A stretch of DNA of 64,000 nucleotides from Paenibacillaceae bacterium (lineage in GTDB: Bacteria > Bacillota > Bacilli > Paenibacillales > Paenibacillaceae): contig REGQ01000058.1 of assembly GCA_004134985.1 (NCBI GenBank), positions 372,001 through 436,000 of the forward strand. The letters run 5' to 3'. Below, piece by piece: positions 1 to 64,000 of this stretch; position 1 is the stretch's first letter, and each line of letters starts with the position of its first letter. The notes beneath the pieces are model-generated. The model saw nothing but the letters and a program-made list of their open reading frames with translations, was not told the DNA's origin and made no database searches. A program made the position numbers and the translations under genes.

Positions 1-1
1 T

Positions 2-685
2 ACAGCTTACACTAAGAATTATCGAAATGCATTAGCAGATATAGACATTCAACTTAAACGAGTTGTGTCCACCGCTAATACGTCAGGATCGCACATTGAT
101 AAATTCTCTCAGCAGATGGGTATTGCTGCTTCAAGGACAATTCAATGGGGTTTGACAATGGGTGTGTTATATGGCTCATTAAACAAGCTAAAACAGGCTG
201 TTGGTGTCATTCTAGAAGTAGATAAGCAAATTACCACATTGAAAAGGGTAATGAACGAAGATACAAACTTCGAGAAGATGATGCAGGGTAGTATAAAGAT
301 CGCAAATGAATTGGGTAGATCGATAATCCAAGTTAATGATGCAATGACTGGATTTGCAAGACAAGGTTACTCAGAAGATCAAGTATTGGCATTGAGTAAA
401 ACTGCAACGTTAATGACAAACATCTCTGAGTTGTCAGGCGATGAAGCAATGAGTTCGCTCACAGCTGCCATGACAGTATTCAATATTGAAGCAAGTAATA
501 GTATGCGAATTATAAATTCTTTAAATGAAGTAGACAACAACTTCGCCATTGGCACTAAAGACCTTGCTATTGCTATGCAAAAATCAGGATCAGTTGCGAA
601 GACATTCGGCGTAAGTCTTGAAGAATTAGTCGGACACACAGCAGCCATTGGTATTCAAACTAGAGAAAGTGGAAGCATTATCGGT
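2..685 (+). CDS. Phage tail tape measure protein, exon 1 (5' truncated by window)
   Basis: The reading frame is open from base 2 and continues to the left of the window. It encodes the conserved N-terminal region of tape measure proteins, which set tail length and act as the scaffold for tail tube polymerisation. The typical segment ends TRESGSIIG at residue position 207 counted from an internal GTG at 65. At 686 the frame runs into group I intron sequence and hits a stop at 701-703. The following residues of the family (NSLKTIYSR) resume exactly at 2051 in frame, so the mature message is expected to join 685 to 2051. The sequence from base 2 is not the real start. Confidence 0.93.
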
Positions 686-2050
686 AAACAACTTGCCGCC
701 TAATGTAGTAATGCATTAGTGAACATTTTACTATATCGGGGGAAGCGTTGGGGAACGTAATCCCGAGGGAAGATTATTGTGAGGAAATAGAAAAAGTGGT
801 GATATGGATTTTAATAAAAGATCAAAAAGTTGTTGTTGTATGGAACACTCGAAACAAAGCTGTCTTTCAAGGGTTTGGTTATATCTTTACAAGTTTTGGC
901 GACAGTATTACAGTTGAGCTATTGGAATTGACTAAACATTCACGTACAAAAGTCAATGTTGAATGTGACTATTGTAAAAAAGTTTATAAACTACCCTATG
1001 CGCAGGCACAACGTGCTGAGAGACATTTATGCTCAAAGCAGTGCAGACATCTAATCGATAAGATAGAAAGCAGATGTTACATATGCAATATAAAGACACT
1101 AAAAAATAGAACACAAATGAATAAAAGGCAATCTGAATTTACATTTTGTAGTTTGAAATGCGTAGGTTCATATAATTCTAAAGTTAGAACAACTCACATA
1201 TCTAAAGATTGCTTGATATGCAACAAACCTTTTAAAGTAAAACCCAGTACCTCTGAGACTCAAGTAGTGTGTTCTATAAAATGTCAAGCTTCTTGGCAGT
1301 CAATGTATCTCAGAGGAGAAAGCGCTAATAACTTCAAAGGTGGAAATGTAGATCTAACTTGTAGTACTTGTACTGAACAGTATTCGGTAGCTCGACATAG
1401 AATCAATTCTTCTAAGTTCTGTTCTCAGTCTTGCAAACAAGATTATTGGAAGAATTACATTCTTCATAATGAAGCTTTCAAAAAAGCACACTATGAAGGA
1501 AACTTGAGGTGGAGAGCGAATATTAGACAAACACTTCCCGAAAAAATGGTAAGAGAATGGTTAGTGAACAATAATATTGATTTTATGCAGGAACAAGGAT
1601 TTTTTCATAAGTACTATGCAGACTTTTGGTTAAAAAATACAAATATTATTATTGAAGTTTTCGGAGATTATTGGCATGCAAACCCTCTAAAATATAATTC
1701 CGATAATTTAAATGAGCACCAAAAAGCACAGATCATAAAAGATGAGCAGCGGCTTAACGACTTTAAGAAACATGGTTTTAATGTTTTAATACTATGGGAA
1801 GATGATATTTATAATCATCTCGATAAGCTAATGAAAGACAAATTACTCACAATATATCCCCTTAACGACTACACGTAGAATACCCTAATGGGGTAATGAT
1901 ATAGTCTGAACTTACGCTATAACCTTGTATTCTTTAAGGCGTAGAGAATCGGTCGAGTGTAAAGACACTCTAGGGAGTACCGATTCCGCTATTTCAAAGG
2001 AAGTAGAAATAGTCAGTAGCTTACTTAAAGTAAGTGAAAGTAACAGATTG
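686..2050 (+). mobile_element. Group I intron with internal homing endonuclease gene
   Basis: The core can be paired by hand. P1: exon bases 682-685 with 695-698, with a U-G wobble at the 5' splice site. P2: 700-705/714-719. P3: 725-731/1875-1881. P4: 736-740/762-766. P5: 746-749/754-757 with a GGGG loop. P6: 767-770/1857-1860. P7: 1867-1871/1902-1906, with the typical GATATAGTC strand. P8: 1882-1885/1891-1894. Further hairpins lie in 1913-2049, including an 8-bp stem formed by GAATCGGT and ACCGATTC. The intron ends in G at 2050. The endonuclease gene fills the P6 loop and its stop codon lies in P3. Splicing gives an uninterrupted tape measure frame. Subgroup not assigned; P10 is weak. Confidence 0.93.
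796..1878 (+). CDS. Intron-encoded Vsr-like homing endonuclease with zinc fingers
   Basis: The N-terminal two thirds hold four tandem zinc-finger units, each a CxxC pair followed by CxxxC (CDYC/CSKQC, CYIC/CSLKC, CLIC/CSIKC, CSTC/CSQSC), probably for DNA target recognition. The C-terminal about 110 residues resemble Vsr mismatch endonucleases and the EDxHD homing endonuclease I-Bth0305I: LPEKMVREWL, a YYADFWL strand, IEVFGDYWHANP and a late LILWEDDI. The product would cut intronless tape measure alleles and spread the intron. The frame is open back to a TTG at 748, but 748-795 forms intron P4-P6, so GTG at 796 or 799 after a GAGG-like site is preferred. The last codons overlap P7 and P3. Confidence 0.85.
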   Translation: MVIWILIKDQKVVVVWNTRNKAVFQGFGYIFTSFGDSITVELLELTKHSRTKVNVECDYCKKVYKLPYAQAQRAERHLCSKQCRHLIDKIESRCYICNIKTLKNRTQMNKRQSEFTFCSLKCVGSYNSKVRTTHISKDCLICNKPFKVKPSTSETQVVCSIKCQASWQSMYLRGESANNFKGGNVDLTCSTCTEQYSVARHRINSSKFCSQSCKQDYWKNYILHNEAFKKAHYEGNLRWRANIRQTLPEKMVREWLVNNNIDFMQEQGFFHKYYADFWLKNTNIIIEVFGDYWHANPLKYNSDNLNEHQKAQIIKDEQRLNDFKKHGFNVLILWEDDIYNHLDKLMKDKLLTIYPLNDYT

Positions 2051-5000
2051 AATAGCTTAAAAACCATTTACTCTAGACTTACAACAATGGATTCGGCAAT
2101 AGGTGCACTTGACAGCGTTGGTGTTTCAGTCAAAGAATCAAACGGACAAATGAAGTCAGCAACAACAATCATCGATGAATTGGCTGGAAAATGGGATGGA
2201 CTTAGTGCTGCAAAGCAGCAAAATATTGCTGTTGACATAGCTGGCCGTTATCAACTTTCACGCTTCCTTGCTCTAATGGGTGGATATGATCTGGCAATTT
2301 CAGCTACAGAAGCAGCTTTAAACTCACAAGGCTCTGCAATGCGAGAAAATGCCAAGTACATGGAATCACTCGAAGCACGAATCGAACGAATGAAAACACA
2401 ATGGCAAGAGCTTGCTCTAACAATGGGCGATGCGGTACTAACCAATACACTGATTAACCTAATTAGTGTTGCAACAGAATTGGGCAATAGCTTAGTCACT
2501 GTAATTGATAAGTTCGGGTTATTCCCTCCGCTTTTAGGTACTGTAGCAATGGCTTATGTACTTTTTTCTGCCAAAGCCAGAGCATCAATATTAAGTGTAA
2601 TTGGTATAATCACCGCTAAGACTAGTGTATTGCACAGTGTAACAGTTGCTACGACAATATGGGGTACTTCCATGGGGATGTCAGGCGTTGCTGTTCGAGC
2701 ATTAACTGTGGCTACAGTTGGTTTAACGATGGCTGTTAGAGGGCTAATGATTGTAACAGGTGTTGGATTGGCTGTTGCAGCGTTAGGTTTTATAGTTGAA
2801 AAACTTGTCAATAAATTCGGAAATGCAAACAAAGTAATTGATGAAACTAGCATGTCTATTGATAAGTTGAACGAGTCGGCCTCAAATTTAAATGGTCTAA
2901 AAAAGCTTGCATCTGAATATGAGAAGTTCAAAGATATAACCGATTTAACGCTTGAGGATAAAACTAAACTAGCAACAATTGAAAACGAACTAGCTAGTTC
3001 ATATGGAATTACGACAACATCATTGCTTGAAAATAAAGATGCCTATGAAGTAAATAATGCTCTTATTGAAGAATCAATCAAATTAAAAGAAAAAGAATTG
3101 GCATTAAAATATGAGAATGAGATACTTTCATATAAATCAGATAAAAGCAATATCGATCAGCAAATCATTGATAGTAAGAACAGATTAAAAGCGTTTGAGG
3201 ATGAGAAGAAAGCACTGCTAGAGTTGGAAAAGCAAGGTGAAAACTTAAAAAGGCAAGATTTAAATCTCACCGGAGATGAGATGCTTAAATACCAGAAGAA
3301 AGACCGAAAAATGGGTCTTCTTGTAGATGTCTCTTGGAATCCGTTAGAAATTCTAGCTGCTAAAATTAAAGAAGCCAACAGTAAAATAGATACTGAACTA
3401 GTTAAGCTTGATGAAAACCTCAGCAAAAAATCATCTAGTATTTCTGCCAAGCTGAAAACATCAGCTACCATGCTTAAAAACAATGGTGTGGAAATTAAAG
3501 ATGCATCTTCTATTTTGATAGATGGTTTTTCAGCAATTGCTGCAATTAATGATATTGACTTTGATAACTCAACTGTTCTTGAAAAGATTGTTAAAGAACT
3601 AAATTCACTTGATATAACTTCGATAGAAGATGTAGAAGCTGCTTTTAATAAATTTGGTAATGCAGCTGGGAATAACACAGACGCTTTGGAGATCTTGAAG
3701 AATGCTTATCTTCGTTATCAGGTAGCGATTAAAAGCGGCTCTTATGATAGTGGCGAAGATCCTGCCGACCAGTTTGAACAAGATGCTAAAGCAGCTAAAG
3801 ATGCAGCTAAAGAGTACGACAATCTGGTTAGTGACTTAAAAAAATTAAATCAAACGCTTTATGATACAAGAGATGGAAAGTCATTAACAGCCGAAGCCAC
3901 ACAAGAATTAATAGCCAATTTCCCTGAACTGTTAGATGGTATTTATAAAACTACAGCAGGATGGGGAATTGAAGAAATTGCCTTGAATGATTTAAGAGAG
4001 GCAATTATCGAGAAGGCGACTCAAGGGTCAATTAGTGAAAAAAATGCAACGGCTGCGGCTCTAAATGAAATTACCAAGAGAACAAAGATGTACGGTGTTG
4101 AAATCGAAGCCATTAATGACGTCCAATCGGCTCGTGATGCCCTGGTAAAATTTGATGAGAAGATAAGTTTTTATGAAAGCCAAGAGCCTAATACATATGG
4201 GCAAAAATTAATGTGGGAAGCATTAGCGAACCAAGTCAGGACTCAAAAAGAGGCTCTTGAGGGATTGGTCAATGATGGAGCACTAGAAGATACTACTTAT
4301 AAGGCATTTCAATCACACCTGGATAAACTTAATGACATTTTTAATGACAAAACTTTCGGTGTAACAGAGAGCACAAAAAATAGTACAAAAGCCAAAGAGA
4401 AAGATAACAAAGAAACCAAAGAAACAATTCGCCTGTTAACAGAGTGGCAGAAAAAGTTATTAGATGTTGATAATTCGCTTCACAAAGTGTACAGCGATCG
4501 CACACGTTTTGCGAAATGGTCTAAGGAGTATCAAGATTCTTTAAAAGAGGAAATTAGACTTCTTAACGAAAAAAAAGATATTTATAAAGAAGCTACTAAA
4601 GATCCTACCAAGCTCATGGAGATTGAGCAGACCATTACAAAGACGACATCAACAAAAACTGGTACGCCTTCTACGAACACAAACACGAATACAAACAATA
4701 CAGCAAGTACACCAGCTTTAACAGCGTTATTTGATAAAGCAAAAGAATTATATGGAAGTTTTAAGTACGAACAAAATGGTGGGAAATTCGTTGGAACTTT
4801 TGAAGAGTTTCTGAAAAAGGCTGAATCAGATTGCTCACAACTTGTTCAAGAGTTTTTCAAAGAATTTCTTAATATCGATGTTCCGCGAGTTGCCGCTGAC
4901 CAGTTCAAGCAAGGAATGAAAGTCGCCAAAGAAGAACTTGCTCCTGGTGATCTCGTTTTCTTTAACACAACTGGAAAAACCGCATCACATGTTGGGATCT

Positions 5001-7561
5001 ATAAAGGTAAAGATAAGTTTGTCCACATGGGTTCAACAAGTAAACTTAGTGAGCAGAGTTTGAAAGATAGTTACTGGGCTTCTAAATATGATGGTGCAAG
5101 ACGTATTGATGGTGTGAATAGCGCGGCTCCTTATAAAGCGACTTCATCTTCAACAGCTACGACATCGAGTTCTAAAACTGAGACAGCTCAACCCACACAG
5201 GATCAGCTTGAAGCAGGTGCACGAGAAGCAGAACAGAATTATAGAGATATGATGGATCTGATTTATCAAAGACAGATCAACCTTATTGATAGCCTTGTTG
5301 AAACATCAAATCGTGAACTTAAAAAAATTGATACCAGCATCTCTAAAGATAGCTATAAGAAAACACTTGTTAAAGATACTTCCGAAGAATGGCGAAAACT
5401 GAATTTAAACGAATATGACTATTACACTCAAAAGCAAAAAGAACTAAGCAATCAGAATAACACCATTCGAAAACACATTGCCGAATTTGGAATCACATCT
5501 GGTGAATTTGATGATTTATTAGAGCAGAATAGTCAAGAGTGGCTGAAATATCAAGAGAAAAAGAATCAAAATTTGATCAGTAGCCTTGAAAGTATACGCA
5601 ATGAGATATCAAATAAATATTCTTCTCAAAGAGCCACAACAGATCGAAGAATCTCCTTAATAGGCGATGTCAATACAGAAGAAGATGCAAAAGCAATTGC
5701 AAAATATGGTGCGGCTACAGTTAAATCGCTTAAGAATGAACACAAGGATATTTATGCTCAAATTGTTAAACAGCGTAAAATCTTAAATGATCCTAAATCT
5801 TCAGGTTCAGAAAAAAATGCCGCTCGTTTTATTTTAGATGAATTAGAACTCGATGCCAATAACAAGAACGTTGAAATGATCAACGCTGCAAGGAATTACG
5901 GCAAACAACAAGCAGAAGCATTTGTATTTGGATTTAATGATACGATTGAAGAACTAAACTTTCAAATGTCTCTTTTAGGTGATTCTGAGGAAGATAAAAA
6001 AAGAGCAAAAGAACTAACCGAAGAGCTTCTTCAAGTGGCTATGGATTCATACAAAGCATTGCAACTCCAATTAATAGAGCTACAGAGGAAACTCGGGACA
6101 GAATTATCTAATGATGAACGTGCAGAAAAACAAGCCAAGTATGACGCAATGAAAGAAGATGCTAAAAAGTTTCAACTTCAAATCACCAAAATAAATAATG
6201 ATGCATTCAATGATCGGGAACGCGAAGCTGACAATATTATTTCGAATTACAAAAGGATGCTTGAGCAAGAAAAGAAACTTCGTCAAGATTTTTTGAAAGA
6301 AGCTAAAAAGGACGAAGATGAACGCCACAAAGCGAAAATAAAAAACTTAGATGAAGAGTTAAATAAATTCCAGGAGCAAATAAATGCCCAATTAAAATCA
6401 TTAGATTCGGATATTTCAAAAGAAGATTATGAAGAAGGGCGAAATAAGCTCTTAAAAGAACGAGAAGAAATTCAGAAAAAAATTGATATTTTATCGCTTG
6501 ATGATTCTTTCGAGGCAAAGGCAAAGAAAAAAGATTTGCAAACGCAATTGGATCAAAAAGATGAAGATATCATCAAGTATCAACGTGATCGCGAACGAGT
6601 TCTTAGAAAAGAAGGGTTGCAAAAGCAGCTAGAAGATCGAACTAAAAGCATTGAGAATGAGAAAAAGCTTGAAAACGATTTTTACGAATCTAATATTAAG
6701 AATATTGATAAAGAATTGGAAATGTTAGATAAGTACTATGAACAGCGACTTACTGATGAGAAATTCTTTTATGACATGAAGAAAAATCTAATGTCAGAAG
6801 ATACGCAAGTTGTTATCAATGAATTGAAAAAAATTGAAATGGAATACGCAAAATTCTTCGCAGAGATCGAGCGAAACTCAAAGATATATGGTGATAAAAT
6901 TGCAAGCAATCTCACTTATTCATTCGGTAAAGATCTTGACAATGCAAAGAATTTTAAGAACGGTGAGATTGGTAATGGTTCTGGTGGAAATGCGGAAAAT
7001 TCACCAAAACCAAGCGTTGCTGACACGATTGCTGCCTGGAACAAGTATCTTGAGAATAAAAAACAAGCAGAAGAACTTGCTAAGACAATTAAAAACACAA
7101 CTTCTAAAGAATTGATCGACTTATCTCGGTCAAAGATCGCTGAGCTTAATACAGCAAATAACGAATACAGAAGTAAACACAAGTTCAAAGATGGAGGCTA
7201 TAATGAGCTGGTTAATTTACCTTATAATCAAATCTTCAGTGCGGAATCGGGTGGAATGACGCCTGCTTGGGGAAAAGAAGGCAAGCTCTTAATGGCACAT
7301 GAAAAAGAGTTGATTTTAAATAAAACGGATACGAGTAAATTGCGTGATGCAATCCAAATTACACGAGATATTTTCAATGGCTTGAAAAATTTTGATTTTT
7401 CGAATATTTTAGCTCGTCCTAGATCTGGAGATAGCTCTACTGGAACGGTTATTAATAAACTTGAAATAAACGTGTCTGGTAATTTTGCTCAACGCAATGG
7501 TAATGATGTAGGTGTAAACATTATTGATGAAATGAAAAGAATGGGAGTAAAGTTCAGTTAA
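2051..7561 (+). CDS. Phage tail tape measure protein, exon 2, with NlpC/P60 domain
   Basis: This exon adds 1,836 residues to the tape measure protein. Hydrophobic helices lie near 2,500-2,800 (membrane-insertion region), followed by long charged coiled-coil stretches, especially 5,200-6,900. An embedded NlpC/P60 peptidoglycan hydrolase domain spans about 4,700-5,110, with the catalytic Cys of DCSQLVQ at 4832, the His of SHVGIY at 4988 and another His at 5024. Such a domain is thought to help the phage open the cell wall during DNA entry. The frame is open upstream to 1925, but those codons are intron. The C-terminal region contains a glycine-rich linker and an HEKEL-type motif often seen at tape measure C-termini. 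Total length exceeds 2,060 residues, which implies a long tail. Confidence 0.95.
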   Translation, partial: NSLKTIYSRLTTMDSAIGALDSVGVSVKESNGQMKSATTIIDELAGKWDGLSAAKQQNIAVDIAGRYQLSRFLALMGGYDLAISATEAALNSQGSAMRENAKYMESLEARIERMKTQWQELALTMGDAVLTNTLINLISVATELGNSLVTVIDKFGLFPPLLGTVAMAYVLFSAKARASILSVIGIITAKTSVLHSVTVATTIWGTSMGMSGVAVRALTVATVGLTMAVRGLMIVTGVGLAVAALGFIVEKLVNKFGNANKVIDETSMSIDKLNESASNLNGLKKLASEYEKFKDITDLTLEDKTKLATIENELASSYGITTTSLLENKDAYEVNNALIEESIKLKEKELALKYENEILSYKSDKSNIDQQIIDSKNRLKAFEDEKKALLELEKQGENLKRQDLNLTGDEMLKYQKKDRKMGLLVDVSWNPLEILAAKIKEANSKIDTELVKLDENLSKKSSSISAKLKTSATMLKNNGVEIKDASSILIDGFSAIAAINDIDFDNSTVLEKIVKELNSLDITSIEDVEAAFNKFGNAAGNNTDALEILKNAYLRYQVAIKSGSYDSGEDPADQFEQDAKAAKDAAKEYDNLVSDLKKLNQTLYDTRDGKSLTAEATQELIANFPELLDGIYKTTAGWGIEEIALNDLREAIIEKATQGSISEKNATAAALNEITKRTKMYGVEIEAINDVQSARDALVKFDEKISFYESQEPNTYGQKLMWEALANQVRTQKEALEGLVNDGALEDTTYKAFQSHLDKLNDIFNDKTFGVTESTKNSTKAKEKDNKETKETIRLLTEWQKKLLDVDNSLHKVYSDRTRFAKWSKEYQDSLKEEIRLLNEKKDIYKEATKDPTKLMEIEQTITKTTSTKTGTPSTNTNTNTNNTASTPALTALFDKAKELYGSFKYEQNGGKFVGTFEEFLKKAESDCSQLVQEFFKEFLNIDVPRVAADQFKQGMKVAKEELAPGDLVFFNTTGKTASHVGIYKGKDKFVHMGSTSKLSEQSLKDSYWASKYDGARRIDGVNSAAPYKATSSSTATTSSSKTETAQPTQDQLEAGAREAEQNYRDMMDLIYQRQINLIDSLVETSNRELKKIDTSISKDSYKKTLVKDTSEEWRKLNLNEYDYYTQKQKELSNQNNTIRKHIAEFGITSGEFDDLLEQNSQEWLKYQEKKNQNLISSLESIRNEISNKYSSQRATTDRRISLIGDVNTEEDAKAIAKYGAATVKSLKNEHKDIYAQIVKQRKILNDPKSSGSEKNAARFILDELELDANNKNVEMINAARNYGKQQAEAFVFGFNDTIEELNFQMSLLGDSEEDKKRAKELTEELLQVAMDSYKALQLQLIELQRKLGTELSNDERAEKQAKYDAMKEDAKKFQLQITKINNDAFNDREREADNIISNYKRMLEQEKKLRQDFLKEAKKDEDERHKAKIKNLDEELNKFQEQINAQLKSLDSDISKEDYEEGRNKLLKEREEIQKKIDILSLDDSFEAKAKKKDLQTQLDQKDEDIIKYQRDRERVLRKEGLQKQLEDRTKSIENEKKLENDFYESNIKNIDKELEMLDKYYEQRLTDEKFFYDMKKNLMSEDTQVVINELKKIEMEYAKFFAEIERNSKIYGDKIASNLTYSFGKDLDNAKNFKNGEIGNGSGGNAENSPKPSVADTIAAWNKYLENKKQAEELAKTIKNTTSKELIDLSRSKIAELNTANNEYRSKHKFKDGGYNELVNLPYNQIFSAESGGMTPAWGKEGKLLMAHEKELILNKTDTSKLRDAIQITRDIFNGLKNFDFSNILARPRSGDSSTGTVINKLEINVSGNFAQRNGNDVGVNIIDEMKRMGVKFS

Positions 7562-7595
7562 CAACTGTTCTTTACTCTCTTTTTGAGGTGAGAGA

Positions 7596-8189
7596 ATGGC
7601 GATTCATGAATCATTATACTTTGAGTATGATGGCATCAAAAGTATTGATTTTGGCATCATAAATGTCACAGTTACTGATTCGAGTATGAAAGAAGAGAAA
7701 TTAAGTAATCGAGAAATTAAGGAGGTATCTGTCAGAGGAAGAAACCGACCTTACTTTCAAGATATCATTAGAAACCCTATATCTATTCAAGTTTCATTTG
7801 CTTTTGAGGAAACATGGGACAATGAAAAAATTCGAAAAGTGTGCAGGTGGCTAACTGAACAAGATTACTATAAGCCACTTATCTTTTCCAGTGACAATGA
7901 ACGAATATTCTATGCTCTGGTTGTCAATGAACCTGTATTAATTCACAACTGTTTAAAGCAAGGGTATTTAAATTTAGAGTTTCGCTGCTCAGATTCCTAT
8001 ACTTATTCTCCTGTTTACACTCGTACAACAAGTTGGGATGAGAGTAGTTCTATGGTAAAAGTCGATACCTTTTCATCTGGACAGTATCATCAGACTGAGA
8101 TCGATTCTGAAGGAAATTTAACTGTTACTGCAATTCCAAAAATATGGCGTGATTTCCCACCTAATGTGAGATGGGCAGATTTAATGTAA
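7596..8189 (+). CDS. Distal tail (Dit-like) protein
   Basis: The 197-residue product has the N-terminal layout of the siphovirus distal tail family: a short hydrophobic start, an acidic or RG-rich strand (VSVRGRNRPYFQ) and the region around WLTEQDYYKPLIF. Dit proteins form a hexameric ring joining the tail tube to the baseplate hub. A good GAGGTGAG site precedes the ATG. The gene follows the tape measure gene by 34 bases and precedes two more baseplate genes, the usual order of tail modules. It lacks the galectin-like C-terminal domain of longer Dit proteins; that part may be supplied by the gene at 8850. Confidence 0.85.
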   Translation: MAIHESLYFEYDGIKSIDFGIINVTVTDSSMKEEKLSNREIKEVSVRGRNRPYFQDIIRNPISIQVSFAFEETWDNEKIRKVCRWLTEQDYYKPLIFSSDNERIFYALVVNEPVLIHNCLKQGYLNLEFRCSDSYTYSPVYTRTTSWDESSSMVKVDTFSSGQYHQTEIDSEGNLTVTAIPKIWRDFPPNVRWADLM

Positions 8190-8202
8190 ATGAGGTGAAA
8201 TA

Positions 8203-8838
8203 ATGAGTTCGCAAACAGAAAATCTAAAACTAATAAAACCAGAAGTAAATGATGAGATGGCTCAGACGATATCAGATCTTGCAACTAATTTTGAATTGAT
8301 CGATCAATATTCTGATGTTAGTTTAGATGATTACCCGAAAACGGGAACTTGGGATAAGAATAAAAAAGTATGGAATAAAAATATCAAAATTGGTGAATAC
8401 GTTGGGTGGGTCAATTTAAGGGAAGGTGTCGCTGCTCAGGAGTGGGAAGTTTTGCACCACTACACAATTGGTGAATTAATTCATGCCCCAGGGAATAATG
8501 GACATTATTATAAATGTATCCAAACAGGATACAGTGGGGTAAAGACACCTCTTTTCCCTGTGGCATCGACAGCAACAGTAAATGACACAAGGGGAGCCAG
8601 TACATGGTTACCTACAAAGTTTTATGATTTATTTGACATCGTGCTACCCTCTATCGACAATGGGAGATTTTATGTTTGTTCAGTTGCTGGTGTTTCAGAT
8701 ACATCTGAACCGAACTGGGCAACACCTAGTCTGTCCACAACGAGAGACAGTTCCATTACTTGGACTGCATATCGAATTACTCGCTGGGAAGAACAAGGGG
8801 TATCTACACTATTTCGTCCTTTTGGAAAAATAGAATGA
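8203..8838 (+). CDS. Baseplate/tail protein with two carbohydrate-binding-like modules
   Basis: The 211-residue protein starts with a helical segment (LKLIKPEVNDEMAQTISDLA) like those that tether phage appendages, then carries two small beta modules of the pattern YxxGxxxxxxxNGxxYxCxxxGxSG...W, at about residues 85-140 and 145-195. This pattern recurs in the tail protein at 16554. It resembles chitin- or carbohydrate-binding inserts seen in phage structural proteins. Between the Dit-like gene and the next Dit-domain gene, a structural role in host recognition is likely. Exact function is not known to me. Confidence 0.7.
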   Translation: MSSQTENLKLIKPEVNDEMAQTISDLATNFELIDQYSDVSLDDYPKTGTWDKNKKVWNKNIKIGEYVGWVNLREGVAAQEWEVLHHYTIGELIHAPGNNGHYYKCIQTGYSGVKTPLFPVASTATVNDTRGASTWLPTKFYDLFDIVLPSIDNGRFYVCSVAGVSDTSEPNWATPSLSTTRDSSITWTAYRITRWEEQGVSTLFRPFGKIE

Positions 8839-8849
8839 GGGGATAAACT

Positions 8850-9488
8850 ATGCCAACATGGAAATTGTTATCGGGTATATCAGGGTATTATGTTTCAGAG
8901 CCTGTGGAGGTTTCTCTTGATAGTGACGGCGCCCTCACTCGAATATCGTGGGATTGCGAAGAGCCTCTGGAAACATCTATACAAGTACAAACGAGCCTTT
9001 CGAGGAATGGGGGTTACGATTGGACTGACTGGAAGACTTGTGTCAATAACAATTCGCTTCCAGACACTTATGAAGAACAATCCATTAACTTCTTATTAAG
9101 ATTTAGAGTGTTTATTAACCGAAATGATTATCTTACGCGACCCGTATTAAAGAGTATTGAGGTCTTATTTGATCCAATTTTAATCATCGACAATCGTGGT
9201 GATACAAAACTTCAACCTGAGATATGGATTACAAAGGAAGGTCATGGGGATTTTAAAATGATCAATACGTCATTTGGCAACGAAGAGTTCTCTTTTGTTG
9301 GTCTGTCTAACAATGAAACAGTCTACGTGAACAACGAACGTGAATTCATTGAGACCGATCTTGCATTAACATATCGGTATAACAGCTTTAATGACAAATA
9401 TCTCAATCTCCCTCCAGGGAAAAATATATTTCGAATAAACGGGAATGCCAAAATAAGACTTCGTTATCAATACAAAACCGTTCAATAA
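8850..9488 (+). CDS. Phage tail protein with Dit C-terminal-like domain
   Basis: The 212-residue product ends in a domain like the galectin-type C-terminus of Dit proteins: VYVNNEREFIETD, then FNDKYLNLPPGKN and a closing beta strand (KIRLRYQYK). The N-terminal half (WKLLSGISGYYVSEPVEV) looks like a separate beta-sandwich. With the short Dit-like protein at 7596 it may form a two-part distal tail ring. It lies 11 bases after the previous gene with a GAGGGGAT site. Function is inferred from the domain pattern and position. Confidence 0.72.
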   Translation: MPTWKLLSGISGYYVSEPVEVSLDSDGALTRISWDCEEPLETSIQVQTSLSRNGGYDWTDWKTCVNNNSLPDTYEEQSINFLLRFRVFINRNDYLTRPVLKSIEVLFDPILIIDNRGDTKLQPEIWITKEGHGDFKMINTSFGNEEFSFVGLSNNETVYVNNEREFIETDLALTYRYNSFNDKYLNLPPGKNIFRINGNAKIRLRYQYKTVQ

Positions 9489-9510
9489 TCTTTTCAAAGG
9501 AGGTGTTAAT

Positions 9511-12500
9511 CTGTTAGGTGAAATTGATCCATTTAAAAAAATGAGTAAGCCACAAGTATTTTTATCGCGTCCGAATCGAACGATTGTTAGCAAAATAAAA
9601 GAAAAATACACGCCTAGAAAAAATGTTAAATTGGACGCAGTAAATGAGTTAACTTTTAAAATCCCAATTGAAATTGACATCAATCACATTTTAGAAAAAA
9701 ACCATAATTTAGAGTTAGTAAGAGAGAAATACCTGATTCTGTTGAAAGAAGGATTACATTCTGAGTGGTATGTCATCATCCAAATCAATGATATTGTTAC
9801 TGATTCTGAAAGCTACAAAGAAATAAAAGCAATGTCTCTCGCCTATGAGTTGAAATCAAAAACAATTAAAGGCTACTTGGCTGAATCTAAAGGGGCAAAC
9901 TATGTTCTCAATGAAATTCTAGCAGGGACTACGTGGAGTGTGGGTTCTCTCGATGCCGACTTTGAGTTATCCAAACGGACTTTTGAGTTTAACGATGGCA
10001 CTCTCTTAAATGCCTTATATCAAGTGGCTCAAACTTATAATGCCATTGTTACGTGGGATACGGTTAACAAAGAAGTCAATCTAATTAAGCCAGAACTCCA
10101 TGGGACAGATCGGGGATTAAGAATATCTCCAGCACAATATTTAAAAACGCTTGAAAAAGAATCTGATTCAGATGAACTAATAACTCGACTCAATCCTTAT
10201 GGTAAAGATGGTTTAACCATTCACGAAGTCACTGAGACAGGACAGGGGTATTTAGAGGATTTTAGTTATTACTTGTATCCATTTAATAGAGATGAAAATA
10301 AGAATGTAATTGAACAAAGCAACTATATGACAGATAGTCTATGTCACGCTATTTTAGACTATAAAGATAAAATTGCTGCTGTGGGTGTTCAGTTTAAAGA
10401 ATTAAGAGATCGCAGACTCTCAATCAATACGCTTATTAGGAAAAAAGAGTCTGATTTAATTGATTTGTTACGTGATGAAAAAGTTATAAATGACATTATG
10501 AGAAGTCAGCAGTTTCATGAACCACCACTGATGCAATTTGAGAAATATAATTTCTCAGGCTCGGCACGAAGTCATGAATTCAAACTGCTTAATTTTTTTC
10601 CATATGCTGCTTTTATAAAAACTTCGTCAGCCAATTTAATGGTCAAATTAAATGGAGTAATATGTCCTATCCCAACAAGTAATAAATGGATTATGCTTGG
10701 GAAAGTGAAAAATACAATCCAAATGACCATTGAAGTGACCAGTGCAAGTCCAGGGACAGAAATCTATATTCAGACGGCTTGTATTAGCGAAGACGAATAC
10801 ACATCACCGAATAATGGTGAATCGCTAGTTGACATTTACAATTTAGATCATAAAAAAATGCAGATCAGCGCACTACAAAGTGAATTAAGCATTGAAAACA
10901 ACAACAGAAATACGATTCTTAATGAAATTAAAGCAATTCAATTATCACTTTCTGACTCAAGTAATTTTTCAGAAGAACAGTTAAATGAACTCGCACCTTT
11001 TATTAACAATGGGGATTATAAGGATGAGAAGTTTATTGAAGCTGAAGACTTATTAAAAGCATCCTATGAGAAATTTGATGAGTATAAGACACCACAGATA
11101 TCATTAAAAATCGACATCGTAAATTTCTTGGACATCTTAGAAGAACAGGAGAATTGGAACAAGTTATATCTTGGCGATTATATTCAAGTGAAATATGATA
11201 AATTAGATATTTTCCTGTCTGCTAAAATTATTGAAATTGAGTATGACTATGACGAATCAAATATTACACTAACGATAGCGAACGTGAAAGAACTCAACGA
11301 CAATTCAAAAAAGCTGAAAGATTACTTACAAAAGGGTAGCAATGCAGCCACAATTGTAGATTCAAATAAGAAAAAATGGACTGAAGCTGTTGTTGATAGC
11401 TCAGAAATGAGCAGGCTCTTTGATCATTTTTGGGATAAGTACACCAATAAGATCAACATGGCCATTAATCAAACCGTTATTATTGATGATAAAGGGATAA
11501 CGGTTATTGATCCAGCTGATCCCAATCGTTTCTTACGTATGACAAATGGTGTTATCGGTTTAACTCGTAGTGGTGGATTGAAGTATGAGACTGCCATATC
11601 CGCAGATGGAATTATTGCGGAAATGGTATTGGGGAAACTTATCCTTGGACAACGAGTTACAATTGGTGATGAAAATGGCATATGGATGACTGAGGGGCCA
11701 CAAACAACCATCACTGACCGCTGTGGAAGAGAAGCAATGAAACTTGGACTACTTGAAACCGATCCTGATTTATACGGGTTGAGGATTAACCGTTATGATT
11801 CGAGTGATGCTTGTTCAGATACCATAGTAAATAAAATTCGTCTCACTTCAGAAGATGGGTTTGTTATCGAAAAGAAAAAAGAAATTGGATATGAAAATGT
11901 TGCATGGCTAGATAATAATGGTTTGTTAAATGTGAAAAAAATGCAGATTGATTATATGGACGGTCTGTTATCAAACGGAATAGAAATCGATAGCATTAAC
12001 GGAATCGTTATTACTCGTTCAGATAAAATTGTTCGTGCGAAATTTAATGCGATTGATGGTCTAGTTTTTGAGCGTTTTGAAAACAATCAATGGCGTAAGA
12101 AATTCTATTTTGAACCCAATGGTCGCTTCTACGCAGAAGATTTATACACAAAGAGATTGACTGTTGTAAACGATATGGATGATGTGCTTATTGATGCAAG
12201 AACGGATTACTTAAACATTGGTCGTTTCGAAACAATCATTGCTGATGGTAAGTTGACAGCTATTGAGAAGCTGACGCTCAAGCAGGAGTGGGAAACTATC
12301 CAAACAGAGTATCAAAAACTGATTCAGCAAGCGAATTTATACAAAACTTCAGTGCGAGACAATCATCAAACGACATTGGTTAATATTCCACCATTGACCA
12401 ATGCTTACAATCAATTATATTCCTATGTCGTGCCACTATTGGCAGATATGAGCGCAACAACTGCGATTGACAGAGATGAATTCAAAACTAAATTTCAGTC

Positions 12501-13617
12501 TTATTATGACCAAGTACAGCGCGTGATTAATGAAATCACAGATGCATTAAAGTGGAGTAGCTTGCAACTTGGTCAAGATTATAATAAGGTAGTCATCGAT
12601 GCGAAAGAAGGTATTGTCGTAACAAGAGGAGACAATGTTGTTAAAACAGTACTAAATGCGACAAAAGGCATCTCAATAGAAAGAAACAGTGTTCCAAAGT
12701 TTTATGTGGATACCAATGGTATTTTACATGCTGAAGATTTAATAGCGAAACGATTACGTATCACCACTGATCCGTTTGGTGGTGGAACAGATGATGATAT
12801 CTTAATTGATGCAGAGCAGAGATTGATTGATTTTAGTAAATTCAACTTGATCGTTGGAAAGCTAGGTGCGGATAATATTTCATCCGACATTATCACAGCA
12901 TCACAAGGATTTATCAGCTCACTTACAGCAAATAAATTAATGACTATAGGTAAGTCCGCTGAAAACACCTGGTCAAACTATATTCATATTGAAGACAATA
13001 GAGCCATGTGGACAACAGGTAAGGCTATCACTGGTTCTGGAGTGCATGAGACAAATTCAATGGGTGAACCATATTATTGGAAGGACGCTAATAGAAGTGG
13101 ATTAACGACTGAAGTTACTGCTTTTCCAGTAATGAAATATGAGTATGATGCTAAGGTGAAATTACTAATGGATTTTAAAGGAATTGGCGATGCAGCTTAC
13201 CCGCGGCAAATATTTGGATTAGGTGATGGTATCATTAAAGATCCATCCATTGACGATGGTTTGGGGAACTTTAAAAGTGGTAGAGGATTTATTGAGAAAC
13301 CAGCAGGGAGCTTTGACTTTGTTTATTATAATCAAAGTTTTGGACGTGAACGAAGCATGAGGTTTTTGGATGATGGAATTGATGTTTTTTGTGAAAATGC
13401 TAGAATTTCTATCGATTCAAAAGATTTTTATTCAAATGTCAGTGGAGAGTTACGATTAGCTCATGATAGCGGTTCTAACATTGAAATTTCATCAACAGGA
13501 ACAATTACTATCGAACATAAGAATGGAGCCAAGATTTCATTTCCTGCGAGTGGAAATATCAATATTGAAACCACTGGAGAAATTAATTTCAAAGGAAGTA
13601 AATATAATTTCCAATAA
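9511..13617 (+). CDS. Tail-associated (Tal / prophage endopeptidase-type) baseplate hub protein
   Basis: The N-terminal roughly 380 residues match the prophage tail endopeptidase (Tal) family that forms the tail tip hub, beginning near KPQVFLSRPNRTI and including beta strands typical of the gp27-like fold. The long remainder has coiled-coil and repeated beta segments (EGIVVTRGDNVVK-like units near 12,000 and 12,600) and a C-terminal IEISSTGTITIEH beta-strand region reminiscent of a tail spike needle. The start is decided by the ribosome binding site AAAGGAGGTG at 9496-9505. The first in-frame codon at proper spacing is CTG at 9511; the next ATG (9541) is 37 bases from it. Length is 1,368 residues if CTG is used. 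Confidence 0.87.
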   Translation: MLGEIDPFKKMSKPQVFLSRPNRTIVSKIKEKYTPRKNVKLDAVNELTFKIPIEIDINHILEKNHNLELVREKYLILLKEGLHSEWYVIIQINDIVTDSESYKEIKAMSLAYELKSKTIKGYLAESKGANYVLNEILAGTTWSVGSLDADFELSKRTFEFNDGTLLNALYQVAQTYNAIVTWDTVNKEVNLIKPELHGTDRGLRISPAQYLKTLEKESDSDELITRLNPYGKDGLTIHEVTETGQGYLEDFSYYLYPFNRDENKNVIEQSNYMTDSLCHAILDYKDKIAAVGVQFKELRDRRLSINTLIRKKESDLIDLLRDEKVINDIMRSQQFHEPPLMQFEKYNFSGSARSHEFKLLNFFPYAAFIKTSSANLMVKLNGVICPIPTSNKWIMLGKVKNTIQMTIEVTSASPGTEIYIQTACISEDEYTSPNNGESLVDIYNLDHKKMQISALQSELSIENNNRNTILNEIKAIQLSLSDSSNFSEEQLNELAPFINNGDYKDEKFIEAEDLLKASYEKFDEYKTPQISLKIDIVNFLDILEEQENWNKLYLGDYIQVKYDKLDIFLSAKIIEIEYDYDESNITLTIANVKELNDNSKKLKDYLQKGSNAATIVDSNKKKWTEAVVDSSEMSRLFDHFWDKYTNKINMAINQTVIIDDKGITVIDPADPNRFLRMTNGVIGLTRSGGLKYETAISADGIIAEMVLGKLILGQRVTIGDENGIWMTEGPQTTITDRCGREAMKLGLLETDPDLYGLRINRYDSSDACSDTIVNKIRLTSEDGFVIEKKKEIGYENVAWLDNNGLLNVKKMQIDYMDGLLSNGIEIDSINGIVITRSDKIVRAKFNAIDGLVFERFENNQWRKKFYFEPNGRFYAEDLYTKRLTVVNDMDDVLIDARTDYLNIGRFETIIADGKLTAIEKLTLKQEWETIQTEYQKLIQQANLYKTSVRDNHQTTLVNIPPLTNAYNQLYSYVVPLLADMSATTAIDRDEFKTKFQSYYDQVQRVINEITDALKWSSLQLGQDYNKVVIDAKEGIVVTRGDNVVKTVLNATKGISIERNSVPKFYVDTNGILHAEDLIAKRLRITTDPFGGGTDDDILIDAEQRLIDFSKFNLIVGKLGADNISSDIITASQGFISSLTANKLMTIGKSAENTWSNYIHIEDNRAMWTTGKAITGSGVHETNSMGEPYYWKDANRSGLTTEVTAFPVMKYEYDAKVKLLMDFKGIGDAAYPRQIFGLGDGIIKDPSIDDGLGNFKSGRGFIEKPAGSFDFVYYNQSFGRERSMRFLDDGIDVFCENARISIDSKDFYSNVSGELRLAHDSGSNIEISSTGTITIEHKNGAKISFPASGNINIETTGEINFKGSKYNFQ

Positions 13618-13682
13618 GGTTACTTTTTAGTTGTTCCTATCCGATATAGTAATTGTATAGATTATTATAAGGAGGATAAAAA

Positions 13683-14393
13683 ATGAAACGAAAATTACCA
13701 ATGTTTGTCGCAGGTACATTATTCGGACTGGCTATTTCAGTAGGATCTATTGCTGTTGCTGCTAATGCTGAGCTGGTAGCTAAAGTGTTTAACAGGAAAA
13801 TTGTTGTAGATGGGAAAGAATTAAAATTAGAGGATAAACCTTTGATTATTAACAACAAGACCTATTTACCAGTTCGAAATATTGCAGAGGGATTAGGATA
13901 CAATGTAACTCTCAATGAAAAGCAAATTGAATTAAAAACCAAAACAGTTGTTAACAACACAACCACGAATAACGATCAGAGTAAAGTATCGAATGACAAA
14001 GGAGAGTATGTAAAAGATTTGAATAATATTATCAAACACGAAGATAAGCTCGATGTCAATCGAATCAAATCAGCTATTGCGGCTAATGAATTCAGCATTA
14101 ACGTTCAGGACAAAGAAACAGGTTACTCTCTTATGCACTATGTTGTTCTGGAAAATGATTTCACTTTATATTCATACTTAAAAGCCAACAAAGCTAATTT
14201 TGAGCTTCAGGATAACGAGGGGAGAACACCTCTGCATATCTCCGTTATCGAAAAGAACAACTTGTACTTTGGCGAATTAACTAATGAATTTAGAGTGAAA
14301 ACAAAAACAAAAGACAATTACGGTAAAACTGCATCAGATTATGCAGAACAGAATTCAACATTCTTTAGAGCATTGAAAAACTATAAAGAATAA
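13683..14393 (+). CDS. Secreted stalk-domain and ankyrin-repeat protein
   Basis: Residues 1-28 form a signal peptide or membrane anchor (MKRKLPMFVAGTLFGLAISV, then an AVAANA-like cleavage site). Residues 35-85 match the copper amine oxidase N-terminal-like stalk domain (IVVDGKELKLEDKPLIINN, TYLPVRNIAEGLG) common on Paenibacillus cell surfaces. After a threonine/asparagine linker, residues 140-230 look like two ankyrin repeats, with TPLHISV as the clearest motif. It is not an obvious virion component. Between the hub gene and a terminator, with its own strong GGAGG site, it may be a lysogenic conversion factor or an accessory that alters the cell surface. Ligand and role are unknown. Confidence 0.75.
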   Translation: MKRKLPMFVAGTLFGLAISVGSIAVAANAELVAKVFNRKIVVDGKELKLEDKPLIINNKTYLPVRNIAEGLGYNVTLNEKQIELKTKTVVNNTTTNNDQSKVSNDKGEYVKDLNNIIKHEDKLDVNRIKSAIAANEFSINVQDKETGYSLMHYVVLENDFTLYSYLKANKANFELQDNEGRTPLHISVIEKNNLYFGELTNEFRVKTKTKDNYGKTASDYAEQNSTFFRALKNYKE

Positions 14394-14413
14394 TTAAACC
14401 TAAACACTCAAAG

Positions 14414-14441
14414 ACCTTATCTAATTTAGATGAGGTTTTTC
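14414..14441 (+). terminator. Rho-independent terminator after stalk/ankyrin gene
   Basis: Nine-base arms (14414-14422 and 14428-14436, one G-U pair) with a short loop are followed by a T run ending before the next gene. Confidence 0.8.
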
Positions 14442-14481
14442 TATGTTCAAGAGGAATAATACTACAGGGAAGGTGGAAAAA

Positions 14482-14721
14482 ATGGCGAGTGCAGTTAAAC
14501 CTATACAACATATGAGAGTTGAGTTTGAAGACGATCAGAAGGAAAAAGAGTTTCTCCAGTATGCTTTCGGTGAACAAAGAGCTGATAAAAGAACGCAAGA
14601 AATTACCAATATGATTAAATATTATAAGAGAGCAAAAGAAAAACAAAATATCCCTGTTAAATTTTCTTCGATGAGCAAACAAGATAAAGAAGAAAGCATA
14701 GATGCAATGAAGAATGAATGA
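14482..14721 (+). CDS. Small phage protein of unknown function
   Basis: The 79-residue charged protein starts at ATG 14482 after a GGAAGGTGG site; the upstream in-frame ATG at 14443 has no such site and overlaps the terminator tail. The sequence is lysine- and glutamate-rich and helical (FEDDQKEKEFLQYAF, MIKYYKRAKEKQNIP), with no membrane segment. I do not recognise a family. It is isolated between two terminators, so it may be expressed separately from the tail genes. Confidence 0.6.
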   Translation: MASAVKPIQHMRVEFEDDQKEKEFLQYAFGEQRADKRTQEITNMIKYYKRAKEKQNIPVKFSSMSKQDKEESIDAMKNE

Positions 14722-14763
14722 ATTTAAAGGAAATAAGTTTTCTGAATATGAATTATTCGATTA

Positions 14764-14793
14764 GATGCCATTTAAGAAGTGGCATCTTTTTTT
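14764..14793 (+). terminator. Rho-independent terminator upstream of the PAAR-like gene
   Basis: A perfect 7-bp stem (GATGCCA/TGGCATC) with a 9-base loop is followed by seven T. The ribosome binding site of the next gene begins 3 bases after the T run, so readthrough or a promoter within the hairpin region would be needed for that gene. Confidence 0.85.
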
Positions 14794-14813
14794 AATGGAA
14801 GGAGGTGTTCTTT

Positions 14814-15302
14814 TTGCCTGGAGTTGCAATTAATAATTCAAAAATAAAAGAAGTCATCAAACCCAATCATGTAACTTACACCATAAAGACTTGGCAGAAT
14901 ACTGGGCAGTGTCTTCAGTATGACCCGTTTACTGGACAATGCATAAATTGGCGTTATGACTTTCTGTTTTACTCTTATGGCCAAACTGGTGCGAAAATAA
15001 CAGGCTACGTTTCAACGCCTTCATCGAAAGCAACTGTTCAGGGGGTAAATGTAGCAAAAGTAGATGATACCACAATCGAAACTTGGGTAGCTCATCCACC
15101 TGTTCCAACATCCAACTCTCAGACTCAATATACAGATATCACTCCTGGTAGATCAGGGAGTGGACAAGGAAGAATAACGTCTGGAAGCTCAAAAAGTACG
15201 CTGAACGGAAAGAAAGTCGCATTGATTGGATCTGAGGTGACTACTCATCTTGGAGTAAAGACTACCATCGAAGATGGGAATACAAAGATAAATATGAACT
15301 GA
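14814..15302 (+). CDS. PAAR-like tail tip protein
   Basis: The 162-residue product has a C-terminal PAAR-like repeat: STLNGKKVALIGSEVTTHLG then a DGNTKINMN end, matching proteins that cap spikes or act as tail tip proteins. An internal segment (AKITGYVSTPSSKATVQGVN) resembles a second copy of the same strand pattern, so two PAAR-like halves are likely. Start: GGAAGGAGGTG ends 6-7 bases before TTG 14814, which gives MPGVAINNSK; the frame is also open to GTG 14805 within the binding site itself. A piercing or tip role is inferred from family and position after the hub gene. Confidence 0.75.
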   Translation: MPGVAINNSKIKEVIKPNHVTYTIKTWQNTGQCLQYDPFTGQCINWRYDFLFYSYGQTGAKITGYVSTPSSKATVQGVNVAKVDDTTIETWVAHPPVPTSNSQTQYTDITPGRSGSGQGRITSGSSKSTLNGKKVALIGSEVTTHLGVKTTIEDGNTKINMN

Positions 15303-15358
15303 TTTTAAGAATGAAATATAGATTTTATAGCACATATATTGAGAGAAGGTGAGTAACA

Positions 15359-16534
15359 ATTCCAAGTCTACAAACTTATTTAGATTATAATGATCCCGTA
15401 ATTTCGATATGGCGAACGAATAAACCAGGGGACGAATACAAGCAAAGAACTGACGATCTACCTGTAATCAATAACCTAATAACATTGCTTGAAATCCCTT
15501 CTGAATTTCACAAAGTACAAATTATAGGCTTCACAGAAATCGATCTGAACCAATTGAACAAAAAGAAATTCTTAGCGATTAATGAATTTATCGTTAATTA
15601 TTCAAATGGAGCTATTACTTTTCATGAACTACAGGATGGTAAATCTCTGGTTTGTTCCTATTATGGAAAAGGAATGATTATGTATCCTGCTTCTCGCATA
15701 TATGCAATGGCTAGTCGCAATCCAGATGTAGTTGTGACGTTACAGGACTTAATCAATGAAACACAAGAAAAGATTGCTCAACTTAGTTTAAAAATAGCAG
15801 AAGTCAATAATGTAATTCAAGAGGCAATAGAAGCTACAAGTCGTACTAACATAGCGGCAGACAATGCTCGAATTGCAACAGAAAATGCAGACAATGCAAC
15901 GAAGATAGCTTTAGACGCTGCTTCCAGTACCATTATGATTTATAAGAATCCAGTTGATACCTATGAAGAAATCATGACTACCTATCCCGATCCTGAAAAT
16001 GGCTGGAGAGTCATGGTAGCTACTACTGGTGATATATTCAGATTCAATTCAAATAATCATCAATGGGAGTTAGTCGATAATTGGACAAGAGGCTTGATAC
16101 CTATGGCATCTCTTATTGCAGATGGACTTTTTTCAAAAGAAGATTATACAAAACTTCTTAATATGGATGAACAAGTTTATGATCGTAGGGTTATTCAAAT
16201 CATAGTCAAATCCTCACCAATCACAGGTAAACACAATGTAATCGCAAGGTTTCCCTTCAATGGAAAGATAGCTGGCATCAAAGGTGTCTGTGCAATACCT
16301 GGTGATGAAGTTACGGAGATAGCAGTAGAAAAGACTAATGATATGACCAACTGGTTTAAAGTTACTGAAGACAATTTAGTTTTTGAGCCTCATTCGTACT
16401 TTGATAATGACACCATATCATTCGTGGATAATGAAGTCAGTGAAGGTGATTTATTTAGGCTAGAAGTTATTCGTACAGCACCTGAGATTCAGGATATCAC
16501 AGTTGAAATAATAATTGATACAACTAAAAAATAA
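15359..16534 (+). CDS. Baseplate/tail fibre protein (BppU-like N-terminus)
   Basis: The coding frame reaches back past the first TTG (15485) to an ATT codon at 15359, 5-7 bases after the strong site GAGAAGGTGAG; a TGA lies just upstream in frame, and no ATG, GTG or TTG exists between. The extra 42 residues (PSLQTYLDYNDPVISIWRT) look like a baseplate-upper-type attachment strand. A central helical segment with alanine/asparagine heptads (residues about 125-190) should form a trimeric coiled coil, and the C-terminal half is beta-rich. It probably anchors a fibre to the baseplate. Length 391 residues with the ATT start. Confidence 0.78.
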   Translation: MPSLQTYLDYNDPVISIWRTNKPGDEYKQRTDDLPVINNLITLLEIPSEFHKVQIIGFTEIDLNQLNKKKFLAINEFIVNYSNGAITFHELQDGKSLVCSYYGKGMIMYPASRIYAMASRNPDVVVTLQDLINETQEKIAQLSLKIAEVNNVIQEAIEATSRTNIAADNARIATENADNATKIALDAASSTIMIYKNPVDTYEEIMTTYPDPENGWRVMVATTGDIFRFNSNNHQWELVDNWTRGLIPMASLIADGLFSKEDYTKLLNMDEQVYDRRVIQIIVKSSPITGKHNVIARFPFNGKIAGIKGVCAIPGDEVTEIAVEKTNDMTNWFKVTEDNLVFEPHSYFDNDTISFVDNEVSEGDLFRLEVIRTAPEIQDITVEIIIDTTKK

Positions 16535-16553
16535 ATAAACGGAGGTTTGATAT

Positions 16554-17267
16554 ATGTCAACACCATTGGTTTCTTGGTTAAACAGTACTCACTCAGCAGA
16601 AGTAATAACTCCTTTTAATTTTGGGGTAATTGATGCTGGAGATAGAGGTAATCCTTATACATTCAACATTTGGAATAATAAAGGTGGAGCAACAGATGTA
16701 TCAAGAATGGAAGATTGCTCCATCACAACAAAGGACATGGATGGTGGTTTAGGCAATACCGCTGGTAAAGAAGTTCCAGTAGTTAGCGGCAATTGGTTTC
16801 ATGCCCAAATTGATTCATTAGGGGAGACAGACTTAACAGAACCATCATCTAAGATCGGCGCTGATTTTACAAAGCCTGTTGGCACAAATGGTACAACCAA
16901 GCATCGAAAAAGCCTAACCGCTGAAACTTGGGCTGTTTCCACTCCCTATACGATAGGAAAGGTAATTAAACCAATTACCCCAAATGGCTGGATTTATGAA
17001 TGCGTTCAAGCAGGAACATCAGGTTCAACAGCACCCGTTTGGAAGACTGACATTCAGGAAACGGTGTCGGATGGAGCTGTATTGTGGCAACCAATTAAAA
17101 TAGATCACAAACCTGGTGCGAAAGAAATTATGGGTGTTCAAAATGACGGAACACCAGGTAATAGCGCAGGTAATTTCATCACACTTACGTTGCAATGTGA
17201 GGTTCCTCTTAATGCTAATGCAGGTAGACAAAACTTTAAAGTTCGGCTATCTTATCGTCACACTTAA
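16554..17267 (+). CDS. Phage tail protein with carbohydrate-binding-like insert
   Basis: This 237-residue beta-rich protein carries at about residues 130-185 an insert of the form YTIGKVIKPxxxNGWIYECVQAGTSG...VLWQPI, closely like the modules of the 8203 protein. The surrounding sequence (GVIDAGDRGNPYTFNIWNNKGG at the N-terminus, split by the insert from a C-terminal ANAGRQNFKVRLSYRHT) resembles an immunoglobulin-like fold found in appendage proteins. A role in virion decoration or binding of host glycans is likely. GGAGG precedes the ATG, and a terminator follows the gene. Confidence 0.68.
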   Translation: MSTPLVSWLNSTHSAEVITPFNFGVIDAGDRGNPYTFNIWNNKGGATDVSRMEDCSITTKDMDGGLGNTAGKEVPVVSGNWFHAQIDSLGETDLTEPSSKIGADFTKPVGTNGTTKHRKSLTAETWAVSTPYTIGKVIKPITPNGWIYECVQAGTSGSTAPVWKTDIQETVSDGAVLWQPIKIDHKPGAKEIMGVQNDGTPGNSAGNFITLTLQCEVPLNANAGRQNFKVRLSYRHT

Positions 17268-17300
17268 AATAAAATAAATTATACATTAATGACACTGTTT

Positions 17301-17336
17301 AGGGCGAGAGAACTTATCTCTTGCCCTATTTTCTTT
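17301..17336 (+). terminator. Rho-independent terminator
   Basis: Eleven-base arms (17301-17311 and 17317-17327, one G-U pair) around a 5-base loop are followed by ATTTTCTTT. Confidence 0.88.
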
Positions 17337-17349
17337 GAGGAGGAATGAA

Positions 17350-17958
17350 ATGATTCTAGGTAATAAAGAGTTTACGTCTTCTCCCGTTAAGCAAAATTTT
17401 ATATGGGTTGCTGAATTCGCAGATGGTACCTATAAGACTGAATACAATCTAATTACACATCAGCCAAACAAATTTCAAGATATTGATAAAAATATGTTAG
17501 TAGCTTTCGGACTAATTGGTTCAGGCAGTCAAATTTACTTTGATGTTGGAAATGGAATTTTCACAGTAAATAAACATCGGCTAATGTTGTCTTATCAAGT
17601 TGGTGATATAGAATATGCAATTACAGGACGAACAGTTGTATATAATGATGTAATCACTTATAAGGAATCTGTAACAGATTTTGAAGTTCTCACAAAAGGA
17701 GCAGACTCATTACAAAGTCGCATTATGCAATTTAATGTTGGTTACAAAAAACAAATGGAATTTGACGATGTGAATATAGGTTTTCAGTGTGTTGCTGGTA
17801 TTCCACTGAATTCATCCATGATACTTCAATTTAAAATATCAGCTGATAAAGATATGCAAGGAAAACTGATTATTAGACGCAATGGACAAATTGTCGATAA
17901 AATTGATGCTCCACTACTTGGAGGTCATGCTTTACATGGTAATTGGACAGTGAAGTAA
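17350..17958 (+). CDS. Phage protein of unknown function (tail adhesion array)
   Basis: The ATG at 17350 follows GAGGAGG at proper distance; an in-frame upstream codon at 17335 lies in the terminator tail and is not used. The 202-residue product is beta-rich and soluble (AEFADGTYKTEYNLITHQ, VAFGLIGSGSQIYFDVGNGI) and without signal peptide. I do not recognise a domain. It heads the operon-like run of adhesion genes after a terminator, so it may start a separately controlled unit of fibre or baseplate parts. Confidence 0.62.
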   Translation: MILGNKEFTSSPVKQNFIWVAEFADGTYKTEYNLITHQPNKFQDIDKNMLVAFGLIGSGSQIYFDVGNGIFTVNKHRLMLSYQVGDIEYAITGRTVVYNDVITYKESVTDFEVLTKGADSLQSRIMQFNVGYKKQMEFDDVNIGFQCVAGIPLNSSMILQFKISADKDMQGKLIIRRNGQIVDKIDAPLLGGHALHGNWTVK

Positions 17959-17979
17959 CCAGAAATGAGGTGAAGTGTT

Positions 17980-18561
17980 ATGGCTACAAATGTGCAAGAA
18001 ATAGGAATTGAAATTGATTTATCGAGTGGTACTTTTATCAATACTGTATATAAAGACAATATGCTGCAACTTGTTAGTGATGGACAAGACGCCGATGGTA
18101 ATTCGATCTATGCTGAAACAGGTGAATGGGAATCTGAAATCATACTCATCAAAGATAAAATTAAAGCATTTAAAAACGTTGTTAAGACAGCGCACAAATC
18201 CGGTAACGCTTATACTGTTATATACACACAATCATCCGAGGACTCCTTCGAGTGGACAAATTACGTTGAAGTTGGTGAGGGTTACGAGATATTTAGTCCT
18301 GCTCAAAAATATGCCAGGATTAAAGTTGTATTCTATGCTGAGAAAGTAAATGCAAACTTCTTTGTTGATGATTTTAAAAACTCGAATAAATTTAACAATG
18401 AGTTTACGAACTATGATGATGGTAAATTGGAATTGAAGAAGGATTACACTTATAAGATGCTTAAAACAGTTGAATACGATGAAGGCTGTGTTTATGTGAA
18501 ACGAGTCCAAGTCAATGACTTTAAGAAAATAGATAAAATACGAGTACAAGGAGTGATTTAA
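17980..18561 (+). CDS. Phage tail array protein with shared C-terminal module
   Basis: The 193-residue product has a beta-rich N-terminal part and a C-terminus (YDEGCVYVKRVQVNDFKKID, then KIRVQGVI) that matches the last strands of the three discoidin proteins downstream. This suggests a common attachment or assembly element. Its stop overlaps the ATG of the next gene by one base (TAATG), so the two are translationally coupled. No known domain is recognised in the first 140 residues. Confidence 0.65.
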   Translation: MATNVQEIGIEIDLSSGTFINTVYKDNMLQLVSDGQDADGNSIYAETGEWESEIILIKDKIKAFKNVVKTAHKSGNAYTVIYTQSSEDSFEWTNYVEVGEGYEIFSPAQKYARIKVVFYAEKVNANFFVDDFKNSNKFNNEFTNYDDGKLELKKDYTYKMLKTVEYDEGCVYVKRVQVNDFKKIDKIRVQGVI

Positions 18562-19649
18562 TGACCGAAATCAAACCAATGAGCTATCAGACCATTGATC
18601 GTAGCATCTTCGATACACTATCGCCTTGGAAAGATATGCGAAGATGTTTGTTGCGTGATGATGGTAAGGTTAATTATTACTTGGATGCAAATGATTCAAC
18701 AAAAAAAGAAGATGGTACTGCTGCTGTCTTAACAGGTGCAGATGGTCAAGTAATGGTTGAGATACCAAAGTTCTGGTGGAAATGGGAAGTTGGTACAGTG
18801 AATGGTAAGCGCACATTTAGATGGTTCATTTCTGATGTTGCAGAAGATGGATTTGAAGTTCATCCAGCCTTTTATCGGGATAGAGATGGTGATGGCGTAG
18901 CAGAAGAAGTAGATAAGCGATATTTTTCGGCTTATTTGGGGAATTATAATATCAATTCGACTATATCATACATGAGTAGTGTTAGAAATACACGTCCGAT
19001 TGCATCTAGAGCAATAACCGAATTTAGAACAAAGGCACAGGCACGTGGCAATGGGTGGGGATTGATTGATTATCATTTACTGCATGCTGTGCAACTATTA
19101 TTTTTGCTTGAGTTTGGAGATTTTAATGCACGGGCCAAGATTGGAAGAGGATATGTAGACGGAAATACAATATCAGCGATTACTGGATCTACAAGTCAGT
19201 ATGGTAATCAATCTTTTGGGGAAACGACAGGAAAGCAGCAAATGAGCTACCGAGGCATAGAGGATTTTTATGGAAATTGTTCATATTTTATTGATGGAAT
19301 CTGTGTGAAAAGCAATGTAATCGCTGTTGGTAATGTATCATTTAATAATAATGCTGAAGGATACTCTATCCTAAATGACTCATTAAACAACGGGGGTGGA
19401 TTTATTGATGATTTTAATAATAACTTAGATTTTGGCTTCATTCCGAGTAAATTTGTCAATGTCACTTCAATTGGAAAAATAAACGATCGATATATTAGAA
19501 ATTCTTCATCAGTATTTATGGGGATGGCTTTAGGCCGAGATTGGTTTGGAAACACTTGGGAATCCGGAGATTACATTGGTATGTTTTCATTATGCGCGTA
19601 CCAGTTTTCTGTAACATCTCCTAATCTAACTAGTAGAATTACATATTAA
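18561..19649 (+). CDS. C-type-lectin-like (formylglycine-enzyme-fold) phage receptor-binding protein
   Basis: The 362-residue protein matches a phage family with a conserved N-terminus (YQTIDRSIFDTLSPWKDMRR, IPKFWWKWE) and a C-terminal C-type-lectin-like fold: SYRGIEDFYGNCSYFIDGI, then LGRDWFGNTWESG and a final strand ending SRITY. This fold serves as receptor-binding head in many phages and is the usual target of diversity-generating retroelements. I see no template repeat or reverse transcriptase in this window, so there is no evidence for diversification here. It probably contacts the host surface. Confidence 0.72.
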   Translation: MTEIKPMSYQTIDRSIFDTLSPWKDMRRCLLRDDGKVNYYLDANDSTKKEDGTAAVLTGADGQVMVEIPKFWWKWEVGTVNGKRTFRWFISDVAEDGFEVHPAFYRDRDGDGVAEEVDKRYFSAYLGNYNINSTISYMSSVRNTRPIASRAITEFRTKAQARGNGWGLIDYHLLHAVQLLFLLEFGDFNARAKIGRGYVDGNTISAITGSTSQYGNQSFGETTGKQQMSYRGIEDFYGNCSYFIDGICVKSNVIAVGNVSFNNNAEGYSILNDSLNNGGGFIDDFNNNLDFGFIPSKFVNVTSIGKINDRYIRNSSSVFMGMALGRDWFGNTWESGDYIGMFSLCAYQFSVTSPNLTSRITY

Positions 19650-19676
19650 ATTCAACAAAGACGAGGTGAATTAATA

Positions 19677-20486
19677 ATGCCAATAGTCGGATTCGAATGG
19701 AATCAGGAAGAAAATATTACAAATCATTTAAAAGTACCGCTTAATAAATCGTTTATTTTATTTGATGGTGAATATAAGAAGTGGAACATGAGAAAGGAAA
19801 GAGTAATATCAGCTGTTGGGCTTATTCCTACGCTTACATCAAATACATCAGCATCTCCAAATATAATTGTTAGTGCATCAACTGAGAATAATTCATCCAA
19901 AGGCGCATGGTGTTCATTCGACGGAGCAGCAAATGGTTGGAATAGTGCACAAGTAGTTCCGGTTTCAGGTTGGCTTAATGTGAAATTTAATGTATCAAAA
20001 AAAATTGGCAGATATTCCATTATTTCAGATTCCAACATAAGATACCATCCAAGAAGTTGGACGTTTGAGGGGAGTAATAATGGAACAGATTGGATAATTC
20101 TAGACACTCAAACAAATATCACTTGGAACAACTTTGAAAAAAAAATATTTGAGATAAATAATTCTGACTTTTATATAAATTACAGAATTAACATTAAAGA
20201 AATTAATGGTGCTGCAATTATTATTATTGGTAATATGCAACTTTTTGAAGTTTTGTCAGAGGAATCTCCATACCCATCACATTGGCAAACAGTTTCCACA
20301 ACCATGCCCTCTGAAGACACATTTATGAGTGAAGGAATGAAAAATTTGTCATCATTAGATAGAAAGCAAACTATGTTATATGTTGATATGGCTGACGATG
20401 AAGTATTGGGTGAGGGAAAAGTGTTTAGAGGTAAGGTGAATTTGAGGAAATATAAAGAAATTAATTCTATTAGGGTGAAAGACTGA
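19677..20486 (+). CDS. Discoidin (F5/8 type C)-domain phage adhesin
   Basis: Residues about 50-190 form a discoidin-type galactose-binding domain, with the typical opening IPTLTSNTSASPN, WCSFDG and RSWTFEGSNNGTDWIILDTQ, and closing MQLFEV. The next segment (HWQTVSTTMPSEDTFMSEGM) and the closing GKVFRGKVNLRKYKEINSI form a C-terminal module also present in the neighbouring proteins. The protein is likely part of a multi-component adhesion structure at the tail. SD GACGAGGTGA precedes the ATG. Sugar specificity cannot be read from sequence. Confidence 0.8.
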   Translation: MPIVGFEWNQEENITNHLKVPLNKSFILFDGEYKKWNMRKERVISAVGLIPTLTSNTSASPNIIVSASTENNSSKGAWCSFDGAANGWNSAQVVPVSGWLNVKFNVSKKIGRYSIISDSNIRYHPRSWTFEGSNNGTDWIILDTQTNITWNNFEKKIFEINNSDFYINYRINIKEINGAAIIIIGNMQLFEVLSEESPYPSHWQTVSTTMPSEDTFMSEGMKNLSSLDRKQTMLYVDMADDEVLGEGKVFRGKVNLRKYKEINSIRVKD

Positions 20487-20509
20487 AAGACGGAGGTATA
20501 AGATAATAT

Positions 20510-21781
20510 ATGGAAATATTAAATGTTACGCTCAATCCAAATGATATGGGGGCACGATGGGATTTAAGCAACCAAAACTTAACTTCTAATTATACCACTA
20601 ACTCATCTTATGACACAGCAATCAGAGCTACTCATGGAAGGAGTACAGGTAAATGGTATTGGGAAGTAGCTCTAGATATGGTGGGCAACATTTCAAACAA
20701 CTGCATTGGAGTATCCAACAAATCCTTCTCAGTAAATACTTTTTCTCAATCTAGCAGCAACTGGAGAGGTTTTTATTGTAATAACGGCAGGAAATTTCCT
20801 GATAATATTGTTTATGGTACATCTGCAAGAAATAAAGACATTATTGGTGTAGGTCTTGATCTTGATAACTTTACCCTTGAATTTTTTAAAAGTGGTGTTA
20901 GCATGGGCTTTTCTCACACTGATCTTCAAAATATGGGAATGTTGTATCCGACTTTATCAGCAAAATTTGTTTTGAATCCGAGCAGCAACAATAGCTGCAC
21001 AATAAATTTCGGAGCTAGTCCATTTGCATATCCAATACCACATGGTTTCTATTCCTATGATGGAAGTCAAAACACTTGGTCTAATAAATTCTTACTTTCA
21101 TCCACAACAGGAGAGAGAACAATTGGAATTGAGAAGGGAGTACTAAATTCAACAACCGCCATTCCGAATATGACTTCTAACATATTGCCCAGCGGTATTG
21201 CCTTTTCAAATAGTGAGAATAGCGGGAATGTGGCATGGAGAGCATTCGATGACATCGATACAAGCGCTTCATATTGGCAGTCTGTTAATAATAATTATCC
21301 TATTTATATTGGATATGAATTTGAAAAACAAATCCGTATAGGAGAATATGCATTAATTGTTCACAACACTACCTATTCACCAAGGGTTTGGTTTTTTGAG
21401 GGGTCTAATGATGGGGCAGTGTGGAACGTATTAGACACTCAATCAACTGCTTTGGCTGCTAATACATTAACGACTTTTAAAATTAATAATATTGGAAATT
21501 ACAAAAAGTATAGATTAAACATTGCCTCGACAAATGGTGCTTCGACTACAATGTTATCAGGCTTTAAGATGTATGAAGTTTCTGCTGACATTGTAATCAG
21601 GTTAGCTGCAAATACCGAGAAGAATTTTAATAAATACGGAGTAGATTCCCCTGTGAGATTTGATAGATATACAAAAATTAAAAACGTTGTTTCCGATAAT
21701 GTGTCTGCCAATGATGGAAAAATATTTGAACACACTATTGATCTCAACAAACGAAAAGTGAATAAAATTGTATTGGGGTAA
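20510..21781 (+). CDS. SPRY plus discoidin-domain phage adhesin (copy 1)
   Basis: The 423-residue protein opens with MEILNVTLNPNDMG and a SPRY-type domain (GKWYWEVALDMVG, IGVSNKS, IGVGLDLDNFTLEFFKSGVS, residues about 1-185). A discoidin domain follows (IPNMTSNILPSGIAFS to GFKMYEV, about 210-360), then the shared C-terminal module ending GKIFEHTIDLNKRKVNKIV. The same architecture is in the next gene, so the two arose by duplication. Both domain types bind proteins or sugars elsewhere. Virion adhesion is inferred. Confidence 0.82.
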   Translation: MEILNVTLNPNDMGARWDLSNQNLTSNYTTNSSYDTAIRATHGRSTGKWYWEVALDMVGNISNNCIGVSNKSFSVNTFSQSSSNWRGFYCNNGRKFPDNIVYGTSARNKDIIGVGLDLDNFTLEFFKSGVSMGFSHTDLQNMGMLYPTLSAKFVLNPSSNNSCTINFGASPFAYPIPHGFYSYDGSQNTWSNKFLLSSTTGERTIGIEKGVLNSTTAIPNMTSNILPSGIAFSNSENSGNVAWRAFDDIDTSASYWQSVNNNYPIYIGYEFEKQIRIGEYALIVHNTTYSPRVWFFEGSNDGAVWNVLDTQSTALAANTLTTFKINNIGNYKKYRLNIASTNGASTTMLSGFKMYEVSADIVIRLAANTEKNFNKYGVDSPVRFDRYTKIKNVVSDNVSANDGKIFEHTIDLNKRKVNKIVLG

Positions 21782-21836
21782 TGTTTAATTGAGTAAATGA
21801 AGGTTTTTAAAATGAGAGGAGAGAGGATAAGAATAT

Positions 21837-23084
21837 ATGTCAATTATCGATGTCAGATTAAATCCAAATGATATGGGTTCTGGGAATGTATTGAGTAATG
21901 GGAATTTGACAGTTACTAATACAAGTTCTACAGCAATCAGAGCTACACCTGGCAGAGTGTCTGGTAAATGGTATTGGGAGGCTAAATTAATAAGTTTAAG
22001 TGGGCAGGTGCTAATAGGCATAGCAAACAAGCAGATGCCACTTTCGTCTGCAAATTTGGGTGATGTAAATCAGAGAACATATTATGGTTCTGATGGAACT
22101 CGCCGTCCAGAAAACACGCCTTATGGAACCAGGTGGACTACAGGTGATGTTCTGGGTATTGCTCTCAATTTAGACAATGACACATTAGAATTTTACAAGA
22201 ATGGGGTTAGCATGGGCGTGAGCCATACTAACATCAAAGAACTTGGAGAAGTTTATCCTGTACTAAGAGGCGTTAATTCAGCAACAAATACGGTAACATT
22301 TAATTTTGGTGCTTCTCCATTTGAGTATACTATCCCTAATAAATATTATTCTTATGATGGCAGGCAAGATGGTTGGTATTATAAATTCTTGATTTCATCC
22401 GAAGATAAGAATATACATTCTATAAAACCCGAAATCAAATTCGAAGAAACCGCAATCCCAAACATGACATCAGACACATCTCCTTCGGGAAGAGTTTTAG
22501 CTAGTTCAATTAATTCTGTTTCTACTGATGCTTGGCAAGCTTTTTCAGCAACTGGTCAGTGGATGTCTTCAGTTGCTGGTTACCCGCATTATTTAGGTTA
22601 TGAGTTTACAGAAAAAAAACGCATATATGGTTACTCTATGAAATTTAACTCTACCTCCCGACCAGTTGATTGGACATTTGAAGGTTCAACTGATGGTACA
22701 AACTATACTGTTTTAGATACAAGAAAAAACCAAACTACTAATAATAGCACTGATTTTTTTTATATAAATGATGATGTAGAAAATTTCAGAATCTATAGAA
22801 TAAATATAACATCTGGTACACATTCTAGTCAGGTATCAATTCAATTATTGAAGATGTTTGAATATATTCCTAGTGAACTCGTAAAACTGGAATCCGCATC
22901 AGAAAACAATTTTATTAGCTATGGATTAAATAAAGACCAAACCATAAACATGTCTCAGAAAATGTTTAACAGAAACTATATAGTTGAAAATGGTGATAGT
23001 TTAAGTTCAGGTAAAGTATTCAAGCAAGCTATAGACACAGTAAAAACACCAATCAGGAATGTCACAATAGAAACCAATAGATAG
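21837..23084 (+). CDS. SPRY plus discoidin-domain phage adhesin (copy 2)
   Basis: Paralogue of the preceding gene: N-terminal IIDVRLNPNDMGSGN, SPRY-type domain with GKWYWEAKL, IGIANKQ and LDNDTLEFYKNGVS (residues about 1-180), discoidin domain from IPNMTSDTSPSGRVLA (about 200-345), and the C-terminal module NNFISYGLNKD ... GKVFKQAID. Divergence between the two copies is large in loops and small at framework strands, as expected for binding heads under different selection. A GAGAGGA site precedes the ATG. Confidence 0.82.
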   Translation: MSIIDVRLNPNDMGSGNVLSNGNLTVTNTSSTAIRATPGRVSGKWYWEAKLISLSGQVLIGIANKQMPLSSANLGDVNQRTYYGSDGTRRPENTPYGTRWTTGDVLGIALNLDNDTLEFYKNGVSMGVSHTNIKELGEVYPVLRGVNSATNTVTFNFGASPFEYTIPNKYYSYDGRQDGWYYKFLISSEDKNIHSIKPEIKFEETAIPNMTSDTSPSGRVLASSINSVSTDAWQAFSATGQWMSSVAGYPHYLGYEFTEKKRIYGYSMKFNSTSRPVDWTFEGSTDGTNYTVLDTRKNQTTNNSTDFFYINDDVENFRIYRINITSGTHSSQVSIQLLKMFEYIPSELVKLESASENNFISYGLNKDQTINMSQKMFNRNYIVENGDSLSSGKVFKQAIDTVKTPIRNVTIETNR

Positions 23085-23097
23085 GAGTTGATGAATA

Positions 23098-25701
23098 TTG
23101 AACAGAGTTGAACTTGTAAAAATGCCTGATTTATCTAATATACCAACAGCGGCAGGTCAGAAAATTGTGGTTTCACCAGATGGTGAATATGTAATTTTAG
23201 TTCACACTAATGCTCCTTATCTGACGATTTATAGATTTAATAATGGAACTCTTACTCGATTATCTAATCCAGCGACAATGCCCAGGGGGCAGACACGGAA
23301 TGTTTCGTTTTCTAAAGACAATAATTTTATGGTTGTTGCCCATAATGAATCTCCATTTATATCGATCTACACAGTTTCAGATGGAACTTTTACAAAATTG
23401 CCCAATCCTACTAATTTACCCGAAAACGGAGGAAGAACCGTAGTATTTTCACCTGATGAACTTCACATGATAGTTGGATGCTACTCTACAGGAACTCCAT
23501 CCCTTTATTTATATAATATTTCTGGTAATACTTTCACTAGGCAAACTGATCAGTTCGGTTTTTTTGGAAGTGTTGATGCTATGGATTTATCGCATGACGG
23601 TATGTATTTAGCGGTTTATGCATGGTTAAACAATGCTGGGAGTATTCATTATTTTAAGAGGGTTGGAGATAGCTATATAAAACAATCACAAATTTCAGTT
23701 TCAAATATTATCAGTATAAAATTTTCAGTTGATAGCTCATTTCTTCTGACTACACACGCGTCTCAGACGCCTTTCATAAATATTTATGATGTTTCAGGGG
23801 ACACTCTTATTAAAAGAAGCGACACCGAGGAATTAATGTCTGATCCATGTTATTCAATATCCTTTTCTGTAAGTGGGCAGCACATTGCGATTACACATCG
23901 TGATTCTCCGAATGTTTCATTGTTTTCATATAGTAAAGGTAAATTAATAAAGTCAGGAAGTCCAGATTCCCCACCTATTTTTGCAAGAGGGGTGGATTTT
24001 TCTTTAGATGAAAAATACGTTCTTACTACTACTTCTGATAGTCCTTTTATTGCAATTTATGAAATCATAGTCTTTAGAAATAGATTACTTGTAAAATGTG
24101 AGGGCAACTATTTATCCTACAAAGATGAGCAATGGCAAATAGTCTCACAAAGCGAACCTAACGAGGCACTGTATCTGTCAGGTGGAATGGATGATATCTC
24201 TCATATTCCCGACTCGGCATGGGCAGAATTAACGGGTGAAGTAGAATTTTGCTACTATGTGGGTGAGGATGATGTATCAGAAGTCTCATTCAATATCGAA
24301 ACTGAACCGTTCACGCTTGAGCAAGAATGGGAAGGAAAAGAAATCAAAGTACTCGAATATACAGATGATCCAACGTATAATGAATCCACAGTAACACTGG
24401 AAACTGAACCTTTCTCACTTTATGATGAATTAGGCGATGAAGTCGATGTACTTTATTACACCGATGATCCAAATGTAACTTCTCCAGAGTTAGAAATTGA
24501 CGCGAATTACACTCCATTGGATGAAATCGATGGAGACTTTGATGTTGTTACTTATCGTGTTGACGATGACAAACCGGACGAAATTGATCTTAATATGGAT
24601 GCTTTACCGATTGGGCAGCTTGTTGTTAGTCTTGAAGATTTCAGATTGCGTGGTGAGCTGAAAAGTATCATTTCCGAAGCTAAAGCAGGAGGAATTATTC
24701 GATTCTTTTTCTCTTTCGATGAAGGATCGACATGGGAGATTTTCAGACATAATAAATGGAAAGTGTTATCACCATCTGATAAAAATATGTTGAAGCGTTA
24801 TGGAATGAGGTTAAATGAATTTAACAGTTTGCCAATTGATAAGCTGCAAGATAAGATTTCTACATTTTCGCAAGACAATAATAAATTTAGGGTTGCGTAT
24901 TATATTGAAGAGAGAAGCCAACATGAGGAAACGAGCGTTGATTTTGTTAAAGCAATAGCTGAAGCACCTTTAAATGATGTGAAATACGAAGACATGGCTT
25001 TTTACTTGCTGAATACAGTCGCAACAATTAATGTTTCTTTTAGTGGTAATAAACTATCAGGTAGTGTTGAGGATGAAGACAAAGGAAAAGTTAGATATCG
25101 TGTTTTATTAAACAATCAACCATATGTGCCTGCCGATGGAAGCTTCACCCAATATACACCTTCCCCAATTGACATCAACATTGTTATTGACGACAGAAGA
25201 TTACTCTTTGGACGAGAAAACACATTAACTGTTGAGTTTGAAGATACTTGGGGTGCAACTGATAGTTGGCAAACAACCTTCATTGGTACCTATAGTGGAT
25301 TGATGTTTATGGATGAAAGCAATCAATATTATTCCGATACTTTTGGTGGAATTCTAAAACACTTGGATTTTGGACAAATTATTGCAGGACAAACAACACT
25401 GGATCAAATGGTCTATGTGAAAAATTTGCTTGGTTACGATGTTGAGAATTTTACGCTGGAAGCCATTCAACCGAAAGTAAAAGATGACGAATCAGGGGAG
25501 TTTAAAGATGCTGATGGAATTAAAGTGGAATTATCGAAAACTCAATCACCATTCTTAGCTTCTTCTATTCTGCATTATGATCAAATTTTTATTGCAGATG
25601 ATCGAGTAGAGTTTTATGTTCGTATAACTACTCTGAAAACAGCTAAACCAATCCCCAACGGGAAGTTTGAGGTGAGAATTAAAGCAGATAAAGTAAGCTA
25701 G
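23098..25701 (+). CDS. Beta-propeller (WD40-like) phage tail protein
   Basis: Residues about 15-325 contain seven blade-like repeats with recurrent VVSPDGEYVILVHTNAPYLTIY and VSFSKDNNFMVVAHNESPF strands, a beta-propeller of the YVTN/WD40 kind. The part after residue 330 begins with the WQIVSQSEPNEALYLSGGMD element shared with the 19677 adhesin, followed by repeated acidic modules (SFNIETEPFTLEQEWEGKE, then TLETEPFSLYDELGDE) and further beta-domains. Start: TTG 23098 after ATAGGAG; ATG 23091 is out of frame. An 867-residue adhesin or fibre component is the likely role. Confidence 0.75.
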   Translation: MNRVELVKMPDLSNIPTAAGQKIVVSPDGEYVILVHTNAPYLTIYRFNNGTLTRLSNPATMPRGQTRNVSFSKDNNFMVVAHNESPFISIYTVSDGTFTKLPNPTNLPENGGRTVVFSPDELHMIVGCYSTGTPSLYLYNISGNTFTRQTDQFGFFGSVDAMDLSHDGMYLAVYAWLNNAGSIHYFKRVGDSYIKQSQISVSNIISIKFSVDSSFLLTTHASQTPFINIYDVSGDTLIKRSDTEELMSDPCYSISFSVSGQHIAITHRDSPNVSLFSYSKGKLIKSGSPDSPPIFARGVDFSLDEKYVLTTTSDSPFIAIYEIIVFRNRLLVKCEGNYLSYKDEQWQIVSQSEPNEALYLSGGMDDISHIPDSAWAELTGEVEFCYYVGEDDVSEVSFNIETEPFTLEQEWEGKEIKVLEYTDDPTYNESTVTLETEPFSLYDELGDEVDVLYYTDDPNVTSPELEIDANYTPLDEIDGDFDVVTYRVDDDKPDEIDLNMDALPIGQLVVSLEDFRLRGELKSIISEAKAGGIIRFFFSFDEGSTWEIFRHNKWKVLSPSDKNMLKRYGMRLNEFNSLPIDKLQDKISTFSQDNNKFRVAYYIEERSQHEETSVDFVKAIAEAPLNDVKYEDMAFYLLNTVATINVSFSGNKLSGSVEDEDKGKVRYRVLLNNQPYVPADGSFTQYTPSPIDINIVIDDRRLLFGRENTLTVEFEDTWGATDSWQTTFIGTYSGLMFMDESNQYYSDTFGGILKHLDFGQIIAGQTTLDQMVYVKNLLGYDVENFTLEAIQPKVKDDESGEFKDADGIKVELSKTQSPFLASSILHYDQIFIADDRVEFYVRITTLKTAKPIPNGKFEVRIKADKVS

Positions 25702-25734
25702 TTATCTCAATGCAATGAGATAGGAGAGTGAGAA

Positions 25735-27660
25735 ATGAATGAGCCAACCGAACTGGTTAGCCTAATTGACATTAGAAGCCCTTCTAATAAAATGGAGGGC
25801 TTATTTGTTTTATATCAAGCAGTAGAAAGTTCAATTGACGCAAGTGTAACCGTCAGTAAAGTCGAAAAAAAAGAATTAGAAAGCTTTATTGACGTCCGAT
25901 CTGGTGCTTCAAACAATATTAATGCATCAATTAAAGTCATGTATAGAGTAGATGACGAACTGAATGGTGTAATCGATGTAGTACCTTCATCTTACTTGCA
26001 TAGTTTTGTAGAAGTAAGACCGAACAATCGGATGGAAGGAATATTTGAGCTATTTGAAGCAACAAGAAACATTGTACCTTTAAATCCAGTACAAGATTCT
26101 GTTGTAAGAAGCAGGCCAGATTTATCGACCATCAACTATGGCGACATGTCAATGATGATGATCGGTAAAAGTACAGATGAATCGTTTGAGTCATTTATTA
26201 GCTTTGATCATTTAAAAAACGTAATGAACGATGTCGATACGTTTGAACGAGCACGTTTAAAACTGTATTACAATGGGCTTATTCAGGAAAATACAAATAT
26301 AGAACTGTATCTCTCAAATGAAAAATGGCATGAATATGGAATTACTTATGCTAATAGACCATCACATGGCGAGAAGATAAGTGCGAATTATGAGATAAAC
26401 ACAAAAGAGAAATACATTGAATTTGATTTGTTAGATGTTGTGAAAAACTGGTATTCTGACAAAATTGAAAACTACGGACTGATTATCAGCTCAAATAATG
26501 ATTTTACAACCACATTTTTTACAAGAGAGAGTCAACCATCAAGACGGCCAGTTCTAGAAATTGTTTATATTCCCAATACAATTCAGAGTCCAGGAAGATC
26601 GGATTTAAATGGCTCTTTGTTTGTCTGGTCACTTGGTGTGAAGGAATTAAGTTCTTATTTTACCGTTCACAGTGACTATGGGGAATCAACCCTTCATGCT
26701 ACATTGTATGTACATCGATATGAAGTTCCAATAGAGGATGAATGGACTGGACAATTAGTTACGTCTAAGCCTGATTTACACAGTGAAATCCGTATCGTTC
26801 GAAGTGACAAGTCAGACTGTAGTGGTTATATATCCATTGCAAACAAAATACCAAGTTCACTTGATTCGTCACTTATTGTTAGCAAACCTGAGATTAATGG
26901 ATTTGTTACAATCAATCAACATACGTCTATTGAAGGATTTTTAAATGTAAGACAAATGGACAGTAAGCTTATAGAAAGTTCTATCACAATCTCAAGACCT
27001 GAAATCCATGGATTTATTGAAGTGCCATCCTATGAATATTTAAGTTCATTTTTGACGGTTTTTGGAGATAAGGATTCCATTATTCCATCTCAGATATCGG
27101 TGTCCAAACCGTTTCTAAGCTCACAAATAGCAGTTAGGGCTTTAGCAAAAAAAGAAATGAATGGCAGTCTAGTTGTTGTCCAAAACGGACGTAAGGAATT
27201 GATCAGTGATCTGTCGGTCTCAAGACCTGAAATTCATGGGTTTCTAGAAGTGAGAGCATTAGGAGACGATTCTCTAGATGGATTCATTGAAATCCCAGTT
27301 TATAATGACATGCACTCCACTTTTGGAGTAAGCAGACCAGAAGCACACGGTTACATCGATGTACGCGTTGTTGGTTGGCTTGATGGATTTCTCTATGTCA
27401 AACAAATTGATCAGAGTGATGGATTTATTACAGTTAATCAAATCAGCGAATTAACAGGAACGCTTATGGTCATGAAATTTAATGATCTAGAATCAAAATT
27501 GGCCGTTTCAAAACCTGAATTGGTAGGCTTCTTATATCCAAGAGTTCAAGCAGACAAGGACTTAAATTCAATTTTTAATGTTCGACAAAGAGATGTGAGT
27601 GATTTATCAGGATACCTGCATGTTGCTGGCGGTGAGTATTCATATTATTTTATTTTATAA
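25735..27660 (+). CDS. Repeat-rich fibre protein with DNRLRE-type domain
   Basis: Residues about 115-280 match a DNRLRE-type carbohydrate-binding domain (DSVVRSRPDLSTINYGD, LKLYYNGL, WHEYGITYANRP, VLEIVY). On both sides lie many short beta repeats, about 12-26 residues each, with the theme LxSxIxVSRPEIHGFIEV; at least nine are visible between 27,000 and 27,660 alone and a few before the domain. Such arrays probably form an elongated fibrous shaft. It is the last gene before the lysis cassette. I do not know a name for the repeat. Confidence 0.75.
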   Translation: MNEPTELVSLIDIRSPSNKMEGLFVLYQAVESSIDASVTVSKVEKKELESFIDVRSGASNNINASIKVMYRVDDELNGVIDVVPSSYLHSFVEVRPNNRMEGIFELFEATRNIVPLNPVQDSVVRSRPDLSTINYGDMSMMMIGKSTDESFESFISFDHLKNVMNDVDTFERARLKLYYNGLIQENTNIELYLSNEKWHEYGITYANRPSHGEKISANYEINTKEKYIEFDLLDVVKNWYSDKIENYGLIISSNNDFTTTFFTRESQPSRRPVLEIVYIPNTIQSPGRSDLNGSLFVWSLGVKELSSYFTVHSDYGESTLHATLYVHRYEVPIEDEWTGQLVTSKPDLHSEIRIVRSDKSDCSGYISIANKIPSSLDSSLIVSKPEINGFVTINQHTSIEGFLNVRQMDSKLIESSITISRPEIHGFIEVPSYEYLSSFLTVFGDKDSIIPSQISVSKPFLSSQIAVRALAKKEMNGSLVVVQNGRKELISDLSVSRPEIHGFLEVRALGDDSLDGFIEIPVYNDMHSTFGVSRPEAHGYIDVRVVGWLDGFLYVKQIDQSDGFITVNQISELTGTLMVMKFNDLESKLAVSKPELVGFLYPRVQADKDLNSIFNVRQRDVSDLSGYLHVAGGEYSYYFIL

Positions 27661-27674
27661 AGAGGAGTTCAAAC

Positions 27675-28100
27675 ATGGAAAGATTGGATTTAATCATCAA
27701 ATCAGTTGTCGGTGTTATAGCTGGTTTCTTTTCTATACTCACTGGTATATTTGGTATCCCATTCGTTGCTTTGTTAATTCTAATGGCAATTGATTTTATA
27801 ACAGCACTAATGGCAGCTAAGTATACTGGTGAAGGATTAAATAGTAAAAAAGGTTATAAAGGGCTATTTAAAAAAACATATACAATTTTACTTATTGGTG
27901 CAGTAGCAATGACTGAGATATCTCTCCTACAAAGCAATGGGATTGTGGCTGATGGTATTGCAGGCGCATTTGTTGTAATTGAATTAGTTAGTGTTGTCGA
28001 AAATGGTGGGAAAATGGGAATTAAATTCCCCGATAAGTTTAAGGATTTTATTACACAACTGAAGAACGGAAAAACTGAAAATAACAATGAGAAAAAGTAA
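27675..28100 (+). CDS. Phage holin (toxin secretion/holin family)
   Basis: The 141-residue membrane protein belongs to the phage holin family related to TcdE and Cph1: three or four hydrophobic segments (IIKSVVGVIAGFFSILTGIF, ALLILMAIDFITALMAA, the segment at 75-95 and 95-110), the conserved LNSKKGYKGLFKK loop and a charged C-terminal tail. It permeabilises the membrane so that the downstream amidase can reach the wall. SD AAAGAGGAG precedes the ATG, and a terminator separates it from the amidase gene. Confidence 0.92.
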   Translation: MERLDLIIKSVVGVIAGFFSILTGIFGIPFVALLILMAIDFITALMAAKYTGEGLNSKKGYKGLFKKTYTILLIGAVAMTEISLLQSNGIVADGIAGAFVVIELVSVVENGGKMGIKFPDKFKDFITQLKNGKTENNNEKK

Positions 28101-28113
28101 GTAGTTACTACCA

Positions 28114-28146
28114 AAAGTCACCTCACAAGGGTGGCTTTACTTTTTA
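28114..28146 (+). terminator. Rho-independent terminator between holin and amidase
   Basis: Arms AAAGTCACC and GGTGGCTTT (one G-U pair) at 28114-28122 and 28130-28138, then ACTTTTT. Confidence 0.78.
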
Positions 28147-28181
28147 TATTTAACAATACAAGAAAGGGGAAATGAATATAA

Positions 28182-29003
28182 ATGAAAACTACATTGAATT
28201 TTATCCTGTTTGACTCCCATTCAGAATTTGCTGCATGGTTAGCTTCTCAGAAAGTATCTAGAAAAATAACAATGATTCAAAATCATCACACCTGGCTTCC
28301 GAACTACACTCAATTTAATGGCAGCAATCATTTTGAAAGACTCGAAGCCATGCGTAATTTTCACATGAAATCAAATGGATTTGCAGAAGTTGCTCAACAG
28401 CTTACCACCTTTCCTGATGGTAAAATAGCTTACTCTCAAGGTAGAGGTTTTAATATTGCACCAGCAGGTATAAAAGGTGCTAATGCCAATGGAATTTGCA
28501 TTGAACATTTTGGCAATTTTGATATTGGCGGTGACAATTTAACGGAAGAACATAGAGATACAATTTTGTTTTTAAACAAAGCATTATGTAACAAATTTAA
28601 TTTAGAGATTAGCACAGAACATGTTGTTTATCATGCTTGGTGGAATAGTGCAGGTCATTGTATTTATGACTTAAAGACTGGAGCAAAGAAAAGCGGTATG
28701 AGTGTAAAGTCTTGCCCTGGCACAAATTTCTTTGGCGGCAATACTGTTGTGGATGCACAGAAAGGATTCATTCCACTGATAAAATCTTATAGCACCAGCA
28801 ATAACAATAAAAATAATAATAATGAGGAGAGTGATGAAATGAAACTGAGTGATAATGAGTGGAAGATGGCTAAAACTGCTTTACAAAATTTGTACGATAA
28901 AAAAGTAATCAGTGATCTAAACTGGATCAAAAAAGCTGAAAAAAAAGAACTTACAATAAGTGAACTCAGCTGGTTGAACTTGATATTGTTAAGTCGGAAA
29001 TAA
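28182..29003 (+). CDS. N-acetylmuramoyl-L-alanine amidase (endolysin)
   Basis: The 273-residue endolysin cleaves the amide bond between muramic acid and the peptide stem. Residues about 30-180 form an Amidase_2/PGRP domain: zinc-ligand motif IQNHHTW, FHMKSNGFAEVAQQLTTFPDGK, the acidic ICIEHFGNFD strand and the closing SCPGTNFFGG. An asparagine-rich linker (NNNKNNNNEESDE) leads to a C-terminal 60-residue helical segment that may bind the wall. It follows the holin gene, as usual for lysis cassettes. There is no signal peptide, so export depends on the holin. Confidence 0.95.
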   Translation: MKTTLNFILFDSHSEFAAWLASQKVSRKITMIQNHHTWLPNYTQFNGSNHFERLEAMRNFHMKSNGFAEVAQQLTTFPDGKIAYSQGRGFNIAPAGIKGANANGICIEHFGNFDIGGDNLTEEHRDTILFLNKALCNKFNLEISTEHVVYHAWWNSAGHCIYDLKTGAKKSGMSVKSCPGTNFFGGNTVVDAQKGFIPLIKSYSTSNNNKNNNNEESDEMKLSDNEWKMAKTALQNLYDKKVISDLNWIKKAEKKELTISELSWLNLILLSRK

Positions 29004-29029
29004 AGCAAGAAAACAACACACCCTTCAGG

Positions 29030-29056
29030 CGCTTTAGAATCTATTCTAAGCGTCTA
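29030..29056 (+). terminator. Hairpin after amidase, possible terminator
   Basis: CGCTTTAGAAT and ATTCTAAGCG pair around a 2-base loop; the T run after it is poor, so function as a terminator is uncertain. Confidence 0.45.
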
Positions 29057-29180
29057 TTATCTTTATGGTGTATTTGGTTATTCTTCATGCAATATCGCCT
29101 TAAAATTGAAATTAGACGTATTGGAACGTGACTCAAGAGAAGAGTTTGATGACGTGTGAATGTTGGAGGTGAAAGTAATC

Positions 29181-29372
29181 ATGAATGAAGAAATAAAAGA
29201 AACAAAAGTTGATCTTCTACACGTAGACACAGAATTTACTGATGAGATTAATGCTGTTGTATATAAAGGAAGAACATACATAGAATTAAGAGCATCTGCT
29301 GATGCCTATGGTGCCGAAGTGACTTATGACAGCGAAAATAAAAGGGCAAAATTAATACTTAATAAAAATTAG
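29181..29372 (+). CDS. Small stalk-domain-like phage protein
   Basis: The ATG at 29181 follows a strong GGAGGTGA site; the in-frame ATG at 29160 precedes that site and is not used. The 63-residue product has INAVVYKGRTYIELRASADAYGAEVTYDS, like half of a copper amine oxidase N-terminal (stalk) domain, but no signal peptide. It sits between the amidase and the second holin-like gene. A wall-targeting or regulatory role in lysis is possible but unproven. Confidence 0.6.
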   Translation: MNEEIKETKVDLLHVDTEFTDEINAVVYKGRTYIELRASADAYGAEVTYDSENKRAKLILNKN

Positions 29373-29383
29373 GAGTGATACAA

Positions 29384-29767
29384 TTGGATTTCATTTATGC
29401 TGTGTGTGTTGGTGTTTTATTTATTGTTGCAATGTACTTCATAGACAAATACTTAAATGCTAAAGATATAAACAAAGAAAAATTTAAAAAAGTTATTGAA
29501 ATCGCACGATTGCTTGTAGGAGTATTTAAATTAAAACAAGATACTCGTGACCGATCACTGCTTATTTTGGATATTGCAGATTCAGCGGTAAATAAGGTTT
29601 TTCTGACTGTTGAAACCGATAATATTCAGGATAAAATCAGCATTTCATTGGAAGCCATTAATGAGACACTTTCACAATTGGGAATTGAGCCGACTGAGAA
29701 TGAATTGAGATTGATTGAAATTATCGTCACAGAAAGCTTGAATTTCCTCGAAAAACGTCAAAAATAG
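29384..29767 (+). CDS. Second holin-like membrane protein (LL-H holin-like)
   Basis: The 127-residue product has one N-terminal transmembrane helix (DFIYAVCVGVLFIVAMYFI) followed by a charged helical region, the plan of the LL-H-type phage holin family. Start: AGGAG stands 8 bases before TTG 29384; an in-frame GTG at 29375 is too close. It could be a second holin, an antiholin or a spanin-like helper. The gene ends 55 bases before a long terminator hairpin. Confidence 0.6.
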   Translation: MDFIYAVCVGVLFIVAMYFIDKYLNAKDINKEKFKKVIEIARLLVGVFKLKQDTRDRSLLILDIADSAVNKVFLTVETDNIQDKISISLEAINETLSQLGIEPTENELRLIEIIVTESLNFLEKRQK

Positions 29768-29821
29768 CTGAAAACTGTCGTCCTAATAAGTTTTATCAAA
29801 ACCCAGTAATTATATACTGTT

Positions 29822-29907
29822 AACCTCCCTCAAGCTTTACATAGTAAAATTATTATGTCGTCCTAAAACGGGTGAATCTATAATTTTACTTGAGGGAGGT
29901 TTTTTTT
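29822..29907 (+). terminator. Long two-tier terminator hairpin at the end of late genes
   Basis: A perfect 13-bp outer stem (29822-29834 with 29889-29901) encloses a 9-bp inner stem (29844-29852 with 29881-29889, sharing one end base). A run of T follows on the plus strand. It separates the plus-strand lysis genes from the minus-strand genes at the prophage right end, whose last codons reach 29906. Confidence 0.9.
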
Positions 29908-30286
29908 ACATTTTGTCAGTCCAATAAGTTTGACGATTTGGTGTGATCATGGTCTTAGTACTATCAATGTAAAAGATAGTGTAAGTCTCATTGCTTGGGC
30001 TAACCTCAATCCTGTCTACACGGTTAATCAATTCTTCTGTTGTGATTTCCGGTTTAATGATCTTCTTTGTGGAGCCATCAATTGCACCCTCTTTAATAAG
30101 TGTAGTATCATAATGATGATATACTAACTCAAGCAGATCATCTTCGAGCATTTTAAACCTCTTGCAAAACTCTTTTCCATAATTTGAAAAACCAGAGCAG
30201 ATGTAAGCAGAGCGCTTCCGTTCCTTCATTCCCTTGTAATTTTTCCCACAGTCGAGACATTTAATTCGTTTAGAGAAGTAGTACAA
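29906..30286 (-). CDS. Serine recombinase zinc-ribbon fragment
   Basis: The 126-residue product equals the zinc beta-ribbon and following region of large serine recombinases: YFSKRIKCLDCGKNYKG, AYICSGFSNYGKEFC, then a helix and the closing VDRIEVSPSNETYTIFYID. The catalytic resolvase domain and recombinase domain (about 300 residues) are missing. It starts with TTG, 17 bases after the phage pdp stop and behind an AAGGGTGG site, so it can be translated as a free protein. It may be a relic of an integrase or an active helper such as a DNA-binding directionality factor. Confidence 0.8.
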   Translation of the reverse strand: MYYFSKRIKCLDCGKNYKGMKERKRSAYICSGFSNYGKEFCKRFKMLEDDLLELVYHHYDTTLIKEGAIDGSTKKIIKPEITTEELINRVDRIEVSPSNETYTIFYIDSTKTMITPNRQTYWTDKM

Positions 30287-30303
30287 AACCTATATCCACC
30301 CTT

Positions 30304-31596
30304 TCATAATGATAAAGCCTCGCTTATTAAGGGTTCTTTGTCTATTTTTTCCTTGGAAAAAGAATATGAATTATTCACATTGCAAAAAACTGAAGCATCC
30401 AGTTGTTTATTTGTGTGAATGATGAATAATACATCTCCTTTTTTCACTAAATCGCCTTTAGTCTTAATTAATTGAACCCCTGAATCATAATCTATTGTCG
30501 CGCCCTTTGTTTCTCTCCCCGCCCCAGAGTACATGGCAAGTTTTCCAATCTGTTCTGCATCGATGCAGTCAACATACCCATCATAGTCAGAAGTAACCTC
30601 AATTTTGTTCTTTGCCTGAAAATACCAATCTTTTTCATTTAATACATCTTGCTTTCCACCTTGTGCCTTTACAAAATGCAGAAACTTTTTAGCAACTGTT
30701 CCATTGTCAATCAATTGATTTATCTCTGAAAAGCTTGTATTTATCCCTGCCAGTTTAAGTATATGATAACTAAGTTCAACGCAAAAATCACGTAATAATT
30801 TATTTCCTCGTCCATTTAAAATCTCCATTACCTCAAAAAGTTCTAATTTATTTCCGATCATTTGCCCAAGAGGTTCGTTCATATTTGATAAAACTGCTGC
30901 TGTCTTCTTATTGAATTTCTGTCCTATATTTATCATAGTTTCTGCTAATATTCTTGCTTCATTTATGTCTTTCATAAACGCACCTTTTCCATACTTAACG
31001 TCCAAAAGAATCACGTCTGCACCAGAAGCGATTTTCTTACTCATTATTGAACTGGCAATTAAAGGGATAGAATCGACTGTGCCAGTAACATCCCGAAGCG
31101 AGTAAAGTTTTTTATCCGCTGGAACTAATGTTCCAGATTGACTAATAATTGAAAAACCTACTTCGTTAACAATTTTGAAGAACTCATCTTGGTTTATTTC
31201 AGTCTTAAAATTCTCTATTGATTCTAATTTATCAATTGTTCCTCCAGTAATACCCAAACCTCTACCTGACATTTTAGTCATTGACACATTAAAACAAGCA
31301 ACAATAGGAGATATGATTAATGAAGTTTTATCTCCGATACCCCCAGTTGAATGTTTATCAACTTTTACTCCCTTTATCCCAGAGAGATTAATTTGTTCAC
31401 CGCTATTAATCATATTTGAAGTTAGATTGAACAATTCATTATCATTCATGCCATTGAAACATACTGCCATTAGCAAAGCCGATAGCTGATAATCAGGAAT
31501 AGATTCTTCTAGTAATCCATCAATGACATAAGCAATTTCTTTAGAGTTTAGTTCTTTTCCATTCTTTTTCTTAATAATAATATCGATTATATTCAA
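30304..31596 (-). CDS. pdp: Pyrimidine-nucleoside phosphorylase (phage-carried copy)
   Basis: The full-length 430-residue enzyme splits thymidine, uridine and deoxyuridine with phosphate to base and (deoxy)ribose-1-phosphate. Phosphate loop KVDKHSTGGIGDK, the family signature SGRGLGITGGTIDKLE and the substrate-site run LRDVTGTVDSIPLIASSIMS are all intact. Composition is AT-rich, unlike the host genes beside it. TTG at 31596 overlaps the stop of the chimeric host-phage gene (TTGA) and lies behind AAGGAAGTGAG, so translation is coupled. It replaces the host pdp that the prophage has cut. Origin by transfer from another Firmicute is likely; divergence from the host N-terminus is large. Confidence 0.95.
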   Translation of the reverse strand: MNIIDIIIKKKNGKELNSKEIAYVIDGLLEESIPDYQLSALLMAVCFNGMNDNELFNLTSNMINSGEQINLSGIKGVKVDKHSTGGIGDKTSLIISPIVACFNVSMTKMSGRGLGITGGTIDKLESIENFKTEINQDEFFKIVNEVGFSIISQSGTLVPADKKLYSLRDVTGTVDSIPLIASSIMSKKIASGADVILLDVKYGKGAFMKDINEARILAETMINIGQKFNKKTAAVLSNMNEPLGQMIGNKLELFEVMEILNGRGNKLLRDFCVELSYHILKLAGINTSFSEINQLIDNGTVAKKFLHFVKAQGGKQDVLNEKDWYFQAKNKIEVTSDYDGYVDCIDAEQIGKLAMYSGAGRETKGATIDYDSGVQLIKTKGDLVKKGDVLFIIHTNKQLDASVFCNVNNSYSFSKEKIDKEPLISEALSL

Positions 31597-32219
31597 GTTC
31601 TCACTTCCTTATTAAAATGTTCTATTCTGTCAATGATTCCGCGCAATGTTTCAACGCCAATATTTATATTCGCAAATGCAAGAAATTGAGACAGATCCGT
31701 TCCATAACTTTTTGCAATTCTTTCAATATTTTCAATAGTAGGGATTGAATTTCCATTAAAATACATTCTGCACTGGAAATAAGAAACTCCAGTTCTTTTG
31801 TGTAATCTAAAGGGGTTCTTATCTAGCTTCTCAACCCAAGTTTTAAAATTATTCTTTAAGTTGCTGAATATATCATCTGTCCATTTGAGAATGTTTCCAC
31901 TCATCGATGGGGTTAAATTAATTAAAAATTTTATGCTCTTTGGCGTCACCTTATCGCCTACTCCACCCGTACTATGCTTGTCCACCTTGATCCCCGCAAT
32001 ACCGCTTAAGTCAACCGTATCGCCCGACTTCGCCATTATCATCGTCAGATCTGCTGTCTCGCGGGCGCTCAGTCCACGAAAAAAGACAGCCATTGACCAG
32101 GCTGCCATCTGATAATCCGGTATCGTGCCGCGACAGTAGCCTTCTACCAGAAAAGCAATTTCGGCAGCGGTCAGTTCAATACCGTTTCGCGTCTTTTGAA
32201 TAAGATCAACCGCTCGCAT
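31593..32219 (-). pseudogene. pdp': Chimera: host pdp N-terminus fused to phage helix-turn-helix
   Basis: Codons 1-92 are host Pdp (MRAVDLIQKTRNG to KHSTGGVGDKVT), GC-rich like the neighbours. At about 31,943 the frame passes into AT-rich phage sequence coding for PKSIKFL and then an XRE-type helix-turn-helix: LHKRTGVSYFQCRMYFNGNS, IPTIENIERIAKSYGTDLSQ. The host protein is cut just after its phosphate loop, so it cannot be an active phosphorylase. The start ATG at 32219 has GGGAGG; earlier in-frame codons do not. An internal ATG (31904) could begin a free HTH protein but has no good binding site. The product may be a DNA-binding chimera; stable accumulation is unknown. Confidence 0.85.
31930..31960. 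other. Prophage-host junction (attR)
   Basis: Host codons KHSTGGVGDKVT end at 31944; the sequence to the left changes to AT-rich and to a different protein. The exact crossover dinucleotide cannot be fixed without attL or an uninterrupted host pdp. No tRNA is present. Confidence 0.8.
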
Positions 32220-32279
32220 CTCGATCAAACCTCCCGTTATATCGGCTGCGCCATTCATTGCGAGTGGCGCAGCCGCGTT

Positions 32280-32471
32280 TCATGAACTTTTAAGGGCACC
32301 CAGTCTATTATCGGCTTTCATGGACATCTCAACTTGAGCCTTGTAAATCAACTGGTCCAGCCTTTGACTGATATTCAGTACTTCATGATGCAATAATGTT
32401 TGCCTTCGGTTCGCCTCATGCACCAACTGCCTGCGCAAGCCTTCGAGCTGTTTCACACTTTTCTCATCCAT
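32280..32471 (-). CDS. Spo0E-like aspartyl-phosphate phosphatase
   Basis: The 63-residue protein has the small two-helix Spo0E plan: LRRQLVHEANRRQTLLHHEV followed by the SQRLDQLIYKAQ signature (SQxLDxLI). Family members remove phosphate from Spo0A and delay sporulation. It lies alone between punA and pdp, in the same direction, 60 bases before the pdp start. The binding site (GGAG) is 13 bases before ATG, which is rather far. Substrate specificity is inferred from family only. Confidence 0.75.
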   Translation of the reverse strand: MDEKSVKQLEGLRRQLVHEANRRQTLLHHEVLNISQRLDQLIYKAQVEMSMKADNRLGALKSS

Positions 32472-32584
32472 AGCGTCGTATTCAACTCCATCTTTCGGTT
32501 ATCATGGACAGTATACGACGGATTCGCTACAAAGAATGTCACAATCAGTCGATGCTTTTATAACAATTTTACAACAATTCACCG

Positions 32585-33409
32585 CTACAGTTGTGGAATA
32601 ATCGCTAAAATCAACCCTAAAAAGCGCATTTTCACTTTTTCTGTCGTTTCCATGACTTCTTCATGGGACAATGGCTGATTCAAAATGCCGGAAGCCATGT
32701 TGCTGATGCAGGAAATGCCGAGCACTTCGATGCCGGAATGACCGGCTGTGATGACTTCGGCAATCGTCGACATGCCGACAGCATCCGCGCCCATCGTGCG
32801 CATCATCCGAATTTCGGCGGGCGTTTCATAGGACGGCCCGAGCACACCGACATAGACGCCCTCACGCAGCTCGAACCCCTGCTCTGCGGCAACTGTTTTC
32901 GCCAAACTCCGGAACCGGCTGCTGTATGCTTCGGACATGTCCGGAAAACGCGGACCAAGTTCATCATCATTGGGACCGACCAGCGGATTGCGTCCCGTAA
33001 AATTAATGTGGTCGGAAATCAGCATCAAGTCCCCTGGCAGATAGCCGGTGTTAATTCCGCCTGCCGCGTTCGTTACGATCATGCGATCGACGCCCAAAGC
33101 CTTCATCACGCGCACCGGGAAAGCCGTTAAATCCGGCCCGTATCCTTCATACATATGAAAACGGCCGCGCATCAGCACAACCGATCTCCCTGCCAGCTTG
33201 CCAATCATCAGCTCGCCTGCATGGCCTTCAACCGTAGACATCGGAAAATGCGGAATATCATGATAAGGAATCGTTGTTGCATCTTCCAAATGATCGCCCA
33301 GAATGCCCAGCCCGGAGCCCATAATGAGTCCAACCTCTGGCTGTTGCGGTGTAATGGAGCGGATGTACTCCGCTGCTTCGCGGATATGCGTTACTTTAAG
33401 TAAATTCAT
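32585..33409 (-). CDS. punA: Purine-nucleoside phosphorylase
   Basis: The 274-residue enzyme splits purine nucleosides with phosphate. It shows the trimeric PNP family motifs LIMGSGLGILGD, FPMSTVEGHAGE, IVTNAAGGINTGYLPGDL, DHINFTGRNPLVGPN and MSTIAEVITAGHSGIEVLGI. It lies 43 bases after deoB with an AGAGGGG site, forming the salvage operon deoB-punA-(spo0E-like)-pdp, in which all products feed ribose-1-phosphate to deoB. Normal length and no oddities. Confidence 0.97.
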   Translation of the reverse strand: MNLLKVTHIREAAEYIRSITPQQPEVGLIMGSGLGILGDHLEDATTIPYHDIPHFPMSTVEGHAGELMIGKLAGRSVVLMRGRFHMYEGYGPDLTAFPVRVMKALGVDRMIVTNAAGGINTGYLPGDLMLISDHINFTGRNPLVGPNDDELGPRFPDMSEAYSSRFRSLAKTVAAEQGFELREGVYVGVLGPSYETPAEIRMMRTMGADAVGMSTIAEVITAGHSGIEVLGISCISNMASGILNQPLSHEEVMETTEKVKMRFLGLILAIIPQL

Positions 33410-33451
33410 GCGTCAATTTCCCCTCTTCTGAATAATCTGTGTCTGGCCGGA

Positions 33452-34627
33452 CTAGGCAAGCTCCGACAGAAAACTGGTACCTCTCCCTGTACCTGTAACG
33501 CCAAACGCTTCTGCGATTGTCGCGCTGATATCTGCGAACGATGACCGCACGCCAAGGCTGCGCGGCTGCCCAAATGACGGGCTATACACCAGCAGCGGCA
33601 CATACTCGCGGGTATGATCCGTGCCGGCGAACGTCGGATCATTGCCATGATCGGCCGTAATAATCAATACCTCATCCTCTTGAACCTGTTTGACAAGCTC
33701 CGGCAGCGCCTGGTCAAACACCTCCAGCGCACCGGCATAGCCATGCGGATCACGGCGATGTCCATACAAGGAATCAAAATCGACGAGGTTGGTAAACAGC
33801 AGTCCGGTAAAATCACTCTTCATCAGTTCCAGCGTGCGCGCGATTCCATCCTCATTGCTTTTGGTCGGATAAGATTCCGAAATGCCTTCACCGCTGAATA
33901 TATCATTGATTTTCCCGACCGACAACACCGTGAATCCCGCCTCCTGCAGCGCGTTCAGCAATGTTGGCTCAGGCGGCTCTATCGCATAGTCATGACGGCC
34001 GGAAGTGCGCTGGAATGCCCCGGGGCGTCCGATATAAGGCCGGGCGATTACTCTGCCTACAGCAAAGCGCTCATCAAGCGTCAGCTCGCGGGCAATTTCA
34101 CAGGCACGGTACAGTTCATCAAGCGGAATAATATCTTCATGCGCAGCAATTTGAAACACACTGTCAGCAGACGTGTACACTATCCATGCACCGCTCTTCA
34201 TTTGCTCCTCGCCCAGCTCATCCAATATTTCGGTGCCGCTGGCCGCTTTGTTGCCGATGACTTTACGACCGGTCCGCTGCTCGAACGCATCCAGCAATTC
34301 CACAGGGAACCCGTCAGGAAACGTACGGAACGCCGTTGTAATGTGCAGTCCTGCAATTTCCCAATGCCCTGTCATCGTGTCCTTGCCGACCGATGCCTCC
34401 GCCATCTTGCCATAGCATGCCAGCGGCTGCTCCTGCCCTTGCCAGTTAGTGAGCGGCGCAATGTTGGCCAGGCCGAGTTGTCGAAGATTAGGCAAGTCAA
34501 ATCCATCGACAGCTTGTATGATATGATCCAGCGTATGAGCGCCTGAATCTCCGAACTCCGGTGCATCCGGCAGTTCGCCGATCCCTACACTATCCAGTAC
34601 AATAACCGTCCATTTTTTATATCGCAA
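33452..34627 (-). CDS. deoB: Phosphopentomutase
   Basis: The 391-residue enzyme interconverts (deoxy)ribose-1-phosphate and -5-phosphate, linking nucleoside phosphorylases to the pentose pathway. Metal-site motifs are intact: VLDSVGIGELPDA with the metal Asp at the N-terminus, VGKDTMTGHWE with the phosphorylated Thr, and ITADHGNDPTFAGTDHTREY near the end. Start is TTG 34627 after AAAGGAG. It lies between xerD and punA, the standard Bacillales order. Confidence 0.98.
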   Translation of the reverse strand: MRYKKWTVIVLDSVGIGELPDAPEFGDSGAHTLDHIIQAVDGFDLPNLRQLGLANIAPLTNWQGQEQPLACYGKMAEASVGKDTMTGHWEIAGLHITTAFRTFPDGFPVELLDAFEQRTGRKVIGNKAASGTEILDELGEEQMKSGAWIVYTSADSVFQIAAHEDIIPLDELYRACEIARELTLDERFAVGRVIARPYIGRPGAFQRTSGRHDYAIEPPEPTLLNALQEAGFTVLSVGKINDIFSGEGISESYPTKSNEDGIARTLELMKSDFTGLLFTNLVDFDSLYGHRRDPHGYAGALEVFDQALPELVKQVQEDEVLIITADHGNDPTFAGTDHTREYVPLLVYSPSFGQPRSLGVRSSFADISATIAEAFGVTGTGRGTSFLSELA

Positions 34628-34690
34628 TGCCAGAAGCTCCTTTCACAATGAATAGTAGACTTTAGCTCCTGCAACGCATCTATAGCGCAA

Positions 34691-35590
34691 TCAGGTCAGA
34701 TTAGCGCGCGGATGCGCGGACTCGTAAACATCCTTCATCCGCGGTTTGGTGAGATGCATGTAAATTTGAGTGGTCGATATATCGGAATGACCAAGCATCT
34801 CCTGCACTGAGCGCAGGTCGGCTCCGTTTTCCAAAAGATGCGCAGCAAAAGAATGACGCAGTGTATGAGGCGCAATCTCCTTGCCGATCTGTGCCTGGCG
34901 CGCATATTTCTTCATTAATTTCCAGAACCCCTGCCGGGTCATTCGAGCGCCATGGTGGTTGAGAAACAAAGCATCGCATTGCTGCTCGGCTTTGACCATC
35001 AGCGGGCGTCCCTCCGTTAAATATTCATCCAGAAATTTCGCAGCGACGCGTCCCAGCGGGATGATTCTTTCCTTTCGGGCGTTCCCGGCACAATGAATAA
35101 AACCCATCGCCAGATTCAAATCTGCGGCATTGAGTGAAATCAGTTCAGATACACGAATGCCTGTCGCGTACAGCACCTCCAGCATCGCTTTATCTCTGCG
35201 TCCTGCAGGAAGTTTCGTTGCTGGCGCTTCAAGCAGTTGGCCGACCTCCTCGATTGTGAGCACGGCGGGCAGCTTTTTCTCCTGCTTGGGTGTTTCCATA
35301 TAAATGGATGGATCCTGAAGAAGTACCCCTTCGCGGACACAATACTGAAAAAAAGCGCGTATCGAGACTGTGCTGCGCGATACAGTCGCTACTGCGCGTC
35401 CTTTTTGCTTCAAGTAATTCATGTAACGTGCAATATGATGCCGCTGAACATCCTGCAGCGACTGCGCCCCCTGCTCTGCGGCAAATTGAAGAAAGTAATC
35501 CAAGTCGCGCTTATACGATTCAACCGTGTTAGCCGATCTCTTCTTTTCATTCCCTAAATAATCGATGAACGTTTTCAAATGAGATTTCAT
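34691..35590 (-). CDS. xerD: Site-specific tyrosine recombinase XerD
   Basis: XerD resolves chromosome dimers at dif together with XerC/CodV. The 299-residue protein has a SAM-like N-terminal core-binding domain and the catalytic set: Arg in YATGIRVSELISL, HTLRHSFAAHLL, GHSDISTTQIYMHL with the Tyr nucleophile. ATG 35590 is preferred because AAAGGAAG stands just upstream; an earlier in-frame start would put it inside the product. It is a core gene, not the phage integrase. Confidence 0.96.
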   Translation of the reverse strand: MKSHLKTFIDYLGNEKKRSANTVESYKRDLDYFLQFAAEQGAQSLQDVQRHHIARYMNYLKQKGRAVATVSRSTVSIRAFFQYCVREGVLLQDPSIYMETPKQEKKLPAVLTIEEVGQLLEAPATKLPAGRRDKAMLEVLYATGIRVSELISLNAADLNLAMGFIHCAGNARKERIIPLGRVAAKFLDEYLTEGRPLMVKAEQQCDALFLNHHGARMTRQGFWKLMKKYARQAQIGKEIAPHTLRHSFAAHLLENGADLRSVQEMLGHSDISTTQIYMHLTKPRMKDVYESAHPRANLT

Positions 35591-35713
35591 GGGTACTTCC
35601 TTTCTCAAGCCGCTTTAGAAGCACGGGCTTCGCTTCTAAAATTTCATGATTGTCCAAAAAAATTCATGATAATGATGTATTCAACAAACATGTTTTGTTT
35701 TCCTGCAATCCGT

Positions 35714-35947
35714 CTATTCTCCATATAAGTAAAACCATCGCAAGCGTTCAACCATTTTCGTCCCTTCGGTTGGCGGCTGCTCGGTTTGAAATACTTTAAG
35801 CGCTCTGCCCTCCGGCTCGTCGTACCGATCATGAAAACCGATCCACCCGACGAGTCGGCTGTAGCCTCCACAAGCCACAATGGTTAGCAGGACAAACAGC
35901 ACCAGAAACAGCGTTCGCTTCGCCAGTTTGCGAAGTGAAATAATCAC
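35714..35947 (-). CDS. yqzK: DUF4227 (YqzK-like) membrane protein
   Basis: The 77-residue protein has one N-terminal transmembrane helix (LAKRTLFLVLFVLLTIVACG) and a short extracellular part (WFYLYGE end). It matches the small YqzK family found between fur and xerD in Bacillales. GTG 35947 has AAAGGAGG 8 bases upstream. Function is unknown. Confidence 0.85.
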   Translation of the reverse strand: MIISLRKLAKRTLFLVLFVLLTIVACGGYSRLVGWIGFHDRYDEPEGRALKVFQTEQPPTEGTKMVERLRWFYLYGE

Positions 35948-36074
35948 ATGCTCCGCCTCCTTTCAGCAGGTAGTCACTACCTCACCTTATGTGAAAGCGG
36001 AATTGATTATGCCTGTTCAAAACGACGGCGCCGCTGCAGCCAGTCTGCCTGTGCATAACAGGCTCTGGGCGGGA

Positions 36075-37190
36075 TTACAAAAGCGTGCCAAGCGAAGTAA
36101 ACGACGTCCCTGTCGCTTCGGCCACTTGCTCATGGGTCACGTGTCCGGCATACGTGTTAACCCCTTTGCGGAGCGGCTCGCTGGCCTCCACCGCCGACTT
36201 GAACCCGTGATCGGCCAGTTCGAGCGCAAACGGGAACGTGACATTGGTAAGCGCCAATGTTGAGGTTCGCGGCACTGCGCCCGGCATGTTAGCCACCGCA
36301 TAATGCAGCACGCCGTGCACCTCGTAAACGGGGTTCTGATGCGTAGTTACCCGGTCGATGGTCGCAATTGAACCGCCCTGATCGACAGCAACGTCGACGA
36401 TGACAGCTCCTTTCTTCATCGTTTTGACCATTTCTTCAGTGACCAGTCGAGGGGCTCGCGCCCCCGGAATCAGCACCGCTCCGATCAGCAAATCTGCCTT
36501 GCGTACCGCTTGCGCAATATTGTACGGACTGGACATCAGCGTGCGAATCCGTCCGCCGAACACATCATCGATGTAGCGCATCCGCTCCGCGCTGCGTTCG
36601 AGAATGACGACGCTCGCTCCTAGCCCAAGCGCCATACGCGCCGCATTCGTTCCGACGATTCCCCCGCCCAAAATGATCACTTCACCTGGCGGGACACCCG
36701 GCACACCGCCGAGCAAAATGCCGCGTCCGCCGTAGAACGCCTCCAAAAACTGCGTCCCGACCTGCACGGCCATCCGGCCGGCCACTTCGCTCATCGGCAT
36801 GAGCAGCGGCAGCGCCCCGTTCGGCAGCTGAATCGTCTCGTAAGCGATGGCAGTCACATTCGCACCCACCAGCGCCTTCGTCAGCTCCGGAGCGGCTGCC
36901 AGATGAAGATACGTAAACAACAGCAAGCCAGGTCTGAAATAAGCGAACTCTTCAGGCAGCGGCTCCTTCACCTTAACGATCATATCCGCTTCGGACCACA
37001 CAGCCCCGGCATCTGCTACGATACGCGCTCCTTCCTGTTCATACTGCTCATCGGTAAATCCGCTGCCTTCTCCGGCTCCGCGCTGCACCAGCACTTCATG
37101 GCCGGCAGCAGCCATCATGCCAGCCCCGGCCGGAATAAGCGCTACCCTGTTTTCATTGTTTTTAATTTCCGTTGGCACACCGATTTTCAT
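36075..37190 (-). CDS. ald: Alanine dehydrogenase
   Basis: The enzyme oxidises L-alanine to pyruvate with NAD and is used for growth on alanine and in sporulation. The 371-residue sequence shows the family opening [20 protein letters not shown], active-site regions with [12 protein letters not shown] and YETIQ, and the dinucleotide fold [20 protein letters not shown]. The C-terminal [11 protein letters not shown] is typical. It lies between yqzK and fur. Full length, no oddities. Confidence 0.96.
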
Positions 37191-37426
37191 TGTATTATTC
37201 CTCCGATACTCCGTACTTTTTTTCCTTTTCTACGGTACCCCAGAAAGGTTAAAGTATGTATCGCCGCCTCAGAAGATCATCCCCTGCTGTCACGTACTTA
37301 CCCAAATCATGACAATACGCAAACAGCCTCGCCTTCCCTGTTGCAGAGATGACGAAGCCGCGATTAATTGCTATGAGAAGGCTGCGCGCTCCAACATTAG
37401 CGAGCTGCATCCTTGTAAATAACGGC

Positions 37427-37464
37427 GTAAAAACCGCTGCTTGCGAATCTTCGCAAACGCGATA
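37427..37464 (-). terminator. Possible terminator after fur
   Basis: TTGCGAA and TTCGCAA form a perfect 7-bp stem at 37441-37456; seven bases further on the minus strand is a run of five T. The gap makes it a weak candidate. Confidence 0.4.
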
Positions 37465-37467
37465 TAT

Positions 37468-37932
37468 TTACGCTTGTGGTTCTTTCTTGTCGTTCTTTTC
37501 TCTGCAGTTTTTGCAGACGCCTTGAAAATCAAGACGGTGATCGACAACCATAAACCCGTATTCTTCTTCCAGACGTTCTTCAAGCGGTCCTAGCCAGTCG
37601 TCCATAATTTCACTCATTGTTCCACACTGCACACAAATCAAGTGATGATGATGATGTTTGTTGGAATCGGTACGCAGATCGTACCGTGCAACACCGTCGC
37701 CAAAATTAAGCTTTTCCACAACGTGCATTTCGCTGAGCAGTTCCAGAGTGCGGTACACAGTTGCCAGTCCAATCTCGGGTGCCTTGTCTTTGACAAGCAT
37801 GAACACATCTTCCGCGCTTAAATGATCTTCTTCATTCTCAAGAAGTACGCGTACCGTCGCTTCCCGCTGCGGAGTCAACTTATAGCCCTGCGATTGCAGT
37901 TGTTGTTTGATTTTATCGATACGGGCTTCCAT
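37468..37932 (-). CDS. fur: Ferric uptake regulator family repressor
   Basis: A 154-residue Fur-family metal sensor. It has a winged-helix domain (LTPQREATVRVLL, LATVYRTLELL) and metal sites: the HHHHHL run, CVQCG and the C-terminal CKNC pair. Fur proteins repress iron uptake genes when iron is plentiful; zinc or peroxide sensing paralogues exist, so the metal is inferred from position (fur-yqzK-xerD is conserved). ATG 37932 stands behind AAGGGGGGAG; upstream in-frame codons do not. Confidence 0.9.
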   Translation of the reverse strand: MEARIDKIKQQLQSQGYKLTPQREATVRVLLENEEDHLSAEDVFMLVKDKAPEIGLATVYRTLELLSEMHVVEKLNFGDGVARYDLRTDSNKHHHHHLICVQCGTMSEIMDDWLGPLEERLEEEYGFMVVDHRLDFQGVCKNCREKNDKKEPQA

Positions 37933-38053
37933 GCGCTCCCCCCTTGCGTTAACGCCACGTCCATTGTCAGAACATATGCTTTCATTATAGGGGGAACAGG
38001 CAAAGAAAGTCAAACAATTTCAAAACGATCAGCAATTACTTGCAGACCCGCAA

Positions 38054-38686
38054 TTACGGAACAATCAGCACATTGGCGGTCCACCCCATCAATACAGGGG
38101 AAATATAAGCTTCCAATAAGGAAGCCGCCCAGAGCATCACCAGCATGGTGAGAATTACCCCGGAATGCGCCAGAAATGGCGGAAGAAAAGAAGTATGCTG
38201 CTGCATCATCCGCTTTTTAATTAACTGAATCGAAAAGGAGGCCGCCGATACACTTGCAATCAAGAGCGCCGGAAGAATAATCAAGTTCTGAGGGGCGATG
38301 CTCATCAGCGCGAACAACACCCCTTTCCAGGCATGCTGACTGATCAGCAGCCCGACAGAAAAGCCGATCAGTACCCCTTTGAGAAAATCCAGGGCAAAAA
38401 TAAACGGCAGTCCGACGACGGTAATGCCCAGCAGCCAGATCCACAGCAGCCACTTCGTATGGAACCACGCCCGCTCCCAAAAAATCTGCGCCTCATCCGG
38501 TCCCATCCCCGCATGAAGCAGCCGGGCCAGATGCTCGATATCTGCTGTCAACTGCTGCTGCTGCTCCAATGTCATCCCGCCGGCCATCAGTACGCCAAAC
38601 AGCACGCCCGCAATGAACAGCACCACCACAAACACATACAGGGACAACTGGTCTTGCACAGTTGACCGCAGAAAGGGTAATTTCAT
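38054..38686 (-). CDS. spoIIM: Stage II sporulation protein M
   Basis: SpoIIM with SpoIID and SpoIIP drives septal wall thinning and engulfment in the mother cell. The 210-residue protein has about five transmembrane helices, with FIAGVLFGVLMAGG near the start and AHSGVILTMLVMLWAASLLEA at the end, and the family stretch FWERAWFHTKWLLWIWLLG. ATG 38686 has AAGGGGAG upstream; the longer in-frame extension is unsupported. It is followed by fur, the usual neighbour. Confidence 0.92.
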   Translation of the reverse strand: MKLPFLRSTVQDQLSLYVFVVVLFIAGVLFGVLMAGGMTLEQQQQLTADIEHLARLLHAGMGPDEAQIFWERAWFHTKWLLWIWLLGITVVGLPFIFALDFLKGVLIGFSVGLLISQHAWKGVLFALMSIAPQNLIILPALLIASVSAASFSIQLIKKRMMQQHTSFLPPFLAHSGVILTMLVMLWAASLLEAYISPVLMGWTANVLIVP

Positions 38687-38919
38687 CGTTGTCTCCCCTT
38701 GTCCGATTGTTCTGTATTCAAGCGGAACGGTATTGTCGTCCTTGAGACGGCAGTCATCGTTTCGCAGGTGAAATATAAGCCTAGTCAGGGTGCTCACACC
38801 CTTATAAACTTTTATATTTCATGTGTATGTTGTGTGAGAGGACGGTATGACAAGCCTGGAGGGTTGCGGTCACATACAGCCGCTTCAACTGAGGAATGCT
38901 GTGATGTCAGCAAGGCAGG

Positions 38920-40134
38920 TTAAAGATCGGTCTGCACTTTGCCATAAACCCCTCCGCCGCCCGCAACAGTCCGCAATTCGCCCTGTCTGGCGCGCACGAT
39001 GAAATCCGCCACCTTCTCGCCTGCTGTCTCTGCCAATCCGTCATAAGCCGCCTCATGCAGTATCGCCATTTCGGTGCCGAACCGCTCAAGCAGCTTGTCC
39101 AGCAGCTTTGGCCCCAATCCGGGAATAAATTCTAGCGGAATCTGATAAATATATGGCGGACGGTCAGCAGGTACAACGGACTGCGCTCTGCCTGCAGCCG
39201 ATCCCAGCTCAGCGATACGGTCCATAACGCCGCGTACTAGCTTGCCGCCACCGCAGGCCGAGCAGTTGCTAGCCGCAATGTCATCTTCGCGGGCCAGTTG
39301 GCCGCAGGTTTTGCAGTAGGTTCGATGGTACTTGCCAAGCCGCGGATTCAACCCGTAATTCGCGGCAATCCCTCTGCCCTGGCCGTTCTCCAGCGCAAGC
39401 TTGAACTCCGCGAAGCTCGGCTCGCGGAGCATGAAGCCGTTGTATTCACGGCCAATGCGCCGCAGGGAATGGGCATCCGAGTTGCTTAAAAAAGGATAGC
39501 GGTCCAGATCCGGAATCCAGCCGGCCATTTCGCTATCCGCGCTCAAGCCCAGCTCCACCGCATCAATCAGTTCGGGATCAAGCCAGTCGGCCACATGGCG
39601 GGCGCTGCTTCCGAGCATGCTTTTGTGCGGGGTGAAAATATGCGCGGGTATAAACAGCCCGTCCCGGCGCTTGACTTCCTCCTGCAGCGCTCTGGCTGTT
39701 ACATAGATGCGCTGCGAGCTGAGCTGTACATTACGCATATGCAGCGACAGCCATGAAGTGAAGGCGCGCATCGCATCGAACGTAGGCAAGTAGACAAGAT
39801 GATGAGCCGCCCCGGACGCCCCTTGGTCACGCACCTCGATTTCCGCGCCTAGCAAAATTGTCGTGCCCTTGTATTGAATGCCGCCTCCTGGCAGCTCTAA
39901 CATTTCCCCGCTATCCAACAGCTGCGCGATGTCCACTTGTACGCCCGGCGAATGCGCATCAATAACGCCAAGCAGGCCGATGCCTTTGCGAATTGCCGCT
40001 TCTCGGGCAATATTGTGAAAAGTCAGCTCGCGGCTGCCGCTAATTTTCACTGGCAGACCACTTTCTGTTCGTCCGATATGCAGATGCAAATCGCCATATA
40101 CCAGCTGCAAACCTGCCTTTGCATCTGTTGTCAT
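38920..40134 (-). CDS. yqxK: PHP-domain endonuclease Q-like protein (YqxK)
   Basis: The 404-residue protein opens with the PHP metal motif GDLHLHIGRTESG and has further metal His/Asp motifs (VIDAHSPGVQ, LSNSDAHSLRRIG). Near residue 280 is a zinc ribbon (CKTCG...CSACGGGK), and the C-terminus has a helix-hairpin-helix (IPGLGPKLLDKLLERFG). Relatives include endonuclease Q, which nicks DNA at deaminated bases; in Bacillus YqxK was once annotated as a helicase-like protein. It follows nudF by one base, so the two are coupled. Confidence 0.88.
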   Translation of the reverse strand: MTTDAKAGLQLVYGDLHLHIGRTESGLPVKISGSRELTFHNIAREAAIRKGIGLLGVIDAHSPGVQVDIAQLLDSGEMLELPGGGIQYKGTTILLGAEIEVRDQGASGAAHHLVYLPTFDAMRAFTSWLSLHMRNVQLSSQRIYVTARALQEEVKRRDGLFIPAHIFTPHKSMLGSSARHVADWLDPELIDAVELGLSADSEMAGWIPDLDRYPFLSNSDAHSLRRIGREYNGFMLREPSFAEFKLALENGQGRGIAANYGLNPRLGKYHRTYCKTCGQLAREDDIAASNCSACGGGKLVRGVMDRIAELGSAAGRAQSVVPADRPPYIYQIPLEFIPGLGPKLLDKLLERFGTEMAILHEAAYDGLAETAGEKVADFIVRARQGELRTVAGGGGVYGKVQTDL

Positions 40135-40135
40135 G

Positions 40136-40702
40136 CTAGATTTCCCCCGTCAGCCGGAAAATTCGCCAGGCGTAAATCGCCAATATGGTCTTGGCATCGC
40201 TGATTTTCTCTTCACGGAGGTAATGCTCCGCCTGCTCAAATGTGATCGCCTCAACCGCCAGAAACTCATCATCATCAAGCTCCATCGCTCCCGGCTCAAG
40301 CTCATCAGTGAAATATAAATACAGCTTTTCGTCGGCAAAACCCGGCGAAGTATAGAAGGCACTTACCGGCTTGAGCGATTTGGCCCGATAGCCTGTTTCT
40401 TCTTCAAGCTCCCTTATCGCCGCCTGCATAGGGTCCTCGCCCGGGTCAAGCTTGCCAGCCGGAATTTCCACTTGAAACTTCTCCAACGGCTTGCGGAATT
40501 GCTCTACAACGAGCATTTTGCCATCAAGCAGCGCAATGATCGCCGCTGCGCCGGGATGGCGAACGATTTCACGGGTTGCTGTGGCGCCATCTGGCAGCCG
40601 TACGGTATCTACTTGCAAGGAGATCACTTTGCCGTCAAATATAGCTTCCGTCTCCACCGTTTCCTCCACCCATCGCTCCGGTCTGCTTTGCTCTATCGTC
40701 AT
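40136..40702 (-). CDS. nudF: ADP-ribose pyrophosphatase (Nudix)
   Basis: The 188-residue Nudix enzyme hydrolyses ADP-ribose to AMP and ribose-5-phosphate. The Nudix box is GEDPMQAAIRELEEETGY, preceded by VEIPAGKLDPG, both diagnostic for the NudF subfamily. ATG 40702 follows AAAGGAGT. It is adjacent to mciZ (opposite strand), as in Bacillus. Confidence 0.93.
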   Translation of the reverse strand: MTIEQSRPERWVEETVETEAIFDGKVISLQVDTVRLPDGATATREIVRHPGAAAIIALLDGKMLVVEQFRKPLEKFQVEIPAGKLDPGEDPMQAAIRELEEETGYRAKSLKPVSAFYTSPGFADEKLYLYFTDELEPGAMELDDDEFLAVEAITFEQAEHYLREEKISDAKTILAIYAWRIFRLTGEI

Positions 40703-40982
40703 CGTAATTACGACACTCCTTTATTGTAGTTTTTTAACCTGGCCCTAGCGGAATGTGCGTCCTCCCAACTTGTGGGAGACGCGTCTCCACCACTTTACGG
40801 AAGCATACTCACAAACACAAACTTATCGCAGACATGGATACAATCCGAATTTAGCGTACCGATTTCAGTTCGGCATCCCACGCCAGGGACATTTTTATAA
40901 AAACAATAAAAACAAAAGGGATAACTTGTCCATCATCTGCATAGCTATGATTATACCAGATTTTCAGAGGGGGAAACGTAGG

Positions 40983-41129
40983 ATGAAACGAGAGATGAAT
41001 GAGAAGAATCTGCGCATGACGGGGAAAGCTTGGGAAATTCGGCATACGTTGCGCATGATAGCCAAATCCGGCCCAAGCTCTGCTACGCTAAGCGAATATT
41101 TGAAAAAACAAACAGCCTGCATCCGTTAA
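40983..41129 (+). CDS. mciZ: MciZ-like FtsZ-ring inhibitor
   Basis: This 48-residue peptide, on the strand opposite its neighbours, contains MTGKAWEIRHTLRMIAKSG, matching the GKAWEIR core of Bacillus subtilis MciZ, followed by a helix ending LSEYLKKQ. MciZ is made in the mother cell and blocks FtsZ polymerisation. The ATG at 40983 follows AGAGGGGGA with an 8-base gap. A GGATAA/GCATAGCTAT pair upstream has roughly the look of a sigma-E promoter. The gene is next to nudF, its usual neighbour. Its 3' end overlaps the terminator of the peptidase gene on the other strand. Confidence 0.85.
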   Translation: MKREMNEKNLRMTGKAWEIRHTLRMIAKSGPSSATLSEYLKKQTACIR

Positions 41130-41140
41130 GGAAGCAGGCT
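41107..41140 (-). terminator. Terminator of the pepT-like gene, inside the mciZ 3' end
   Basis: On the minus strand AGCCTGC and GCAGGCT (41134-41140 and 41114-41120) form a 7-bp stem followed by GTTTGTTTTTT. The T run is coded inside mciZ as its lysine/glutamine codons. Confidence 0.8.
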
Positions 41141-41199
41141 GCTTGAGCAGCTACCAGCTGTCATATAGCGGCAAATTGCTGCCGCCTTTACCGTGCAGG

Positions 41200-42330
41200 C
41201 TAATGCGATTGCGATGCCCGTGTAATAATTTCCACGACCAGCTCGGCAGTCTTGACAAGACTATCCGCTTTGATCTGCTCTTTTTTCGTGTGAATATGTT
41301 CGTAGCCAATTGCCAAATTGACAGTGGGAATGCCAAAGCTGTTGAACACATTGGCATCGCTGCCGCCACCTGATGCAAACGTACGGGGCGTGCAGCCAAT
41401 CGCTTCAGCAGACTCCTTCGCCAAAGCAACTACCAAGGAATCGTCAGCATGGCTAAAAGCCGGGTAAACGATCTCACTCTCGAATTCAGCCGTTGCCCCA
41501 TAATCGGCAGCGGCACTTGCCAGCGCTTGCCGCATCGATTGAACCTGCCGATCCAGCTTCGCCTGATCCAAACTGCGGGCTTCCGCATCGAGGCGGACAT
41601 TGTCGCATACGATATTGGTCGCGCCGCCTCCTGCAAAACTGCCGATGTTGGCCGTCGTCTCGCTGTCGATACGCCCCAAGCTCATTCTGCCAATCGCTTT
41701 GGCTGCCACCTGAATTGCGCTGACCCCTTCCTCCGGATTGACACCCGCATGAGCTGATTTCCCGATTACCTTCATCACAATTTTCGCTTGCGAAGGGCCT
41801 GTCGTCGCAATGCCTCCAACCGCCTTATTGGAATCCAGCGCATAGCCAAGATCAGCGTTTACCCTGCCAGGGTCCATTGCCCGAGCTCCCCTGAGTCCCG
41901 CTTCTTCACCCACCGTAATAATAAACTGCACCGGTCCATGGGGCAGCTGCTGCTCCTGAATGACGCGAATCGCTTCCAGCATGGCCGCAATGCCTGCTTT
42001 GTCATCACTGCCAAGGATCGTTGTGCCATCGCTTCGTATGTAGCCGTCGTCATCCAGCTGCGGCTTGATCTTACAGCCCGGGGACACGGTGTCCATATGC
42101 GAAGTAAAAAAAAGACGCGGCGTCTTCACGCCAGCGGCTCCTTCCAATAAGACAAACAGGTTTCCGGCACCATGTCCAGTGACCGCAGCCGTGTCATCCT
42201 CTTCAACCTTCAGACCGAGCGCACTGAATTTTTGGAAGAGCACCCGGCATATTTCCTGCTCGTAGCGAGATTCGCTATCGATTTGCACAAGCTCCATAAA
42301 CTCATCTATCAGCCGTTGTCTGGAAATCAT
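41200..42330 (-). CDS. PepT-like metallopeptidase (YqjE family)
   Basis: The 376-residue M20-family peptidase shows the two zinc-binding motifs (SHMDTVSPG and GSDDKAGIAAMLEAI), the catalytic base GEEAGLRGA, and a dimerisation insert containing SAHAGVNPEEG. The family (PepT-like, YqjE of Bacillus) removes residues from small peptides. ATG 42330 lies behind GGAGGAAAG; the longer open frame is not supported. Terminator 60 bases downstream. Substrate not predicted. Confidence 0.92.
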   Translation of the reverse strand: MISRQRLIDEFMELVQIDSESRYEQEICRVLFQKFSALGLKVEEDDTAAVTGHGAGNLFVLLEGAAGVKTPRLFFTSHMDTVSPGCKIKPQLDDDGYIRSDGTTILGSDDKAGIAAMLEAIRVIQEQQLPHGPVQFIITVGEEAGLRGARAMDPGRVNADLGYALDSNKAVGGIATTGPSQAKIVMKVIGKSAHAGVNPEEGVSAIQVAAKAIGRMSLGRIDSETTANIGSFAGGGATNIVCDNVRLDAEARSLDQAKLDRQVQSMRQALASAAADYGATAEFESEIVYPAFSHADDSLVVALAKESAEAIGCTPRTFASGGGSDANVFNSFGIPTVNLAIGYEHIHTKKEQIKADSLVKTAELVVEIITRASQSH

Positions 42331-42416
42331 AAACTTTCCTCCACCCATATAAATCGTATATAATAGAGATAGCAATTCCTTGTTGAAGGATGATTCTGAA
42401 AGGAGACGTTAACGCT

Positions 42417-42515
42417 TTGAAAACGAATAAATGGATTAAAATTGTTGTTTATATTATGATTGCGGCTATGCTGCTCTCAACCTTAATGGCTGGTCTCGGC
42501 TGGCTCTTTGTGTAG
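42417..42515 (+). CDS. prli42: Prli42-like stressosome-associated membrane peptide
   Basis: The 32-residue peptide reads MKTNKWIKIVVYIMIAAM then LLSTLMAGLGWLFV: a lysine-rich head and one transmembrane helix, the plan of Prli42, which anchors the stressosome in Listeria. TTG 42417 stands 10 bases after AAAGGAGA. The start of the pepT-like gene lies on the opposite strand just upstream, so the two share a divergent promoter region. The last 33 bases overlap the 3' end of lipB on the opposite strand. Confidence 0.82.
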   Translation: MKTNKWIKIVVYIMIAAMLLSTLMAGLGWLFV

Positions 42516-43196
42516 CGGGACAGGCTCATAACCAAATTGGAGGCAGAAATGGCGCAATATTTCTTCTGCGCTCTGCTCCATCGCAATCTCCTGTCCTGTC
42601 AAATCCGCAAATGAGGTCACGCCATGAGAGGCGATACCACATGGAATAATGCCGTCGAACCCGTCGGCGGCAATGCCGGATTTCAAATTCAAGGCAAATC
42701 CGTGGCTTGTCACAAATCCTCGCCGCTGACGGCATCGATTGAACTTGACGCCGATCGCCGCAATTTTCAGTTCCCCAACCCACACCCCGGTATATTCCGG
42801 TTTGCGGCTGCCCGTAATGCCGTAATCCGCCAGCCAATTAATGATGACCTGTTCCAGATCGCGCAAATAGCGATGAAGATCCAGCCCCTCCGCATCAAGG
42901 TACAACAGCGGATACCCGACCAGTTGGCCGGGTCCGTGGTACGTGATGTCTCCCCCGCGATCAATTTCGAACAATTCAATGCCCCGCTGCCGCAATTGCT
43001 CGGCATCGAGCAGAAGATGCTCCGGATGCCGCTGCGTTCCGATTGTATAGGTCGGTGAATGCTGCAGCAGCAGCAGACGATCTCCGCATTGTCCGCTATC
43101 CGCCGCTTTGACGATTTCCTTCTGCCGCTCCCACGCTTTGGCATATCCGATCATTGGAATAAAAGAGGCTTCTAATGTCTTTGGTATTGTCGTCAT
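42483..43196 (-). CDS. lipB: Octanoyltransferase
   Basis: LipB transfers octanoyl groups from acyl carrier protein to lipoyl domains, needed by the dehydrogenase complex encoded next to it. The 237-residue sequence has the RGGDITYHGPGQLVGYPLL motif, the Lys of KIAAIGVKF and the PCGI segment with the family cysteine. The gene is downstream of bkdB in the same direction. Its stop lies inside the region of prli42 on the other strand. Confidence 0.95.
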   Translation of the reverse strand: MTTIPKTLEASFIPMIGYAKAWERQKEIVKAADSGQCGDRLLLLQHSPTYTIGTQRHPEHLLLDAEQLRQRGIELFEIDRGGDITYHGPGQLVGYPLLYLDAEGLDLHRYLRDLEQVIINWLADYGITGSRKPEYTGVWVGELKIAAIGVKFNRCRQRRGFVTSHGFALNLKSGIAADGFDGIIPCGIASHGVTSFADLTGQEIAMEQSAEEILRHFCLQFGYEPVPLHKEPAETSH

Positions 43197-43238
43197 ATCC
43201 GTAACCTCTGTTCTATGATTAGTACAACCGATCTCCCC

Positions 43239-44567
43239 TTAGTACAACTGGGTATCGAGGTTGTAGCTTTCCAGGTTTTCCTTCACGCGCTGCAGGAATC
43301 GGCCGCAAATTACCCCGTCCAAAATCCGGTGGTCAAGTGACAGACAAAGATTAACCATCGAGCGGACAGCAATCATGTCATTAATGACGACAGGACGCTT
43401 CACAATCGATTCAAATGTCAGATTCACTGCTTGCGGGTAATTGATAATGGGGTAAGACAAGATGGAACCGAACGCTCCTGTGTTGTTCACCGTAAACGTC
43501 CCGCCCTGCATATCGCTGAGCGTCAGCTTGCCTTCTCTCGTCTTGCGGGCCAACTCGTCGACTTCGCGCGCGAGGCCGGCAATATTTTTCTGATCTGCAT
43601 TTTTAATGACCGGCGTAAGAACCGAATCTTCCGTACCGACAACGAGCGAAAGATTAATATCGCGTTTGACGACAATTTTGTCTACCGCCCACACCGAGTT
43701 CATAATCGGATAGTCTTTAATGGCACTGACAACTGCCTTCATCATAAAGGCCAAATAAGTCAGGTTGAAGCCTTCGCGCTTTTTGAACTCGTCTTTCAGT
43801 TTATTGCGCAAAATAACTAAATTTGTTACATCCACCTCGATCATCGTCCACGCATGGGGGATCTCGGTGACACTTTGCCGCATTCTGGTGGCGATCGTTT
43901 CACGCGTTGGCGTAATATCAATGAAATATTCGCCGCGGCCAGGAATAGCTCTTCCTTCCACTTCAATGGCAGGCGTGCGCGGAGAATCGTTCAGATGGAT
44001 TCCCGTTGTTCGCAACGCGATTTTCGGATCCATCGTAACGAGCGGCTGGCTTTGCGGCTGTGGTGGCTGGCTCGCTCGCTCAGGCGACGATACATAGGCC
44101 AGCACGTCCTTGCGGGTAATGCGTCCGCCTAATCCGGTGCCTTGCAGGCGGGTCAGATCGACAGCGTGCTCAGCGGCGAGCTTTTGCACGGCAGGCGAAT
44201 ATCTCCCCCGCATGTCACCGTCGTCCTCTGAGAGGTGCACTTGACTGACGCCAGCAGCGTTCGTTGGCGCGTGCTGCACCGCTCCCGTCTGTTCGGTTGC
44301 TTGAGCAGTTTCCACCAAATCTTCCGCAGTCTCCACAATGCAGATCGGGACGCCGACATCGACCTTTTCCCCATTGCCCACCAATATTTTGACGAGTTTG
44401 CCTCTCACAGTCGAAGGCAATTCGGCATTGACTTTGTCAGTCAACACTTCACAAATCGGTTCGTACATTTCAATCGAGTCGCCAGGCTGTTTCAACCATT
44501 TATCAATTGTTGCCGACACTAGCGATTCCGCAAGTTGCGGCATGACGATTTCCGTCAACGATGTCAT
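43239..44567 (-). CDS. bkdB: Branched-chain 2-oxoacid dehydrogenase E2 (lipoamide acyltransferase)
   Basis: The 442-residue E2 subunit transfers acyl groups from E1 to CoA. One lipoyl domain (residues 1-80, lysine in LTDKVNAE), a peripheral subunit-binding domain (about 125-165, SPAVQKLAAEHAVDLTRLQG), then the catalytic domain ending DHRILDGVICGRFLQ with the active-site His. The protein provides branched-chain fatty acid primers. Its gene lies after bkdAB with a 119-base gap that contains a hairpin-rich intergenic element. Confidence 0.96.
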   Translation of the reverse strand: MTSLTEIVMPQLAESLVSATIDKWLKQPGDSIEMYEPICEVLTDKVNAELPSTVRGKLVKILVGNGEKVDVGVPICIVETAEDLVETAQATEQTGAVQHAPTNAAGVSQVHLSEDDGDMRGRYSPAVQKLAAEHAVDLTRLQGTGLGGRITRKDVLAYVSSPERASQPPQPQSQPLVTMDPKIALRTTGIHLNDSPRTPAIEVEGRAIPGRGEYFIDITPTRETIATRMRQSVTEIPHAWTMIEVDVTNLVILRNKLKDEFKKREGFNLTYLAFMMKAVVSAIKDYPIMNSVWAVDKIVVKRDINLSLVVGTEDSVLTPVIKNADQKNIAGLAREVDELARKTREGKLTLSDMQGGTFTVNNTGAFGSILSYPIINYPQAVNLTFESIVKRPVVINDMIAVRSMVNLCLSLDHRILDGVICGRFLQRVKENLESYNLDTQLY

Positions 44568-44686
44568 CGTCTCTCATCTCCTTACAGCAATGCATCAAAG
44601 CATCGCAAGCGTAAACGGCTTCGCCGTCCTTTGGCGGAGAAGTATTCGTTTCGCATCGAATTATAAAACTAGGTTTAATCAATATT

Positions 44687-45670
44687 TTAATAGATTGCCA
44701 AATTCCGCATCGCCGTCTTGGCTTTCTCTTTGTTCAGCATATAATACTTCTCACTCGGCGCATTAATCGGCATGGCCGGCACATCCGGCGCACACAGTCT
44801 CATAATTGGCGCATCCAGTTCATAGAGCAGCTCTTCGGCAATGATGGCCGCAACCTCAGCGCCCACGCCGCCTGTTTTGTTGTCCTCATGGACAATGAGC
44901 ACTTTGCCCGTTTTCCTAACCGCTTCGAGAATAGCTGGTTTGTCCAGCGGCTGGAGCGTACGCAAATCCAGAACATGAGCCGTGATGCCTTCGCGTTCCA
45001 AATCTTCTGCAGCTTCCATCACATAATGCAGCGGCAAGCTGTAGCCGATGACGGTAATGTCATCCCCTTCACGCAGCAGATTCGCTTCGCCAATGGGCAC
45101 AACATAGTCATCATCTGGCACTTCACCCGTGACAAGCTTATAGCATTTCTTATGTTCAAAGAACAAGACCGGATCAGGATCACGAACAGCCGCTTTCAAC
45201 AGCCCCTTCGCATCGTAAGGTCTGTAGGGGGCGACAATTTTCAAACCCGGTGTGCCGAAAAAAACAGATTCCGTGCACTGGGAATGGTACAAACCGCCGA
45301 AAATGCCACCGCCGATCGGCGCACGGATAACGATTGGACAGTTCCAGTCATTATTGGAACGGTATCTGATCTTGGCTGCTTCACTAATAATCTGATTGGT
45401 CGCCGGGAACATAAAATCCGAATACTGCATCTCAGCGATTGGTTTCATGCCATACATCGCAGCCCCGATCGCTACACCTGCAATCGCGGATTCAGCCAGC
45501 GGCGTATCCATCACCCGCTTATCCCCAAACTGCTCCAGCAAACCTTTTGTAGTGGTAAAGACGCCGCCTTTATGTCCTACATCTTCCCCGAGTACGAAAA
45601 CATCCTCGTCTCGGGCCATCTCCTCCTGCATCGCCGAACGGATCGCAGCAATATATTCAATTACCGGCAT
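44687..45670 (-). CDS. bkdAB: Branched-chain 2-oxoacid dehydrogenase E1 beta subunit
   Basis: The 327-residue E1 beta subunit begins with the family sequence IEYIAAIRSAMQEEMARDE, then VFVLGEDVGHKGGVFTTTKG, PLAESAIAGVAIGAAMYGM and RAPIGGGIFGGLYHSQ; its C-terminal half binds E2. It pairs with the E1 alpha subunit encoded directly upstream (2-base gap) to decarboxylate 2-oxoacids from valine, leucine and isoleucine. AAGGAGGG precedes the ATG, inside the end of bkdAA. Confidence 0.96.
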   Translation of the reverse strand: MPVIEYIAAIRSAMQEEMARDEDVFVLGEDVGHKGGVFTTTKGLLEQFGDKRVMDTPLAESAIAGVAIGAAMYGMKPIAEMQYSDFMFPATNQIISEAAKIRYRSNNDWNCPIVIRAPIGGGIFGGLYHSQCTESVFFGTPGLKIVAPYRPYDAKGLLKAAVRDPDPVLFFEHKKCYKLVTGEVPDDDYVVPIGEANLLREGDDITVIGYSLPLHYVMEAAEDLEREGITAHVLDLRTLQPLDKPAILEAVRKTGKVLIVHEDNKTGGVGAEVAAIIAEELLYELDAPIMRLCAPDVPAMPINAPSEKYYMLNKEKAKTAMRNLAIY

Positions 45671-45672
45671 AA

Positions 45673-46704
45673 CTAGCGCCCTCCTTCTCCGGTCTGATCA
45701 CCATACACGTAGAGCAGCGTATCCTCCGGATTGGGAAACGGCGCTTTGTCGCCATAGGCCGTTGCGTCATCCAGCATTTCACGCAACTGCTTGGCAAGAA
45801 GCTGTTCCTTCTCTTCATCCCAAATCCCGCACTCGATCAAATATTGTCTGAAGCGGGGAATGCCATCCTTGTCGCGATGCTGATCCACTTCTTCTTTAGA
45901 ACGGTAAGCCAAATCGTTGTCTGACGTCGAGTGAGGCGAAATCCGGTACATCAGCGCCTCCACTAGCGTCGGTCCCTCGCCATCTATCGCACGCGCGCGC
46001 GCTTCCTTCACAACCCGGTACACTTCTAGCGGATCATTGCCATCGACCTGAACGCCGGGAAAGCCGTAACCGATCGCGCGATCGCTCACCTTGCCGCCCA
46101 ATTGGCGATGCACCGGCGTCGAAATGGCATATTGGTTATTTTCACACATAAAGATGACCGGCAGCTTGTGCACCCCCGCAAAGTTGCAGCCTTCATGGAA
46201 GTCCCCCTGGTTGCTGGAGCCTTCACCGAAAGTGACGAACGATACAAACGGCTTGTTCTTCATCTTCGCGGCCAGCGCGAAACCGACCGCATGCGGAACC
46301 TGCGTCGTCACCGGACTCGATCCCGTCACGATGCGCAGACGCTTGCTGCCGAAATGGCCGGGCATTTGGCGCCCGCCGCTGTTCGGATCTTCCGCCTTGG
46401 CAAATACGGAAAGCATCAATTCCCGCATCGTCATCCCCGCACTTAATACAAGGGCATAGTCTCTGTAATAGGGTAAATAATAGTCGATTTCACGATTCAG
46501 CGCAAAAGCAGCGCCCACTTGAGCCGCTTCCTGCCCAACACCCGATACGTGAAAATTGATTTTACCGGCGCGCTGCAGCAGCAGACAGCGCTCGTCAAAG
46601 CTTCGAGCCATCATCATGTATTTGTACATTTCGGTAACTTCATTATCAGACAGCCCATATTGCGTATGTCTGTAGGATTGCTTGACCGATCCGGAATGTG
46701 TCAT
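45673..46704 (-). CDS. bkdAA: Branched-chain 2-oxoacid dehydrogenase E1 alpha subunit
   Basis: The 343-residue subunit holds the thiamine diphosphate motif GEGSSNQGDFHEGCNFAGVH ... NNQYAISTP and the phosphorylation-loop-like segment PHSTSDNDLAYR. It acts with bkdAB, bkdB and lpdV. The gene has AAGGAGGG upstream and lies 130 bases after lpdV; an inverted repeat sits in this space. Normal length. Confidence 0.95.
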   Translation of the reverse strand: MTHSGSVKQSYRHTQYGLSDNEVTEMYKYMMMARSFDERCLLLQRAGKINFHVSGVGQEAAQVGAAFALNREIDYYLPYYRDYALVLSAGMTMRELMLSVFAKAEDPNSGGRQMPGHFGSKRLRIVTGSSPVTTQVPHAVGFALAAKMKNKPFVSFVTFGEGSSNQGDFHEGCNFAGVHKLPVIFMCENNQYAISTPVHRQLGGKVSDRAIGYGFPGVQVDGNDPLEVYRVVKEARARAIDGEGPTLVEALMYRISPHSTSDNDLAYRSKEEVDQHRDKDGIPRFRQYLIECGIWDEEKEQLLAKQLREMLDDATAYGDKAPFPNPEDTLLYVYGDQTGEGGR

Positions 46705-46777
46705 TGTTTTGCACCCTCCTTACCGCGGTTTAGCAGGTTGGTACCCGCTTAATGGTTATTGTATTAACAAGTACTAT

Positions 46778-46799
46778 AACCTGGTACTAATACTAGGTT
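46778..46799. promoter_or_regulatory. Inverted repeat upstream of bkdAA, operator candidate
   Basis: A 22-base near-palindrome (AACCT..GTA..TAC..AGGTT) lies between lpdV and bkdAA; a TATACT box is about 10 bases upstream on the minus strand (46,810 region). It could be a repressor site for an internal promoter. Regulator unknown. Confidence 0.35.
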
Positions 46800-46834
46800 A
46801 CATTCAGTATAACGCTTTTTAAGGCAAAAGGAAA

Positions 46835-48265
46835 CTAATATACTCGGGACATGCCTTCGAGATCGAGCACTGCCTCACCTAGCGCTTCCGCCAATGTCGG
46901 ATGAGGACGGATCAGTTGACCTACTTCCCATGACGAGGCTTCGAGCAGCATTGCGAGTCCCGCCTCCGTAATCATATCTGTCGCATGCAAGCCAATCATA
47001 TGCACGCCTAAAAGATCATCGGTGCGCTCATCGGCAATGACTTTTACAAACCCTTCCGGCGAACCGGCAATAAGTGATTTTCCGATGGCCTGCATTGGAA
47101 TTTTCCCAATTTTCACGTGGTAGCCCTGCTGCCTTGCCTCGACTTCTGTCATTCCAATGGAAGCAACTTCAGGGCGCGTATAAATGCATCGCGGCACACG
47201 CTTGCCATCCAGCGGAGCGGGCTTCAGACCAGCGATATGCTCCACAGCAATAATGCCTTCATGAGCTGCCGCATGTGCCAGTTGAATGCCGCCGTTCACA
47301 TCGCCGATCGCATAAATATGCGGCTCGGTCGTCTGCATCATCGCGTTCACCTTTATAAACCCTTTGTCAATCTCAATATCGGTGTTTTCCAAGCCTAGCT
47401 GATCCGCATTGCCTTCCCTGCCGACCGATACTAGCAGCTTGTCCGCTACCAAATGAACAGAGCCCTCAGATGTCGTCGCCGTCAGGGCAGCTTCACCGTT
47501 GCCTTCAATCCGGTATGAGGAAAGATCCAATTGAATGCCTGTATAAATGCGAACGCCACGCTGACGAAGCTGCTTCTCAAGCTGTGCCGAAATTTCGGAA
47601 TCTTCACCAGGCAGCAGCCTTGCGGCAGTCTCCACCAGCGTAACTTCGACGCCAAAATCAGCCATCATTGACGCCCATTCCACCCCAATCACACCGCCGC
47701 CAATAATAAGCAAGGTTGCCGGAAGCTGCTCCAACTCCAGCATCTCATTGCTGGTCAGTATATGTATGCCATCCGGTACAAGCCCCGGCAATGAGCGAGG
47801 TCTTGAACCCGTCGCAATAATTAGATTGGCGGACACGACCGTCTCCATCTCGCCATCCGCCAGTTCCACAGCGACAGCTCCGCTGCGCGGCGAAAAAATT
47901 GAAGGCCCGATTACCCGGCCTTTGCCTTGAATAACTTCTATGCTATGCTTGCGCATTAAATATTGCAGTCCCTGATGAAGCTGGTTTACGGTGCTCTGTT
48001 TGCGGTTTTGCACCATATCAAAATTGAGCAACACCTGACCTTCCGGCAGCGCTACCCCATAACTGGCAGATTCCTTGACCATCTGATATACTTCTGCGCT
48101 GCGCAGAAGCGACTTGCTCGGGATACAACCTCTGTGCAGACATGTCCCGCCAATTGGGCCACTTTCAATCACAGCCACCTTTTTACCCAATTGCGCAGCG
48201 CGTATGGCTGCCGTATAGCCGCCCGGCCCTCCGCCAAGAATGGCAACATCCACTTCAATTGTCAT
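46835..48265 (-). CDS. lpdV: Dihydrolipoyl dehydrogenase (E3 of the bkd complex)
   Basis: The 476-residue flavoprotein regenerates lipoamide. FAD-binding start VAILGGGPGGYTAAIRAAQL, redox disulfide GGTCLHRGCIPSKSLL, NAD-binding VIGVEWASMMADFG, and HPTLAEALGE with the active-site His near the C-terminus. In Bacillus lpdV lies in the same operon but is preceded by bcd and buk; here it leads the cluster and those genes are not visible. Confidence 0.96.
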   Translation of the reverse strand: MTIEVDVAILGGGPGGYTAAIRAAQLGKKVAVIESGPIGGTCLHRGCIPSKSLLRSAEVYQMVKESASYGVALPEGQVLLNFDMVQNRKQSTVNQLHQGLQYLMRKHSIEVIQGKGRVIGPSIFSPRSGAVAVELADGEMETVVSANLIIATGSRPRSLPGLVPDGIHILTSNEMLELEQLPATLLIIGGGVIGVEWASMMADFGVEVTLVETAARLLPGEDSEISAQLEKQLRQRGVRIYTGIQLDLSSYRIEGNGEAALTATTSEGSVHLVADKLLVSVGREGNADQLGLENTDIEIDKGFIKVNAMMQTTEPHIYAIGDVNGGIQLAHAAAHEGIIAVEHIAGLKPAPLDGKRVPRCIYTRPEVASIGMTEVEARQQGYHVKIGKIPMQAIGKSLIAGSPEGFVKVIADERTDDLLGVHMIGLHATDMITEAGLAMLLEASSWEVGQLIRPHPTLAEALGEAVLDLEGMSRVY

Positions 48266-48478
48266 GCCGGATAACCTCCATCTCTCTTCCTTGAATCCTA
48301 TGTATCTATTGTAACTGTTTTTGCAACAAGCGTAAACGGCACAGGCCTGACAAGCCGGTGCTTCGACAATTGTTCCCAGGTTTCTGGCCGCTTCGACTTG
48401 AAATAGACAGCTTGGACAGAACAGGTTATGATAGAAGAAACAATTAGGAGATTGGCTGCAAAGTAGGGGGTATTAAAA

Positions 48479-48772
48479 ATTAGCATTCGGGTTTTGTTGT
48501 CACGTTTTATTGCGGTGTTGCTGCTCGTTATTCCGGGGATTGCCGCCACATACGGATTTTTGGCGATAAAAAATTCACTGTTTGATTATTTTTCGAGCTT
48601 TGGGGACGATGGCGCAACATCTGTATTCGCCTGGGGTCAATTATTGCTCGGTATTGTACTCTTTCTGGCAGGCGTAGGCTTTATTGGCGGATGGATTTTT
48701 TTCCGGGACCGGAAACGCAATTACCTGGCTCCGCGCTTTCGCAAGAAGCGGCCACGGCCGAATCGGCAATAA
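48479..48772 (+). CDS. DUF2627 membrane protein (YqzF-like)
   Basis: A 97-residue protein with two membrane segments (LLLVIPGIAATYGFLAI and LLLGIVLFLAGVGFIGGWIFF) and the conserved tail FFRDRKRNYLAPRF. The family lies upstream of bkd genes in Bacillales. The only codon at proper distance (8 bases) from GTAGGGGG is ATT 48479, in frame with the open sequence; the first conventional codon is TTG 48494, which is 23 bases away. ATT initiation is therefore likely, as in E. coli infC. Divergent from lpdV. Confidence 0.8.
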   Translation: MSIRVLLSRFIAVLLLVIPGIAATYGFLAIKNSLFDYFSSFGDDGATSVFAWGQLLLGIVLFLAGVGFIGGWIFFRDRKRNYLAPRFRKKRPRPNRQ

Positions 48773-48815
48773 CTATGCTGCTTGGGCCACTCATACAAAT
48801 GGTAATGCAATGGAA

Positions 48816-48870
48816 AGGGCTCTCCCAAAAATCATTCATAATGATAGGGACAGCCCTTTTTTTATTTTTT
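48816..48870 (+). terminator. Terminator after the DUF2627 gene
   Basis: AGGGCT and AGCCCT (48816-48821, 48852-48857) with inner TCCC/GGGA and ATCAT/ATGAT pairs, followed by a long T run. Confidence 0.85.
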
Positions 48871-48877
48871 TAAAATA

Positions 48878-49408
48878 TCATTCCAACTGCCTGATTTTTC
48901 GAGCAGGAACACCCGCATAAATACTGTTCGGCTCGCAATCTTTGTTTACTAAGGAATTAGCTGCAATAATACAGCCTTCTCCTATTGTAACCCCGCCTAA
49001 AATGGTTGATCTCGTGCCAATCCAGGTACCGTTTCCGACAATAATCGGTTTAGCATCGACCTCTCCTGCTCGCTGATCAGGCGCACCGATAAGATGGGAA
49101 GCTGTACAGAACATAACTTCCATCGCTATAGAACAACCATTCCCAATCTTAACATGGGCCAAATTTTCAAAATAACACCCGTAGTTTATAAAAGAACGCT
49201 TGCCAACATGTAAGTTTCTGCTTGCAATAAATGTTCTACCTAACATGCTTGGTGTACGGATATCCAATTTAAACAACTTATAGATGAAATAACGTAAAAA
49301 TCGTGGTGTAAGTATCGATGATGCAAAAACATTGATCCAAAAATGCCACCAGATGCTTTTTAAATCTATAAAGGACCATTTAATCAAAGTATGAAGTTGT
49401 GTCTTCAT
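48878..49408 (-). CDS. Hexapeptide-repeat acyltransferase
   Basis: A 176-residue left-handed beta-helix acyltransferase with hexapeptide repeats (VKIGNGCSIAMEVMF, IIVGNGTWIGTRSTILGGVT, IGEGCIIAANSLV) and the C-terminal SIYAGVPARKIRQLE of the maltose/galactoside O-acetyltransferase group. The N-terminal 50 residues are more hydrophobic than usual (WWHFWINVFASS), suggesting membrane association. AT-rich compared with spo0A and bkd genes, so it may be a late arrival. Substrate unknown; polysaccharide acetylation is a common role. Confidence 0.85.
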   Translation of the reverse strand: MKTQLHTLIKWSFIDLKSIWWHFWINVFASSILTPRFLRYFIYKLFKLDIRTPSMLGRTFIASRNLHVGKRSFINYGCYFENLAHVKIGNGCSIAMEVMFCTASHLIGAPDQRAGEVDAKPIIVGNGTWIGTRSTILGGVTIGEGCIIAANSLVNKDCEPNSIYAGVPARKIRQLE

Positions 49409-49468
49409 TTTTAACTCCTATCCAATAAAAGATAAACTAATTATATTAGATAATAATGGTAATCACAA

Positions 49469-49523
49469 CAAAAAATCCATCTCCGGACTGGTCATTTCAA
49501 ACAACCAATCAGGTGATGGATTT
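49469..49523 (-). terminator. Terminator after the LytTR gene
   Basis: On the minus strand AAATCCATC and GATGGATTT pair around a loop with a smaller ACC/GGT-type stem, followed by a T run. Confidence 0.8.
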
Positions 49524-49627
49524 ATGTTTGTTAATCAATGTTGTGATGTCGATAGTAGGAGTATGTTGTTTCATGGATGTAAGTGGGAAATGCAAGTTTA
49601 CTGAATGATAGGAAATGTATGAGGTAA

Positions 49628-50014
49628 TTAAACGCGATATGTTTTCATTGAGCGTTCACGTAAATAATGTTTCTGAAATAAACCGTCCGCTTCCAGTTCA
49701 CGGTAGCAGCTTCGCGATACCGGGGCATGGTGTCCCCCTGGAAATCGCATAACATCACGGTCACTATCATATCCCGTTGCTGCGTTTAAATTGGCGATAT
49801 AACTGCGGTCGATTCGCCGAAACCCGTCTCCAAACTCGGTAAATACCGCCATCATTTCTTCAATTGTTACCGCTGGTTGATATTCTGACCCGTCACGCAT
49901 ATGGTAGACGCTGCCCTTCTTAACGGTACCAATATATGCGACATCTTCCCAAGCGAGACGAACCGCCGTAATCCCGCACTTGTTTCGTTTAATTGCATAA
50001 AAGTGCGTATCCAA
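49628..50014 (-). CDS. LytTR-family DNA-binding regulator without receiver domain
   Basis: The 128-residue protein is nearly all LytTR domain: AIKRNKCGITAVRLAWEDVA, YHMRDGSEYQP, GFRRIDRSYIANL and APVSRSCYREL. The receiver domain of AgrA-like regulators is absent. TTG 50014 follows GGAGGGG. It is the last gene of a three-gene unit with an AgrD-like peptide and a membrane protein, reminiscent of LytTR regulatory systems, in which a membrane protein restrains a stand-alone LytTR protein. Regulon unknown; autoregulation is typical. Confidence 0.9.
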   Translation of the reverse strand: MDTHFYAIKRNKCGITAVRLAWEDVAYIGTVKKGSVYHMRDGSEYQPAVTIEEMMAVFTEFGDGFRRIDRSYIANLNAATGYDSDRDVMRFPGGHHAPVSRSCYRELEADGLFQKHYLRERSMKTYRV

Positions 50015-50030
50015 CGTATCCCCTCCGCTG

Positions 50031-50162
50031 CTACTTATGGATCGTCCGGAGTTCTTCCGGCATTTCTGGCTTGTTAATAAACAAATAGGAGCCTGTCAAT
50101 ACAAAAAGCCCTGCTACGGTTGTCAATCCAGCCGCGATAATCTGGAATGCACGCTTTTTCAT
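50031..50162 (-). CDS. AgrD-like cyclic lactone autoinducer precursor
   Basis: A 43-residue peptide with an amphipathic N-terminal helix (MKKRAFQIIAAGLTTVAGLF), a short core LTGSYLFI and the acidic AgrD-type tail NKPEMPEELR. There is no cysteine; Ser25 could close a five-residue lactone ring (SYLFI), as Ser does in the lactone autoinducer of S. intermedius. Perfect AAAGGAGGTGA site, ATG at 50162. It is 16 bases from the LytTR gene and 46 bases after the membrane gene. No AgrB-type protease is coded next to it, so processing must come from elsewhere if it occurs. Confidence 0.82.
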   Translation of the reverse strand: MKKRAFQIIAAGLTTVAGLFVLTGSYLFINKPEMPEELRTIHK

Positions 50163-50208
50163 CGTTCCTCACCTCCTTTGCGCAATATACCAAATCCGTA
50201 AAGCTATC

Positions 50209-50874
50209 TTATTCTTTCTGCTCACGGTCTCTGCGGAGGGAATAATACAAAAATACAGGGAGAGTCGCCATAAAGATGATGCTCGCCAAAACAACATAAG
50301 ATTCGTATTGGTTTCGAAATACGACGGAAGAGATCGCTGCTGTCGAGATTCCTATGCCAATAACGACAACCATAACGGCATTCGTCCCGCGGACATGCGT
50401 ATTATGTCGGAGTGATGTTGGAACGTAATCAAAGCCGAGATTATTCGTCCTTACCGTCCAGCTTGCCGCCAGAAACACAACTGCAGATAATAATTGGGTC
50501 AGCGCACCGGTTAGCATGTTGTTCTGAACGTCAGCTAGCGAAATATTTATCATCATATAAAGCGTTAAAAAAATGATGCCCTGCACAGCAAATCCGAAGA
50601 CAAGTGCCGCCCCGTTCATCAGAAGCGAGTATAGCAGCGGCACGCGGAATAATACGGTCAGCACGACAATCGACAGTGCAAACTGAATATAGGACGAACC
50701 TGCACCAATTTCGGGCACCATGCGCGTAAAGAACGATACGTGACTCATAATGAATGAAACCAGCGCAATGTAAACATAATTGCCACGCAGCTCAAACCGG
50801 AAAAGCACGAGCATAAAAATAAATAGTGATAAATACTCAACGGTTGACCCGGCAATAAATAAGGCGTAACTCAA
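50209..50874 (-). CDS. Membrane protein like the AgrC sensor domain, no kinase
   Basis: The 221-residue protein has about seven transmembrane segments (residues about 4-26, 32-50, 60-80, 84-108, 120-142, 163-183, 192-213) and stops with SLRRDREQKE where AgrC-type histidine kinases would continue into the kinase. No AgrB motif with its His and Cys pair is visible. TTG 50874 stands after AAGGGAGCGG. Together with the AgrD-like peptide and LytTR gene it looks like a sensor/inhibitor that works without phosphotransfer. Alternatives: a peptide exporter or an anti-activator. Confidence 0.7.
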   Translation of the reverse strand: MSYALFIAGSTVEYLSLFIFMLVLFRFELRGNYVYIALVSFIMSHVSFFTRMVPEIGAGSSYIQFALSIVVLTVLFRVPLLYSLLMNGAALVFGFAVQGIIFLTLYMMINISLADVQNNMLTGALTQLLSAVVFLAASWTVRTNNLGFDYVPTSLRHNTHVRGTNAVMVVVIGIGISTAAISSVVFRNQYESYVVLASIIFMATLPVFLYYSLRRDREQKE

Positions 50875-51012
50875 TCTAACCGCTCCCTTTTACGTATAAT
50901 TTGTATGCTTGCGGTATTTTTCGCCCAAGGCCGCCATTCTAGTCTGACAGCTTGTCCGAGGGCGCGATATCGTTAACAACTTTCCGTGCGGCAGTACAAT
51001 AGGTTTGCTTCT

Positions 51013-51040
51013 ATCATAGCATCAAATTGTATCAAATCAA
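51013..51040 (-). promoter_or_regulatory. Sigma-A-type promoter candidate for the LytTR/AgrD unit
   Basis: TTGATT (51035-51040) and TATGAT (51013-51018) with a 16-base spacer, read on the minus strand, about 140 bases ahead of the membrane gene. A direct repeat ATCAAAT with 10-base period overlaps it. This stretch (50,875-51,205) holds no gene; apart from this and the spo0A terminator I see nothing else in it. Confidence 0.5.
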
Positions 51041-51075
51041 CATACTTTTCTAAAATTTTCCTTACTGTCATGTAG

Positions 51076-51128
51076 AAAAAAACCACTTATTTATTGGCCC
51101 GTAAGGACCTTACAAATAAGTGGTTTTT
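51076..51128 (-). terminator. spo0A terminator
   Basis: AAACCACTTATTT pairs with AAATAAGTGGTTT around a 20-base loop; the minus strand continues with seven T. Confidence 0.92.
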
Positions 51129-51205
51129 GGCAAACGAACATTTCTGCATGTCAGCCGTTTTCAAGTCGCCGGCAACATGCGTTCTCTTCTCTAATCTTCC
51201 CCCTT

Positions 51206-52009
51206 TCAGCTCACCTTATGCTCAATTCGCAGCTTGTCTGCGACCATCGCGATAAACTCACTATTGGTAGGTTTCGACTTGCTGATGTTGATCGTGTAAC
51301 CAAACAGATGGCTGATGCTGTCAATGTTGCCGCGTGTCCAGGCAACTTCGATCGCATGACGAATGGCACGCTCGACACGAGAAGGGGTTGTTTTGAACTT
51401 CTCAGCAATCGCCGGGTAGAGGGTTTTAGTAATTGCACCCAAAATTTCGATATTGTTGTATACCATCGTAATCGCTTCGCGCAAATATTGATATCCCTTG
51501 ATATGGGCCGGAACACCGATTTCATGAATGATGCTCGTAATGTTGGCATCCAAATTCTTTCCTTTAGCAATCGGTACAACATTGGATTTAATCGTAGTGG
51601 TGTATGTTGATGAAGAAGTAATTGATGAATTGCCAACCAATTGACGGATACGGTTTGCAAGTATTTCCATATCAAACGGTTTCAATATGTAGTAAGAGGC
51701 GCCAAGCTGTACAGCTTTTTGAGTAATATTCTCCTGTCCGAATGCGGTAAGCATAATAATTTTGGGCATAGGAGACAGATTCATTTCCCGCAGTCGTTCC
51801 AGAACACCCAAACCATCCAAATGAGGCATAATAATATCCAGAATCAGAACATCAGGCAGTCTTGGAGCTTCTTCCAAATGTCGGAGTACTTCTTCCCCAT
51901 TGTAAGCCACTCCGGAAACCGTCATATCACTTTGTTCTGAGATGTACTCAGACAGTAAGTTGGTGAACTCACGGTTGTCATCAGCCAATAACACTTCTAC
52001 TTTTTGCAA
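51206..52009 (-). CDS. spo0A: Sporulation master regulator
   Basis: The 267-residue response regulator has a receiver domain (residues about 1-125: [23 protein letters not shown] with the phosphorylated Asp, [15 protein letters not shown]) and the Spo0A DNA-binding domain (about 150-265: [36 protein letters not shown]). It is activated by the phosphorelay and binds 0A boxes. TTG 52009 follows AAGGGAGGACC; the upstream open frame is not used. Next to the Agr-like locus. Expression is likely from a sigma-H promoter with 0A boxes. Confidence 0.97.
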
Positions 52010-52081
52010 GATTTGGTCCTCCCTTAATCTGATTCTTCGATTAATGAAATCAATTTCAGCTAACATTCTTTTGTATTATTA

Positions 52082-52202
52082 AGTTTCGACAGTGAAGCAC
52101 AAATTCCTTCTGTCGAAAATTATTTTTCTTTATTTTTTTTTGTAAATCATTTATAATGAAGTTTTATTTACAAAATTCGTTTTCATTTTACTTGTTTCGA
52201 CA
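52082..52202 (-). promoter_or_regulatory. spo0A control region: sigma-H-like promoter and 0A boxes
   Basis: Boxes TTCGACA (52085-52091), TGTCGAA (52111-52117) and TTCGACA (52196-52202) match the 0A box TGTCGAA or its complement. Between the first two, minus-strand AAGGAATTT (52101-52109) and GTCGAAACT (52082-52090) fit the sigma-H pattern AGGAWWW, 11-12 bases, RNNGAATWW with one miss. The first box overlaps the -10 region, so Spo0A can act on its own promoter. Confidence 0.7.
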
Positions 52203-52236
52203 AAAAATCTTAAGGCGCTAGCTCGCCTTAAGATTT
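52202..52236 (-). terminator. spoIVB terminator, overlapping the last codons
   Basis: Thirteen-base arms 52205-52217 and 52224-52236 pair perfectly around a 6-base loop, with T run on the minus strand. The spoIVB stop (52218-52220) lies in the loop. Confidence 0.92.
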
Positions 52237-53552
52237 TTCATTGTTGGTTTTAATAATACACCTGCATCCTGCAACATCCATTCAATGAAACAACCATAAC
52301 CGGACGAAGGATCATTCACGAACACATGCGTCACCGCTCCGATTAATTTCCCCCCCTGAATGATGGGGCTTCCTGACATCCCTTGAACGATGCCTCCGGT
52401 TTGCTCAAGCAACCGTGGATCTGTTATTTTTATAACCATGCCTTTTGTAGCTGGCGCGTTTTGCTTTGCCACATGAGCAATTTCAATTTTGAATCTTTCC
52501 ACTTTCTGACCACCAATAACGGTTAATATCTCAGCAGGCCCTTCTTTAACTTCTTCAGAGAATGCGATTGGAATTGGCTGCGGATCATAACTATGCGAAG
52601 GCAATTCGTGCATTTTCCCGAAAATACCAAAGGCTGTGTTTTTCGTAACCGTCCCTAAAACTTTACTATCCTTCAAAAAATGAGCTCTTTTTTCACCAGG
52701 ATCGCCGTTTTGACTTTTGTTAATGGAAGTGACATTGGATTGGACAATTTCACCTTCACCTACTTCAATCGGCGCTTGCGTGTCCATATCGGTAATTACA
52801 TGGCCGAGCGCGCCGTACACGCCTTGATCAGGAGCATAAAATGTCAATGTCCCTACACCTGCTGCCGAGTCGCGAATATACAACCCCAGCCGCCATGCTC
52901 CATCATCAATATCGAAAGCAGGTGTCAATTTTCTGTCCAGCAGTTGCCCATTTCGCTTAATACGAACTGACAATGTTTTGTTGCTTTCACCGGCTTTCTT
53001 TGTAAGTTCGGCAATTTTGGCAACTTCGTTCACCTTCTTACCATCCACCTCGACAATAACATCGCCTAGCTTGATCTCTGCTGTTTCACCAGGAGAAATT
53101 TTGCCTTCCTTGTCAGTTGTCACTTGATGATGCCCCACAACCATTACACCTGCAGATTTGACTTTTACGCCAATGGTTTGTCCACCCGGAATAACTTTCA
53201 AATCAGGTACAACATTCACATTGACGGTTTTGAAGGGAATTTTACCGAATAATTTCAGTTTCATTACCGTTTGGCCTGTTTGATGAGGCTCAAGTGATAA
53301 TGGGCGGCTTAAATCCACCTGAATCGCGGAATCCGCCAAGCCGTTTACGCGCAATACATCAGGGTCGACAGTTAAGCTTGCATGTACGGGCATGGAATAA
53401 TCCAAACGTTTCATTTGGCCGGAGAATAAACGAAGTTCATTCGGGAATGCGGCAAAGTGCTGAAACGGAGAAGAGAGACCGAGCATACACACGAAGAGGA
53501 CGAGAACAAGCCCGAACCATCGCTTCCGTTGACTGAAGTTCAATGATTTCAC
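52218..53552 (-). CDS. spoIVB: SpoIVB signalling serine peptidase
   Basis: SpoIVB is secreted from the forespore and starts pro-sigma-K processing in the mother cell by cleaving SpoIVFA. The 444-residue sequence has an N-terminal signal anchor (WFGLVLVLFVCMLGLSS), a PDZ domain (residues about 135-215) and the S55 peptidase with His in GALGHVI and Ser in GMSGSPIIQGGKLIGAVTHV. GTG 53552 is very near AGGGAG; TTG nine bases on is an alternative start. Paired with spo0A, as usual. Confidence 0.96.
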   Translation of the reverse strand: MKSLNFSQRKRWFGLVLVLFVCMLGLSSPFQHFAAFPNELRLFSGQMKRLDYSMPVHASLTVDPDVLRVNGLADSAIQVDLSRPLSLEPHQTGQTVMKLKLFGKIPFKTVNVNVVPDLKVIPGGQTIGVKVKSAGVMVVGHHQVTTDKEGKISPGETAEIKLGDVIVEVDGKKVNEVAKIAELTKKAGESNKTLSVRIKRNGQLLDRKLTPAFDIDDGAWRLGLYIRDSAAGVGTLTFYAPDQGVYGALGHVITDMDTQAPIEVGEGEIVQSNVTSINKSQNGDPGEKRAHFLKDSKVLGTVTKNTAFGIFGKMHELPSHSYDPQPIPIAFSEEVKEGPAEILTVIGGQKVERFKIEIAHVAKQNAPATKGMVIKITDPRLLEQTGGIVQGMSGSPIIQGGKLIGAVTHVFVNDPSSGYGCFIEWMLQDAGVLLKPTMKNLKAS

Positions 53553-53659
53553 GCTCCCTATGCTTCGTTCGCTTGACGATAAGCGCCAATTGCGTACTTA
53601 TAAGGTAACCCCTCCGTGTAGCTTTTATGTCCTATAAAACATTCCCTGAATGGATGCCA

Positions 53660-55363
53660 TTACGCTCCCTTCTGTCTGTTCGCCAAATCAAGCATTTCTT
53701 GTGCATGATGTCTCGTTTTTTCTGTAACTTCCACTCCACCCAGCATTCTGGCCAATTCTTCAATCCGATGTTGGACGGGAAGTTCGGTAACCGATGTTGC
53801 TGTACGCCCTGCCAGCACATTTTTGCAAATTTCGTAATGGTGGTCGGCCATACAGGCCACCTGGGGCAAATGCGTAATTGAAAAAACTTGACAACGCTGG
53901 GATAAAGCAGACATCTTCTCCGCAATGGCTTGCGCCGCTCGACCGCTGACACCGGTGTCCACCTCATCAAATACAAGCACTGGAACCTTGTCTATGCCTG
54001 CAAAAATGGCTTTTAAAGCAAGCATGACTCGCGACATCTCTCCGCCTGAGGCAATTTTACTGAGTGGTTTAAGCGGCTCTCCTGGATTGGCAGAAATCAT
54101 AAAAACCGCATCATCCATACCGGTAGCAGTCAACCGGTTCAAACCGCTGGGCTCGGTTAGTTCCTTCAAACTGACTCTAAATGTTGTACGCTCCATCTGC
54201 AGCTGCTTCAGCTCCGCTTCAATCGCTTCTGCGAGCCGGTTAGCGGCATGCTTGCGCAATGCAGAGAGGGCAAGCGCCAATTGTTCAGCTTGCTGCCGGG
54301 CAGACTCCTCTTGCTGCTTCAACTGCTGCAAATATTCTTCCCGATTTTCCAATTGATCCACTTCAATGGTGATCTTGTTTACGTAGGCAACAATATCCGG
54401 AATTGTTTCGCCGTACTTTCGTTTGAGCGTATGCATCAAATCAAGACGATCTTCAATTTCTGCCAACCGCTCCGGATTGTAATCAATGGTCTCACAGTAA
54501 TCACGAAGCTGATACACGGCATCCTCAGCCTGATAAAAAGCCGATTGCAGCTGCTCAAGCAGCGGTGCGAAAGTTTGTGCATCATAGGCTTGAATATCCT
54601 CCAGCCTGGCAATCGCTCTGCTGAAAACATCAAGTCCTCCTGCACCGTTCATCATCGAGTAGGCTTCAGAGGCCTGGCCCGAAATTCGTTCAATATGGCT
54701 TAGTTTGCGTCGCTCTTCCCCAAGTAATTCATCTTCTCCCGGTTTTAATGCAGCGGCTGTAATTTCTTCAATTTGAAAGTTGTATAAATCAAGCATTTGC
54801 ATATTCCGCCGCGCGCTTTCCTCCAGGTCCTTGCACTGACGCTTCGCTTCCTGATAAGCGCGGTACGCCTTCTTATAAGCGTTCTTCTTCTCTAAAAGCG
54901 GCTCTCCCGCATATAAATCAAGCCATTCCAGATGCTGTTCCGTCTTGAGCAGCGATTGATGCTCATGCTGGCCATGCAAGTTGACAAGATACTCCCCCGT
55001 CTCCCGAAGTATGGACAGATTGACAATTTGTCCATTGATCCGGCTGATGCTTTTGCCATGGGCAGACAGCTCTCGTCTAATGGTAAGCATCTCAGCTGAA
55101 GTTACATCAATACCGTTGGACGACAGCGACGACCAGACCGGGTGAGAGGCAGGAAGATCAAACATCGCTTCGATTTCAGCTTTATCACATCCATGACGGA
55201 CCAAATCAGCTGAGCCGCGGGCCCCGACAAGCAATCCTAAAGCATCGATCAGAATTGACTTGCCTGCGCCTGTCTCACCCGTCAAAACATGAAAACCATT
55301 ATAAAATTCAATTGTCACATGTTCAATTACCGCCAGATTCCGAATGGATAATTCTCGAAGCAT
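53660..55363 (-). CDS. recN: DNA repair protein RecN
   Basis: The 567-residue SMC-like ATPase acts early at double-strand breaks. Walker A GETGAGKSILIDALG near the N-terminus, a long coiled-coil middle (about 160-350), the ABC signature region LSKIASGGEMSRVMLALK and Walker B VLVFDEVDTGVSGRAAQA near the C-terminus. AAGGGAGG stands before the ATG. It follows argR by 13 bases, the standard order. Confidence 0.97.
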   Translation of the reverse strand: MLRELSIRNLAVIEHVTIEFYNGFHVLTGETGAGKSILIDALGLLVGARGSADLVRHGCDKAEIEAMFDLPASHPVWSSLSSNGIDVTSAEMLTIRRELSAHGKSISRINGQIVNLSILRETGEYLVNLHGQHEHQSLLKTEQHLEWLDLYAGEPLLEKKNAYKKAYRAYQEAKRQCKDLEESARRNMQMLDLYNFQIEEITAAALKPGEDELLGEERRKLSHIERISGQASEAYSMMNGAGGLDVFSRAIARLEDIQAYDAQTFAPLLEQLQSAFYQAEDAVYQLRDYCETIDYNPERLAEIEDRLDLMHTLKRKYGETIPDIVAYVNKITIEVDQLENREEYLQQLKQQEESARQQAEQLALALSALRKHAANRLAEAIEAELKQLQMERTTFRVSLKELTEPSGLNRLTATGMDDAVFMISANPGEPLKPLSKIASGGEMSRVMLALKAIFAGIDKVPVLVFDEVDTGVSGRAAQAIAEKMSALSQRCQVFSITHLPQVACMADHHYEICKNVLAGRTATSVTELPVQHRIEELARMLGGVEVTEKTRHHAQEMLDLANRQKGA

Positions 55364-55376
55364 GTTTGTTCCTCCC

Positions 55377-55829
55377 TTAAGTTTCCATTAATTTCATCAG
55401 TCGTTCTGTAATTTCATTGCTTTGTGGCTTGGTACGGCAAATAATCAGAATGGTGTCATCTCCGCATATTGTCCCCATGATCTCTTCCCATTCCATGTTG
55501 TCAATTAAGGAGCCAATTGCGTTTGCTGTTCCCGGCAAACACTTGAGCACGATCAAATTATCTGTGAAGTCAATATGAACAAAATGATCGAGCAGCGCAC
55601 GTTTAAGCTTATGGATCGGGTTAAAGCGCTGATCCTGAGGAAGCGCGTACTTGAATCGCCCGTCCTCGATTTGAATTTTGATCAGTTGAAGCTCACGCAT
55701 ATCACGCGACACGGTCGCTTGCGTCACCTGCAATCCCGCATTTTTGAGCGCTTCTACCAGTTCATCCTGTGTCTCGATAATATGGCTTGCAATAATTTCC
55801 CTAATGCGTATATGTCTTAAAGCCTTCAT
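55377..55829 (-). CDS. argR: Arginine repressor
   Basis: The 150-residue ArgR/AhrC-family protein has an N-terminal winged helix (IREIIASHIIETQDELVEAL, TQATVSRDMRELQLIKI) and a C-terminal oligomerisation/arginine-binding domain with GTICGDDTILIICR. It represses arginine synthesis and activates catabolism. GGGAGC site before ATG. In line with recN and tlyA. Confidence 0.95.
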   Translation of the reverse strand: MKALRHIRIREIIASHIIETQDELVEALKNAGLQVTQATVSRDMRELQLIKIQIEDGRFKYALPQDQRFNPIHKLKRALLDHFVHIDFTDNLIVLKCLPGTANAIGSLIDNMEWEEIMGTICGDDTILIICRTKPQSNEITERLMKLMET

Positions 55830-55847
55830 TAACGGATTGCTCCCTTC

Positions 55848-56312
55848 TCAGTCCTGTTCAGGAAACTTAAATGTAATTACCTTGATTTCTCTCTCTTTGA
55901 TGTCTGCGAACAATACTCCCTCTGCATGTGGCGCAAGCAACGTGTATACAAGCAGCCTGTCTCTTACACCGCTGCCTGTCCAGTCCATCGGCATTCGTTC
56001 ACGGGCGGTCTTCACCAAATAAACCAGCCCTTCCTTCTCCACCAGGTAATCGATGTAAAGCCGACTGCGCATCATTTCCGAATCCAGTGCAATTTCAATT
56101 GGAATCCGGTGTTTGGCTGACGTAACCGTATAGCCGAATTCTTCAAGCAATCGAACATAGTCATCTCCGGCATCCGGTTCCAAGCCATTCTGAAGCAAAA
56201 ATACCGGCGTTCCGCTCGGAGTGTGCAGCCAGCGATAAAACAATCTGTAAAACCAGAACACAATTAATCCGCCTGCTACAAGCATAATTAGCCAGTCACC
56301 ATAATGATTCAT
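55848..56312 (-). CDS. Membrane-anchored protein of unknown function
   Basis: A 154-residue protein with one N-terminal membrane helix (WLIMLVAGGLIVFWFYRLFY) and a cytoplasmic domain containing RLLEEFGYTVTSAKHRIPIE, SRLYIDYLVEKEGLVYLVKTARER, a pattern resembling a nuclease-like (restriction endonuclease-fold) domain with IDYLVEK. It is known to me only as a conserved gene between tlyA and argR in Paenibacillaceae. GAGGGGG lies before ATG 56312; the upstream in-frame codon is less likely. Confidence 0.6.
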   Translation of the reverse strand: MNHYGDWLIMLVAGGLIVFWFYRLFYRWLHTPSGTPVFLLQNGLEPDAGDDYVRLLEEFGYTVTSAKHRIPIEIALDSEMMRSRLYIDYLVEKEGLVYLVKTARERMPMDWTGSGVRDRLLVYTLLAPHAEGVLFADIKEREIKVITFKFPEQD

Positions 56313-56504
56313 GTATACGAACCCCCTCATAACGGACTACTACCGTTACAATTCGATGCAAAGGGGATGAATTCCTGTAGCGTTATTACGAACGCTTGTT
56401 TGTGTACAAACCTAGTTTACCAAATTGTTTTGCTTCTGACCAGTACTTAAGCAAAAAAAAGAAGAACAAATGAGCGCCTATTGTCGCCATTTATTCTTCC
56501 CTGT

Positions 56505-57338
56505 TTAATATTTGGTTTGCGGACGAAAAGTTACACCCGCTTGCCTGATTGTTTCTTCAAGCTGCTGCAGCGGCGGAACGGGCTGCTCGTCACCTTCAAA
56601 GCAGTGCCAATAGGCCAAAAACTCGATGTTGCCCTCCCCGCCTGTAATTGGCGAGAATGTGAGTCCCTGCAGCTGGTAGCCAAGCGAGGCGGCAAACGAA
56701 AGCACGACTTGCAGCACTTCAAGATGGACAGCAGGGTCACGTACGACACCTGATTTTCCTACCTTCTCTCTGCCTGCTTCAAACTGCGGCTTAATCAGAG
56801 CCATTACCCCTGCACCTCTAGGAAGCATGCCTGCCAGCACAGGCAATATGATCCGCAAAGAAATAAAGGAGACATCAATTGTTGCAAAATCCGGCTGTGG
56901 CCCCTGCAGATCAGCAGGTGTAATATAGCGGAAATTGGTTCGTTCCATGACATGAACACGTTCATCCTGCCGTAAAGACCAGTCAAGCTGATTATAGCCA
57001 ACGTCAATGGCATACACATAGGATGCCCCGTTTTGCAGTGCGCAGTCGGTAAAACCGCCTGTAGAAGCGCCGATGTCCAGCATCACTTTGCCCTGCATCC
57101 CAATTTCAAAATGTTTGACGGCTTTTTCCAGCTTAAGCCCGCCTCTGCTGACATAAGGATGAACTGCGCCTTTTACAATAATAGCCGCGGTTGCGGGAAC
57201 TTTCGTTCCGCTTTTTTCTACAGGTTCTCCGTTAACCAGCACAAGTCCGGCCATCAGTGCCGCCTTGGCTTTCTCGCGGCTCTCGAAGTATCCCTGCTCA
57301 ACCAGCAATACATCAATTCGTTCTTTCGCAATCGTCAT
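56505..57338 (-). CDS. tlyA: TlyA-type rRNA methyltransferase (YqxC)
   Basis: The 277-residue protein has an S4 RNA-binding domain (residues 1-65: RIDVLLVEQGYFESREKAKA, LVNGEPV) and an FtsJ-like methyltransferase domain (MLDIGASTGGFTDCALQNGA, IDVGYNQLDW, TIDVSFISLR). Relatives methylate rRNA 2'-O positions. It follows dxs by 7 bases. The exact site in rRNA is not known for this family member. Confidence 0.93.
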   Translation of the reverse strand: MTIAKERIDVLLVEQGYFESREKAKAALMAGLVLVNGEPVEKSGTKVPATAAIIVKGAVHPYVSRGGLKLEKAVKHFEIGMQGKVMLDIGASTGGFTDCALQNGASYVYAIDVGYNQLDWSLRQDERVHVMERTNFRYITPADLQGPQPDFATIDVSFISLRIILPVLAGMLPRGAGVMALIKPQFEAGREKVGKSGVVRDPAVHLEVLQVVLSFAASLGYQLQGLTFSPITGGEGNIEFLAYWHCFEGDEQPVPPLQQLEETIRQAGVTFRPQTKY

Positions 57339-57345
57339 TGTTCAC

Positions 57346-59247
57346 TTACCTTTGCACAGATGCGCTTTGTCTTAATTTGGGCATTGTGAGACGGATGACT
57401 TCCGCTGCCGTGTGCTCTGCGGTAAGTCCAGTCTCCTGCTGCTGTTCTTTGATGGAGCCATGCTCAATAAAAGCATCCGGCACCCCGATAATTTTAATGC
57501 TTAGACCATACAGTCCCTCAATGGAATAGAACTCCAGAATAGAGCTGCCAAGTCCTCCTTGCCGCGAGCCTTCTTCCAATACGACAAGACGTGCCCCTTC
57601 GGCAGCGAATTGGCGCAGCATTGCCTCGTCGAGCGGTTTAATAAACCTTGCATTGACCACTCGTACAGACAAGCCTTCCCGCTTGAGCAATTCCGCTGCA
57701 TCGGATGCTACCTGCAGCATTGGACCTACTGCAATAATGGTCGCGGAATCGCCTTCCCTGATCGTTTCCCATGAGCCGATCGGAATGGTGCTCATCTCTT
57801 TATCAATCGCAGCGCCGAGCGCATTCACCCGCGGATAGCGGATCGCAATCGGCCCATCGTTGTATTCCATTGCTGTTTTCATCATATTGCGCAGCTCATT
57901 TTCATCTTTAGGCATCATCAGCACCAAATTGGGGACATGCCGCAGAAATGAAATATCATACACACCATGATGCGTCTCCCCGTCAGGACCTACAAACCCG
58001 GCGCGGTCGATGGCAAACACAACATTGAGATTTTGTCGGCATATATCGTGCACAACCTGATCATACGCACGCTGCAAAAAGGTCGAATACACTGCAAACA
58101 CCGGTTTGAGCCCTTCCAAAGCCAGTGCCGCTGACATCGTTGCCGCATGCTGCTCGGCAATGCCGACATCAAACATGCGTCCCGGGAACCGCTCGGAAAA
58201 CTTAATCAGTCCCGAGCCTGTCGGCATCGCCGGGGTAATGGCAACAATGCGCTTATCCTGCTCCGCCAGCTCAATCAACGCTTCACCGAAAACTTCCGTA
58301 TACATAGGAGGTCCAACTGCCTTGACTACCTGGCCCGACTCGATTTTGTAAGGGGAAATACCATGCCACTTGTGCGAGTCGGATTCCGCAGGCAAATAGC
58401 CTTTGCCTTTCGTCGTCAGCACATGCACGAGCACAGGACCCTCAACTTTGTTCGCCTGATTGAACACTTCCTGCAATTTAGTCAGATCATGTCCATCGAC
58501 AGGACCCAAATAAGTTAATCCCAACACCTCAAAGAGGACTCCTGGTACAACCATATACTTCACGCTATCCTTCAAGCGTTCGGCTGTTCTGGCAAGCTTG
58601 CCGCCGATTGCAGGGATTTTGTTCAGCAGATGCTGCAGGTCATCCTTGGCTTTTTGATAATGCTTGTCGGAACGAATTTTGCCCAAATAATTGTGAATGG
58701 CGCCGACGTTAGGCGCGATCGACATTTCGTTGTCATTAAGCACAACGATCATTTTTCTTTTTTCATGCCCGATATGGTTCAGCGCCTCAAGCGCCATACC
58801 CCCAGTCAAGGCGCCATCGCCAATAACCGCCACTACCTTGTTGTTATCGCCCTTCAAATCGCGGCCCAGCGCCATCCCCATCGCTGCTGACAGAGATGTA
58901 CTGCTATGTCCAGCTTCCCACACGTCATGCTCGCTTTCGGCGCGCTTGACAAAGCCGCACAGCCCCTTGTACTTGCGCAATGTATCAAATTGCTCGCGTC
59001 GTCCGGTCAAAATCTTGTGCACATACGATTGATGTCCGACATCAAATATAAGTTTATCCTTCGGACTGTCATATAAATAATGAAGCATTATCGTCAATTC
59101 GACGACGCCAAGATTAGGCGCCAAATGTCCGCCAGTCACTGATAATTTCTCAATGAGAAAATGACGCACTTCCTCGGCCAGTTGCTCCAGCTCAGGAATA
59201 GTCAACAGCTTTAAATCATCCGGCTTATGAATCTGCTCGATCAGCAC
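57346..59247 (-). CDS. dxs: 1-deoxy-D-xylulose-5-phosphate synthase
   Basis: The enzyme makes DXP from pyruvate and glyceraldehyde-3-phosphate in the MEP isoprenoid pathway. The 633-residue protein has [12 protein letters not shown], thiamine diphosphate motif [16 protein letters not shown], the invariant [12 protein letters not shown] and C-terminal transketolase domain. GTG 59247 follows GCGAGGAAA; the longer frame would add an unlikely 14 residues. Operon with ispA, xseBA, tlyA. Confidence 0.97.
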
Positions 59248-59364
59248 GTGTTTTCCTCGCTTTCTTGGACTGAAAACAGTGATGTCCAATGAAGGTCTAA
59301 CGGTTTTTTCCTATTATAGCACAACAATTCGAATAATCCCAAGGCCATGAATAGGTCTTGCCGC

Positions 59365-60279
59365 TTAATTTTCGCGGCGGGTAAGCATCTCGGCAATCGC
59401 GAGCAGTTGTCCCGGGTTGGCAAGACGGGCGGTCAGCAGCTTGTCTACCGCTTCTGCAGTCAGGCGCTCCACCTCGGCTTTACTCTCTTCCATCCCTAAT
59501 AAATAAGGATAGGTAACTTTATCTTGCTCGACATCGCTGTTTACTTTTTTTCCAAGTTTTTGTTCATCGCCAATCAAATCCAGAATATCGTCCTGAATTT
59601 GAAAAGCAAGACCGATCTTATGGCCGAATTCATCCAAAGCTTCGATTTGCTCGTTCGTTGCGCCACCGATCATGCCGCCTGCACGCAAGGAAAATGCAAT
59701 CAGGTCGCTCGTTTTGTGAAGGTGGATATATTCCAGATCAGCAAGCGTTGCCGTTCCCTGCTCGCCAAGAATATCGGCAACCTGCCCCGCTACCATGCCT
59801 GCGGCACCGCCAAATTGCGATAGTTCGCCGACGATTGTAATTGCGGTTTCGGCGCTGATCAGACGGTCGTGGGCAGCACGCGCAATACAGAAGAAAGCGT
59901 GAGTAAGCAAACCGTCCCCGGCAAGTATCGCCATCGCTTCACCGTACACCTTATGGTTGGTCGGCTTCCCTCTGCGATAATCATCATCATCCATCGCCGG
60001 AAGATCATCATGTACCAATGAATACGTGTGGACAAGCTCAATTGCACATGCAACAGGCAGGGCAGCCTTGCCTGCTTCGGCCGACTCCTTCACCGCTTCA
60101 GCGGCTGCAATGACGAGGAGCGGACGCAGCCGCTTGCCCCCAGCCTCTAACGAATATGACATCGCTTCCCGCAGACGAGTCGGGATATCCCAAGAAGCGG
60201 GCACAATTTCGCTAAGCTGCTGTTCAATGACCTTGATATGTCTGGCCATATATTCCTGAAAGTTTTCGGATCCGTTCAA
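59365..60279 (-). CDS. ispA: Farnesyl diphosphate synthase
   Basis: The 304-residue polyprenyl synthase condenses isopentenyl and dimethylallyl diphosphate to farnesyl diphosphate. First aspartate-rich motif LVHDDLPAMDDDDYRRG, second FQIQDDILDLIGDE, conserved GGKRLRPLLVIA. TTG 60279 lies 7 bases after AAAGGGG. It follows xseB by 2 bases. Confidence 0.96.
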   Translation of the reverse strand: MNGSENFQEYMARHIKVIEQQLSEIVPASWDIPTRLREAMSYSLEAGGKRLRPLLVIAAAEAVKESAEAGKAALPVACAIELVHTYSLVHDDLPAMDDDDYRRGKPTNHKVYGEAMAILAGDGLLTHAFFCIARAAHDRLISAETAITIVGELSQFGGAAGMVAGQVADILGEQGTATLADLEYIHLHKTSDLIAFSLRAGGMIGGATNEQIEALDEFGHKIGLAFQIQDDILDLIGDEQKLGKKVNSDVEQDKVTYPYLLGMEESKAEVERLTAEAVDKLLTARLANPGQLLAIAEMLTRREN

Positions 60280-60281
60280 CG

Positions 60282-60542
60282 TTATTCCCCTTTCTCATCG
60301 CCGGCAGGTGCAAACGGCTTTTTCTGCAAGCCCTGATCGGATTCAATCAGCACTTCGATTTTGCGTTCGACTTGCTCCAGCTTGCTGCCGCATAATTGTG
60401 AAAGTTTCATTCCTTGCTGAAAAAGCTCAATCGCGGTCTCGAGAGGAACATCCCCGTTTTCCAATTGAGCTACAATTGTCTCCAACTGCTCCATCGCTTC
60501 TTCAAAACTAAGCTTGTTATCAGCTGTTTCCGCTTTCCCCAT
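60282..60542 (-). CDS. xseB: Exodeoxyribonuclease VII small subunit
   Basis: The 86-residue small subunit has the family core LSFEEAMEQLETIVAQLENG then LETAIELFQQGMKLSQLC. It joins XseA to form exonuclease VII. ATG 60542 has GGAGAAGGAGAG upstream and overlaps the xseA 3' end by 23 bases; the longer frame begins inside xseA without a site. Confidence 0.95.
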   Translation of the reverse strand: MGKAETADNKLSFEEAMEQLETIVAQLENGDVPLETAIELFQQGMKLSQLCGSKLEQVERKIEVLIESDQGLQKKPFAPAGDEKGE

Positions 60543-61899
60543 TGCTCTCCTTCTCTCCTTCCAAGGACCAAACATGACAATTCATCCGGCCATCTGCAAG
60601 CTTGACCTTGACCAGATCTCCGGGTTGAACTTCACTAATGGATTTCATTAGCCGCTCTTCATGCTCGTCATATACAAGGCTGTATCCTCTGGCCATAACC
60701 TTAAGAGGGCTTAGCGCATCAAGGCTGCGAATGGCGCCATGCAACTCTGTTCTGCGCGCTTTCAGCATACTGCCCATTGCCTTCTCCAATCGATCGCTTC
60801 TTTCTTTCCACCGATCTGCAGCATAACGGACACGCGAGCCGGGGTGATGAGCTGATAGCCGGGCATGGCCGAGCGCATAGCGCTCCCGACCGCGTTCTGT
60901 CTGCCTGACAGCGGCAGCAGCCAGCTTATCTTTCAAACGATCCAATCGTTCCGCCGACATAAGCAAATATCTGCCCGGATTGGCAAATACCCGTGAGTTT
61001 CGCATGCGCTGTAGCCTTTCTTCACCTGCACGCAGTTTGGCTTGCAGCGCAAGCCGCAGTCTCTGCCTGTTTCTGTCCACTTGCTGAGCCAGCTCCTGCC
61101 AGTGCGGCACAGCCAGTTCAGCTGCTGCTGTAGGTGTCGCAGCCCGCAGGTCAGCGACAAAATCGGCAATTGTAAAATCGGTCTCATGCCCGACCGCCGA
61201 AATAATCGGAATTGCTGAACGCGCAATCGCTCGGGCAACCGTTTCCTCATTAAACCCCCATAACTCTTCCAATGAGCCGCCGCCGCGGCCAACGATCAGC
61301 ACATCGACTTCGTTCAACTGGTTCATCAATTCAATTGCTTTAACAAGCGAAGGAGCCGCTTGCCTCCCCTGTACAACTGCAGGCAAAACAAGGACAGGAA
61401 CTGCCGGAAAGCGGCGCTGAAGGGTGATCAACACATCGCGCACCGCCGCCCCTGTCGGCGAAGTTATGACCCCGACAGCTTTCGGAAAAAGCGGGATCGG
61501 CCGCTTCCTCTCCTTGGCAAACAGCCCTTCTTCTGACAGCTTTTGCTTCAATTGTTCGAAAGCCAGGTATAGACTGCCAATACCGTCCGGCTGCATTGAG
61601 GTAACATAGAACTGATAATTGCCATCCCGCTCATATACCGAAATATTGCCGCGCGCCATCACTTTCGACCCTTCGCGGGGAATAAAAGGCAGCCGCTGGT
61701 TATGGGAGGCAAACATGATGCATTTCAGCCTGCTCTCGCGGTCTTTCAAAGTGAAATACATGTGACCGCTTGAATGATGTGTAAAATTGGATATCTCACC
61801 GCGCAGCCAGACATCGGACAATAACTTGTCCGACTCCAGCTTCATCCGGATATATTTGTTAATTTCTTTAATGGAGTATATTCGGGCTTCAGCCGCCAT
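60520..61899 (-). CDS. xseA: Exodeoxyribonuclease VII large subunit
   Basis: The 459-residue subunit has an N-terminal OB fold (VWLRGEISNFTHHSSGHMYF), the catalytic core with VGVITSPTGAAVRDVL, IVGRGGGSLEELWGFNEE, ISAVGHETDFTIADFVADLR, and a long helical segment before the C-terminus. It degrades single-stranded DNA from both ends. It overlaps xseB and lies 12 bases after folD. Confidence 0.96.
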   Translation of the reverse strand: MAAEARIYSIKEINKYIRMKLESDKLLSDVWLRGEISNFTHHSSGHMYFTLKDRESRLKCIMFASHNQRLPFIPREGSKVMARGNISVYERDGNYQFYVTSMQPDGIGSLYLAFEQLKQKLSEEGLFAKERKRPIPLFPKAVGVITSPTGAAVRDVLITLQRRFPAVPVLVLPAVVQGRQAAPSLVKAIELMNQLNEVDVLIVGRGGGSLEELWGFNEETVARAIARSAIPIISAVGHETDFTIADFVADLRAATPTAAAELAVPHWQELAQQVDRNRQRLRLALQAKLRAGEERLQRMRNSRVFANPGRYLLMSAERLDRLKDKLAAAAVRQTERGRERYALGHARLSAHHPGSRVRYAADRWKERSDRLEKAMGSMLKARRTELHGAIRSLDALSPLKVMARGYSLVYDEHEERLMKSISEVQPGDLVKVKLADGRMNCHVWSLEGEKESNGESGNS

Positions 61900-61911
61900 C
61901 TATGCCACTCC

Positions 61912-62766
61912 TTACTGCTTGCTGGTCGCTTCAGCCGCTTTCAGCGTGTTGCTCATCAGCATCGTAATAGTCATTGGGCCAACACCGCCCGGAACCGGTG
62001 TAATATAGCCGGCTGTTTCCAATGCGTCGTCAAAATCAACGTCTCCCGCCAGCTTGCCGGTTTCCAGACGGTTAATACCGACGTCAATTACAATTGCCCC
62101 CGGCTTGATATAACTGCTGTCAATTGCTTTTGCCTTGCCGATCGCAACGACCAGAATATCCGCTTGCTTGGCAATTTCACGCATGTTTTCTGTTTTGGAA
62201 TGACAGATCGTAACTGTGGCATGTTCCCGCAGCAGCAGCAGGGAAACCGGTTTGCCGACAATGTTGCTGCGTCCGATGACGACGGCATGTTTGCCGGCAA
62301 TCGGTACGCCAGTCTGTTTGATCAATTCGATACATCCGGCAGGTGTGCAAGGCAGCAGACTGTCTGTGCCGATGACAAGATTGCCGGTGCTTACCGGATG
62401 AAAGCCATCGACATCTTTCTCCACGCGGATGGCTGCAATGACTGCACTCTCCTCAATTGCTGGTGGCAGCGGAAGTTGGACTAGAATACCATGAATGCTC
62501 TCCTGTTCGTTCAATCGCTCGATCAACGCAAGCAGTTGTTCCTGCGAAGTAGAGGCTGGAAGACGGTGAACTTCCGAGTAGAAGCCCAAATCATGGCACG
62601 CCTTCTCCTTGCTGCCCACATAAACGCTTGATGCAGCATCATCACCAACCAAAACAACGGCCAAACCTGGCGTAATACCTTGTTCCTTTAATTGGGCAAC
62701 ACGAACTTTTACTTCTTCCCGAATTGCATCGGATACCGGTTTTCCTTTGATCAATTGTGCTGTCAT
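61912..62766 (-). CDS. folD: Methylene-THF dehydrogenase/cyclohydrolase
   Basis: The bifunctional 284-residue enzyme links 5,10-methylene- and 10-formyl-THF. Active-site [14 protein letters not shown] with the catalytic Lys, [11 protein letters not shown], and the NADP-binding [15 protein letters not shown]-terminal [20 protein letters not shown] and [24 protein letters not shown] precedes ATG. Standard neighbour of nusB and xseA. Confidence 0.97.
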
Positions 62767-62792
62767 GATCTCGCTCCTTAGCTCATCATAAT

Positions 62793-63236
62793 TTAGTTTT
62801 TGGCTTCTTCCAGCGCTTTCAGCAGACGGCCGAGGACCCCGTTGACAAATTTCCCTGATTCGTTGGTTCCAAAATGCTTGGCAAGCTCTATCGCCTCGTT
62901 AATGATCGCCTTTCTAGGCACATCTTCCATATAAACAAGCTCATAACAGGCCAGTCGCAGCACTTGACGGTCCACCTTGGACAGCCGATCAACCTGCCAG
63001 CCGGTCAAATAATCCTGAAGCATATCATCAAGCGCCTGCCGCTTTTCAGAGACACCCGCTGTAAGTTGACGGACAAAATCATCCACCTTCATAATATCTT
63101 TGGCGTCCGCTTCAATCTCGTTTTCTTCCGCGGCTTCCTGCATTAACATATCGACAGCGGCTTCCGCAGTAATCTCATTTAACTCCATCTGGTAAAGACT
63201 TTGTACCGCGATTTCTCTTGCCAATCTTCTTCTCAT
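62793..63236 (-). CDS. nusB: Transcription antitermination factor NusB
   Basis: The 147-residue all-helical NusB binds boxA RNA with S10 in rRNA antitermination. Family features: [61 protein letters not shown]. Preceded by amaP and DUF2273 genes, as usual in Bacillales. Confidence 0.96.
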
Positions 63237-63339
63237 GGAACCTCCCGCAACTTGCGTAATTTGAAAAAAAACCTATGATTTCCTCCCTGCCCCGAACAGA
63301 CAGCGTACCGCCGTCCGGCGTACGGAGGAGATCACAGGA

Positions 63340-63570
63340 CTATTTGTACCAACGCCACCGATCGTTTACCCATTCCACAATCCGGCTCCAGCGAATAATA
63401 GGTTCCGCTGATTCGTCTTTTTGCTTGCCGAAATAATAGCCGATCCACAATAGCAGCGAAAAAAACAGCATATCCCAAAATCCTGCAAAAAGATATACAA
63501 ATCCAAGGAGCAACGCGGCAGAGATTCCTGTGATTCGTCCGCGGTGCGTCAATAAGAACTCCCTCCACAT
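63340..63570 (-). CDS. DUF2273 small membrane protein
   Basis: A 76-residue protein with two membrane segments (ITGISAALLLGFVYLFAGFW, LFFSLLLWIGYYFG). DUF2273 members lie beside the alkaline shock protein genes asp23/amaP. ATG 63570 has GAGGTG at suitable distance; GTG 63582 is within that site. Function unknown, probably an envelope-stress helper. Confidence 0.82.
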   Translation of the reverse strand: MWREFLLTHRGRITGISAALLLGFVYLFAGFWDMLFFSLLLWIGYYFGKQKDESAEPIIRWSRIVEWVNDRWRWYK

Positions 63571-63584
63571 CGGCAAGCTCACCT

Positions 63585-64000
63585 CTATTCCACGCGACTC
63601 TTGAACGTTTGGGTCTGAATAATATTGGCAATATACACCGTAACATCTGCAACAGGAATTCCGGTAATATCCTCAACGTATTCTTTGACCGCACGTTGAA
63701 TCTCTTCGGTTAAGCCCGGAATTGGATTCTCCCCATCCACAACAGTGCGCAGCATAATTTCCAATCCGGCGTCCGCAATCCGGATGCGGGCTTTCAAATC
63801 TTTGACTCCCCGCTGTTTCGCCGCTGCTTTGAGCGCTAAGTTTTCAACCGTCTCCATCGAAATGCGGATATTGCCAAAATCCGTCCGTTGATCAATCGAA
63901 GGGGCTGAAGTATTCCCTCTCCGCACCGACAGGTAGAAGAAACGAAAGCTGACCAGCAGCAGTATTGCAGCAATAATAACGATTGTGACCTGCAGCCATA
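63585..64000 (-). CDS. amaP: Asp23-family membrane anchor AmaP (5' truncated by window)
   Basis: The open frame reaches the window edge; codons there form a membrane helix (VTIVIIAAILLLVSFRFFYL) followed by SVRRGNTSAPSID and an Asp23-like domain (GNIRISMETVENLALKAAAK, IADAGLEIMLRTVVDG, IPVADVTVYIANI). AmaP anchors Asp23 to the membrane at the cell periphery. The start lies beyond 64,000. An internal GTG at 63926 is not the start. Confidence 0.85.
   Translation of the reverse strand, partial: WLQVTIVIIAAILLLVSFRFFYLSVRRGNTSAPSIDQRTDFGNIRISMETVENLALKAAAKQRGVKDLKARIRIADAGLEIMLRTVVDGENPIPGLTEEIQRAVKEYVEDITGIPVADVTVYIANIIQTQTFKSRVE

Follow-up and report, generated by a model that had tools for sequence, protein, structure and literature searches.

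The Agr quorum-sensing system of Staphylococcus, Listeria and Clostridium consists of AgrB, AgrD, AgrC and AgrA, and its signalling is taught as that of a two-component system. A second type of system relevant here is that of the LytTR Regulatory Systems (LRS), whose natural ligands are, to our knowledge, largely unknown. In LRS such as HdrRM and BrsRM, the regulator is a bare LytTR protein and its partner is a membrane protein without a kinase (PMC6193735). A report on phages Davies, Emery and Abouo describes AgrB, AgrD and AgrC-like proteins without a HATPase domain (PMC3901668), in passages that make no mention of a LytTR gene in these phages. We compared with these systems a three-gene locus in a window of 64,000 nucleotides (the whole stretch of DNA analysed, from a Paenibacillaceae bacterium), which in our analysis most likely works like both Agr and LRS, while being a strict member of neither. 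As in Agr, there is an AgrD-type precursor with a five-residue ring and a PxELx tail, a polytopic sensor and a LytTR output domain, and an enzyme of the AgrB family is present in the complete operons. Unlike Agr, the sensor has no histidine kinase, the LytTR protein has no receiver, and agrB, which an Agr system encodes in the same locus, is missing. The pairing of a bare LytTR regulator with a kinase-less membrane protein is shared with LRS (PMC6193735), but the membrane protein has no DUF3021 or DUF2154 domain, AgrD and usually AgrB are part of the unit, and a search for the direct repeats that LRS carry just upstream of the operon -35 found none with at most one mismatch. The gene order also differs, as LRS have the regulator upstream of the membrane-inhibitor gene, whereas the window locus has the membrane protein gene first and the LytTR gene last.

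The preliminary description of this DNA had placed three tightly spaced genes at positions 49628-50874, and it was right in both coordinates and content. Family HMMs, built from 34-51 homologues with zero sequences from the triad's own genome, were run over all 621 window ORFs of at least 28 residues, and exactly three ORFs scored significantly, all on the minus strand: an AgrC-sensor-like membrane protein, hereafter MP (50209..50874, 221 aa, TTG start; leave-genome-out HMM 1.8e-62), an AgrD-like precursor peptide (50031..50162, 43 aa; leave-genome-out HMM 8.7e-15) and a LytTR DNA-binding protein without a receiver domain (49628..50014, 128 aa, TTG start; PF04397, HMM 4.5e-19). The triad is confirmed as real, and chance is excluded. 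The same HMM scan found no AgrB ORF in the window, in agreement with the earlier remark that no agrB adjoins the triad. The gaps are 46 bases between the MP and AgrD-like genes and 16 bases between the AgrD-like and LytTR genes, and a clear Shine-Dalgarno sequence lies upstream of each of the three, that of the AgrD-like gene being AAAGGAGGTGA. Upstream of the MP gene there is a promoter-like site, TTGATT-16-TATGAT with TG before the -10 (51013..51040, minus strand), which is a consensus match only; the promoter-like total in this region was 8 versus 4.2 in shuffles, about 2 sd above. The triad is found 331 bases from spo0A (51206-52012) and on the same strand, in what comparison with relatives indicates to be a variable slot (48773..51205) bordered by spo0A and a DUF2627 gene (48494-48772), and a hexapeptide acetyltransferase gene (48878-49408) is also inside this slot.

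The structure of MP, predicted with AlphaFold2 from 41 MPs (pLDDT 92.3), has seven membrane helices, and the chain stops after the seventh rather than being fused to a histidine kinase as an AgrC-type sensor would be. MP has no Pfam match at E<=5 and therefore belongs to neither DUF3021 nor DUF2154; a sequence search for relatives of solved structure gave no match up to E 10, and Foldseek gave none at E<=0.001 in PDB or BFVD. In G105, which belongs to another family, three tandem AgrC-like histidine kinases sharing the MP sensor domain adjoin a single AgrB and a single AgrD (L090:4133-8367), with HATPase_c at 73 bits in the one kinase scanned. Because MP is of the same family as the N-terminal half of these kinases, it is a kinase-less sensor, and the view of it as an AgrC-sensor-like protein ending without a kinase holds. 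A kinase with an MP-type sensor was searched for in the triad's genome and none was found, the open frames at the three matches being 226, 226 and 238 aa long. An apparent MP-kinase fusion in Thermobacillus was rejected, the frame being a long upstream extension.

The LytTR protein carries the only Pfam domain of the triad (PF04397, 39.6 bits against a cut-off of 22.6), and its 128 aa hold LytTR only, without the receiver that AgrA has in addition, as had been described. It has no PDB sequence match at E<=1. The protein is very divergent, and the AU test accepted a place among the MP-clade LytTRs and one outside them alike (AU p 0.55 and 0.51); being divergent and unplaceable, it may have been swapped or be under relaxed constraint. 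The region upstream of the operon gave no LytTR-type direct repeats in a search for 9-mer pairs with at most one mismatch and 18-25 base spacing, which diverged repeats would escape. A bare LytTR gene also occurs in several Paenibacillus in a conserved place between a ~645-aa prkA-like gene and a ~500-aa gene, with no Agr genes nearby (L095:6306-6692, L096:5578-5964, L097:5952-6428, L098:6494-6874 and L099:5600-5983).

With regard to the peptide, the match to the NCBIfam AgrD model TIGR04223 is sub-threshold (15.4 bits, cut-off 19), and identity is 44-65% to 10 of 11 relatives and 38% to the remaining one. An alignment of 12 AgrD sequences of the clade shows Phe20, Gly24, Ser25, Pro32, Pro35, Glu37 and Arg39 to be invariant. 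In the clade as a whole, the ring position is occupied by Ser in most sequences, by Cys in Cohnella and P. nasutitermitis, and by nothing else. This restriction to two residues is what the ring-closing nucleophile of a (thio)lactone would call for. The predicted ring of the window peptide, S-Y-L-F-I (residues 25-29; 50076..50090, minus strand), directly precedes the NKPEMPEELR tail, so that on sequence the peptide has both the putative (thio)lactone ring and the recognition tail of an AgrD precursor. The earlier assignment to the AgrD type is thus borne out by the HMM score, the Ser/Cys-only ring position and the intact cleavage tail. In a separate clade of loci (L001, L050-L054, L056, L060-L062), the AgrDs have a conserved Lys (KPIL, KPYI, KPMI, KPMY and similar) and neither Ser nor Cys at the usual ring position, which raises the question of a lactam or linear signal.

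Of 150 relative genomes, 76 have MP homologues and 114 have AgrB; in the contig search for MP, a single-sequence query matched nothing and an alignment query did. Sufficient flanking sequence was available for 66 distinct MP genes, of which 36 are arranged as MP-AgrB-AgrD-LytTR, exactly in that order, and most of the remaining loci have the same gene set in variants of order or detection. The LytTR ORFs of the family loci are 110-182 aa long and therefore leave no room for a full receiver as well. Given this four-gene norm without a kinase and the short LytTR ORFs, the lack of a kinase is the rule in the family. The preliminary description had proposed a scheme that avoids phosphorylation, and had named a kinase encoded as part of the unit in relatives as evidence against it; the kinase-free family has no such kinase, and the scheme gains support from the four-gene arrangement, without kinase or receiver, being the usual one in Paenibacillales. 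The window locus fits this kinase-free Agr-LytTR cassette, as we delimit it here, with AgrB as the sole missing part. Some relatives have MP-AgrD without an adjoining LytTR gene, and Thermobacillus sp. L012 has MP alone; the P. darwinianus locus beside spoIVB was left out, owing to an N gap and a transposase in the scaffold. We did not find a description of the cellular kinase-free Agr family in the open-access literature, hence its novelty is unproven; the family is apparently widespread, partly phage-borne and undescribed.

The search for an agrB elsewhere in the genome, which had been suggested earlier, was successful. Three agrB genes occur in the triad's genome, and every one of them is accompanied by MP, AgrD and LytTR genes. 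One of these loci, on another contig (C33), is an operon with all four genes and is closely paralogous to the window triad. The two MPs share 43% identity, and the C-terminal parts of the C33 and window peptides are nearly alike (GLFVLTGSYFLINKPEIPEELRT vs GLFVLTGSYLFINKPEMPEELRT), with a predicted SYFLI ring in the former. The AgrB of this operon (G000:C33:250380-250769) is of the same clade. Triads without agrB were also searched for in relatives: they recur in P. montanisoli and P. lignilyticus, where the neighbouring genes are conserved, and agrB-less MP-AgrD pairs occur in P. taihuensis, Paenibacillus sp. OV219 and G089. Such forms are few within the family, as most relatives hold agrB inside the operon. 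The idea that the system is agrB-less by design, for which an AgrB in the unit of relatives had been named as counter-evidence, is therefore given up, and the absence at the window is, judging from these comparisons, a local loss and no basic trait of the system.

All five relatives with agrB-less triads or pairs encode an AgrB of the same clade at another place in the genome. Four of them have it as a stand-alone gene (G061, G008, G026 and G089), and these four AgrBs form one clade (100/97) with the AgrBs of complete operons carrying window-clade MPs; P. lignilyticus has a complete operon and a stand-alone AgrB, both elsewhere, with the AgrB assignment made by BLAST. The AgrB and MP trees match, the orphan AgrB of G061 being sister to the C33 AgrB just as their MPs are sisters. 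A same-clade LytTR stands alone in P. taihuensis, OV219 and G089, and in the first two it is recognisably where P. montanisoli keeps its triad. Since both the agrB-less relatives and the triad's genome have a same-clade AgrB elsewhere, AgrB acting in trans is the simplest reading, and another locus of the genome probably provides the enzyme that processes the peptide, with the C33 AgrB as the candidate.

We consider it reasonably probable that the window locus is an agrB-less paralogue of kinase-free Agr, in which a membrane receptor would directly control the LytTR regulator. An AgrB from another locus, most likely that of C33, would export the AgrD and cyclise it to a serine-lactone peptide around SYLFI. 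The seven-helix MP would then sense the peptide with no kinase involved and would act directly on the free LytTR protein; peptide binding might, for instance, release a regulator otherwise kept at the membrane, or have the opposite effect. LytTR would then act on its targets. Against this scheme speak the divergence of the window LytTR, the upstream search that gave no LytTR-type repeats, and the relatives whose MP gene has no LytTR neighbour. The loss of agrB, the divergent LytTR and a location in an insertion slot, beside a gene end that serves as a prophage attachment site in P. roseus, could also be explained by a decaying kinase-free Agr cassette, perhaps left over from a mobile element, whose circuit is dead. 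This is unlikely in our view, as the three ORFs are intact and have good ribosome-binding sites and a promoter-like site, the ring serine is invariant, the cleavage tail is intact, and agrB-less triads are syntenic in two other species. Near-twin peptides (SYLFI and SYFLI) and two receptors in one genome, together with the MP-only and MP-AgrD loci of relatives, would suit an MP that acts as a decoy or partner, heterodimerising with a histidine kinase encoded elsewhere, or as a quencher soaking up the paralogous SYFLI peptide; the genome yielded no kinase with an MP-type sensor, however, and LytTR accompanies MP at most loci, and we regard this role as improbable.

The preliminary description had also proposed a tie of peptide signalling to sporulation through spo0A, based on the proximity of the two. 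Of ~141 MP loci, about 8 are no more than 20 kb from spo0A, where ~1 would be expected, although these counts were entered by hand and the loci are related to one another, not independent and in some cases phage-borne. Adjacency to spo0A is nevertheless missing in most relatives, those of the same genus included, which have nothing Agr-like there: of the relatives examined, six have an empty interval between spo0A and DUF2627/bkd, others carry various small sets of genes in it, and a few have Agr cassettes there. In P. roseus (G001) the interval contains a ~72 kb prophage with genes for an integrase, a minor tail protein, a terminase-like protein and a DNA polymerase, and a four-gene cassette lies inside it. 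At each end of the prophage is an identical 170-base copy of the spo0A 3′ end (L102:1952-2121 and L058:15128-15297), so that attachment of the phage in spo0A leaves the gene restored. In P. humicus (G042), the locus near spo0A is beside genes like those of the P. roseus prophage. An insertion slot thus accounts for the place of the triad better than a sporulation role does, and the latter we hold to be very improbable and do not retain. We do not call the triad itself a prophage scar, as a search around it for a duplicated spo0A end, the mark of such a scar, found a single copy in the window, which likewise speaks against a mobile-element leftover. Our data suggest that mobile elements use the spo0A 3′ end repeatedly in Paenibacillales. 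Close second partial copies of this end occur 5-62 kb from spo0A in four other genomes (G015:C2 226267/287980; G050:C33 188247/212548; G094:C7 1463581/1484702; G145:C30 870680/875684).

Kinase-free cassettes with MP(s), AgrB, a small AgrD-like ORF and a LytTR gene were found in Brevibacillus phage Davies (L100:2041-4456) and Paenibacillus phage Harrison (L101:2804-4474), near integrase or recombinase genes. The agr cassettes of the Brevibacillus phages are the same as that of the family, with a LytTR gene also in Davies and Harrison, and differ from the window triad in being phage-borne and in having agrB. In Harrison, AgrD was matched weakly (E 0.018); the LytTR of Davies was recognised by the family HMM and missed by Pfam. 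A tblastn search of phages with the MP protein gave no match, and the HMMs found MPs in phages reached through AgrB. The phage LytTR genes are annotated as hypothetical or peptidase, and we found no description of them as regulators in the open-access literature.

More broadly, kinase-free Agr may form a working class of its own within peptide quorum sensing, with a seven-helix receptor that controls LytTR directly and without phosphorylation. The class would be common in Paenibacillales and move in temperate phages (one of which integrates in the spo0A 3′ end), with dispersible parts and one AgrB serving several peptide-receptor sets; we see the case for this as evenly balanced. If true, a cyclic peptide would drive transcription via a membrane receptor and a bare DNA-binding protein, and kinase-free Agr would bridge Agr and LRS. 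The phage-borne copies raise a testable role in lysis-lysogeny, and the SYLFI/SYFLI pair allows a clean test of specificity and of AgrB in trans. Also, the ends of tRNA genes are typical integration sites, and four window-clade Agr loci directly follow a tRNA-Met-Met-Leu(taa) cluster: L040 and L045 are complete, L041 has MP only, and in L037 no LytTR was seen.
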